Origin: Maylandia zebra
Lineage: Eukaryota; Chordata; Actinopteri; Cichliformes; Cichlidae
Direction: 5' to 3'
DNA: 64,000 nucleotides
Assembly: GCF_041146795.1 (NCBI RefSeq)
Contig: NC_135167.1
Span: 28,427,454 to 28,491,453 of the forward strand
The position numbers and the translations under genes were made by a program. Shown piece after piece: positions 1 through 64,000 of this stretch; within the stretch, counting starts at the first letter, position 1, and every line of letters begins with the position of its first letter. The notes beneath the pieces are model-generated. The model ran no database searches. It saw only the letters and a program-made list of their open reading frames with translations, and was not told the origin of the DNA.

Positions 1-339
1 GTGTGGAAGCTGTTACAAAGGTCTAGGAAAAACAGAAATTCCCATTTTCAGGGTGCAATAAGTAGAATCCCTTACACTAGGTGGGGTCACAGATGTTTTG
101 CAGAAGCATGCACACATGCTAGGAAGAACTACTTTTTCCGTGAGTGACTTTTGTAAATTTGTGCAGCACATTCCCGTCAGAGCAGCAGATGTTTAAATCT
201 TCCACCAGATAATGCTTCAGCCTGCACGAAGCTCTGCTGGAGGAGCTGCTTAGCATGTTAACTTTGCAACGCAATACATATGCAGACATATCTGTAATAA
301 CATCAAAGCTGTTAATTCTTCAAATTCACACGGTGGAAG

Positions 340-516
340 AAGAGGAAGCTACTTTCGGCCGCTCCCTTATTCACAGGAGGTCGCCGTTCGCATGTTTGAC
401 TTGGCAGAGTTTTTATGCCGGATACCCTTCCTGATGCATCCCCGAAGGGATGTGTGTCTCCTCCCAGGATTGAACTGGGGATCTTTTGCTTGTTAAGCGA
501 GCATGTAAACCCTGAC
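340..516 (-). repeat. tRNA-derived SINE-like repeat, copy 1
   Basis: Read on the minus strand, the segment contains a Pol III B-box-like AGTTCAATCC followed by a body with GGGTATCCGGC and TGTGAATAAGGGAGC. A second, shorter copy of the same family lies at 32258-32340 on the plus strand, with the same order of motifs (ACAAGCAAAAGATC, then TCAAACATG, then TGTGAATAAGG). Two dispersed copies plus a tRNA-like promoter motif support a SINE. The family name is not known to me. Ends are approximate. Confidence 0.6.
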
Positions 517-520
517 GCAT

Positions 521-1735
521 TTTTAGTATTTAAAGAGTTGCAATCATACTTAATTTTGCAGCTATAAAAGGTGGACCTGACAAATGTTTGTATTAGTGCT
601 TTTAAATTTCTGCGCACTGTCTTAATTAACAATCATAATGCATTAACACATATATCAAGAAATCAAAAAGAACAGCTTCTCCAGAATCTAATGAATGACA
701 AAGATTCCCCTGATTTCTCAGATAGTGAATATAATGTTGGATTAATATTTCTCCACTAGATGGCAGGCTTGCGGTCCCTTCAGTCTTTCAACACTGAACC
801 AGACTGAACAGGTAAAATGATAATTCAAAGTCAAAACTTAAAAGACTGATGCAATCCATAGATCAGATGAGTTGTTTGTTCCTGGTGTAAAAATGGTGTG
901 ACATTGCTTTCTTCCGTTGAGTCAGAGGGAAAGAAATGTTTCCTAGCCACACGTGATCTCTCTTCCTTTGACCTTGCATGTCTGCCCTTTTGCTGCGAGC
1001 AGGAAAGAGAGCGACTAATGGCGAGCCAGCCGACATGTCGGACAGGAAGGACATGTCAGAGAAGTAACAATGCCACAGCATTGGATTTGTTTAGTCGGGC
1101 GCAGTCAGCACTATCTGATCTACCAGAGGGACAACAAGAGGAAGGAAAGCCTGACAACATCGAGCGGCAGCTACAACTCACACCTGCACAAACCTGAAAC
1201 AGTGCTGCTGGGCTGGGGAGTATAGATATATGTACAACACGATAAGTAGCCAGACATGAGCCACATCAGTCACCAGTAAAATATCAAGTAGGTTTTATTG
1301 AACAGAAGAGTCTGAGTCTTCTTAATACTTTGAACATAAACCTGCAGAGAAGAGCTGTGACTAGCATTCTCAATATTTTCACTTCATCACGGAGCCAGTG
1401 AGATGTGAAGAAGGGGGCTTTGTGATTTATTTGTCTGTGTAAGCACAACATAAGAAATGTTTTATGTTGTACTTCCCTCGCTAAATTGATTCATTTGTTT
1501 CTTAGTGCGCTTTTATAATTGAATTTCTCTTGTTCGTTAAGATAATTACTCAGACAGTCTGGGACGAGAGAGCCATGGAGAAGCACCAAGTACTGTAATT
1601 CGATTAAAGAGACTTTCTTTTGCTCCACTGAATCTTCATAGATAGATAGATAGAGAGAGAGATAGATAGATAGAGATAGATAGATAGATAGAGATAGATA
1701 GATAGAGAGAGATAGAGAGATAGAGAGAGAGAGAG

Positions 1736-1811
<76 letters not shown>

Positions 1812-4800
1812 CTAGTTTAAGGTCAATCCAAAATCCTAGCGTTTGAACTTGTGTGTATGTGTGTGTGTTTGGAATATCAATGCCTCAATAAGTGGACAAG
1901 CAGAACTCCTCAACTGGGCCATTAAAGCACACTGCCAAGTAAGTGCTGTATTTCATTATGAAAGGATTTATTACTCTGTATGTTCCACTCAAGCAGGAAA
2001 TTGTCCTGAAGTACCTGAAGATCAAATATGAAAGGTGGAACCATGCAGTTTTACCTTCTCTGGAAGGCAATTTAAAGTCACTGCAAGCATTTACTGTGTC
2101 CACCAGGTGGTGCTGCAGAACGATCCTAATGTTCACAAGGAGAGACGGAGACTTACAGACAAGCATTGTATTCATGCCTGAACATAGAGCAGTGTGTTCT
2201 TGTTTAATTGCGACAAACAGCAGGCCCGAACACCTTCCACTGTCTCGTCCAGCTGCAGGCCTCCAGCCAAGTGTACTTGGTGCCATAGAAAAACATGAGA
2301 TGTTTACTGTGATTAGGCTGCACAGGAGAAGATAACGCTATCAGGCCACTACGGTAGTTAATTCCATTGTTTGATTCTTATCTGGAACTGAAGGTCAAGT
2401 GTGGTACCAGGGTACAGCCACCGACTAGTGTGCCATTAAATGAAAACCTTCTGACTCAATTTTCTCAGAACAACTACAATAAATCAGAAGAGCACCGCCG
2501 CTGAGCAGATCATGCCTCTAACCCAAAGCCAGCCAGTTGTTCCCAACATGGCCAGTTAGTTCAGTATTGATTCTCTGTCATGCTGTTATACCACTATAAC
2601 CATCTGACCTATGAAAGCTGAGCTCACAGCACTGGCCTGAAATCCAGCACACACTGCCCTCCAAGGGGAGAGGGAGCGCCATGTGAGGAAACACTCAGCT
2701 CACCCTCTGGGCTTAGGACTGCAGGACTTTCACCGAAAACGTTTGCCCTTGGCTCATGCCCTGTTAGTATCGCTGCTTTAGTCTCTGCACTTCTAACCAT
2801 GCCTACCTTGCACAACTTGACCCCACTCTTACATTGATCTTTTTTAAAAACTCCTCTTGGGACAAATCAATCAATTCTTTGGTCAACTCACGGAAATTCT
2901 GACACTCTCTGACAATATAATAAAACAGATAGACGTTAAAGCTCATTTTAGTTTTTGTATTCGATTTTTTATAAGGGTGTGTTATAAGCTAGTTTTACAA
3001 TGCGCACTTTGACCCTTGCAAGTGAAAAGTATGACATAAACAGATGCTGCTTGCGTGCCTGAAAAATATGAGCACCAAGGACTAATTACTCACTGCTGTT
3101 TAGGTTAGTGTAGCCTCCGATTATAAGGACTACAAAACAAGGCAAAGCCCAGAGGCACAGAATATTTAAAAAGAAAACTAAAACATAACATTTGAAATCA
3201 AGAAAATAAACGCAAAGCAAGCAACAAGCTCAAGAATGCACGGGAACTCAAATTCATGATTATATCTTTCTGATTTTGCTTTATTGCCAACTATCGGATA
3301 CCTCTGGGTTCTAAAATCAAGCAATTTGAAAAGGAAAAAAAACCAAACACGTACTATTTGGCTCAACCTTATTCACAGCCACACAGAGGCCACGGTCTGT
3401 GGTAAAGTTATAAGGCTGACTGACTGAGTTTCATCAGGTGTCACATGCGGTCATTACTGGAATTCAATCGAAAACAAAACCAAAAGCTTGGGAATCTCTG
3501 CTAAACAGAAAGAGCTCGTGCTGCTGAGTGTACTGGACCTCGGCTCACTCAGGCTCCAAACCACTGACAGTGAAAGCATTTTCATTAATGGAGCAAATAC
3601 AGCATTTTTTTTAAATGTATTTGTGCAACTATTTAGCTTGTAATACAGTATTAAGTATGCTACTTTGGATCCATTTTGATAGCCTATTAACGTTATTTAT
3701 TAGCTAAACAGACTGATTATCAGCATGTTGTTTGTTTTGAGCAAAAAAATATGACACATCATCCCAGAGCCTCCGTTTTGTTTCCATGTTTGGATTTTTC
3801 CAACTCAGGAAATGTGATCACCTGAGGAGTAGTCGAGCTTGCTCGGCTTGTTCGTTCAAGCCCGTATACTTATGTGGTATGATGATTATCCCACTGAAGC
3901 TTAAGGTGTGTATGTGTGTATCAGCTCCCACCTACGCAGGAGTAATTACAATTTCACTTCTCTCCTACAGTTATCTCTGTAGAGACACATCTCTGAAAGT
4001 GAGAGGTTCCTTTACCATACTTTTCACGTTCATGTTCATGTTCGTATATATATCCCGCAAAACACACACACGCAAACAAACACCACTTCACAAGTATGTG
4101 TCCTCGTTAAGTTGGCCTCATTTTGAGGGATTTATTTCATTCTAAAAAGCATCAATGTGATTTAATACAGAAAGTAATATTCGTTTTTTTACAGTGCAAT
4201 TTAAGACTCCTGGAATCTGTAAAACAGCCGTGAAAATGATTCGATATAAAATCTTTTTAGTACCATGATCGGCACATCCCACCAGAAAACAAAGAAGTGA
4301 AACAATTCTTTAGCTTTATCCTTTATGGAGGGACACACTTTGGATCGTGGAAGAATCTCAAACACGTTCCTATATTTAACCGTGTGATAGATCAGAGGTA
4401 GAGCACGGGCAAAACCTGGAAGACATGTTCATCAATAACAGTTTATGTCTGCAAATGAAAATCAGCTGTACTTTCCATAGTGTGTTACCTTTATATTAAC
4501 ACATAAAGTTGATTGAGTGATAAGCCAGTCTCAGTGTATTACTTAAAAAGATAGTACACATAATAATTTCACGATAATTACACAGTAATTCCCCCGTCCA
4601 GCAGCCAAGAAAACATATGGGAAGAAAATTATCTACACTGCAGATGCCTGTTTTATACATATATATAGATATATATAGAGAGCGATAGGTAGATATGTCT
4701 ATTACAACATGACTGCATTACATTTCACTTCTGGTTGTGATCTGACTGAACATGAAAATCCTTTCTTCAGCACACTGTCATGCTATGAGCCTCTGGCCCT

Positions 4801-5451
4801 CAGGTGTATTATTTACTCATGCGCGAGAAAGGCATGGCATGCAGTGTTTCCAGACAAAGGCGTGTTTATGAGGGTGTGTTTGCAAATCCAGAATGACAAC
4901 CCAGATGCAAATGGTAAAAAAAACACTCAGAAAAAGAAAGGACAGTGATTAGGACAAAGTGGATTATGAGAAATACATTTGTATTTCAGTTTAAAGGAAA
5001 AAGAAACGTTTGGTGTATATTACTGCGAGCAGCCCAATATTGAGCCTTTTATTGGAAGAAATTTGGCCCCACTTTCTGATATTTATATTCCTTCCTAACC
5101 AACATCAACTGCTTTGTGCCTATGCAAAACAGCTATCTGACATTGGTGTCGCTCCACGACTGCTCAATTCTATTCTAATGAGCTGCGGATTTATGAACAC
5201 ACCCACTACAGAAAACAAAGAAGAAGCACTGACATTTAAGTTAATGACACACATTCGTTGACATTTTAAATCCTTGGATTCTTTTTTAAATCATTTTAAC
5301 ATGTCCACATTGCAAGATGAACATTGTCTCCTCTGTTGATAGATTAAACTTTGATTCCACTGGATCACTGTGTGCCAGAAAAATATCTCTTTTAAATAGG
5401 AAATTTAACTGTGTCCTGATTTGTGCTTTGTTTTGTTTCCACTGCTGCTGC
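521..5451. other. Gene-poor stretch left of the RING ligase
   Basis: No open frame here has recognisable protein similarity, and none can be chained by convincing splice sites. The stretch holds a long GATA microsatellite (entered separately), AT-rich unique-looking sequence, and the probable 3' UTR of the RING gene at its right end. A candidate poly(A) signal for that minus-strand gene, AATAAA on the minus strand, lies at 5048-5053, about 400 bases past its stop codon. Confidence 0.5.
1640..1810. repeat. GATA/GAGA microsatellite
   Basis: About 170 bases of (GATA)n interrupted by GAGA units. The left half is impure and the right half, about 1736-1810, is a nearly pure GATA run. Confidence 0.98.
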
Positions 5452-6537
5452 TCATCCCCTCGCAGCCTCTGAGTCTTCCTCGAAGGCCCTGTTGTCATAG
5501 CGATGCTGCTGTCTCTCTGGGTCGAGGCTCCCTGGGTCAGTCAGTGGGACTTCATACAGGGCGTCTCCTGTCACTGTGATCACGGTGACATCTGGCGGTG
5601 ACTCAGAAGAGAAGCTCTCTTTTCTGTCGTCCTCAACGCCCAGGGCCTTCAAGATGTCGCACTTACACATAGGGCAGGTTCGCCTCTCCAGCAGCCAGGG
5701 CTCGATGCAGGTTTTGTGGAAGATGTGATCACACGTCAGCACGGTCACCACATCGCCTACCTTGTAGGATTCGATACAAACGGCACACATCGAGGAGTCC
5801 GAACTGGTCTCCTCGTCCCCTCTCTTGAGCGTGCGTACCTGCAAACGCTTAATTGCCTTCTTCGCCTCGGATTTCAGTCGCTTCTCATTGCGCTTGCTCA
5901 TGCTCATATTGTAGAGACGGTTTGCGGAGATGAACACAAAGTAGGCGATGGAGGCTGCGGTTACAATGAAAAAGGCAATGGACAGAAAGTAAAGCCAGTA
6001 TGTGTCCATCCAGGGTCCGTGAGCCACGCCTTCACTAATTATCATTTGAACATCAATCCCGTTTTTCACCAACCTGACAATCTCCATGCCCTGAGTGTTA
6101 CCAATCATGATCGCCACAATTTCGTCTGCATCTGAGTGTGCCATGTGTGTAGTGCTGTTTCCACTGCCGTCCACATTATACACAACAACAGCAGCTGCTC
6201 CGAGGCGTTTGGCAGCATTGATCTTCTCACCGAAGGTGCAGTTGCCCCTCTTCACCAGGGCTATCCACGGTGGTAAGGTTTCGTTGCGGTCGTACACAGG
6301 ATCTGGGCCACAGCCTTTGGGGTCTCCCACGGGAAGCGTAACGATGCCAAAAGCTCTTTTCCTCAGAGAGTTACGGCCATACAACCCACACTCACAATAT
6401 TTCTCCTCAGTCTCATTGTAGCTGTTCACAAAGCTTATTTCCACGTTGGCAGTCCAAAATACAAAGGTAGCTGAACAGTGAACAAGCCCTGACAAAAACA
6501 GCAAAAGCAGCAGAGGTGGTTGTGTCTTCTTACCCAT
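5452..6537 (-). CDS. Intronless RNF128/GRAIL-type PA-TM-RING E3 ubiquitin ligase
   Basis: A single uninterrupted frame encodes 361 residues. It has a signal peptide (hydrophobic run PLLLLLFLSGL near residues 7-18), a protease-associated luminal domain with several N-glycosylation sequons and the typical LVKRGNCTFGEKI and VAIMIGN motifs, one transmembrane helix at about residues 180-205, and a cytosolic C3H2C3 RING-H2 (CAVC...CDHIFHKTC...CPMC). A DNRAFEED tail follows, like the DNPTFEED tail of RNF128. Proteins of this family are membrane-anchored ubiquitin ligases of the endosome/ER; RNF128 promotes T-cell anergy in mammals. I chose the ATG at 6537 because the signal peptide follows at once; an in-frame ATG 21 bases upstream would add seven residues. 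Mammalian RNF128 has several exons, so this copy looks like a retrogene, as do mammalian RNF133 and RNF148. Which paralogue it is cannot be decided here. Confidence 0.88.
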   Translation of the reverse strand: MGKKTQPPLLLLLFLSGLVHCSATFVFWTANVEISFVNSYNETEEKYCECGLYGRNSLRKRAFGIVTLPVGDPKGCGPDPVYDRNETLPPWIALVKRGNCTFGEKINAAKRLGAAAVVVYNVDGSGNSTTHMAHSDADEIVAIMIGNTQGMEIVRLVKNGIDVQMIISEGVAHGPWMDTYWLYFLSIAFFIVTAASIAYFVFISANRLYNMSMSKRNEKRLKSEAKKAIKRLQVRTLKRGDEETSSDSSMCAVCIESYKVGDVVTVLTCDHIFHKTCIEPWLLERRTCPMCKCDILKALGVEDDRKESFSSESPPDVTVITVTGDALYEVPLTDPGSLDPERQQHRYDNRAFEEDSEAARG

Positions 6538-8160
6538 GGTAACACTGTTCTTGAACAAGAGGAAGTCCTCTTACTCAGGCTTATTTAGCCTCTTCAAAAC
6601 TTCTTTTTCAAAAAAAGAAAAAAACTCCCAGTTCCTGGTCTGTTCAAGTCTCAGCAGTCTCAATCCGGCGATAGTTTCACCAAGCCTGCTGTCTTCGGTA
6701 ATATGACACGAGCCTTTGGTAACATAAAACAAGCTACGCGTCAGCCACTCACCTCTCGTTATCTTCCTGAACCTTGAACACTGAACACTCCCCGCTGAGG
6801 GCAGGGTGTTGCTATTCAACAAGTTGAAGTACACAAAACACACAGACCTATGTTGTTTCCAGAGCCAAGGAACAGCATTCGAGAAGGAAAGACATGATAA
6901 GCAAATGATAAGAAGACTTTCATAAGGCAAGACTGTGACAGCTGTAAAAACTGCCGCATTCTCCTTGCATAATGATGACAAAAGCAACTCAGCCAGTTTT
7001 TCTAGTTTGACTGGTTTCCTTCCTCTTTTTTCTGCGGCTGCGATCATTGTTTTGTTAAGGTGACAGGCAAGTTTTGCACCGCTGCCTTGTGGCTATTGTC
7101 TCTAATCTACAAATATAGTCTACTGCATATTCTACTGCAGTAGACTAATGTTGCTGAATATTTTTACAGGCTTACGAAAAAAAACTGAGTGAAGAGGATA
7201 AGACTTTTGCACACAAGAGTAATGTTTTTCCATTGTGCTGATACTGTAACTAGAGACTCATCCACCACTGCAGGCATACCAGTGACCACTGAAATAGAAC
7301 GAGGCACTGTCAAGTTTCCGCTGTATCTTCTTACACACAAGTGAAAGCGCACAAACACTAAGAGACAGAAAGGCTTCAAATGACAAATTCGATGGTGAGG
7401 TTGCTGTCCAGCTTGATAGTTTACCTGAGATTGAGACTGGATTGAGATCTGCTCTATTTCATTGAGCCATTTTTACCTTAGTTCACACACACACAAAGAA
7501 TGTGTACACAATGCGCTATTAAATAATCTATTTGACTGGGGCTAGCTCTGTAAATAAAAGACTGTGAGATATTTCCTTTTAGCACAGCTAGAAGTCACAG
7601 CTTCTGATAACAGGAACAATGGTTCTGCTCTGACCCTTAAATTCCAGAAATATTACCCTGTCAAGTTATGAACACGCACTCCAAAAAAGACCTCATGTCT
7701 TGTTCAAGTTAATAAAAACAGACATTCCTCTTTACAGGTGAAGTTTGGTGTTAGATTCTAAAGGTATCCTGAGACTTTCTGATCTAATACTGGCATCTGC
7801 TGGCTGGTTAGTGGTGTGGTCAAAGGAAAAGACAAACCTCCACCAAGCTAGGTGAGTCAGACAGACGTGCAAACTGTCAGCACTGGACACATGTGTGCAT
7901 TTGCTTATATTTTAATCCGAAAAAGAATAGTGATTTCAACAGTGTTCAGTGGTGTTAGTTTGATGATGAACTTAAACTCACTTACTTAAAAAAAATTTAA
8001 AGAATAAAAAAAATTTAATTGTAAAGAAATTAATGGAAGCAGTACGGACGAAATGAATTTGTCCTAATTCACTCCTAAAAGGTTAATTTAATAATAAAAG
8101 ATTAAACAGTACTAAGTTGTTATTCCAATAAATGAACAGAGTCATTAAAAGAGATAGATA
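6538..8160. other. Upstream region of the RING gene, no supported gene
   Basis: A 158-codon open frame on the minus strand (7047 to 6571) ends just before the ligase start codon. It has no recognisable domain and more likely belongs to the ligase 5' UTR or promoter. The rest is AT-rich, with no repeat or coding exon that I recognise. Confidence 0.4.
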
Positions 8161-8166
8161 CTTATG

Positions 8167-9115
8167 AACCACTTTATTAGATACACTTTTCTGGCACTGA
8201 GTTGGACCTCCTTTTGCCTCCAGAACTATTGTAATTCTTCGTAGCATATTCAACAAGGTGCTGGCTTCATGTGCCACCACATCTCAAAGGTGCTCTACTG
8301 TATTGAGATGTGGTGACTGTGGAGGCCATTTGACAGCAATGAACATGCTGTCACTGCGGTCGTAAAGGGATGGCTATGGTCATCAACAGCTAGGTTGAGG
8401 TGTTTTAATGACACTCAGTTTTTATTACACCACTATCAGCCTGAACCGCTGATGCAAGGCTGGATGGATGCACGCTTTCAGGTTTTTTATGCTATATGCT
8501 GACCCTAGCATTCAGCTGTGTCAGCAGAAATTGAGACTTTACAAGCCAGGCAATATTTTTCAAATCTTCTCTTGGAGCATTTTGGCGATTCTGTATGAAG
8601 TGTAAACTCAGTTTCCTGTTCTTGGCTGACAAGACCCGGTGTGGTCTTCTGTAGCTGTAGCTCCTGTATTTCAAGGTTTGACATGTTGCATGCTCAGAGC
8701 TGCTCTCCTCTTTTGGTTGTAATAAGCAGTTACCTAAGTTACTTTTGCCTTCCTATCAGCTGAAAGGAGTCTGGCCATTCTCCTATGACCTCTGACACCA
8801 ACAAGGAATTTTCTCCCAGAGAAATGCTGCACACTAGGGATGGCTGTGTGGGAAAATCCCAGTAGATCAGCTGTTTCTGAAATACTTAGTTCAGCAAGTC
8901 TGGCACCAACAACCATGCCATGTTCAAAGTCACTTAAATCACCTTCCTTGCCTGTTCTGATGCTCAGTTTGAACTTCAGTAGTAACTGTCGTGTGATTGG
9001 TTGATTAGATATTTGCTTTAAGGAGCTGTTGAACAGGTGTGGTCTATGAGTGTAAATGAAATGATAAAAAAATAAATAAAACTTAAAAAAATGGTGGTAC
9101 TTCCTAAATTTATTC
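8167..9115 (-). mobile_element. Decayed Tc1/mariner-type DNA transposon
   Basis: The left terminus carries ACCACTTTATTAGATACACTT, the inverted terminal repeat of a common teleost Tc1-like family; a degenerate counterpart lies near 9095-9115. On the minus strand, pieces of the transposase are visible. The N-terminal helix-turn-helix part includes DLSDFEHGMVVGARLAELS and ISETADLLGFS (about 8735-9000). The central part includes RRPHRVLSAKNRKL (about 8500-8650). Frames are disrupted and the piece between about 8280 and 8490 is shortened, so the copy cannot encode active transposase. Outer ends are approximate. Confidence 0.8.
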
Positions 9116-9126
9116 ATCTCTTCCAA

Positions 9127-10430
9127 AACATACCCATCTTTCCCACATCATCATTTTTAAACTATTGACTCTATCATTATGTCTTTCATCTGGGCAAATA
9201 AACACCATACAATTTCAAAGGCACACTTGCAGAAACCCTCTGAGGGCAGACTTGGCCTCCCAGTTTTCAGGCAATATTATTGGGCTTGCAATACCAGAAC
9301 GTGGGTTTTCTGGAACAGTGTTTCAGCTGTTCCTGCTGTTCAGAAGGGCTGTGGTCCTTCCTGCCAAACATACCTACCAAAATTTTTTAGCAAAGATTTT
9401 GTCCTAGCTCTATTCTCTTCAGATCCTAAAGCAAGTTAGGGGTGCTTTGTGCCAGACCTATCCATTTTTGCACCATAACGCCAAACCTTTCTTTTTTACC
9501 TGGCGTGATGGACCCTGTGTGTAATCATTGGTCAGAATTAGGTCTCCGCACTATTAAGGACGTCTACATCGATAATTGTTTTGCTTCATTTGTTCAGTTG
9601 CAATCAAAATGTATGCTTCCCTCCACTCGTTTATTTCGATACTTACAAATCAGGAATTTTGTTAAACACTCGTTCTCCCATCTGGATCAGCCACCTGCTC
9701 ATAGAGACTTCTATGATTATTTGATTGAAATCCCAAACACCTAATCAGCCAGTTTACTACACTTTTTACACTTAAACCACCTACAAACCTCACCAAGGAT
9801 GCTTGCGTTAAGGACATGGAAGTAGACATATCGGACACTTTGTGGGCCAATGGGTTGAAGAAGATTAAAGAATGCTCTGTTAATGCCAGATTACAACTTA
9901 GGCAGTTCAAAGTCCTTCATCGTTTGCGTTTCTCTAAAATAAAGCTAGGCAGCATTTTTCCATCTATTTCCTCATTGTGTCATAAAATGCAAAGCAATGG
10001 AAGGAACCACTGCCCACCTTTTCTGGTCTTGCCCTAAACTTTTTTGGGCAGAGATATTTAATATGTATAACCGGATTTATGACTTAAAATTAAAGCCGGA
10101 TTGTATACTTGCAGTGCTAGGCTGCTCCCTAACCTCACTGGCACTTAGACGTCCTCTTCAGAAACCCTTAATGTTTGACATGATTGTAGCTAAAAGCTAT
10201 TGTAGCTATTCTTAGAGCCTGGAAATCACCATCTCCTCCCTTGTTTAGGGTTTGGCTATGAGAGAGGATTGCATGTTTGTATATTGCCTTATTTTTTTCT
10301 TTTCTTTTATTGTTTTCCTGTTCTGGTTTTTTGGTTTTTGTCTTACTTTCTGCGCTTGGATGTCATTGTTTTTTATTTGATTTTATGTAATTTTAAGTTA
10401 AAATCTTGTAAATAAACATTAAAAAAAAAC
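9127..10430 (+). mobile_element. 5'-truncated L1-like LINE (ORF2 C-terminal part and 3' tail)
   Basis: Broken frames on the plus strand resemble the C-terminal third of L1 ORF2: FIWANKHHTISKAHLQKP and GLPVFRQYYWAC near 9180-9290, then a zinc-knuckle-like HLFWSCPKLFWAEIF near 10015-10060. The sequence ends in AATAAACATTA plus a short A run at about 10415-10430, the expected polyadenylated 3' end. The reverse transcriptase core and ORF1 are missing, as in typical 5' truncation. It directly abuts the Tc1 relic on its left. Several stops and shifts show that it is inactive. Confidence 0.8.
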
Positions 10431-11622
10431 CTTTAAGAGCAAGTATTTTAAAAAATATCTCCAAGCATACCGTCTATTTACCAGAATACCTGTGTTGGTT
10501 TTTGTTTTAGGGTTTTTTTTAAAATTGCCTTATTTCTTTGTTGCATGACTTCCAGGCTAGGCCCTTATCAGTCTACACAAGATGACCAGCAAACCACAAA
10601 CCCAGTCAATGCCACACAGGGGCGCCATTAACTCACAGCTAGGCTCAGCATCATTCATCACAATTAGCACAACAAAACAAGCAAGTTCAGCTTCATTCGG
10701 CTAGTGTGCACTGCTCACTGGTGCAACAGAAATGCCAGACTGATGATTTAAGCATTTGTCAACCTTAAAGTTGCTTTCATAATATAAATTCATAATGTTA
10801 AATCTTCTGCTTAATGAAATACGTGCAATAGACACAGAGCAGCCTCTCAGAAAACCAGTAATTGAATTGACTCACCTTTTTTCAAATCATCTTGTTTGGA
10901 CTCAGGATAAACTATCCATCGTTTTAATATCCATTCATTTCATGTCTTTGGAGCACGAAGGCGATCCACACAGAGAGCACTCCTGACTGACGCTCTGTGG
11001 CTCCGGGGGAAACTTTGGGGCATGTCCAAACAAGCCCTGGCACCCCGTCCCTCCACATATTCACACCCCCTTTTTTTCCTCACATGTGAGGAGTATGGGT
11101 ATCAGTCTACGGTGTAACTAAAACTACACTAAATCCTGTTTATGGTTATGTTCTGTCTACAATCACGAGTCAGATATGCGCAAAGGCCTAGTTGAGTGGC
11201 CTGCATGTACGCCCACAGTGCCACTGTTTGACGTGAAGATGATCATCTCCAAATTCAGCAAGTGTGTTGCTTAAATGTGTATTTAATCAAGAAAACATTA
11301 CATTTCCACTTGTAAAGCTGCATTAAAACTGTGTTTAAAGAAATCTGGATTTCACCCCTGCTGCGCCTCAGGCTGGATTGTGTTCAAGCTGACTGGAATG
11401 ACTCGCAACTCGTGATCCCCCATTCTTAGTAGCACCAGACTTTAAAATGTCCCCCCTCCCAATAATCTCTCTTTGCAGCTTGCAGCCGTATGTAGTGTTA
11501 GATGCAGCGCTCACAACCAATTTTAGTCCTTAGTACATTTCTACAAGCTTGTAAAGACACACATGCGTCCTTGGATTAATCGCTAATTTCGTATTTATTT
11601 TTTTGTTTTATTTCATTTTAAA
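10431..11622. other. Intergenic region and promoter side of slc24a5
   Basis: No coding exon is supported. The right part should contain the slc24a5 promoter. The clearest motif there is a palindromic E-box at 11080-11089 (separate entry). I saw no convincing TATA box. Confidence 0.4.
11080..11089. promoter_or_regulatory. Palindromic E-box (candidate MITF/TFE site) upstream of slc24a5
   Basis: TCACATGTGA is a perfect 10-base palindrome containing the CATGTG E-box with a flanking A on both strands, the flank preferred by the MITF/TFE factors. It lies 543 bases before the slc24a5 ATG. SLC24A5 is a melanocyte gene, so MITF control is plausible; binding is inferred only. Confidence 0.4.
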
Positions 11623-17345
<5,723 letters not shown>

Positions 17346-17666
17346 GATCTGACCTTCTCAGGACTAAAGCCATATTTTCTGAGTAAAAACAAAAATGTTA
17401 AGCTTTTAAAAATGTACAAATATCAAGTTGCTACGGCACGCATACGTGATGGTCACCTCAGTGAATGATCTATTGTTAATATATTTTACCAAAGGTGGCA
17501 ATGTTCCTAGGATCATTCTTTTGGGCGTGTACACCAAGATCCAGACAAGACCAGTATCATCACAAGGCCCATCTTCACATTGCAAGACATTCCCTGTCTT
17601 ACATAAGGGTCATGAACAAAAAGCTACTGCTCCCACAGGTTTACTGCAATTTCCAATAAGAAAAGA

Positions 17667-17672
17667 AATAAA
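17667..17672 (+). other. slc24a5: Poly(A) signal of slc24a5
   Basis: AATAAA lies 322 bases after the slc24a5 stop codon and is the first canonical hexamer in the 3' flank. Confidence 0.7.
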
Positions 17673-17699
17673 AGGTTTAAACTGAACTCATCTGGCCTT

Positions 17700-18528
17700 G
17701 TCCTCCTTTTTAAGAGGGTGGTTGAGCTAAAACAAAGACTTATTTCTCTGATAAGCTTTTATGAGCGAGAAAGAATGGTTAGAGCCATAAATAGTTAAAA
17801 AAAAAAAAAAAAGAAAGAAAAACTTTCCACTCATCTTCAGTTCCCTAAAACTGTCACGCATTTTTTTTCCACAACCAAGTTTGCAATGCTTGCGTGGACT
17901 TTAGACACTAATCTACCCTCAGAACAAACCCAACAAAGCTTAGTTCAAGCTAAGCACAAAAACCTTCCAAAAAAAAGAATTTGTTCAAAACTGTAGCAAA
18001 CCTAATTCAAATAAAAATAGTTTAAAATCCCGTTTTAATCTGTAGCTTTGATGAAATCTTTCTAACAGCTTGAGGACACACTGTTATGCATCTTTTTTAC
18101 AGCACTGATGTCTAGTTAGGTGTCCGTATTGTATTCCCCTGACATACACGTGCCATAATATAACTAAAAACAACAAACAAATCTAAACAAAACAGCTACT
18201 TTTGGCTGTATTCTTATTAACAGGTCGCTGCAGCAGGTAACTCAGTTTGTCAGGATTATGCCAAACCCACTCGCGATCTAACTAAAAATACTAAACTTTA
18301 AGCTTGAAGGTTTAAATACTTGAATATCTTTTTGTTCCTATAAAATAAGCTCATACTGAGTTTCATCTGTGGACTATTGTGGTATTTTTTAGATTTGAAG
18401 ATGCCAATGTAGAACACTGTTCTTGGAGGGTGGGGGCAGAACTACAGCAAAAGTTTAGACAATGAAGAACAACTTCGAGACTTTGATCTCAGGAGAATTT
18501 ACAACCACCAAGTTTAAAAATTACAAAC
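17700..18528. other. Spacer between convergent slc24a5 and myef2
   Basis: AT-rich DNA with A runs and no coding exon or clear repeat. The two genes converge here; their poly(A) signals are about 0.86 kb apart. Confidence 0.6.
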
Positions 18529-18534
18529 TTTATT
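18529..18534 (-). other. myef2: Poly(A) signal of myef2
   Basis: Minus-strand AATAAA about 200 bases past the myef2 stop codon. Confidence 0.7.
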
Positions 18535-18734
18535 TGGTCAAATAAACTGTCTCACAAATTAAAAAGGGTTTATAAAACAAAATAGCTATGTAGTTTACAT
18601 TAACAAACAAAAGGACGAAAGAAAGAAACAGTTTACACGTGAAGATATGAAGTAATTGTGTTTTTAAAACAAAACAAAAGATCATTGGCAAGGGGACTGA
18701 ATGTGTACGTGTTAGCTTCACTTCTACAAAGGAT

Positions 18735-20601
18735 CTAGGCGTTTCGATCAATACGGACGTCGACCTCTCGGCCATTTATCTTGGTTCCATTCATCATCCT
18801 GCAGGCCTTCTCGGCACTCTCTGGAGAGTCGAATCTCACCGTTCCGCATCCCTTCGACTTTCCATTCTCCATCTTGATTTCTGCAAACATTACCTGACCT
18901 GTAGCAGAAAAGAATGAGCAACGGCTGAATTTTGAAAGCAGAATCTTTAACAAAGTGCTGATTAAATCTTAGATATTGGTCTTTGTTTTCAGCGATCAAT
19001 TGTGGTGAAATGCCAAAAGTGCTCCAGTGGTTCATGAATTAAACAGAATAATTAATTCAGTGGTCTATAATAAGCGAAACACTTACCACAGTGACTGAAC
19101 TTGTCTTTCAGTTTTTGCCATGTCAAATCATAGGACAGCTATAAAACAAAAATATACTTCAGTCATTACATTAGTCAGCATTAACACATTTACAGCTGGA
19201 CCTTTGTACATAGGGCTGTGCGATATGACCAAAATCTCATATCCTGATATTAAGACATCTATCGTCCGATAACGATATAAATCACAAAAATTTAACATTT
19301 TCTATAAATTCTGTGAATCTCGGGCAGCTCGACTTGCGTGAAGTGTTTCCAGCTGGGCGTCGCGTACCTGGAGTCGAGTGTTTTAACTGATGCATGAAAC
19401 TATACATTTTTAGACATAAGTTGTAAGGGCCGCTGTTTTCTTTGTGAGTATTTCTTACACGGCGTGCTGCGTGTGAAAGCCTGTTCTAACGTTTGAGTCT
19501 AAGGTTTATTTTTTTTAGCACCTGACGGCTCTTTTTTGCTTCCTAATCCGTAAAACTGCATCTTTCACGTGATTCAGTTTATTTTGAAAAGTCACAACAG
19601 GATCTTGAGCTTTATTGTGAAATGTTTATGTGGAACATAAACAAGCGGACACGCGGTGGTTTTACCGTCGTTGTTGCTAACGACAACGCATAAAAACAAA
19701 CGCTTGTCTGTCTGTAGTGTGGTTATAAATATAAGAGAAAGTGAGAACTTTAAGAAATTAATATAGCCACTACAGTGACCATCAAAATAATGAAAAAATA
19801 TTGCCGTAAACGTTTATTTTGCAACACCACGAAACAAACGATAGCGTAAAATGAAACGATAAGACGTTTTTATATCGTCATCCGATATATATCGTTATAT
19901 CGAACAGCCCTATTTGTACAGGAATCAAACATGTCAAAGATGACATCGAACTGATCATAAATCCTCCAAGCAAAAATTAATGATTCATCAAAGCACACCA
20001 CATATTATTAATAACTTTGTGTGCTTATGCAGCTATCCAATCAAAGGCCCAGCAACAATATATTTAATGACATCTAATGAACGTTTATCACGTTAAAGTT
20101 TAACTGATCATGTTAGCACAGCGAACTGATTAAAGAAGCAGTAAATTTAGATACACAAATGTCTTGAGAACACATCTAAACAAAAGAGGAATGATGGGGG
20201 GGTTACAAGAAATTCTAACACAAGTGATGTTTGCTAAACCTGGACCTTTGAATTCCCCTTTAACATTTTAAACTTTGAGTGGCAGCATACTATAGTGCTT
20301 GCACTATGACTACTATCACTATCACGACTGACTGTATAGGAAGATAAGGATGTCCACAGATGTAACAGCTCTGAAAATCAGAATAAATGAACATGGTTTT
20401 ATTTCTGCTTACATTTCGCACAAATATCTGGCAACCTCCTTTGGACCCTGAGCCTCTGTCCGACATGCCACCACCCATGTGGCCCGGCCCCCCGCCTCCA
20501 TAGCCACCAAAGCCACGGTTCATGTCCATTCCTGACATTCCCAAACGGTCAAAGCTGGAGCCCATTCGGTCCATCGACATATTTCCCATTCCCCCACCTG
20601 A

Positions 20602-20647
<46 letters not shown>

Positions 20648-23600
20648 AAGTGCACACAAACAATTTAACCTAATGCACAGTTAGGTTTTAACAGGGTCAT
20701 GTTTGCAGTTTCCTGCACTGCTGCAGAACTACAAAGCCTCATGACAGATTTCTGTGAATTGGGACTTTTAAAACACTTTGCACCGCTTTATGAATAGATT
20801 TTTATTAACTTATTCTAATAAAATGTAACCGAAGTGTATCTAAACGGTGCAGAAGAGGATTGATTTTCCACTTCCAAACTTGCTATCACAGAAGCCAATG
20901 TCGCCATGACACTGTTTATACAGTGGGTGCAGACTCTGTACCAGTTTAAATAATTAGTCACCACACTGCACGAAGAATCAATGGGAAAACTTCATTCTTT
21001 TGTGAAAAGAAAACATTTTAACTACTGACAAACCACTATACCCCTTTTTAGTCTCTAACAAACAAGTAATTGTCGATCTCTGGGAAAATAAATACCATAG
21101 CATTTGCTATAGTACAGGCAGCAGTGTTCTGAATACTTTCAGTCTAATAATTTAAACAAGCCTGGGATGAAATGGAAAAATACCATAAGGCTGGTCAACC
21201 AAAACTTGACAACTCCATCATAGATTCCATCTTATACTGTAACTGTAAAGATTTTCAGGTTTGTGTGGGTTTTTTGGCATACATGAAACAGAGAAAGTGC
21301 ATATTTTCTCTGTGGGTTGCTGTGGCCAGCCAGGCCCTCTGCTGTTTTTTTCTTGGTCTTCAAAATGCATCTCTTTTCTCCAAGTACTATATTTTCCGCA
21401 CTATAAAGCGCACTTAAAATCCTTTAATTTTCTCAAAAATCGGCAGTGCGCCTTATACTCTGGTGCGCCTTATCTATGAATTCTGACTGTGTTTACTGAC
21501 CTCGAACCAATTTTATGTGGTACACGGCGCTCAAAAATCAGTCAAAAAATGTTTTAGTAGGACTTTGCTAAGCTACGAAGCCGCACTGCTTGATCGATTG
21601 TCTGAGCGTTATGGCTACCGTAATCAGGAGCCTCACGGCTCATAGTAATCTGGGTCCAAAACCCCGTCTGCGTCAGGTCCCAAACGAACACTGTGTAAAT
21701 ACTTTCATCTTTAATAAAATGATCAGTGTTGCTGCTTTACCAGGTGTAACAATTAAGTTTAACATCCAGGCATCCATGAAAACAGAAATTATTAAATTTA
21801 ACGGAGTTAGAAGTTAGCAGATAGTTAGCTGGCTAGTTTCGCTAGTTACATAAACTAGCGAAACTAGTAGCATGTTCTGACTGAGAGATTTCTGGGCAAA
21901 AATAAAACGTACAGCTCTGCTATCACTTCCAACATGAATGAAGACAGAAAACTACACAGCAGTGACGTTTGTAGGATTACTGAAGTTGGACTAGCTGGTA
22001 TATGATGCTGTGCTAGTGATCGCTAGCGACACAGATGTTAGCATAACAAAGCATAAAACAGTGGGCCCTAAACTCCATCCGCTTCAGGTCCCAAAGTCAA
22101 ACGAACACTGCAGCATCACTGAGAGTTAAAAACTTTCTAAATTCTTTCATCTTTAATAAAATGAGCAGCGTTGCTGCTTTACCAGGTTTAACAATTAAGT
22201 TTAACGTCCAGGCATCCATGAAAACAGAATTTATTAAATTAAACAGAGTTAGAAGTTAGCTCGCTGGTTTCGCTAGTTACCTGAACATGATATAGCATGT
22301 TCTGACTGAGAGATTTCTGGAAAAAAATAAAACGTACAGCTCTGCTATCACTTCCAACATGAATGTAGAGAGAAAACTACACAATAGTGACGTTTGTAGG
22401 ATTACTGAAGTTGGGCTAGATGGTATATAATGCTGTGTTAGTGATCGCTAGCGACACTGCTATGTTAGCTTACCAAAGCATAACACAGTGAACCTGGAGA
22501 ATGAACGCTAACCTTTTTCCACTTGATAAAAGTTCCCGATGGTTTTTTTTGACAAATACAATCGCATGGAAAATTGATGTAAACAGACCAAACTTCAGTA
22601 GGGAAGGGGAACAACTGAGATGCTCCAGCCACAATATGAGGTTAGTCATTAATGTAAGATAAGATAACCTTTATTAGTCCCACACGAGGGAAATTTGTTA
22701 CAGCATAAAGTGGACAGTGCAAAGTTACATAGCAAAAATGAGAAAAACACTAGAAAAATATATACTGTTGTTCCGGTGTTTATAGAGCAGCTACCAGAGA
22801 GAGTAATCTAATTCATACAAAAAAACCTGTTATATCTTATTCTTTATTTATGTTACCAAAAATAAAATGCGTGTGGTGACCGAGTCTGTTGTGACTCTTA
22901 ATAAGTAAGACGTATTAATACACTACTTTCTTAATCTGTGTGACAACCATGACCACACGTTTCCACACCCACTGCTAAGTGTATGACAGTTCAGGAGATT
23001 AGGTTGCTGTAATCAGCCATAAAGATCTAAACTTCTGTTTCTCTATTCAAATGTTATCCTTTAGGAAGCCTGATATGAGAGATGTTACTTATGTTATAGC
23101 AGGAAATACTGTTAATTTTGTTTCATTTTTATCAATTTACACTGTTTAAATTCAAGTAAAAGAGTTACATTTTACCAAAAAGGTCAGACTTGGAAAAGAC
23201 TAAATATATTAACTACTGGAAGGAAATGATGATTTGGGGGCAGCCCAAACTTTAAGTAAGAGTACTGTTGTGGAGTCTCATGTACCTTTAATTACTGAAC
23301 AACTGCTATAAAAATGATAATTTGAAACACTGTGTATTAAGATTTTTTTTTTCCTAACCTGTGCCTAATCCAGTTCCCATGTGCCCCATGCCACCACTGC
23401 CCATGCCTCCTCCAAAGCCTCCACCTAAAGAAGAGTGCAAGTTGATGCAAATTCAATTATACCACGATGCAGTAGAACTCACAGCCTCACTGAAGTGAGA
23501 GTATAACTTACCCATTCCTCCAAAAGAATCCCCAAATCCTCGATTCATTGGCATGTCACCGTGCCCAAAGTCCCGATCCATTCCACCCATTCCTGATCGG

Positions 23601-26428
23601 TACATATCTTAACACCAAAAATACAATGAAAGAGAAACAAAACAATCAACAATAAAACGAGATGACACATTAGTTACCAATAACAAACAAGAAAACCTGA
23701 TTTTTGGCCCACTGAGGGTAAAACAGACTTACCTCCCATTCTGCCAACTGGTGCCATGTCCCTCCCTCCAAACCCACCCATACTGCCCATGCTGTCCATG
23801 CCTCCAAAGCCTCCACTTGCACTACTCATTCCTATCGAAAGCAGAAGAGAAAAAGAAATCTCCTTTGTTAACACCGAGGTAACCATGGTCATTCAACAGG
23901 AAAGAAACTCGTAGGTAGCAAAAAGCTCACCTCCCCCAAGTCTGTTCATTCCACCATAACCTGATACATCCATACCTGGCAAAGACAAAGGAACATCGAA
24001 TTACAAGAAACAGATGTAATTCCATAAAATTTACAACGTAAAAGCGCTTAAATATTATCTGGACAGAGCTCTGATCATTTCATTTCTTTGCACATCGAGG
24101 CTAATAGAAAAACAGACACTGGTATGTTGCATATATGTCAGTCTAACTTGAACACAGTTAATATTGCCTTGAGACCCTAATTTGATGATCAGCTAGTGGA
24201 AATGTAATTCTGTCGGATAAATATTGGCTTGTAAAGACAAACTGTTGCAACTCGGCATATATACGACACACTTTGCACTGAATATAATTTAAACCTAATA
24301 TCTCAAAAGGTGACTGACCTCCAGGTCCCATAGCGCTCATGCCGCCTCCACCACTCAAGCGGTTGGCATTGATGGGTTGACCTCCTGGCCCCAATCCCAT
24401 GCCAATACCACCTAGACCACCTACACAAAGAAGAAAAATTCCTTCTGTATTGTCTCCAACCACAAGAAATGCTCAAGACATACTTCATACATACTAAAGG
24501 CACACTGCCATTTTGGTGAACAAATTATTTATTCACTCACACACCATCTTGTTAAAATGCAGCTGTTCACTTCCTGTTCTGGTAAGACGCGTTTACTTGA
24601 TTAATGATAATAAAACTATTTTTTTTAAATTACGTTTTTTGCTTATGATAAGGGAATAACAGCAAACTCACGTGGTAACTGAGGTGCTTTTTCTACTTGC
24701 CGAAAGTCTTCAACGGGTAGAGATTTCTCATCCTGCAAGACCAAGCATTTTTCTTTGCCCACATATTCACATCGTCTGCATAGCTTAAAGCACATTGTAA
24801 CTTAACAAACAAAAACAACACACACGTACCATTTTTACGTGCATCTGCCTGTCAAAGAGCATCTGCCCATTAAACATGGCTGGAATCAACATCAAGGAGA
24901 ATGCTGTGGTAAATATTGTACAGAATAAGTTCTTTTTCTCTTTTTGTTTCTTTTTTAATTAATACTTAATTATAAAGGATACAAATGGCCTGCACAGCTT
25001 CCAGTGGCTGCTCAAAAGTCACTGTTCCCATCCCACGGCTCTTGCCATCTTTATCTTCCTTTACATCTGCTCGCTTCACCACACCGGCCATACTAAACAC
25101 CTCTTTTAACTTCTTCCACCCCACCTTAAAATCCAGCTGTTGAACAATAGAAAGACACCAGTGCGTTTAATAAACAGGAAAAAAAAAAAAAGATTACTAC
25201 ACAGATTTGGAAACTGCTATACCTCCATATCAGTGACAGCCATACTGTGCACACTGTGTGGTAAAGATGGCACAGCAGCTTTTGTAGCCGTCTCTTATGG
25301 AGGGTGGTGACGGTGGTACAGTGGGGAGTTCATTTCCCATTTTCAGTACGAAGACAAAGTAAAGTGGATTATACTACTGCTTACGGTAAACAGTAAACAT
25401 TAGTGGATGGATAGCACATGGAAGGAGTTAAAACAATACTACCGTATGTCAGTAGTTATCTAGTTATTTTCGCTTACTTAGGGGTCTACTAACTCTTTTG
25501 GTCGGGGTAGAACAGTGGTGCAGGGTTTAGCACTGTCACCTCACAACAAAAAAGGGGTTTGAATTCACCGGCCAGCTAAAGCCTTTCTGTGTCTGTGTGG
25601 GTTCTCTCCAGGTTGACCGCCCTCCCCCAACAATAATTCTAAATTACATGTTTGTGCGTAAACAGTTAACGGTAACTGTAATGGTGAAAGTGGATTTGCT
25701 TGCTAAACAGTTGTAGCTACAACATATACACATATCATAAAAACTTTTTTTTTAAATTACACAATGTTTAGGCCCAGCTGAAGCTCCATTAAACTCTGGT
25801 GGGCTGCCAGGCTTAAAATAGACTGGCACAAATCCTGTAGAAACATATAATTGTGGACGTATTTCACAGCTGGTCAAATATTTAATTAGTAATACTAATC
25901 TCTGGTGCCAAGCTATTAAATTACTTTAAAGCCTTCACTATGTATACGAGTGTGCTTGGCAGATGTCTACAATTGCACAGTGATAATTAATGTTTAATAA
26001 CATTTCCTTACATTAGCTACAAACACAGTGTTGCCAAGTCGCCCAGCCTCCAGTGCATGGATGACTTCAGGTGGGATGTTAGGGTTGTTAGCAATGGAGG
26101 GCGGGAGGTTCATCACACCAGGCCCCATGTCGTGCCCACGGCCTCCCTGTTGACCCCCTCCCATGCGTTGCAACACACGGCGGGCATGCTCTCCATCAGG
26201 GTCCTTAAATAGAAAACATTATGATAACATTTAAGAAAAAATAAATAAAACTAGAAAATTTCACAGTGTCATTTTAATTTAGTGGTACATCGCTGGATAT
26301 TTTCAGATCTGATGTTAACAAAAACATATGTAATGTAATAATGCTACATCATGGTTACCACCACAATCTTTTTATGACTGCTTCATATGCCCACAATCAA
26401 CAGAAAATAGCAACATGAGATCAGCTTT

Positions 26429-26467
<39 letters not shown>

Positions 26468-28960
26468 CAGCTAAATATAATCGGCAATCTATGCTTCTCA
26501 CCTCCTTGATGTTGAGTGGCCTTCCACTCAGGTCATGTTTATTCATAGTTAATACTGCCTTCTTCACAAACTCCTCATCTTTGAACTCCACCACACTGTT
26601 GAACGAGGCAAACGGAGACGCCACATGAGTCAATGCGAGCACAACATATAAAAACAAAAGTTGTTTCTTTGAGAAAAATAGGGTTTCTTACCCACACCCC
26701 TACGAAGGTGGCATCACAGGAGTTCAGGAGTCACAGAAGGAGGGAACAAAATACAGTTAAAAACAAGATATTACAAACAAAAACATAATATAACATCTCA
26801 ACTAGTTTTTAATATGTTTTTTATGCATGTTGGCCATATTTTCCCTGCTGGCTTGAGCCGGCTGGTTTTTAACTTTACTGCAAACAAGAAAAAATGCTGA
26901 AAAAAAACAAAAACAAACAAACATCACATTTCTTAATAATTAAAGATATTACAAGAAGAAAAATATCTAAACAGTAATATATAAAGGTTGCAGTTAAAAT
27001 AAAAAAAAAAAAAACTAAAAAAAAAAAAACAATCACATTTGTCAGTAATATTTAAACATTCTATTATTTTACCTGAAAATATTTAGGTTTTGAACTGGAC
27101 ATTGATTACCACGATAGATGAAAAAAGCAACAACAAATGTATTTAGTACATTGTTTAGGATTAACAAGTTGTGACTTTAAGAGAAAAAATGTGTGGTTCA
27201 TCTTTAAATCTATTGCATCATTTGTTGCCATTTAACATAAAGACATAACAAAAACAACTACGTGGTCTTTTGCAACTGCTTTGTTCCATTAAACAGAAAG
27301 CTTTGCCATATAACAGAATTGTAAAATAAAATTTTGAGACATGAGGGTCAATCAATAAGACCAATCACACAACCCCGCATTTCCCTTTGGAAAATGGCCA
27401 AACAAACAAACTTTTAAACCAATTGAAATGACAACAACAAAAGCAAAAGTATACTCTTAGATGAGTTCATTGGCTACATTTCCAAAAGTCAACAGGACAT
27501 CTCCCTTTCAAATGAAAAATCAATCATTAGCCATCTTTCAGGCTCTAAACACAACCTATAGTGTCTCCAGTTCATTTAACCCAAAGGATCAGAGCCTAAA
27601 AGAGCACTACATTATTGAGAGCCTGCTGAGGGCATTTAAAACCTCGTGCAGCAATTTGGCCACATCACTTACCCTTGACTTTCCTTCAGCATCCTTAAAG
27701 AGCTCCACGTATGTAACCTCACCAACTACATGAGACATACAAAGGGAAAATACCAAAAGAACAAAGGAATTTAAGTCACCAAGTCTTCAAATCACCGCTG
27801 GCCTTGGCAATACAGCTACAGATGGAGATGTCCCCATTGATCAACAGCCAGCCCAGACCAACATCCCACCAGACAACACCATGCCTTTCTGGGCAGTGAC
27901 TGAGACACCCAAAGGCCAAGGCCAGAAAAATAAAAACAAAAACAGCAAAAAACAAAAACACAGCTATATTAAACCTGGGAATTTCAAAATTCAAATCAAA
28001 AGACTTCAACGTGATCAGTTTAGCAACAAATTCCATTCAAGGCAGTTGAGATGTTTAAGCTGTCCTTTGACCTTTCAAAATATCTTTTTTGGGAACTCTG
28101 TATTTCATAAAGTAAAACATTGGAATATTTTTCATTGATACTAGCAAGATTCACCTTAATGCAGATGCAACAAAAACATTCAACAATCAAAATATTCCTT
28201 GCTGGATTGAGGTTACATTTTGGAGCTGACAATCCATTAAAACAAGTAACAATGTAACTACGTAAATCCTACTTTTTCCTCACATACATATCAGCCCAAG
28301 CTAAATTGGTGCCCATCCAAAAATAAATACATAAATAAAAGAATTAAAACTCCAATAACCTTAAATCACAATATGGCGGTTCCTTAATATCTGCACTAAG
28401 CATATCCACAAAAGCTACACACAAATTAGCTGGCGTTAGAAGCAAACGTTCAAGCTTGTAACAAAACAGAACAAAAGGTCAAAATCTTCTTTTCAGCTGA
28501 AGAGAGAGGCAGAGGGAAAGACGCCATACCCATCACTGGGTAGATTACCTTTATCACGCATTAGATCTTTAATTGCCTGCCACTTCATATCATACGGGAT
28601 ATTGCTGATGAACACTCTGTTCCTATGAGCACCCTTCTTTTCTCCACCATGTTTGTCTTTGTAGGGATGGTAGCGGCCTCCTCTTCTGCCTCCAGAGGAT
28701 TTCTCTTTACCATCATGCTTTTCTTTGGGGGGCTTGCCTTCTTCTTCCCTACAAAATACAGAGAAGTGCAGGTCAACATCTCTAAACATCTTCCACAGAT
28801 CACTGGGGCATCAAATTAAAAATCTACCCTTAATAAATTTGTGAGTAATAGCAGACTCATCTTTTGTGATTTGCTTTAGAAATTTAATTTATACCTTTTT
28901 TAACCTTATACATACAAAAAACTCTACTCATATTAATAAATTCTATAATATGGATCTAAA

Positions 28961-29002
<42 letters not shown>

Positions 29003-29892
29003 TCATGATCTAAAATAGCCATACCCACAAACAGCAATATGCATGCATACGTGCTGGACAAACTTTGGATTTCTTTGCGTGTAAATGACAACTACGTGAG
29101 TAGATGAATGCATAAACAAATTAAAAGAAAAGTATTCATGCAACTTCTGATTTCGCTAAAGACCAACATAATGAGGATTTTAACCAAGTGTGACATTTTA
29201 TAAATCCTTATGAAAATACAGCACACATTTTAAATGAACTGATACTTTAATGCGTATAGAGCACTTTAAATGTATTAAGCCGGTATAATTTTTGTGCAAC
29301 AGCGCGGAGCCATTAGCAGCTAACCGCAGGTTTGTTAGCATAGCATAGCGCAATGGCCATGAACAATTTCATTAAGATTAGAATGGGTGCTAACTAGTAA
29401 AAGCACAGCTTATTTTGCTTGTGGTTAAACCTAATTAATTTAATTAAAGTAAGGCTGGCTTGGTGGTTACTAGCGCTGAATTTCAGAGTTTCGTTAGCTT
29501 TAGCTAAATATGAAAGCACAACACAATGGAGAGTAGCACCTAACCGAGAATGACCCATTGCACCAGCCTTGTAACATTGTGGCCACAGTTTATGGAGATG
29601 CATATATACCTTAAAGTCTTACATTATATTTAAATTTAACACATATACTTCGACGTTATATTTCTTACAAGAGATTGGAGGATTCTTTGCTAACAATAGC
29701 TAATATTCAAGGACTCCATTTTAGCTAAGCTAGCTAACAGCGACGCAGAACGACCGGATAATATTACAACTTTTTAACTCACATTTTCACACCGTTGGGT
29801 GTTTCCTCAGATGTCTCGTCGGGTTCCGACTTGACTGATTCAGAAATTTCCTCCTCCTGTGGTTCCTCTTTAGCCGTTTCAACATCTGCCAT
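18735..29892 (-). CDS. myef2: Myelin expression factor 2, hnRNP M-like RNA-binding protein with three RRMs
   Basis: Seventeen coding exons, in transcript order: 29892-29783, 28748-28549, 27725-27673, 26699-26692, 26595-26502, 26203-26012, 25136-24983, 24879-24830, 24732-24672, 24420-24319, 23975-23931, 23831-23733, 23607-23512, 23424-23359, 20597-20413, 19138-19087, 18898-18735. They join in frame to 576 residues. The protein is a nuclear RNA/DNA-binding relative of hnRNP M, first described as a repressor of myelin basic protein. The layout is an acidic N-terminus; RRM1 about 81-155 (RNP2 VFISNI, RNP1 KSRGCGVVEF); a linker with LPPSIANNPNIPPEV; RRM2 about 213-287 (VFVANL, KSRGMGTVTF); a Gly/Met-rich linker 300-497; and RRM3 about 499-576 (IFVRNL, KSKGCGTVRF). 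The C-terminus DVRIDRNA matches the mammalian protein. Exon 4 is an 8-nt microexon. Exon 15 is preceded by a (TG)19 tract. Introns hold several mobile-element relics. Confidence 0.96.
19211..19912. mobile_element. Non-autonomous hAT-type MITE with 8-bp target-site duplication
   Basis: A 702-base element in the myef2 intron between exons 15 and 16. Its termini are inverted: TAGGGCTGTGCGATAT at the left and, read from the right on the minus strand, TAGGGCTGTTCGATAT (15 of 16 identical). It is flanked by identical 8-base duplications, TTTGTACA, at 19203-19210 and 19913-19920; 8-bp duplications are typical of the hAT superfamily. No transposase frame is present. The intact duplication suggests a fairly recent insertion. 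Confidence 0.85.
20607..20644. repeat. (CA)19 dinucleotide repeat next to the myef2 exon 15 acceptor
   Basis: On the transcribed minus strand this is (TG)19, followed by CGCGCTCAG and then exon 15, so it takes the place of the usual polypyrimidine tract. Confidence 0.95.
21385..22510. mobile_element. Transposon-derived repeat with internal tandem duplication (hAT-like, unclassified)
   Basis: It starts with CACTATAAAGCGCACTTAAAATCC and CAGTGCGCCTTATACTCTGG, a terminal sequence seen in many teleost non-autonomous DNA elements. The body holds two related units about 411-425 bases apart: unit 1 about 21664-22064 and unit 2 about 22074-22490. They share, for example, GCTGCTTTACCAGGT, GTCCAGGCATCCATGAAAAC without its first base differing greatly, and CAGCTCTGCTATCACTTCC. 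Unit 1 contains a 15-bp perfect hairpin at 21833-21867 that unit 2 lacks. The matching right terminus is not evident, so the copy seems truncated. The superfamily is uncertain. Confidence 0.55.
22650..22762 (-). repeat. LINE 3'-tail-like fragment
   Basis: AAGATAAGATAACCTTTATT AGTCCC followed by GAGGGAAATTTG resembles the inverted 3' end of common teleost non-LTR elements, whose sense form ends in GGGACTAATAAAGG plus a short tandem tail. Only the tail is present. Confidence 0.45.
25498..25625 (+). repeat. tRNA-like SINE fragment in a myef2 intron
   Basis: AGAACAGTGGTGCAGGGTTTAGC followed by CTGTCACCTCACAACAA, a B-box-like GGTTTGAATTC and TGTGTGGGTTCTCTCCAGG correspond to a very common teleost repeat with A- and B-box-like motifs. 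It lies in the intron between exons 6 and 7. Confidence 0.5.
26432..26462 (+). repeat. Poly(A) homopolymer run
   Basis: About 31 consecutive A residues in the intron downstream (in transcript order) of myef2 exon 5. Confidence 0.95.
26692..26699 (-). CDS. myef2: 8-nt microexon (exon 4) of myef2
   Basis: The sequence GGGTGTGG is preceded by acceptor CTTCGTAG and followed by donor GTAAGA. Exon 3 ends in phase 0 and exon 5 starts with TGTGGTGGAG, so the conserved RNP1 sequence SRGCGVVEF can only be read if these eight bases are included. The intron to exon 5 is only 96 bases. Joining exon 3 straight to exon 5 shifts the frame and meets a stop after six codons. Confidence 0.85.
28962..29001. repeat. 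(TAA)n microsatellite
   Basis: About 13 copies of TAA in myef2 intron 1. Confidence 0.95.
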
Positions 29893-30060
29893 GTTGATGT
29901 TTATTTTCCCCACACACAACGCAGGATAACTCGATCGCTACGCAGTTCAAAATGTGCTGGGAAGATATGTGATTCCAACGCGAGATTTGGGAGCTGTTGC
30001 TAGGCATCGTCGGAGAATTGAATAGTATAGGTGTCAATGGACACGGGTGAAAAGAAAAAA
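29893..30060 (-). promoter_or_regulatory. myef2: Putative myef2 promoter
   Basis: The CpG-bearing DNA just upstream of the myef2 ATG includes CACAACGCAGG, TCGATCGCTACGC and an RFX X-box-like GTTGCTAGGCATC at 29996-30008 (one mismatch from the usual GTTGCTAGGCAAC form). No TATA box is seen. The assignment is by position. Confidence 0.4.
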
Positions 30061-31089
30061 TTAACTCCTGTAAAAAGAATGTGGACGCGATTTCTCTCTA
30101 AATTGAGAAGTGAAGAAAGTAAAAGCTTCTAATGCAGCGATTCTTACCTTTTTTCTTATGTGCCCCACTTTATTTTAGCAGTAAAAAGGATTCCAAATTG
30201 AGCAATACCATGAGCAAACTTTTTTTTGTCCACCAAAGCCATTTTATACATGCACACAACAGCGTGCGAACAAGCGTCTACTAAAATGAAAATCGTTGGA
30301 AACTGTGAAAATGTCTTATACAATATAGTGCAAAAGATTTCTTATAAAGTATTATAGAGCAACAACTATTTTATATGCGTATATGTCCCCTTTCCAGATA
30401 AAAAGACAAAACAAAAAAGAAACATAAATTGGGGTGATGTTCGGGTACAGAATATACAGAAGTTCAGTGTTATAGAATCGGTTTAAACTTTCTTAAAATA
30501 TGATCCAATAAAGCTCCAAGGACCATCAAGCACATCAGGTCCCAGAGAATTGCCTGCTCCACTAATTTGATCTCCATAACATCTTTATGGCAGCTTTCCA
30601 TCCTCAAACTGTTTGGTTGTGTAGCTTTAAGTTTATTAAAAATGATCTGTTTGCTGGTTAGAAAGGCCAGTGCTATAATACATTTGTTTTCCTGTTTCAG
30701 ACATTGTAATTCATAAAGCAATACCAGTATTACCTATAAACTACAATATTCCAGGCAGCACACTCACGGTGTCAGACTAAAATGTCCCATCTTATTGATT
30801 ATCATGCAGAGCCAAGTCTATTCATCATTCCTGAAACTATTGATTAATGCACTTTTACTCCACTGCAGGAATACTTTCAATTTCGTCACACAATCAGCTT
30901 TAACATTTGAAGAGAATCTGCTCAGCGAGCCCTGAGGAGATTCCACCAGTGGAGAAATACTTTGAAAGCTAATTTTTAACATCACAGTTTAAAGTTGCAC
31001 AGTTGTATAGAACTCGTTGCCCAGCAGGTCTGTAGTCCTATAGAAACAGTAAGGTGCTGTTAATCGAATGCACTTGATTAACTGATCAT

Positions 31090-31780
31090 CAGTAAGTGTG
31101 AGCACCTGCGTAAAACCAAACATTTTCACTTTTTGCTTATGTGTAACTGTCAGATATGTGACAATCTTCCCAGGAGTGAATGACCCAGTAAATTCACCCC
31201 AAAGTCAGACGATGCAATACACAGTAATAGCATCTCAGAGTCTACATGTCTTTTGTCATGTCCAGACCAGACAGTGGAGATGTCTGAACATAATGTAGAG
31301 CACAATTTTTGGTGAAAACCAAGCGCAGCAAATCACCACAGCACTGTGGTGGAGGGGTGGTGATCTGGCCTATTTTGCAGCAACAGAACCTGCACCTCAC
31401 AGTCATTAAGTTTGAACTCTATAAGCCAAACTATTTTAGAGTCAAATGTGAGGCTGTCTGTCTGACAGATGAAGCTGAAATTGGGCAATGATTCCAAGCA
31501 AAACAGTAAATCTACAAGAGCATGACCAAAAAAGAAAAGAATCACGGTGCTGCAATGGCCCAGTTAGAGCCCAGACCTCAACCTGATTAAAATGCTGTGG
31601 CAGGAACTTAAGAGAGCTGTGCATAATTGAAATCCTTGCTAACCGCAATGAATCGAAGAGACACACAAGTTAGTTATTGCTGTTATAGGTGGTTCTACAA
31701 GCTACTCAATCATGGGTTGTACTTTTTTTTCCACACACTGCTTCTGCATTTTGGTTCAGCAGCTACAAATAGAAAAAAAA
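31090..31780 (+). mobile_element. Tc1-like transposon remnant
   Basis: A plus-strand frame near 31545-31625 gives VLQWPS, SPDLNLIKMLWQELKRAVHN, the C-terminal catalytic region of Tc1-type transposases (usual form QSPDLNPIEMLW). The 3' terminal part has ATCATGGGTTGTACTTTTTT and CCACACACTGCTTCTGC. The N-terminal half is eroded. Ends are approximate. Confidence 0.65.
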
Positions 31781-31781
31781 A

Positions 31782-31798
31782 TAAAATAAAATAAAATA

Positions 31799-31836
<38 letters not shown>
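31782..31836. repeat. (AAAAT)n and (TA)n simple repeat
   Basis: AAAAT units are followed by a (TA) run at about 31808-31836. Confidence 0.95.
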
Positions 31837-31838
<2 letters not shown>

Positions 31839-32257
31839 CACTGCTTTGGTTTTGGCATACTAACCACTAACTCAAAAACTGACTTGTAAAAAAAAAACAC
31901 TTTCACTTCATTCAGGAAGAGCTACACGTAGGAGTGACAGAGTACAAGTTGCAAACAACCGTACGTCTGGCTGACCTGTAACTGAGCATAGGTTAAAATT
32001 TAACATACAGTGAATTGCATGCATCACTCTGTAAATGAAAAATCAGATCAGTAAACTGATCCTTCATTTCCTTGATGGCATAACATCCATTTCACAAATG
32101 ATTGGTGCACAATTCATACCATGCCTGCTGAACAATCACTAATCGATAAAGTATCACATTTACTTTTACTATTATTGGAGCAAGACCTATAAATTAAAGC
32201 TGGAGTGTGAGTACCGAATGAAAGCAACAATGACGACAAAGTATTTCATGTGTAGTG

Positions 32258-32340
32258 GTTTACACTAACAAGCAAAAGATCTCTGGTTCAGTTTTGCCAA
32301 ATCAAACATGTGAAGTGACCCCTTGTGAATAAGGAAGCAG
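32258..32340 (+). repeat. tRNA-derived SINE-like repeat, copy 2
   Basis: Same family as 340-516, in the opposite orientation and shorter, with ACAAGCAAAAGATC, a B-box-like GGTTCAGTTTTGCC, TCAAACATG and TGTGAATAAGGAAGC in the same order. Confidence 0.55.
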
Positions 32341-32394
32341 CTAAAAGTCACATCTGCACATCCTAAAATGAAAGACCTATGATCTAAGAGACAC

Positions 32395-32510
32395 AGTCTC
32401 TCCAGTGCGTCCTGGGTCTGCTCCAGGGCCTCTTCTCGGTAGCAGTGCCCTCTCAGATAGACCTAGAAGGCAGCCTAGTCAGATGACCGAACCACCTCAA
32501 CACAACAAAT
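32395..32510. repeat. Interspersed repeat fragment, class uncertain
   Basis: CTCTCCAGTGCGTCCTGGGTC, TCCAGGGCCTCTTCTCGGT and GACCGAACCACCTCAAC resemble a widespread teleost non-LTR-related repeat. Class and ends are not certain. Confidence 0.35.
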
Positions 32511-32519
32511 ATATTACTT

Positions 32520-32840
32520 ATAATAATAATGGATTGCATTTATATAGTGCTTTTTGAGACCCTCAAAGCGCTTTATAATTCCACTATTCAGTCACTCTCA
32601 CATTTACACGCTGGTGGAGGCAAGCTACAGTCGTAGCCACAGCTGCCCTGGGGCAGACTGACAGAAGGGAGGCTGCCATATCGCGCCATCGGCCCCTCTG
32701 GCCAACACCAGTACGCAGTCGGTAAAGTGTCTTGCCCAAGGACACAACAACCGAGACTGTCTGAGCCGGGGCTCGAACCGGCAACCCTCCGATTACAAGA
32801 TGAACTGCCAATTCTTGAGCCACGATCGCCCTGTGTATTT
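32520..32840 (-). repeat. tRNA-derived SINE
   Basis: Read on the minus strand, a tRNA-like head (GGGCGATCGTGGCTCAAG and B-box GGTTCGAGCCCCGG) is followed by the core GTGTCCTTGGGCAAGACACT, shared by several fish SINE families, and a tail with AAAGCGCTTTGAGGGTCTC and TATATAAATGC. The element looks near full length, at about 320 bases. Confidence 0.75.
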
Positions 32841-34199
32841 GTGCAAAAATGTACCAGACCTTTTCTTTTTTTAATGAAAATAAAATTTGATTTGATTAAC
32901 TTGCAGCTCCCTGGAGAAGTAGTATTTGCAGCAGTTTTGTTTGACAGGAAAGCCAACTGGAGTAATTACAATCTTTGCAAATCAGTCTTTGTACTGAGAC
33001 GGTATAACCCCCCAAAAAGACATTCATTAAAGTTTCTCTTAGAGCAGTTTAGAATAATTGTTTTACAGTTCTCAGTATCAGCCTTTCTCCTGATCGCTTG
33101 GATAATATTCTAATATGCTTTATGCAACAAGTTAATGCCTCAGCAGTTCCTCTTTCACCTTGATACACAAGTAAAGGTGCATTTAATCTTATGATAAAGG
33201 CAAGTAATTGAACTTCTGATAATTTTGACATGAATGGACTTGTGAAATCCTCTCTGCAAATTTGTTATCAATCAATGGATTGATAATAACATGCAGTTTA
33301 CATGCGTTTCATCACTGATAGCCACACACTACTCCACTGTATCTTCACAATAGCACCTCTTAAGAGACTTTCATTTTAACCTTTGGGCTTTAAGTTGATA
33401 AGAACAACAAGGTAAAAAGACTAATGATGAAACTGCCCGTGCAGTGTGGCATCTAAATTGCAAACACTGTCTGAAATACTGAAACAGGCTGCCTATTTCT
33501 ACCTGAATACAGCAAAGTAATAACAATAAGTCTAAAAAATAGCTGCTGATCCAAGAAAAGCAATACTAAAATTTACACTGCAGAGGCACGAATCCAATAT
33601 GAAGGAACTATTCCCATCTAAGGTTGCATCGGTGATGATAATCTCCCTCATGACATGCCTTATCCTTAGATGCGAGCCACTGCACCACTGTGACAACAAA
33701 CAACATTGTTCATCTGAATGTCTACTGAATAACAATGAAACAGATGGCCAGATGCTTCACTGCTGCATTCCTTTATAGTTAATAATCAAGTACTTGCTGT
33801 TTGATCTGTTTTTTGTTTTCTGTGCAATACTGCTTTTCATTCACTACATTAATATCTCTTAAAATGACTGGCTTTTCTCCTTCGCCGTGTCAGGGCAGCT
33901 TGCATTCGGATAAGCCTTTAAGGAGAGGGGGCTAATTCGATTTGGCCACAGCCAACTGCACCAATTAAAGACACATCATCAAACTCGGCTTGAAGGATAG
34001 TGCTGTGCTGTACCAAAAATACCTTTGCAGCAGCATTTACAGCCCAGAGGCAGTCAGAGGGAGCACTCCCCCTGCCTGCTAAAGCAGGAGATCCCTGTTT
34101 GATTTTTGCTGGAGACGTTTTGTTTTTTGGAGAAAGCCCCCAAATAAGCCCCGAGAAGGAACAGTGAAGAGAGAAGAAGCAGATGAGGCAGATTGCTTG
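32841..34199. other. Intergenic region upstream of ctxn2
   Basis: No coding exon, clear repeat or RNA gene was recognised here. Confidence 0.4.
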
Positions 34200-34606
34200 T
34201 TTATGCTGCTGCATTCATCCTGGTGCTGCTGAGGTTGGGGTGGGAGGGAATGTTGTGAATGACTGAGGCAGCAGAGCAGCTGAGTGAGACTAACAAGTGG
34301 TTGCCATGCAGCAGGAGCAAGCGCGCGTGCTTCTGGAGAGAGAGCTAGAGAAACAGAATGATAATGAGCAGCGGGCAGCAAGTAAAGGAGCATGAGGACA
34401 GGAGCTCTATCTCTCAGAATAGACATATAATAGCTAGATCCAGCCTTCCGCTTCCCTTCCTCTGTTTTAATCTCTTCACCTCTGGCTTTTTGGTTAGATG
34501 AGCAGTTAGCCTAGCACATCCAGAATGCCAGGAATGGATGAATTAATGGATATACATCTGAAGGCTTCAAGAAGGAGGAGTTGTTCGGAAGAGACAGCAG
34601 CAACAG
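34200..34606 (+). other. ctxn2: Possible 5' non-coding exon or promoter of ctxn2
   Basis: The stretch is more GC-rich than its surroundings and ends at AGCAACAG followed by GTCTGTAAG, a usable splice donor. A short upstream frame starts at ATGCCAGGAATGG. Cortexin genes usually have non-coding 5' exons, so this is a candidate, supported only by position and the donor. Confidence 0.25.
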
Positions 34607-35563
34607 GTCTGTAAGGATGGCACGATAATGATGGTGAGACGCCTGTTTTTTCTCCCTAAGACATCCTCACTAGAGAATCTGTCAATGCAGTCCCTCTCTC
34701 TTTTACCTTACCTCACTGCCTCGCTCTCTCTTCTCTCACTCTCTCTCACCATCCACACTTGTGCAGTGTCCTCCTCATCATTCTGCTTCCTTCCTCCTCG
34801 TCTGTCTTTCCCTGTCCTCCCTGTTCATTTTCCTATCTGTATGTATCCCCCTTCTCTTTTACCCCCTCACCGCTTCCTGTCCTCTCACTCTGGCCACCTG
34901 CTGCTTGTGTTCATGTGAAAGATTTTGGGGTTGGGGTTGGGGGATTGGGAAAGTGCAGACTTCCACTTGGGTGACCACACCAATTTTTTGATTATGTTTG
35001 GTCATTTACAGTTTCCCTCTCACTGTCTAATGGAATTGCACTGTCGCGCAGGCATCTGCTTACATGCAACAGGTAGAGATTCCATTCCTGTGAGCGGAAC
35101 ATATATAGCGTCACATCTTCACAAGATGCGATGTAGTCATTCATTCCTCACTGCTTTGCTTATGTGTAACGGCTGGCTATGCACTGCGACACACTGTAAT
35201 TCTAACCTGACTTAAAGACATGTAGTGATGCCTCGCTTTCAGTGAGTCGAGCCTGTCTCTTTCCTCGGTTCACGTATGCTCTTTGGGTTTTGGGGTTGTT
35301 TTTTTTTTTTTTTAATTTCTTTGCAAAATTTACAGGGGGGGTGGGGGTGATCTGTAGAATGAGAGAGATCAATCTTCAAACGTTCAATAGAGGCATTTAT
35401 GTAGATACAGGAAACCTTGAATGAATTTCTCTACAGTCTATGCATTAACTGTTGCACTTAAACAGACTGATTGAAATGGATCTGCTCACAAGACATGATG
35501 GCCGATAGCTGACACCATCATTTAAACTCTGTCCAGGTAACATGCAGGCTTCTAAACGCCTGA

Positions 35564-35851
<288 letters not shown>

Positions 35852-35917
35852 CACAGGGACACACGCATCAGTAGATGTCCTGGCAAACAAGAAGTGTCCA
35901 TGGAAATCCATATGCAT

Positions 35918-35920
<3 letters not shown>

Positions 35921-35955
<35 letters not shown>
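35921..35955. repeat. (CA)n repeat in the ctxn2 3' flank
   Basis: About 17 CA units, 70 bases after the ctxn2 stop codon and probably in its 3' UTR. Confidence 0.95.
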
Positions 35956-35962
<7 letters not shown>

Positions 35963-36260
35963 CATGAACGCACACAAGCTCCGCACAACCATTGCACGCT
36001 GAAACGCCATTAAGACATTACTGTGGCATACCAAACTCCAACAGCAAAGCCACGTGTGTTGTTTAATGTGTGTGAATTGTTCAGTGTCCGTGTGCGACTA
36101 CATGTTTGTTGTATGCGTGTGAGTGTGCGAGGTGGTCATATTGTCCGCCCTTCTGCCAGGGGGTGTGTATTTCAAATCATCGATTTACACAGAACTTGGC
36201 TGAAGCTCCCTTTAACCCATACCTGCGAGATGAATGAATGTCTGTAGATAGATAATAAGA

Positions 36261-36296
36261 GATGGATGTTCATGGATGTTCATGGATGTTCATGGA
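36261..36296. repeat. 10-bp tandem repeat
   Basis: ATGGATGTTC is repeated about 3.5 times without mismatch. Confidence 0.95.
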
Positions 36297-36299
36297 AGT

Positions 36300-39200
36300 G
36301 GGTGGGAGATTAGGATGCAATGGATCTTTTACGATATAGTTTGAAGACTCAGGGACAAGATTCCTCATGTGAACTTAGAATGGAAGAGAGAGAGTGTTTG
36401 AAACTCTGCACAGCTAAATTGTTCTGCACAGGAATGTATACGAGTGGATACAGGGTAATATGTCTAACTAGTGCTTTGTAGACTAATCAAATCCAATCTG
36501 TGGATGATCCAAATGGATGCTGCTGCTGCTGTGTGTGTGCACTTCGGTCCCTTTCTGTGGTGTCTTGTTCTCTGAAGTCATGCAATGAAAGGCAACACGA
36601 CAAACTGTGATTTACATTATGGTGTTACTGTTTCTAAATGATGCAAAATCAACTCTCAAGAGTTTGTACTGCTGCTTTTGTTTGAATGATGGTATACTGT
36701 ATCCTGCCACAATCACGTGTCAGAGTGAAAGGAACAAAAAACAACCCCAACTGTTTACTTTGATACATGTGGCAGTGTTGCTCTATGACTTGTCAAGCAT
36801 TACTTCCATTGTTTAGCTTTCAAGCGAAATGAGGACGAAAAAAAATTGGAAGGACTTCCTCATTCTCAGCACTGCTAGTTTTCTGACGACAAGGAGAAAC
36901 TCTCACTGCTCGCCTGCCTGCATAGGAAAAGGTCACATGGAAAACAGGTGTGGGATGTGCGTCCCGCTGCACCTGAACATCTTTTTCCTGTAGTTTCGGT
37001 CTCACCTCCAGTCTTTCTTCCAGACAGAGGAAGAGAGAACAGTCCTAAGCAGAGATTCTGTAATTCGGCCCACTGCTCAAAGTCTGGAGTGTTCCTTTGC
37101 TAATTTCTATGGTCTACGGTTTCTCCTTAGCGCTGTGACTCTGCCTTACTGTGACCTTCAATGGGTTTATGTGCCTTCATCTAGAAAACATTAGAGCACC
37201 TGTTTGTGCGTGCGTGCCCGCGTACGCGTGCGTGTGTGTGTGTGTGCTTGAGTGTCATATCATGACGACAGGCCTGTCGCTTGCTCAGCTGGTGGTGGAG
37301 GTTTCTCATTGATTTTCGTTGGATCCAATGATGTAAAAATAAATAGAATTTTCTTCACTTTAAAATATTGCTTGCAAAGTCTTTGTGTTTTGTGCCTCTT
37401 GCTTCTTATGCGGGGAGATCTGTTTTACATGTGAGCACGCTACATGCTACAAAATTTCAAGCCTTTTTACATGGCCCGCTCGTAAGCTAGGAGAGCAGTT
37501 TTGCAACATTGCTGCAGCAACAGAGGGAAGGGGAGCAAGAGAGCTCCACAGGCTAATATTGGAGATTGTGAGGGACCAAGCAGCCAAAGCAAAGAGGACA
37601 CAGGCAAAAAAAAGTATCTTCAAAAAGGGTTTTCTTTATTTTAACCCTCAAAAAGTCCAAAATTACCAAAATTCAAAAGCATACTTAACAGGCCCATAAA
37701 AGAGGTCAACTAAATATAACTCTACGAAAAGTAATTTCCAGAAACTTAAATAAAACAAAGTGAGACACAACTTAACTCACAAACTGACCTAATTACAAAG
37801 ACATGAGGGTAGCTTTTATAATGATTTGGCCAAACCATTTACACACAATAGGGGGAAAACAAAAACACACTAATATTAACTAAGCACAGAATAACCTAAC
37901 TAAACCTAAAACACCCCTGCTCCTGGTAAGCCCATGGTTGGTCCTGCTGAGCAGGCATTTTGTTCCTAGAGTCCTCAGCCACGCCCCTGTGTGGCTGATG
38001 CCATCAGAGATTTAGAAGCAGTTAGACTTTTATTTTATTTTTAAATAAAACATTTACAAATAGGTCCTCATGCAGAAAATGATGATATGCATGTGCATGT
38101 ATGGTACGGTCTAAAGAGAAATGGGGGCTAATGCAACAGCAGACGCAAGCAGATCTGCAGAACCCACATGCAGTTTACAATGAAAGGCCACCCTGTTCAT
38201 CCCCTCTGACACGCATCATTTGTCAGGAATGCAATCATTATTGCACCATTATCTCTGTCACCTACGTGACACCCTTATCTTAAATCTATTCTTAGCAGGA
38301 AAAGGCCCAATTTGCCCTCAAGACCACTTAAAAGAAAAATGAACCCGACATTCTAACAAAGGTTACCCAGGAAGTGTTTCGAAGCGTTTCTGCGTCGCAC
38401 TGTCTTGTAATATGTCACTCTGCTGTCAGCTCGGACGGTGTCGTTTATTCGTTTAAACACTATAAATCGCTATCCCTTCATTGACTGGAATAAAACAAGG
38501 AGACAGTTCTTTGGATCTTTGGCTCCTGGGTTTGATGGAAATAGGAGCTGATGAATGATTACAAAATTATTATTGCACAGATCATGTGTTGATGGCATGG
38601 CTGAATAACGTACCTTAGCGTTGCTGATTATCGATCATTAGTTTTATAACTTGCGATCTTCAGACCTCACAGCTATGACCTTAAGGCCAGAAGATCCAAA
38701 AAGTTACATTTTTGTTTAAACCAAAAGCAATTTAACACAATCTGCTGCTTTTAGTACAAGAGCTTTAGGAAATCATTTTAGTGAGGTGAATACTGTAGTT
38801 TAAATGCCTCATTTTAACACTGCACTGGTTATTGTCAGTGCCCTTGGGGTCAGATCTAATGCTTTATCTAAGACTATTTAATTTTAGACTCGTGACTTGA
38901 GTTACATAAGTTACATAATTTGACAAGCCTCCCCATAATTGCATAATTGCAAGAACAGTGGTGCTAAAAATGGCACGTTGTATAGAAAACTCAAAATCAT
39001 AAAAATATTCAAGGTGTTTATTTATCTTTTCACAGTTCACGCTGGGTTTGCTGGGTTGCTTTTGCATGTATAATCTTAATGTGGACAGGCTCGAAATAAG
39101 CGCTTTGAACAACTGTGGAAGCCTGTCTGAATGAACATATCAATGATTACCTACCTCGATATATATCATTGTTTGATAATGGTTATTAATGATTAAAAGG

Positions 39201-40220
39201 TTCTTTAATAATTTACTTTTAAATGATTAAAAAAAACTGATTCTTGGATACCCTTTTCTTAGTTATTTGCAAGTTAATGTTAATGCTAACACTGAAATCA
39301 ATTCAAACCAGGGTGGTTTGAATTGATTTGATCAAGATAATATATATACAGAAAGTTTATTTTACCTGAATATTTATCATTATTATTAATGATAATGAAA
39401 CGGTATATATTACCTGAGTTTAATATTGCAAGAAAACACTTCTATGTGTAGTAGTTATGTAAAAAAGCTGAATTTTCAGAGAAGTGCTGCTACTCTTGGA
39501 TCAAAGGCTACATTACAGCCATCAAAGCCAGAAGTTGCGAGTTATTTCGCGTTTGACTTTTTCTCCTTTTCATTTTAAGGATCACGTTTGGTCTTTGCTA
39601 GATTATAGAAAAGAGAGAACATTTATCCAGCACTTAAAATTTTCTTGTCTTTTTTTTTTTTTAAATAGACCATATTTGAGTCCAGGTCACTTATTTTGTT
39701 TCTGAATGCCATAATGCAGTACAATTAGTGCAATAGATGAGTGGAGCTAAAAGGTTTGACCACTCTTTAATTTGCAGTCTATTGCTTCCTGTTTAAGATG
39801 TAATGCCGAGAATCTTGTCTGCTAATATTTTCACATTGCAGGCTTGATAGATTATGCAAAGGGGTTTTCTGCCTTTTTCAAGTGATTTGGATGTTAACGA
39901 GAGTGCAGACTCCCTTGTTCTCTGTACAAATTGGTGCATATGCACCTGCTACCACAGGCTCACAGTGTCCGCTCAACAGCTCTCTGAGGAAAGCTGTATA
40001 CTGTGAATTTATTAAAGCAGATCTGGCAAAAGTCAAGCAGCCTGGATAATAAAAAAGAATCGCAGCAATTTCATGTCCCGGCTGCGGGAGAGTCAGCAAG
40101 GCCTGAGGATCACTGACTCTAATAAGAAAGCCGCAGTGTAAAATGAGACAAGGCCTGGGTCTGTTTAACCACCAAAAACACTGTAAACCTGGGAATGAAC
40201 ATGTGTCTCAAAGCTTAAGA
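36300..40220. other. Intergenic region between ctxn2 and slc12a1
   Basis: No coding exon was found. The left part may be ctxn2 3' UTR; an AATAAA occurs near 37339. An alternating purine/pyrimidine GC tract lies at 37204-37248. A perfect 16-bp hairpin lies at 39295-39329. The middle (37470-38000) shows no family that I can name. Confidence 0.4.
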
Positions 40221-40224
40221 CTAA

Positions 40225-40581
40225 TATCTCTATTAGTTGGATCGATTACTGCAACTCTCTTCTTTTTGGTCTTAGTCAAAAATCTATCCATAAGCTTCAA
40301 AGTGTCCAGGGCTTTCTGCTGCTCTCCCCCCGTCTTTGGAACTCCCTTCCTCCTGAGATAAGAAACCTCACTTCCCTCCCTCTTTTTAAGTCCAGACTCA
40401 AAACTCACCTGTTCACAATAGCCTAATCCACATAAACTTTTCCATCCTGCTACTTTAGTTTATTTTATTTATTTGCTCTACGTTTTAGCTTTACTATTTT
40501 GTAAATTATAACGTTTGTTGTTGTTATTGCTTGTGTACAGTGTCCTTGAGTGTTTTGAAAGGCGCTTTCTTAAATAAAATG

Positions 40582-40618
<37 letters not shown>

Positions 40619-40632
40619 TATTAGGTGTACAA
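40225..40632 (+). mobile_element. LINE 3' end (L2/Rex1-type clade), 5'-truncated
   Basis: A plus-strand frame reads DYCNSLLFGLSQKSIHKLQ and later LWNSLPPEIRNLTSLPLFK, SRLKTHLFTIA before a stop, the characteristic C-terminal end of L2/Rex1-type reverse transcriptase proteins. The 3' UTR ends in AATAAAATG and a (TTA)n tail at about 40587-40622. Only the last tenth of the element is present. Confidence 0.8.
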
Positions 40633-40639
40633 GGCTTTT

Positions 40640-41530
40640 TGAGTCTGATTAAGAAAAAAAACGAGATGGGGAGGCAGAAGGGAAGAGGAGAGATCTAGTG
40701 TGCAGATCTTTACACTCCACATGGAAATTTTTCTTCAGCATGACTCAGTCAGTATCATTCATGTGTTAAACCATAAAAACTTTGAAACACTGATTTGATA
40801 GGCAATGAACAATTGATTGTCTCCTTTCAACTTAGATATAGAAACACATGCTGGAGTATCTTTGTCAGCCCGCAATACAGCCAAGGTCAGATCTCAAGTC
40901 GTTAGCCACCCTTTCACTGGGTGCATAAATCACTGTGGTGTATCAGTAATAAGGAAGTTTACCTGTTAAAAGGTCTTTTAAAGGCACTTCAGAAGTCATG
41001 TGGCTCTGGTGAAAGGCCTCCGGCATGTTCCTGTTATTCATGGTCTTATATTAACTCCCATTTTCCCCATTAATATGGCCATTTCTTCTGAGCTCGCCAA
41101 TTCACTAACATTCCCCCATAACAATTTGCAGCAAAGAGAATCATTAGAGACATTTATTTAATCCGCTATATAACTCTGGGCCCAGTATACTAGTCACACG
41201 TAGATTCTCCTGTTATCACACCGTTCCTCAGGATTATATCTTATTGCAAACATATGTTATGAAATGTATATTTTTCTATTGGCCTACATTAGCCTTATCT
41301 TTTTCAGACTCTTTACAATATACACATCATAATGGGTCTGAAACCTGTTTAGTGAGAACTTCCATGTGGATGTTTCCAAATGATTCATCCATAGGTCTGA
41401 GGAAATACTATACTTAAACTGCAACCACAGAACAACATATGCTGTTACCCTACTCTTCACACAATAATATTAGTAATCAATTCTCCAGCACTCAGGCAAT
41501 GAGCACCTTTATCTCTCGTTTGGTGTTTAT
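40640..41530. other. Distal upstream region of slc12a1
   Basis: AT-rich DNA with no coding exon or clear repeat. Confidence 0.4.
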
Positions 41531-41536
41531 GACTTG

Positions 41537-41549
41537 GTTAATAGTTAAG
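41537..41549 (+). promoter_or_regulatory. slc12a1: HNF1-like site upstream of slc12a1
   Basis: GTTAATAGTTAAG matches 11 of the 12 or 13 informative positions of the palindromic HNF1 consensus GTTAATNATTAAC. It lies about 140 bases before a TATA-like box. HNF1 factors drive kidney and gut epithelial genes; binding is inferred. Confidence 0.35.
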
Positions 41550-41674
41550 CAATGTCTTTGTGTCCCTTACGATGGAGCAAGGACATATCTGACACCCCTT
41601 GTTCGGATTTCTGAGGGTTGATCCAGTAAGTTAGCCAATAGCTGACAGCCAGTGTATGACCCTGGGATACATGG

Positions 41675-41682
41675 TATAAAGG
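41675..41682 (+). promoter_or_regulatory. slc12a1: TATA-like box of slc12a1
   Basis: TATAAAGG lies 229 bases before the slc12a1 ATG. It would place a start site near 41705. Confidence 0.4.
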
Positions 41683-41903
41683 TAAGCCATCTGAAAGAAA
41701 CCCAGCTCATTTGCAAGGAGCTGAGAGTATCAGAAGAGTTCTCTGCAAGTCTGATCATAGATCATAGCCTAGTCATCAGTAAACAAGGACAACCACACCA
41801 AGTTGATCCAGCTCTCTGCGCTTTTGAAACTTTTGGATGTCTGAAGACTAGACTGTTCTTTCATCCTTGACGGTTTAAATCTGAGTCTCCCTCAGCATTC
41901 TTG

Positions 41904-44900
41904 ATGGAGAGATTCAATTCTAACAAGGGGGGGCACATCAACTCTGCCTATGATTCCAACCTGGATGAACCTCCAGTTTATGAGGAGACCAACGATGACC
42001 ACAGGACAGTGCGACCCTCCGTGATCAGCGCCTTCGGTCATGACACTCTGGACCGCGTGCCCCACATTGACTTCTACCGCAATGCAGGCAGCATGAGTGG
42101 CCACAGAGCTGTGCGACCGTCCCTGCAGGAGCTCCATGATGTGTTTCAGAAGGTGAGTGAATGTAGATGTGTGAGATGTATAAGATCTCTCTGTTTTTCC
42201 TCTATGGTCGGCACCCAATCTCCTCCTCTGTTAAGCCTGTTTTGTCCACAACCTGCCATTCTGCAGAAAATAGCTTGCACCCATTTTTCTCCAAATTCAA
42301 ATCAGTGACGTTTTAACTGCAGGGTTTTTTTTCCCTCCTCTGCTGCACACTTCATTAGAAAGTGAAGTGATATATTTTACAGATGTTTATTCTTTCAAAC
42401 ATCCGTGCAGTAGCCACAGTCCAATTATTAGAGTCTTATCTTAAAACTTGTGAAACTAAAAAGGACAACAAAAGTTATTCTTACAACTGAATGACAACCA
42501 GCACTCTTGACACACTTAAGTTTTATTGTTTTTTTAATTATTATAAGGCTACATTGTCTAAGAAATGGGTAAGATTATTTAGGTTTATTGGCTGAATTAG
42601 GTTTGCAACCCTGGATGGTTTAAAAAAAAAGATATTTTAGTACCCTTGCCAGCAAAAAATGAAAAAACACAACCACCTATTTATTGCCATGAGAAAACAA
42701 AAACCACAACTTTTTATAATGCCGCCCCTTTTCTTGCAGCGGATTATGCATATAAACACCAAAAATGCCATCTAGTTACTGTGAAAATGTATGTTTCCTT
42801 CTGTGTTTTCATTCTTCCTCCAGAACGGGGTGATCTCTGTCCCAGACACATTGGAGGACGATGGCGAGAGGAGCAGTGGAACCCCCTCTGACGATTTAGA
42901 GTCTGCTGCTCCCACTGACGATATGAAGGGCATGGTAAAGTTTGGCTGGATAAGAGGAGTCCTGGTAAGTTATTTTAGGTCATGGTAAGCTTCTTTTTTT
43001 ATTTAACCATGGTCACTCAACCAAAGATGAAGCTCTGTGGGTCTCGATAACACAACGAGGCCCAGTGGCGCTTTCGAGACCAGAATCTGGGAATGATTTG
43101 CATTTGCTCAGGACATGATTTTGATCTTGCTTTTGTGTTTCAAGGGCACAAAGGTCAGAAAAGGCCCCCAACATATTTTTTATTGGATTTTTTGTAATTA
43201 AAAGCCAAATTATGCTCAGTGACATTTACTCCATAAATTGAAATAACATTAAATCATGAAACACAGTGAGAAAAATAGACTTACACTGCTCTCTTCCACA
43301 GGTGAGATGCATGCTCAACATCTGGGGTGTCATGTTGTTCATCCGTCTGTCCTGGGTTTTTGGTCAAGCAGGCTGGGGTGAGTATGGCAACGATACACAC
43401 ATACGCACACATAAATAGCCACTAAGCCCACAGTAATGTTTTTTTTGTGTGTGTGAGCACTTTTGCTGAAAATGAGTCCGCCTGTAACTCCAGCCCTTAT
43501 CAAACAGTGAACGCAATAAAAAATAATCTATTTACCTGGTGAAAATGTATAATCTGGGGCAAAAACAGACCGATCCCAGAGGTCTGTGTTGTCAAGGCCA
43601 GTGCCGATGCTGTTCCATGTAATTGCAGGGATTGGAGATAATTAAAGGATAATTAATGAGCTCCCTTAATGATCTATACCTGCTCAAGGTCTGTTGGGAG
43701 AGGTAGATAGTGGTGTTTGTGTGTGTGGATGAGAGAGAAAGTGAGAGAAATAAAAATAGGAGTGGGGCTTTGAGTATGACTTCATTAATTTGTTCATTGC
43801 TTCAGAACCTATAGATCAGCTGGGTAACCCATGGGGTTCCCATGAGACGTTAAAGTTTAGCACTTTTAAAGCTAACTGTGGGGAGGAAGCTTTCATGTCA
43901 CACACAGAGTGTTTTACACCTAACTAAGCAGTGCTGTAGCTGGACTTTACAAAAGTGATTATTTGCATATTTGCATTTCAGGTCTGGGAATTGTGATCAT
44001 CGCGCTCAGCTGTGTGGTCACCACCATCACTGGCATTTCCATGTCCGCTATTTGTACTAATGGTGTGGTGAGAGGAGGTAAGGCAGCGAAATTTCAAGAT
44101 AAAGATAAAGGCACAAAGTTCCAAACAACACCTGAATATGAGCTCCTGAAGCACTTTTTATTTGTGTTTTTTTTTAAGCTGTATTTAACTTATCCTGACA
44201 TTAAATCAACCAGTCACTGAATTTTCTATTAATCATTCCCTACTGCATGTGTCTGTGTGCGTTACATTGCCATTTCAGGAGGTGCCTACTACATGATATC
44301 TCGCAGTTTGGGACCAGAGTTCGGTGGTTCGATTGGTCTTATTTTTGCATTTGCCAATGCAGTGGGCGTATCCATGTATGTGGTGGGATTTGCTGAGACA
44401 GTGGTCGACTTGCTCAAGGTGAGACATGTTATATATATATATATATATATATAGATATAGATATATATATAGATATATATATATATATATATATAGATAT
44501 ATAGATATAGATATATTGTTTTTTGGGGGGGGTTTTTGTCATACACAGGAGAACTCTGCTATCATGGTGGATGAAATGAACGACATCAGGATCATTGGCT
44601 GTATTACTATTGTGCTGCTCTTGGGTATATCAGTTGCTGGGATGGAATGGGAGGCAAAGGTTAGAGCAAAAAACGGTGCTGTTTGTTCACCAGTCTCGTT
44701 TACTTGTACAAAAGCTTAAACTGTTTGCATTTGTTTCTCACCACAGGCGCAAATTATTCTTCTGGTTATCCTGCTGGTGGCCATAGTGAATGTTTTTGTA
44801 GGAACAGTCATTCCTGCAACCAACGAAAAGAAAGCCCAGGGGTTTTTCAATTACAGATGTGAGACATCCGCTCCAAACCGATACACATTTTTCATTACAA

Positions 44901-47900
44901 ATAATCCCACTCACTCACAAAGTGCTGCTAACCCCTGCCGTTTCTCCTCACTCTCTCTTTTCACAGCCAAAATCTTCTTAGAGAATTTTACTCCAGCATT
45001 TAGGGACGGTGAGACATTTTTTTCAGTATTTGCCATCTTTTTCCCTGCGGCAACTGGGATCCTGGCTGGAGCTAACATCTCTGGAGACTTGCGGGTAACT
45101 TTTTCATACAGAGAAGAGTAATACATGGGGGTCATTAACTGCTACGTAACATAGGCTTGAATAAAGAGTTTTTATTTTTTTAATTCAAACTTATTTGTTT
45201 TACATAAATACATTTCTTTAAAGTCATTGTATTTAACTGTCAAGCACAGATCTGCATAATTTAACACAAATCTTTATTATTTCACAGGATGCCCAAGCTG
45301 CACTACCCAAAGGTACCTTGTTAGCCATCCTGATCACTGGTCTCACCTATCTGGCTATGGCTCTTTGTGTCGGTAAGTGACATGTTTGATTAAATGCAGC
45401 TCCAGTGAAATAAAATCTTCACTGGAATGAGTAAAACTGTGTATAGCATTACCTTGGGCAGATACAGTTTTACCAGGATCATACAATCAGTATCACTTAT
45501 GTCCCTGAATATAAATGTGTCCTGAAAGCACAAATTTTATCTAAAAAATGCTAATTAATCCATCTGCTCTTTTCTTCGACTGGTCAGCTGCTACTGTTGT
45601 CCGTGATGCCACAGGCAACTCATCCAGCATCATAAATCACACAACACCAGTAATTTGCAACGGTTCAACAGCGGTTGCTTGTGAACTCGGCTACGATTTT
45701 TCTTCCTGTGAAGTAGAGAAATGCAAGTTTGGCTTGATGAATAACTTCCAGGTACACAACTTTCTAAATAAAGAAACTTTTAAGAAGAATTCAATTTCGT
45801 CATCTGTAATGCTCTCATCTTCTCATCACCTCTGATTCAGGTCATGACCTTGGTGTCTGGGTTTGGTCCTCTCATTATTGCTGGAACATTTTCAGCCACC
45901 CTGTCATCAGCCCTGGCTTCCCTTGTCAGTGCGCCTAAAGTCTTCCAGGTCAGTAGATCGCCACTGTTTTTTTAAATGTACTACAATAAAATGCAAAGTC
46001 ATAGAGAAGCAAACCTGTTGCTCTTAACCTCTGAAAATATTTTCCTTCACATCATTTCTTTTCTCCTCAGGCACTGTGTAAAGACAACATCTACAGGGCC
46101 CTGCACTTCTTTGCCAAAGGACACGGCAAAAACAACGAGCCAATCCGTGGTTATGTCCTCACATTCATCATTTCTGTTGCTTTCATTCTCATCGGTGAGC
46201 TCGCTGCTGCTGTACCATACCACCCAAACAACCTTAAACCAACATTTCATGCTTTGTCTCAAACCACATAGCTAACAAAGTCTTCCAGTTTGAATGAATC
46301 AGAAAACACGTTCACACATCAACAGATCACTGACATAAACTAAACAAGCCAAACAACGAAAGGAAGATTTCATCTGACAAGTGGCGTCCATGCAAAGTGA
46401 TACAGTTAAAACTCCTTCTTAGCAATCTGCTTATTGTGTATATTCACAAACCTGTTTCAGATACATATTGGTTCATGTTTAAGTTTGATATTCCCGCTCT
46501 GTGAAAGAATTTAAAGTGACAGAGATTTTCTGTCTGTGCAGGTGACCTCAACACAATCGCTCCTATCATCTCAAACTTCTTCCTCGCATCTTATGCCCTC
46601 ATCAATTTCTCCTGCTTCCATGCATCTTATGCCAAATCTCCAGGTGGGTGTCTAAAAAGTAGCTTATAAAGGAAAAATTATGTTAGTAAAATCAGGTAGT
46701 TCTGCTTGTCCCTATCCTCATTTACCATTTTTTGTTGCTGTTAGTGTTTTAATCCATTACTTTGTATAAGTGACTTCAAATATTTAGGAAATAAAGCACT
46801 ACCTGACAAACCGAGCTGTTTCAGCAGTGGATTATGTTTAATGGAGTTTGTTATATATAGTCTGTTTTCCATCACTTTTCTCACATTGCTCTTTGTTTTA
46901 ATGCAGGTTGGAGACCGGCATATAAATACTATAACATGTGGCTGTCCCTGATGGGAGCATTGCTCTGTTGCGTTGTTATGTTTGTTATCAACTGGTGGGC
47001 TGCTCTGCTCACATATGGCATTGAATTCCTCCTCTACATATATGTCACAGTGAAGAAGCCCGGTGAGCTTATTTGATTGCTTGGAAGGATTTTTGCTGTG
47101 CAACAGGAGAAGTAGAGCTAACCTGTCCGGACTGATTTTATCTTCAGATGTGAACTGGGGTTCGTCCACGCAAGCGGTGACGTTTGTGAGTGCAGTCAGC
47201 AATGCTCTATCTCTGTCAGGCGTGGAGGATCACGTCAAGAACTTCAGGTAAAATCCTGCACTCAATTCCTGCAAGCACATATGAGAAACATTATTATCAT
47301 AATAGTTTCAAAGATAATTTACGTTAGGTAAAACTTTTCAATCAAGGGGATTTTCAGAAACCTAAAAAAAAAGGAGATAATGTTCTTATTTCCCGTCTTC
47401 AGGCCTCAGATCTTAGTTCTGACGGGTTCGACACGAAGCAGGCCGGCTCTCCTTGATCTGGCTCACTCCTTCTCTAAGAACTATGGACTATGCATCACCT
47501 GCGAAGTGTTTGTGGTATGTAATATTGCAATCTCAGACAGTCTTAAAATCTTGATTTAAAAAATCAACCTCACATTTATATTAAGATTTGCAAAATCAAG
47601 CAAATGTAATTCATCAGAGTGCAGACTTAGCATGCAGTGGATGTTCAAAAGAATGTGAAGTAGGAATGAGGGAAATGCCAACTGTCTGACACTAAAGTTT
47701 AGGGTCAGGTGCACTTTCTGAATATAAAAAAAGATGGACCGCTTTTCCCTTTCACAAAAACGCTTACATTCAGCCGTATGGTGTGATCTCCTCAGGGCCC
47801 CAGATCAGAGACCGTTGACGAGATGAACAATGCAATGGAGAAGAACCAGTTGTTGCTTAAGAAGAAAAAACGTAAGGCATTTTACGCTGCCGTGGCCTGT

Positions 47901-50680
47901 GACAACTTCAGAGAAGGGGCTGAGAGTCTGCTGCAGGTCAGTATGGTCATAATTTATGTAAGAGGTAAATAAAAAAATCTAGTTAACCCACAATAATCCA
48001 GCGTATTAATGTGTAACGTGAGTTTTGATGAGAATATGATAGCAGATTCACAGAAGCAGGTTTTATTGACCCATGTCTTCCAAACAACACCCTACATCTG
48101 TTGATCTAGAGCTGTCTTAAAAATCTGGCCAGGACATATGTGCAGTAGAAAAGTTCGGAGCGGAAAAACAGTGGTATGGCTCAGACTATTGCACCGTCGA
48201 GATAAGGCCTCTTATGATTGTCCGGATAGCTTACTTCAAACAACACGGCAGATTAAAAGCTATAACTGATTAACACTGCATTTGGATGAGCTCCGGCAAA
48301 GATAAAGTGAGGTCTGCTGAGTGATCTGACAGTAAAACAGCCTTACAGTCTATTTCACTTGGAAACTTTTAAGCTTTCTAGAAATCATTCCCCCCTCCCT
48401 CTCTTAATCAAGGTTTTATACTCGGTTTTATAACCCCAGGGTAACATGGTGTCTGTATTGCTTCACTTAACAGCTCATTGTGATTTGGGATTTTATATCT
48501 TCCTCATAGGCTTCTGGTCTTGGCCGTATGAAGCCTAACACATTAATGATAGGCTTCAAGAAAAACTGGAGGACTGCCGGGGCAGAAGCAGTTCAGAGTT
48601 ACGTGGGAATACTTCAGTAAGTGCTGAATAAACACACACATACATTTTTATAACAATAACACACTCAGTAATGAGAAGCACATTGAGAGTTATCATTTCA
48701 TTTATTTTGTTTTCTCTGTGCTTTTTAAATGTACTTTATGAAGTTTGCAGTGCAGTAAAAAACCAGTGCAAAGTGTAGGCTTCTTTTATTTGATCATTTG
48801 AAATCTATTTTAATATGTCATTATAATACATGTGTAGCATTTATTTCACAGTAAATTCCATTTAAATCTTTAGGAACATACAAATAAACATTGTGGATGT
48901 ATTCACATTGTTATGTACTTAAACATTTATAACCTGCTCCTATAATGTACATTACAAAGCCATAATAATGTGATATTTCAAATGCCCATATATCCTTCCC
49001 CATATGCTTACACATTGTTAATGCAAATGGCAATTAGAAACTTAGCATTTAATAACTCTATATAGCATTATTCTCACTTTGACCTTCAGATCAATCTAAT
49101 GACCTTAAAGGGGAGGTCATAGGTCAAATGTGACATATTTTAAATTATGCATTTCACACACACCAACTGTACACAACAAATGTAAGTGTCATAGTTTCTG
49201 GGTTATAAGGGTTTTTGTCAATTTTCAGCGAATTAATCATGAAGTTGACCTTGAAGTTCTTAGTGGATGTAAGCCAGAATTTTTATTTTTTCATAAGAAT
49301 TCATTCAAAAGTTTTTGAGCTATTGTATTTGTATATGACACACATGTACACCACAGACTACCGAAAGCACAACCTCCGTAATTAAGCATAAAGGTAATTA
49401 AGCATAAACAGGAGATCTGTGTTTGAACTAGCATCCTTATTCTCTTGTTGACAGCGATGCATTTGACTTTGAATACGGGACCGCAATGCTGAGGGTGAAC
49501 CAGGGACTGGATGTGTCTCACATTGTCGAGGCAGAAGGTCTGTATGATATTGTCGTTAGGCTTTAAATTATTTAACCCGCAAGAGCTCCAGCATCAACAT
49601 ACCCATGGTAGAGAAAACAAACCACCAAGAAATTAAGAAAAACTGTTGTAAGAAACTGCTGTACATCTGTCACAACAACTCACAATAACCCTTTATAATA
49701 ATAAAAACACTGATAAACCGAGATACTTTGTTCTGTAGATTAGAAGCTTTTAATAAAGGTTTACAACGGTCAGGTAGTTCACAGATAAGATATTTAAAAA
49801 AATGCCATTTATAGCTGTGTCTCTGCAGATTTGTTTTCCAATAAGAAAAGGGATCCTACCTTGTGTAACACATATTCACAGTCATGTTTCCCATTCTGTT
49901 TTTCAGAGGAGATGCTAAGGGCAGCAAAGGAGCAAGAGGCTCTGGAGAATGAGATGATGCCAAATGGAGGGAAGGGAAAAGGACTATTCAGGAAATCCAG
50001 GAAGTCATCTCAGCAAGTGCTCACGACCAGAGGTACCCATCTTACGACTGTCTCTAACTCCTATTTAACCCTCTCAAGGCAGACGTTGCCGATTTGCAAC
50101 AGTTAAAAACTAACAACCTGATTACCCCACATACATATCTTATGAGTTTTTTTTACTCAGAAGTACCACTGCCGGACTTGGTTGTGCATTAGCAACAAAA
50201 AAACTTAATTTGAGCCTGAGATGGTTAACCCTTTCATGCACGAATTATGACAGCCTCACATTTACATTCATCTTTAGGTATGAAAAATAAAAATACTTAA
50301 TGAAAAAATCCAGATTGAGATTGTCATAATTCATGCATAACAGGGTTAAATAACAATAATTACAATGAAACACGTCATATATCTCCAGTAACGTTAAATG
50401 ACCAGTGGGTGGCGGGGGATGGAGTGACACATTAGTGTCTAATGTAGTGGTTTATGTGCAAGTAAACCATCAACACTGACACAAATACAAGAAAACAGCC
50501 TTTGAATAGCTGTCTACTGTAACGACCACTATGCCTGAAAGGGTTAAAGAAAAAGTTGCATCAAAAGATGAATGTGATCTCTTAATATGTGGAAGCACGT
50601 TTCTCTTTTTCAGTCTCCTCCACACACAGACTCAAATAGCGTACATTTAATAAATGAAACCAATGACTCTCTTTTTTTTT

Positions 50681-50711
<31 letters not shown>

Positions 50712-52558
50712 GTGCTCACATTGAGACATAATTGAATCCGCCATTCCCACTAAAGAGGCCCCTGAGGCTGTAATCCAATAATACACTCCTTTTCGTCCAC
50801 TTTGAAGAGCATCTTTTAAGAATGTTCCTTTAACCCAGACAGCAGAGGGTGCTTGCAGCCTGTAGCTCAATCTTTCTCTGTTTCACACGCACACGCCAAC
50901 ACACACTCATCCCTGAGCTGCATCTTGGCAAGACAGCGAGACAAGGCAGTCATTAGTATACAAAATGCACCCTACTCATTGGAGCATTAAACTTGAGAGA
51001 CGGCCATTTCTGGTGATGTAGAGTCATCTCTTAATGTTGGTTTGTGATAGTTTTCATATCCGACTTTACAGTGAATTATATTCCCTCCTGCTGTTGCTCT
51101 CATATCTTTCTCCCTTTCTTTCTCTCTCCCAGTGTCGGTGTGTGGCTCTCCACCGCCACAGGTTGCCAAAATGAATGAGAAGCTGGTGGAAGCCAGTCTT
51201 CAGTTCAAGAAGAAACAGCCCAAAGGCACCATTGATGTGTGGTGGCTGTTTGATGACGGAGGTAATTCTTGGATCATTTTTATGAACACTGCCTGAAGTT
51301 CGTAACAGATCCAAATCCATAACATTCTCCTCGATATCACTGGAGACAAAAATATATGAAACAAGCCAAATCTTTAAAAAATAGTAGTCTCTGAAAGACG
51401 CAACACGGACCAATAAATAAAAAATGTGCTTCTCTTCTCTCAGGTCTTACACTGCTCCTCCCCTACATCCTCACTACCAGGAAGAAGTGGAAAGACTGCA
51501 AAATGAGGATCTTCATGGCAGGACAGCCTGGACGCAGTGATCTGGATAAGGAGGAGTGAGTAAACTAATTAATATTTCAATATCAATTACAGTTTAATAT
51601 GTGGAAGTTAGACTGGATACATTAATTGGCAAGATATGAAAATTCATGTGCTGCTAACGTTACTGGAATGCTATTTAGCATTAACACCAAAATGAGGAAG
51701 TACATGTATAGGACAGCTAATCAGTGCGGGGTGATTTGACTTGCAGGATGAAGGGCTTGCTGAAGAAGTTTAGAATCAACTGCAGTGACATTAATGTCTT
51801 TGATGACCTACATATCAAGCCCAGGTCTGAAAGGTAACTGCCATTTCTTTTCACATGCACAAGTAACAGCGAACCAGATGCTGAAGTAGTAATAGTAAAA
51901 TTGAATCACATTGTAATATCAGCATGCTACAAGTTTAGGGGAGAAAAAGAACATTTATAGAGAAAGCTCATGTTCTTATTTGCATTTCTCCAGCTTGAAG
52001 GAGTTACAGGAGATGATTGAGCCTTTCCGTCTGCATGAAGGGTCCAAAGACGCTGATCAGATTAGAGCCTTGCAGAAAGAGCAGCCCTGGAAGGTCACCG
52101 ACAAAGAGCTAAGCGAGTTTGAGGAGAAGGTAAAAAGCACTGACACTAAGTAATAACCTTACACAGGCTACAGTGAAGATATCATGTATTATCTTCATAT
52201 CAATATAAACAAAATAAAAAATTTATTGTTAAAAAAAAATAACTGTCGCTTGGTTACAGACACACCTCCAGGTACGACTGAATGAGCTCCTCAAGGAACA
52301 CTCCAGATCAGCCAATTTAATCATTGTGTAAGTATATATTGTCTGAATAACACTACCAAGCTTAATCCAGTGTTGAAAGAACAATGTCTAACATATTTGT
52401 TTACACTGTTGACCCCCTGTAGGAGCATGCCCATAGCTCGTAAAGAAACGATCTCTGATTTCCTCTACATGGCCTGGCTGGACATCCTGACAAAGGACCT
52501 TCCACCCACCCTGCTCATTAGAGGCAACCACAAGAGCGTGCTAACTTTCTACTCTTGA
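41904..52558 (+). CDS. slc12a1: Na-K-2Cl cotransporter NKCC2 (solute carrier 12A1)
   Basis: Twenty-six coding exons: 41904-42152, 42824-42964, 43302-43377, 43982-44077, 44279-44418, 44549-44659, 44747-44858, 44967-45094, 45288-45372, 45588-45751, 45841-45948, 46071-46194, 46542-46643, 46907-47062, 47148-47247, 47403-47514, 47796-47936, 48510-48616, 49455-49537, 49907-50032, 51133-51261, 51444-51555, 51747-51833, 51994-52129, 52260-52327, 52423-52558. They join in frame to 1042 residues; human has about 1099. The product is an apical electroneutral Na+/K+/2Cl- importer of kidney and intestinal epithelium. Twelve membrane helices are encoded by exons 2-14, with [38 protein letters not shown] and [19 protein letters not shown], then the SLC12 C-terminal domain ending [11 protein letters not shown]. 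The N-terminus is short, lacks an RFx(V/I) motif, and keeps one of three regulatory threonines. A possible acceptor at 41894-41895 hints at an upstream exon. Confidence 0.97.
43982..44077 (+). CDS. slc12a1: Exon 4 of slc12a1, the 96-bp exon that is alternative (A/B/F) in mammals
   Basis: It is exactly 96 bases, phase 1 to phase 1, and encodes the second membrane helix and following loop ([18 protein letters not shown]). In mammals three mutually exclusive versions of this exon set ion affinity. I found no second version in the 604-base intron before or the 201-base intron after. Confidence 0.85.
44430..44517. repeat. (TA)n/(GATA)n simple repeat in slc12a1 intron 5
   Basis: An 88-base AT repeat with interspersed GATATA units, starting 12 bases after the exon 5 donor. 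Confidence 0.95.
49080..49126 (+). promoter_or_regulatory. Cluster of nuclear-receptor half sites in slc12a1 intron 18
   Basis: Two TGACCT half sites at 49080-49085 and 49100-49105 are followed by AGGTCATAGGTCA at 49114-49126, a perfect DR1. DR1 is bound by HNF4 and PPAR/RXR. It could instead be part of an old repeat. Confidence 0.3.
50069..50543. mobile_element. TTAA-flanked MITE, piggyBac-like (outer element)
   Basis: TTAA at 50065-50068 and 50544-50547 flanks a 475-base element. It starts CCCTCTCAAGGCA and ends TGCCTGAAAGGG, so the ends are inverted (about 11 of 13 bases). TTAA duplication with CCCT...AGGG ends is the hallmark of piggyBac-type elements. No transposase frame is present. 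It contains the inner element 50229-50345. Confidence 0.65.
50229..50345. mobile_element. TTAA-flanked MITE, piggyBac-like (inner element)
   Basis: TTAA at 50225-50228 and 50346-50349 flanks a 117-base element. Its ends are CCCTTTCATGCACGAATTAT and, from the right on the minus strand, CCCTGTTATGCATGAATTAT; with the shared GACA that follows they agree at 21 of 24 positions. It is nested in the outer element. Confidence 0.75.
50672..50712. repeat. Poly(T)19-poly(G)22 tract
   Basis: A run of 19 T is followed directly by 22 G in slc12a1 intron 20. The exact length is unreliable in any assembly. Confidence 0.9.
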
Positions 52559-52640
52559 GCACTTTCCATGCCAACAATCCGAGTGTGATATAGCTAGAAA
52601 GGAAAAGGAATGGTGTTGCCATAATGACAAGCCATGTTTA

Positions 52641-52646
52641 AATAAA
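52641..52646 (+). other. slc12a1: Poly(A) signal of slc12a1 (proximal)
   Basis: AATAAA lies 82 bases after the stop codon. A second AATAAA near 53239 could serve a longer 3' UTR. Confidence 0.6.
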
Positions 52647-52649
52647 ATG

Positions 52650-53985
52650 TACAAGAATATTTAGTCTTCCAGGCCAGCAGAAAAGTGTAACACAATCAAG
52701 CATTTGTGGATAACTCCAGCATATAAGCATATATATAGAGAGGTATATATAGATATATATATATGCCCGCTAAGAAAGGACACACACACAAGTCTGTATT
52801 TCCGAAATTGAATTTGCAAATGTGAAATGTGTCCAAATATGAATGTAGCTGCTTAGAAAAACACATAGTCAAATCAATTCAAATCAGTTCATAAACAAAG
52901 GCAGAGACACAACCACGGCTGTGCAATGGTCAGACTGTAAAATAATTGTATATAGTAGATGTGTGTATTCTAGAAATGATCAACATCTTGTTATTGGCAA
53001 CTTTATTATCAGTTCTTTTTTAAACACTTGTTATATTCACTGTGTAAAATACACTGCTGCCATTATACAGATGTTTACCTTTCACGTGACATTTTTTCAA
53101 TATTTTTCATGTTACTTTCATAGTACACTTTTTAAGGGCAATGGAATAAGGTAGAACATTATAAATCAGATTATTCTGTAAATTTTACCCTTCCTATTTT
53201 AGTCTATCTATTTAAGCACATAATGTTAATCAGCTGAAATAAAGATTAAAAACATTTGTGATGTCTCCTTATGTGAATATATTATATTTATTTATAGTGT
53301 CAGATGTTCTTTGTCCAGAGAAATGTGTCAGTGGAGGGGGAAATGGGGTATATACTGCAGTACATAAATTAGATGTCTATTATTTTAAATGTATAGTATC
53401 TTACTTGGTACCTTACAGACATCATTTGGGTATTTTCTCATTTTATGATGATTATTCTATACAGTTTGGCACACTGGGAATAAAAAGTATGCACACTTTG
53501 AAAGTAGTCAGCAGAACCTAAGGTTTAACAATAATGATGTTTACCCTTCATCAGACATATTTATTCATTGCAAACCATAAAAGATCTTTTGAGTTAAAAG
53601 TAAAGCTGCACATGCCACCTACATATCAGCCAAATCAAGATCAGCCTTCCCTATCAGCAAATAAGACGACCTTTACCATTGGCAGTAGCCATAATCTGCT
53701 GTGTCACATCAACAATACAGAGTTCAAACATAATTTAGCGCACTTTAAAACTATTATTTTAATTGCTGTAGTTAAAATTTTGCAGTTTAAAGAAACAAGA
53801 AAAAAAACACACCTATACAGGCATAACTGGTCAGTATTGGGCCACAACTCCCTGATTATATTATGTGTCTATGAATATATTACACTGAATGTGAATCCCC
53901 TTTTAACCACTTTTAACCCACAGAAAGAGCTAAAATTTGTGATCCAACACAAACTTTTCAACTGATGGTGATATTCACCATCAGT
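52650..53985. other. slc12a1 3' flank
   Basis: AT-rich DNA with a short TA repeat (52720-52765) and no coding exon. It ends at a perfect 15-bp hairpin (53957-53989). Confidence 0.5.
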
Positions 53986-53989
53986 TGAA

Positions 53990-54629
53990 TTGTACCATAT
54001 CACCCTATTAGAGCACTTCGCTCTCGCTCTGCAGGCCTACTTGTTGTTCCTAGAGTATTTAAAAGTAGAATGGGAGGGAGAGCCTTCAGTTTTCAGGCCC
54101 CTCTTCTGTGGAACCAGCTTCCAGTTTGGATTCGGGAGACAGACACTATCTCTACTTTTAAGATTAGGCTTAAAACTTTCCTTTTTGCTAAAGCATATAG
54201 TTAGGGCTGGACCAGGTGACCCTGAATCCTCCCTTAGTTATGCTGCAATAGACGTAGGCTGCCGGGGGATTCCCATGATGCATTGAGTTTTTCCTTTCCA
54301 GTCACCTTTCTCACTCACTATGTGTTAATCGACCTCTCTGCATTGAATCATATCTGTTATTAACCTCTGTCTCTCTTCCACAGCATGTCTTTTATCCTGT
54401 CTTCCTTCTCTCACCCCAACCGGTCGCAGCAGATGGCCGCCCCTCCCTGAGCCTGGTTCTGCCGGAGGTTTCTTCCTGTTAAAAGGGAGTTTTTCCTTCC
54501 CACTGTCGCCAAAGTGCTTGCTCATAGGGGGTCATATGATTGTTGGGTTTTTCTCTGTATCTATGAAGCGCCTTGAGGCGACTTATGTTGTGATTTGGCG
54601 CTATATAAATAAAATTGAATTGAATTCAA
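53990..54629 (+). mobile_element. LINE 3' end, 5'-truncated (second family)
   Basis: A plus-strand frame gives RMGGRAFSFQAPLLWNQLP, VWIRETDTISTFKIRLKTF and LFAKAYS before a stop, the C-terminal signature of teleost L2-type LINEs. The 3' UTR ends GGCGCTATATAAATAAAATTG, with a GAATT short tandem tail. It differs in tail and sequence from the LINE at 40225-40632. Confidence 0.8.
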
Positions 54630-54699
54630 AGGAGAAAATCTTAAACTTCAACTCTGTTCTCAGATAAAGGGATATAGATACTCTGAGTATGATCTTTGA

Positions 54700-55395
54700 A
54701 CATCGGCTGTTTTTTCAGTCATTTTCAGGCCAGTCCTTGTACCTGACCATGTTTTTGTTTGTTTGTTTAAGTTGTTTAACAGTGATCTAGGAATCATTCA
54801 AGCATAAAAAAGACTGTAACAGACAACTTAATTCCTAAAAAGCTGATCCAGAATATGAGAGATGCATCTGGCCTTTCAGTTGTGACCAGGGAGACTAGAT
54901 GGAGGTATGCCAAATGACACAAGATCAAATCAGTAGTACCAGGTCTTATGGACTGAGGAAACAAATTTGACACTTTTGGTTCAAATCATCACTGTATACA
55001 GAGAAGGCAAGGAGTCCAACAATGAGTGTCTATAGCCATTCGTAGGCTGTGGTTTAAGACTGCATTTCAGCCTGTGATATATGGGATCCTGTCAAAATCA
55101 ATACACTCAAGAACCAAGAAAAATCAGATTTTGAGCTACTATCTGGAAAGCATCTGATTGCCAATAGCTTAATTTTTAAATAGATCCCAAACACATGGCC
55201 AATCCAGTAAAAGCATACCTAGATAGAAAAACAGCACCACTAGTCATGGATTGGCCTCACCAGATCCTGGACCTTAACTTTACTTAAGTAGCACGGAATC
55301 ATCTTGCCAGAGAACAGAGCGAAGCTGTTTCCAAAAAACAGCTTCAAAATGCCTGAAGAATTCAGGCTGTGTTGACGAATTAAGGTGATCATACC
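54700..55395 (+). mobile_element. Tc1-like transposon remnant
   Basis: Plus-strand pieces of transposase coding DNA are visible: GGGATCCTGTCAAAATC near 55083, ATGGATTGGCCTCACCAGATCCTGGACCTTAAC near 55240 in two parts (WP..DLN, the Tc1 catalytic context), and TTCAGGCTGTGTTGA near the 3' end. It carries the same TTTTTCAGTCATTTTCAG stretch as the relic in slc24a5 intron 7. It is heavily decayed. Confidence 0.6.
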
Positions 55396-55960
55396 ATATC
55401 ATTTAAAATCTGTCAGACAATGCTCAGGATTTTTTACGAGTCTGTTGTGGTCAGTACCATCCTCTATGCTATTGTGGTCAATACCACCCTGCTATTGTGG
55501 TCAGTCGCAGATGCCAATCGACTCAATAAAACTGATCCGAAACGCCAGTAGTGTTGTGAGGATGGAGCTGGACTCCCTTAAGGTGGTGTCAGAGAGGCGG
55601 GTGTTGTCCAAGATAAGGACAATGGTGGATAATACCTCCCACCTTCGCCATGACATGCTGGCCAGTCACAGGAGAATATTCAGTGAAAGACTGAAATTAC
55701 CCAAATGCACCAAAGAACGATGCAAGAAATCAATCCTGTACGGTGGCCCCTAGAGACAAAGCATGTACAAACTCTCTAGGGGCCACAGTAATCCTGCCCA
55801 TCTAATGCACACTACACAGTGCAATAGTTAGACTCTTTTGCACATGCTCTTTTTACATTATTAAATTTAGTTCAGTTTGTTACTGTTATTGTCTTACAGC
55901 AAATGTAACGACATTATTTCCTTGGCGATTAATAAAATATTTTGATTCTGATTTAAATCG
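55396..55960 (+). mobile_element. LINE 3' end fragment (third LINE relic)
   Basis: A plus-strand frame reads IDSIKLIRNASSVVRMELDS, LKVVSERRVLSKIRTMVDN and FSERLKLPKCTKERCKKS, resembling the C-terminal part of a common teleost LINE protein (SVEVVSERRML, FSHRL, PKCTKERYRRSF). The tail ends CTTGGCGATTAATAAAATAT and TGATTCTGATT, typical of these elements. Confidence 0.7.
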
Positions 55961-56159
55961 TGATACCAGCACGTTCAGATGCTATGACGGCATGTAGGGG
56001 TCATGCTGTGGCATATGGAGTAGGAGATGTCCTGCTCTTTGGAGATGACTGCACAGCATTTTGGGTATGATGCAGCAGCGTTTGGGGATAATGCCAAATC
56101 TCGGTGCTGATGCCACGATTTGAACTAGCCCAGCTGCTGTGACAGCAAATTAAATTTAT

Positions 56160-56580
56160 ATTTAAAAACATAGGCAAGGCAAGGCAAGGCAAGTTTATTT
56201 GTATAGCACAATTCAACAACAAGGTGATTCAAAGTGCTTTACAGAGACATTAGAAACAAGAACAAATAAAAAGCATGATTTAAAATTGATTAAAACAAGC
56301 AAATAAACTAACTAACTAATTAACAAACAAACAAACAAACAAACAACAGTATATAAAATCAAAACAGATAAAATCAGAACAGTAGATAAAATCAGTAGTT
56401 AAATGTAAGTTTTGAAATTTAAGCTTAAAGTGTGGATTTGGTGCTTTATTCAAATGCAGCTGAGAACAGGTGAGTCTTCAACCTGGATTTAAATAAACTG
56501 AGTGTTTCAGCTGATCTGAGGCTTTCTGGGAGTTTGTTCCAGATATAAGGAGCATAAAAGCTGAAAAACATACCCTATCA
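56160..56580 (-). repeat. Interspersed repeat with (AGGCA)n end
   Basis: It begins with about four AGGCA units, followed by AGTTTATTTGTATAGCAC and TTCAAAGTGCTTTACA, the inverted tail of a widespread teleost repeat, and runs through GTGAGTCTTCAACCTGG and GTTTGTTCCAGATATAAGG. Class (LINE tail or SINE) is not resolved. Confidence 0.55.
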
Positions 56581-56767
56581 ACCAGAACTGGGTTGCGAGT
56601 CGATACGACGAAGAGTATATAAATCGTGTTTCGTTTCTTGGTTCTAGCCTATCAAATCGTTTGCGTACTTTATACGCTGCTGAAGCTTAGAGCTGCTCCG
56701 AGACACGGGGGGGGGAGTGCGGCGTTCGTGAACCTGAGAAACCTGCAAAACGAAATTATTAACAGTA

Positions 56768-56934
56768 TGGCCCGAATACTGCTGAAGGACTTTCAACTAT
56801 GCTCGCGGGTTTTTAACGCTGCTCCGCGTTTCTTGGGGAAAGAACTGCACTTTCAAATGACAACTAAAAATAAAGGCAAGCAAGAAATTACGAGCGATAA
56901 CACCACCATGACCGACACGCCAGGAAGTGCTTAG
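56768..56934 (+). other. dut: Candidate alternative first exon of dut (mitochondrial isoform?)
   Basis: A frame starting at 56768 encodes MARILLKDFQLCSRVFNAAP then RFLGKELHF, a basic amphipathic start typical of mitochondrial presequences, and ends TMTDTPGSA before a stop. A possible donor in GGA-A/GTGCTT (weak) would join, in phase, to a cryptic acceptor CTTCTGCAG inside dut exon 1 (57383-57391) and give DTPG-I-SPSKR, like the ETPAISPSKR junction of human mitochondrial dUTPase. The donor is poor and the case rests on position and resemblance. Confidence 0.3.
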
Positions 56935-57125
56935 TGGCATTAGCTTTGCTAGCCTGCCTAGCGTTTTGTAACTGTCTGCTTTGGTTTGGTCATGTTCTTT
57001 TCTTTCTTGTTTGTCGTGTTCGAACCACGTAAGCGAAACAGTCATTCTGCTTTGTTCGGATATATAATGTATAAGGCTTATGTCAACGATTTCCTTTTTG
57101 TTTTTGTAGGCTGATATATTTTTCC

Positions 57126-57134
57126 ACCGGAAGT
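57126..57134 (+). promoter_or_regulatory. dut: ETS site in the dut promoter
   Basis: ACCGGAAGT is the exact consensus of GABP/ELK-type ETS factors. It lies 23 bases upstream of the TCTCGCGAGA palindrome. Confidence 0.6.
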
Positions 57135-57156
57135 TCGAAATATTTATATTAGTAAC

Positions 57157-57166
57157 TCTCGCGAGA
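57157..57166. promoter_or_regulatory. dut: TCTCGCGAGA palindromic promoter element
   Basis: A perfect copy of the CGCG element that marks many vertebrate housekeeping CpG promoters and is recognised by BANP. It lies 191 bases before the dut ATG. Confidence 0.7.
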
Positions 57167-57194
57167 AAACTCACGTTAACTACTTTGACTGAAC

Positions 57195-57201
57195 GCGGGA
57201 A
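57195..57201 (-). promoter_or_regulatory. dut: E2F-like site in the dut promoter
   Basis: GCGGGAA is the reverse complement of TTCCCGC, an E2F core. dUTPase is an S-phase gene under E2F control in mammals. It lies about 160 bases before the ATG. Confidence 0.5.
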
Positions 57202-57356
57202 TCTCATACAAATAATCTCGCAGACCCGGGAACACACTGAAGCAGATTGTTGGTGGAAGTTTGTAGTGTCGTCCTTTAATTATCAATTACTTAGTTTTTA
57301 GTAGGTTTTAATTTTTTATTGTACTGTAGGTTTTTAATTGTGCATACTTTGCCAAC

Positions 57357-59215
57357 ATGCCCGTCCTAGAAGTCACAGATGCTTCTGCAGTTTCTCCATC
57401 AAAGAGAACAAAGACAGAAACAAACCCTGCAGAGGAAAGACCTGTCCTCAAATTTGCAAAACTTTCTGAACATGCTACGACCCCGACCAGAGGCTCAGCT
57501 AAAGCAGCAGGTTATGACCTCTACAGGTTAGTAACTCTTTAAACTGAAATTGTTAGGTTAGGTTCACTAGATGCCTAATTTGTGACTGTTGATGTGTGTG
57601 CATGTATATTTAAGTCTGATTGTACCTTTAACTTAAAGTATTATTTTAAAAATGCAGATACGCTTACCTTTACTGTCTTTACTTAACAGTGCGTATAATT
57701 ACTCCATTCCTCCTATGGATAAGGCCATTGTAAAGACAGACATTCAGATAGCAGTTCCACATGGCTACTATGGGAGAGTTGGTGAGTGTCTCTCTGCTAT
57801 TCAATTTTTATTTGTTTTTGGGGTTTTTTAATTTTATTTTATTTGAGTTATCTGTTGTGTGAACTCGTGTTAGTCTTTCCTGTTTGTGCACCAGTTGTAA
57901 AACACCAGGTCGCCTGTAACTGTCTTCTTGTGGTTTTTCCCTCCCCAGCACCAAGATCTGGACTGGCAGCAAAACACTTCATTGATGTTGGTGGTGAGCT
58001 AGCTAGCTATCTGACCTAATCATTGCAAGTTAACCCCAGTAGTGTACAGACATGACATTTTAATTTGTGTTATGTGTCGCATGTTCTCCTCAGCTGGAGT
58101 TGTAGATGAGGACTACAGAGGAAATGTTGGTGTTGTGCTGTTCAACTTTGGCAAAGAGACGTTTGAAGGTGAGTTATGGTGACAATAATGTATATTGTCA
58201 GTCTTTCATAACCACAGTAACCAATGAAAGTAATCAGATTAGGGGATGATATCCATGCGCTCCGCTTAATATAGATGCAGTATGGTACGAAAGTAGACTT
58301 GGATACTTTAAAAGAATGATGCAATTATCAGCTATTATTTATCAGTAAAATTTGTGATTTAAAAAAAAAAAAAAAAAAGAATTGGTATTTGTGTGAAAGA
58401 CTATTTAAGCTATTGGCTTCACTTTGAAGACCAAAAAAAGGTCTAAAAGTGATCTGAGAATGATAAATTGAGCTTCACATATATTGCTTATATTTCATTT
58501 AAGACAAAAAATAAATAATATTTTTACTGTTGACACTTTTCAGCCTATTGGAGCTTAATAATGAAAGTATACACATAAACGCTTGATATGAATACTTTTA
58601 TCAATCAGTCAGATTTAAAGGTTATCTCATCTGCTTCCTTTTAACCTTACAGTGAAAAAGGGCGACAGAGTTGCTCAGCTGGTGTGTGAGAAGATCTGCT
58701 ACCCAGATCTGGTGGAGCAAGAGGTAAATTCAAAGTTGAGTTTATTGGGTAGATCTAATTAAAACCGGTGCAACATAGATGGTCATGAAAAGATGCGAAG
58801 CTTCAGCTGTGTGGCTATTAGAAGCTGCCATTTTTGGTTGCTCTTGAATTATTATAGGCTATTCTACTTAAAGATGTCTAGGCTTATGTCTGTGAAACAA
58901 AATGAACGTGAACAGCACTACAAGTGACACAGAAATTGTCATGAAGCTGAATCTCATCCTCTGAGTTTCAGAACCCGAAAATTAGTCTTCTTTAAGGTTG
59001 CTTAAAGAAGTCGCTTTGTGTTCAGAGTAGGAAAAAGAAAACTATGTAGAAATAATAAAGGTTTAATAATGCATTTGTTTTCTTGTGTATTTCTTCAGAT
59101 TAGTTTTAGTCTTTAAATCCAAGTGTTTGCCTTTATTTATTTATCTTTTCTGTTTTAGACACTCGATGAAACAGGCCGTGGCGCTGGAGGTTTTGGATCA
59201 ACTGGAACCAACTGA
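57357..59215 (+). CDS. dut: dUTP diphosphatase (dUTPase), nuclear form
   Basis: Six coding exons, 57357-57526, 57690-57781, 57949-57993, 58094-58168, 58653-58723 and 59159-59215, join in frame to 169 residues. The enzyme hydrolyses dUTP to dUMP and pyrophosphate, keeping uracil out of DNA and feeding dTMP synthesis; it acts as a homotrimer. All five trimeric dUTPase motifs are present: AGYDLYS (51-57), PRSGLA (89-94), [17 protein letters not shown] with the catalytic Asp and Tyr (104-120), KGDRVAQL (130-137) and the C-terminal [10 protein letters not shown] (158-167). The N-terminus contains SPSKRTK, matching the cyclin-dependent kinase site and nuclear signal of human nuclear DUT. An alternative upstream exon may give a mitochondrial form. 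The promoter carries ETS, CGCG-palindrome and E2F motifs. The poly(A) signal is at 59267-59272. The gene converges on fbn1. Confidence 0.97.
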
Positions 59216-59266
59216 AACCCTCATGTGTTTTTAAAATATGTTAGTCTTAACTTTGATAAAATAAGA

Positions 59267-59272
59267 AATAAA
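59267..59272 (+). other. dut: Poly(A) signal of dut
   Basis: AATAAA lies 52 bases after the dut stop codon. Confidence 0.85.
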
Positions 59273-59582
59273 GTTTTGTTTTATATTTGAGTCTAGAGTT
59301 TTGCTGGGACTTAAAACCATGCGTTCCTAGTAAAAGTTCACTAAAGTTATAAATTCTCAACAAAGCTATTCTTCCATATGGCCACATGGGGGCAGTCATA
59401 CACAAGAATGTAATCTGCTCTAACTATTTCATCCGCCAGAGACTTGGTAACTTCCCTTTACTTAATACAGACGTGTGCAGAAAGAGGACATATAGGTGCC
59501 TGCTCAACTTGGTTACAATGGTAATACAATTCAGATAAAGGGGGGGAAACACAGCAGTGAGTACATGTACTCCAAAAATGTT

Positions 59583-60781
59583 TTTATTGTGAATTTACAT
59601 CTAAACCCTCACTGATGTGTACATGGAACACAGACTGGTGTCAGGCTGGTCCATTGCAATGCAGCACTGATTTTGACTTGTGAGAGAATATGTGGCCATG
59701 AAGACCTCAGTGCATAATCATGAAGGCCCAGGTTTGGCATCATCAATGTGTTTTGTGTGTGCGTTTGTGTGTGTGTCTGTATGTATACACAGTTTACAAA
59801 GGAAGTAGTTGGTCATTATAAGCACCATTACAACCCCTTCCCCTCTATTCCAGGGGCTTCCTCTAGTTTACAAAAGCTTCATAGATTAAAAGTGGCATTG
59901 ATTATTACAGTATAAACACAATTTACATGTAGTATAGAGGAGAGCAGGCAGGCTATGAAGCTAGCTGTTACTGTTGCAAAGACACGAAACCTTCAGAAAG
60001 GCCAATGGGATTGTGCCTTGTTCACTACTGAGTGCATTCAAAAGTCTATGTGGATGTGTTGCTAGCACCAGTAAATATGAATTATTCTAGTCAGTAGGAA
60101 AATGGAAAAGCATAGTTCAAAAATACGCGGTAGGAGTTGTTCAACCTCCGACATAGCTACATCTCAATAGTCCACAATGGGTTCCTCTCCTCTCCTAAGC
60201 CTTATTTGGGGAAACAAAGAAATGTGTGTATCCAGGTTTGATAGTCATTTACCTGAGGGGAGGAAATGAATTTATTTCAGACTATTGGGACTCGCCTCTT
60301 TCTTTTTATCCCCCCGCCACTTAAGCTGAGTTCTAAGAAAACAAACAAACTTGGCCCTTAGAGCTTTCTGCAGTCCACAAGCCCTTCAATGCGGCATCCG
60401 ATTCCACATATCATTATACAAGATTAAACCATACAATTACAAACCCTATCCACACCCTCTAGTGCTTTAAACGCAGCTGGAGTGGTGTGTCGGGGTGATA
60501 TGCTTTTTATTTCGACTGGAATCTTTCACACCTTCGGTGGATACTTTCCACAGAAATTGTACCTATGATATGCAGAATCATCTTTGGTGATCAAATGACA
60601 CAGAACAGTCCATCCCCCCCACCCCCGTCTTGTCTCTTTGGTGGCGAGCCCTTAGAGTGAGTAGACGTTAACCCTTAGCTGCTGAACCAGAGTCAGAAAT
60701 GTTTGGCCTTTTTCAGGAGGGACTGTGAGCTTGACACTGGATTAGCAGCTGCTGGCAACATCCGCCTCAGTCTTGTGATGG
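59583..60781 (-). other. fbn1: Probable 3' UTR of fbn1
   Basis: The 1.2 kb between the fbn1 stop codon and a minus-strand AATAAA at 59583-59588 has no coding exon. It is taken as the fbn1 3' UTR, since fibrillin messages have long ones. The dut and fbn1 poly(A) signals are about 310 bases apart. Confidence 0.55.
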
Positions 60782-62865
60782 TTAATGGAGCATGATCTGC
60801 ACCCTCATCTTCAGTATGTCTCCCAGCTGTCCTGTGAGGTAGTCTTTATCATGTTGGTCCTCCAGTTCAGCCAGCTCCTTCTTCCTGTAGAGGGGCATAC
60901 TGCTGATCTGAAGGTAGTATGCGCCTGGCACGAGGCCCTTCTTCTTGCTCAAGTGCAGGTAGCTGACACCCTCCCTCTGGTTGATTTTGAAGTAGCCTTC
61001 CTCATTCCCGTAGTCGATGCTGTAACGCACATGGTCGCTCAGTGTGCTTAAGGCCGGGGTAAACTCGAGGATGTGGTCGCGGTTACTCAGGTCACTGATG
61101 TTCAGGTGGAACTGGAGAGTGTCTTCGATGTCCACACTGGCCAGGCTGACCGCCTCTGTCTCAGTTAGCTGCAAAGAGAAAATGTGGTCTGGCTGAGTTT
61201 AGAGGCTAAAGATGTCCAATAGTAAAGTTGTGTGCAAACACAGCAGAGTGAATCAGTGTTAATTAAAGTCTGACTAGACGCTGGAGACATTATGAAAAAA
61301 AAAGAGACTTGTAATCAGTTGGTAGATCTGTCATTTAATACTGATTTTCACAAAGTTGTTCCTTTTTTTACATGAAGGTTTTGGTCCCATTTCTGTTACA
61401 AGGCCTTTCCCTGCTATAGAGGGGAAAACTCTTTGTAAGAAATCAGGGACCTTCATTTATTTATTTTATTAAGACTTAAAGTAGTGAAATATAAACGTAG
61501 TGTCTCTTATAGAATCCATCAACTTTCAAAACCTTCAATTTCTCTTAAAAAAATACAGGGGACAGTGGGCTTCATACATACCTGCATGTCTTCCAGAGGA
61601 TTTTCCTGTGTTGAGTTAATGCTGCGACGTTTGCGTCCCTTCTTGGGATAGCCATTGATTTTACATTCGTAGCAGGCCTCGGGTGAGAGGGAATTATCCT
61701 CCATTTCACTTCCCTGTCCAGGACTTGTGAAGCCCAAACCTGTGACGCAGTGTCTGAAAGCAAAAGTAAAGCCATCAGTAACCTATAAACACAGAGGAAA
61801 CGTTACCACCGCATTCGCTCGTTTACTTACCCTTGTCCTGCACGGAAGTACCCAGGTGGACATCCACATAAGTAGCCTCCATCCGTGTTTGAACAGCCAA
61901 ACTTGCATGGGTTCTGGCTCGTGGAGCACTCGTTGATGTCCGTGCAGCCTCCGCTGGTCTGCTCGTAGTTAAAGCCGGTGGGGCAAAGGCAACGGAAACT
62001 CCCCAGGGTGTTGTGGCACGACGCTCCCCCGCAGATCTGGCTGTTCAGGCACTCGTTCTCATCTGGGTCACAGGAAGTTGACGGGAAGTAAACAAACATG
62101 GGGTCATTCCAGTTAAAAGAGACAAACAATACTGGGAAAGCCTGCAATGAATGTCGTAAATATGTGCAGACATTCAAACTAAAATTAGAGATTTAACTAA
62201 CCACCACTTGTTTATTCGGCGGTGCACACATCAGGACACACACAGTACATATAATTGCTTTCTCGATAACTTAGCTATTCCTACTTATTTTACATACCAA
62301 ATGCATTTTTGATGTTACCCTACCTTTTATTTGATTTTTTACCTACTTCAATCGTTCATTAGCACTAACACAATAAATTGAGAAGATTTTCTAATAAAAT
62401 AGACTCTATTGGAGAACTTCAAGGCTATATGGTTGATATTTTAGCAACCAATTCATGAGGATGTTCCAAAATGAAAGAATTGTTATATTTGCTGTCAAAG
62501 AGGACAGCGGTATAACTTACCAACACACTGATTCCACTGATAGTGCTGCAGGTAGCCTTGGGGACAGCTGCACCTGTATCCACCTACTAAGTTCTGACAG
62601 CCATGCTGGCATCTGTGATTGCCGTCACACTCATCCATATCTGTCAAACGCACACACACACACAACACAAAATTACTCAGAGTCTTTTCCTGTGATTAAT
62701 CAGCTGATGCTGGGTTGGAACAAATTGTTTTTAGACCTTCGCAGGTTTGTCCGCTAGGATCTAATGAGAATCCCCGCTGGCAATCGCAATTGAAGCTGCC
62801 TGGCGTGTTCTGGCAGACGCCACTGGAGCCGCACAGATTGGGGTCTGTTGCGCATTCATTGTTGT
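60782..62865 (-). CDS. fbn1: Fibrillin-1, last five exons (partial; 5' part beyond the window)
   Basis: Exons in transcript order: 62865-62737, 62640-62521, 62062-61831, 61753-61582, 61168-60782; all phases agree. Fibrillin-1 is a secreted glycoprotein that builds 10-nm microfibrils and stores TGF-beta. The first two exons each encode one calcium-binding EGF module ([20 protein letters not shown]..., [15 protein letters not shown]...) and the third encodes two ([13 protein letters not shown]..., [16 protein letters not shown]...). The fourth carries the tail linker with [18 protein letters not shown] and the furin site GRKRR. The last exon, with 14 residues from the fourth, encodes a 142-residue C-terminal propeptide equivalent to asprosin (human 140), ending [10 protein letters not shown]. 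The first donor (GTCTAA) is weak but needed for the frame. Neighbouring dut and slc12a1 favour fbn1 over fbn2. Confidence 0.93.
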
Positions 62866-64000
62866 CTGCATGGACAAAAAGGGAAGGTTCAGACAAGGGT
62901 AAAACTGGAAACATGGCATAAAGGCTCATTACCCTGATTTGGACTTGCTGAGTCAATAAAAATTCATTCACAGTTGGCACCGGCCTCTAAAAATAGGTCA
63001 GGTTACTGTAAACTCTTGGTACAAACTGTCTTGATGTCTGAAAGGGGTTCAAGAATAAAATCCCTAATCAGCTGAACGAAGATCAGATCAGAAGTGGCAA
63101 AAACAAATATTTAAATTTGAATTCCTGACCTTGGGAATAAAAGAAAAGCCAGCGCTCGTTAACAAGAGTTTTCGGGGGAAAAAATGTAGAAGTGGGTGTT
63201 TGAGAAACAGGTTTGATTGTTGTGATTGGAATCTGTGTAAATCTGAACACAACGTTGAAGTTCATGCTGGGAAACAGAGTAATCTCTAAATCTCAGCTTT
63301 TAAATGTGTTGTTATTTTTCACAGTTGGTTGAGATTTAGAAAGACTGCTAACACGTTTGCAGTTTAGCTTTCCATTTGAAGAAACAATCAGTGCGTGGGA
63401 CATAATGCTAAAGCATAGCAGGATAGTCTACTTTGTCCCCAGGCAACCCAACTATGGGTTTCAAAGCTGATTTAAAGTGGACACGTTATGATTTTCCTTA
63501 CTGGTGTCAGTGGATGTAAAGTATTACAGTTGTGGATTCATGCTAAACACGGGTAGAGATTCACATAATAAAATCTGTGCATGTACAAGCAAACCGCATG
63601 TTAGTAAATGCTCAAACTGTTTTATTTACTCTTGTTTCTGTAAGATGTCAAGGACATTGGATATTCTTAATTTGGTCGGTGATTATAGCAGACACACCCA
63701 CCCACTGTTTATGAGGGGCAGCCAATTACAGGAAAGATGGCTTAAAGGGAAAGGATCAAAATGGCTTGATTGAAAGAGGGGTCATTTAAAACAAAGATTG
63801 TGTCGACACGTGAAATGACACAAGCTAGTCTAGCAGAGTTGAAGAACAAAAAAAATGATGGTGCTGGACATGCACAAAATAGATGTGCTGGGGAGAGAAA
63901 AAGAGTAGCATCTATAATATGTCTGGAAACGGCCACTACTTTCCCCACTGAACAGCTTGTTTGATGAGCATCCACTTTATTGAATCACACATATGACTGA
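62866..64000 (-). other. fbn1: fbn1 intron running off the window
   Basis: This is the intron upstream of the first visible fbn1 exon. I found no further EGF- or TB-type exon before the window edge and no recognisable repeat. Confidence 0.6.

Follow-up and report, generated by a model that had tools for sequence, protein, structure and literature searches.

In the myef2 gene of Maylandia zebra, the third and fifth coding exons are separated by intronic sequence that holds eight bases with the boundaries of an exon, which raises the questions of whether these bases are a genuine exon and, if so, whether that exon is included in every functional transcript or serves as an on/off switch for the protein. 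Both questions were addressed by computation on a stretch of 64,000 nucleotides (hereafter the window) that contains the gene. The eight bases probably (at roughly three chances in four) constitute a real coding microexon of the essential type, exon 4, which would be constantly included in essentially every productive myef2 transcript. Four things were computed directly: the sequence, its reading frame, the finding that one route stands alone among all those enumerated, and the stops that follow upon skipping of exon 4 or retention of intron 3 or intron 4.

The myef2 gene and its predicted fourth coding exon

The coding region of myef2 is complete in the window and, by exon joining and translation, consists of 17 coding exons on the minus strand (18735..29892) encoding 576 aa (Table 1). 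All 16 introns have GT-AG boundaries and the joined frame is open over 1731 nt, which corresponds to 576 aa plus the stop codon. The N-terminal 219 residues match Pfam RRM_1 (E 3.6e-17), and hnRNP M chains are the 2nd, 3rd and 11th among the 31 PDB sequences matching RRM1. RRM2 and RRM3 were recognised by eye in the same protein, and the gene is thus assigned to MYEF2 of the hnRNP M family by three RRMs, one of them found by Pfam, and by its neighbouring genes. From 179 stop-to-stop frames of at least 70 aa in the window, 30 were put to Pfam and 5 matched. A Na_Ca_ex domain was located at 17.0 kb of the window, the N-terminal domain of an amino acid permease at 41.9 kb, an amino acid permease domain at 44.7 kb and a calcium-binding EGF domain at 61.8 kb. 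These four matches fit the order slc24a5 - myef2 - slc12a1 - fbn1. The Pfam match, the hnRNP M structures and the neighbourhood bear out the identity that the first-pass annotation had given to the gene. The fifth match, at 5.5 kb, belongs to a 372-aa open frame (5455-6570, minus strand) that combines a PA domain with a RING finger and resembles the E3 ubiquitin ligases RNF128 and ZNRF3. A search of the whole window against Rfam returned no match at the gathering threshold.

Table 1. Positions of myef2 and of the parts surrounding exon 4, numbered along the window
Feature	Positions	Strand	Basis
myef2 coding span	18735..29892	-	open frame; Pfam RRM_1 in N-terminal 219 aa
Exon 3, 53 nt, ends ...AAGTCAAGG/gtaagt	27673..27725	-	exon joining
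Intron 3, 973 nt; 95 nt without AG before acceptor	26700..27672	-	
Candidate distal branch-point word TTTTTAAC and pyrimidine-rich block	26732..26763	-	branch-point role putative
Exon 4, predicted 8-nt microexon GGGTGTGG	26692..26699	-	open 576-aa frame, phases 0/2, shuffle control
Intron 4, 96 nt; if retained, TAA directly after Gly-Cys-Gly	26596..26691	-	
Exon 5, 94 nt, starts TGTGGTGGAGTTC	26502..26595	-	exon joining

Exon 4 is preceded by ...CACCTTCGTAG and followed by GTAAGAAACC. The exon begins in phase 0 and ends in phase 2. With one further base, the first of exon 5, its eight bases spell Gly-Cys-Gly, and the join reads K-S-R-[G-C-G]-V-V-E-F. With a length of 8 nt, an internal and coding position, AG before it and GT after it, it lies well within the usual bounds of a microexon (at most 30 nt, internal, coding). 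The acceptor and donor previously reported for GGGTGTGG (26699-26692, minus strand) were found in place, the junctions given for the end of exon 3 (27673) and the start of exon 5 (26595) are both correct, and translation of the join agrees with the claim that exon 4 supplies the Gly-Cys-Gly of KSRGCGVVEF.

The RNP1 octamer of RRM1 in myef2 is R-G-C-G-V-V-E-F. Two positions of RNP1 are usually aromatic and stack on RNA. In the alignment, these positions are occupied by C and V in myef2 and by F and F in PABP (GKSKGFGFVHF), and RRM2 (RGMGTVTF) and RRM3 (KGCGTVRF) of myef2 likewise lack the two aromatics. Exon 4 had been described as coding for the RNA-contacting RNP1 strand, which appears partly right: the centre of RNP1 is encoded by it, but the contact with RNA is putative, the two usual aromatics being replaced by C and V. 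The RNP1 stretch lies inside one exon in RRM2 and RRM3, and is split in RRM1 only.

Routes between exons 3 and 5 and the splice signals of exon 4

Possible routes from exon 3 to exon 5 were enumerated by bare dinucleotides, with GT or GC as donors and AG as acceptors. Human MYEF2 and HNRNPM proteins presumably carry GCG or GCA at the position of exon 4, and neither tripeptide occurs in any of the 61 single-intron routes that keep the frame (0/61). When the exon 3 donor and the exon 5 acceptor are fixed, there are 69 internal exons that bring the sequence back into frame, one of which (1/69) gives GCG. The statement that the coding sequence can only be joined by including the eight bases is therefore too strong with regard to the frame, which 61 single-intron and 69 two-intron routes preserve, but it holds for the protein motif, as the microexon alone gives GCG. 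The 61 one-intron routes and the 68 other two-intron routes were dropped because none of them gives GCG.

As a control, the 1077-nt stretch was subjected 20,000 times to a dinucleotide shuffle. An 8-nt AG-GT exon coding for G-x-[GA] was present in 75 of the 20,000 shuffles, and one coding for G-hydrophobic-[GA] in 45. A G-hydrophobic-[GA] exon whose donor reached a score of 3.1 occurred in none of the 20,000, compared with one in the real sequence, figures that serve as a guide since the shuffle criteria were set post hoc and the donor table is approximate rather than MaxEnt. The eight bases are thus strongly predicted to be an exon of myef2. A pattern search for relatives matched 12 stretches in prokaryote genomes and 3 in viral contigs, none of which was confirmed in either set.

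Scored with the same approximate table, the exon 4 donor (TGG/GTAAGA) comes third among the 81 GT sites of the 1077-nt stretch and falls within the top 2.4% of the 7412 GT sites in the window, and it ranks 13th of 16 among the donors of myef2. It is narrowly outscored by one decoy GT inside intron 3 (3.21). The exon 4 acceptor has a proximal pyrimidine content of 0.65, a value exceeded by 11/16 acceptors in the gene. Judged by these scores, the splice sites of exon 4 seem adequate, not strong. The AG-free zone before its acceptor (95 nt) is the longest found in any of the 16 introns; since intron 12 shows one of 87 nt without a microexon, the zone in intron 3 is no clear outlier. The last A of the candidate branch-point word TTTTTAAC lies at 26757 (-58), and the block after it has pyrimidines at 19 of its 24 positions; candidates closer to the acceptor are also present.

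Ordinary recognition across the exon requires more length than 8 nt. We propose that the splicing machinery would treat the 96-nt intron 4 as one unit and excise it first. This would fuse exon 4 to exon 5 in a composite of 102 nt (8 + 94), a normal exon size, and the acceptor upstream of the composite would become usable. Crowding at the tiny exon may also be relieved by a distal branch point near -58. Inclusion would further be constant and not a switch, and skipping would shift the frame and yield a transcript expected to be lost to nonsense-mediated decay.

Further splicing features were observed elsewhere in the gene. Intron 7 (24880-24982, minus strand; 103 nt) resembles a minor U12-type intron, its donor GTATCCTTT matching 9/9 positions and CTCCTTGAT near its acceptor matching 8/9 positions of the U12 consensus, both being the best of the 16 introns. 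Passages of published work report a U12-dependent intron in mouse Myef2, as intron 8 (PMC5063418), and a U12-type intron in HNRNPM (PMC10853781), which suggests that the U12 type of myef2 intron 7 is probably conserved. A 38-nt TG repeat (20607-20644, minus strand) precedes the exon 15 acceptor and replaces the ordinary pyrimidine tract. Intron 14 (2761 nt) contains two similar blocks (21870-22500, minus strand), with 175 of 189 aligned bases identical between 22300-22500 and 21870-22070 by local alignment, pointing to a duplication or to two copies of a repeat.

Probable constant inclusion and the alternatives

Skipping of exon 4 was claimed to shift the frame and to reach a stop after six codons, and translation of the skipped join returns exactly this (KSR-CGGVQR-stop, six codons followed by TGA). 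The stop lies 73 nt upstream of the exon 5/6 junction, with 12 junctions downstream, and under the usual 50-nt rule nonsense-mediated decay of the skipped transcript is expected. If intron 3 is retained, the frame ends 21 residues past KSR, and each of the three errors tested (skipping, retention of intron 3, retention of intron 4) terminates the protein within RRM1. In PMC6547761, an exon counts as essential if its loss places an early stop at a distance of over 50 nt upstream of a junction, and exon 4, with its 73 nt, belongs here. It likewise belongs among frame-shifting microexons, having a length of 8 nt that is not 3n and an early stop on skipping. On paper, exon 4 would be essential.

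Precedents for constant inclusion come from human microexons. In the passages of Koh et al. (PMC9929638) that bear on this point, endogenous mRNA revealed no skipping for any of the non-3n coding microexons tested (5/5), the microexon of MPC1 was not skipped even with cycloheximide, and short flanking introns are described in the discussion as typical of constitutively spliced microexons. Constant inclusion of exon 4 is favoured by its 96-nt downstream intron and perhaps by a distal branch point as in MPC1. Counting against it, 4/5 of the constant microexons were significantly skipped in shortened reporters in the same source (PMC9929638). According to the passages of a mouse study (PMC7821500), splice signals are strongest in microexons that are always included and weak in neuronal ones, and 0.74 of the neuronal, muscle and neuromuscular microexon clusters are in frame. 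By this comparison, exon 4 looks constant in its frame, with a length of 3n+2, but not in the strength of its sites. The rank of its donor (13/16) and its weaker acceptor pyrimidines, set against the strongest signals reported for constant microexons, argue against constant inclusion, and the donor rank moves some weight, slightly, from constant inclusion to a switch.

Such a regulated switch, in which controlled skipping coupled to decay sets the level of MYEF2, possibly through binding of MYEF2 or hnRNP M to its own transcript, is unlikely. Its frame logic matches that of an essential exon, and a donor ranked 13/16 and a proximal pyrimidine tract below the median would allow some skipping. 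In human cells, an essential exon of the paralogue HNRNPM has been put forward as a self-regulation candidate of low confidence, with a change of -0.13 at q 0.7, in the passages of PMC6547761. Furthermore, passages of two papers report changes in Myef2 splicing, one counting Myef2 among genes that undergo alternative splicing in mouse ES cells (PMC8892232) and the other describing myef2 as differentially spliced in the gill of heat-stressed largemouth bass (PMC11505094), with the exon unnamed in both passages. Against a switch, GU-rich words, taken as a sign of self-binding, are not enriched around exon 4, as 20% of same-sized windows of the gene equal or exceed it in such words, which is weak evidence against skipping regulated by the gene's own product, and the human precedents, at least in the passages of PMC9929638, comprise 5/5 non-3n microexons that are unskipped endogenously, in the case of MPC1 also with cycloheximide. 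The first-pass annotation had proposed an on/off switch, possibly coupled to decay and possibly with self-regulation by MYEF2. The decay part of this proposal is backed by where the stop falls, 73 nt short of a junction, and by the 12 junctions downstream, but the switch part runs against the GU-rich words and the unskipped precedents, and self-regulation gains nothing from GU-rich words that a fifth of the windows match or surpass. Given the donor rank of 13/16, exon 4 may be moderately regulated.

It is less probable still, and on our reckoning improbable, that exon 4 is an ancient essential microexon common to MYEF2 and HNRNPM, in vertebrates or more widely, whose inclusion would be tuned and would set the level of this family of splicing factors via decay; the tuning that belongs to this reading would be by temperature and neural differentiation.

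A neuron-specific microexon of the SRRM3/SRRM4 programme is very improbable. Features of this programme are a UGC near the acceptor and a long AG-free zone. Exon 4 has a UGC at -14 to -12 and a long AG-free zone before it, and its splice sites are not strong within the gene. However, a UGC also occurs in the last 25 nt of 8/15 other introns (9/16 overall) and was set aside as an uninformative neuronal mark; the neuronal regulation suggested earlier for exon 4 is putative. A frame-preserving length, usual for SRRM3/SRRM4 microexons, was not found either, 8 nt being 3n+2, compared with 0.74 of the mouse clusters in frame in the passages of PMC7821500; skipping would moreover abolish the protein outside neurons, and the main text of a paper on zebrafish Srrm3/4 (PMC12626424) contains no mention of myef2.

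It is hardly credible that the eight bases are not an exon and that the transcript takes another route, or that this copy of the gene, or its assembly, contains an error at this place. By bare dinucleotides 68 other two-intron and 61 one-intron routes are in frame, but none of these alternatives gives the GCG that stands at the matching place in RRM3 of the myef2 protein and also in an RRM of hnRNP M (PDB 2dgv). The shuffle control also speaks strongly against such a reading, and each of the 16 remaining exons is intact.

Significance and likeness to known systems

None of the kinds of exon concerned here is new, since microexons, constitutive non-3n microexons among them, and essential exons have each been described before, and exon 4 is a neat but ordinary member of the known class of tiny exons, most likely always included. 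It may well be annotated already in vertebrate genome databases. In the titles, abstracts and main-text passages of the open-access literature covered by the search, exon 4 of myef2 is not named and no paper treating MYEF2 and microexons together was found. Passages of papers on Myef2 splicing leave exon 4 unnamed, the intron named in that of PMC5063418 being retained intron 8. The main texts of four papers contain no mention of the terms sought, namely rump or hnRNP (PMC8042270), Hnrnpm (PMC7821500), HNRNPM or MYEF2 (PMC9929638) and HNRNP or MYEF2 (PMC13247117).

If exon 4 is real, pipelines that miss an exon of 8 nt would break the annotation of myef2 in Maylandia zebra, and reads spanning it would map poorly. 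It would also provide a natural test case of how the splicing machinery deals with an exon too short for across-exon recognition. Its importance as a biological switch would arise only if regulated skipping were demonstrated.

Three known systems invite comparison. Like SRRM3/SRRM4 microexons, exon 4 is shorter than 30 nt, has a UGC near its acceptor and has splice sites that are not strong for the gene. In contrast to the SRRM3/SRRM4 clusters, which are mostly in frame in the passages of PMC7821500, its length is 3n+2, and a UGC at this place is nothing unusual among the introns of myef2. With the decay-coupled essential exons described in passages of PMC6547761, exon 4 shares an early stop that lies over 50 nt upstream of a junction, and the HNRNPM candidate among them is, like myef2, an RNA-binding protein gene of the same family. 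Self-regulation has been proposed there for the HNRNPM exon (PMC6547761, in a passage that does not give its position), whereas exon 4 resembles it in frame logic.

The 4-bp exon of human MPC1, as described in passages of PMC9929638, resembles exon 4 in being coding and non-3n and in shifting the frame when skipped. Branch points of MPC1 lie at -63 and -68 with a pyrimidine-rich region from -67 to -43 (PMC9929638, same passages), where myef2 offers candidates only, and the upstream likeness between the two exons is suggestive only. Inclusion of the MPC1 exon was measured (PMC9929638), whereas that of exon 4 of myef2 is predicted here from sequence. The MPC1 exon is flanked by introns of >12 and 3 kb in that source (PMC9929638), compared with 973 and 96 nt for exon 4; MPC1 thus has long introns on both sides, whereas the 96-nt downstream intron of myef2 makes an order of 'intron first, then exon' directly testable.
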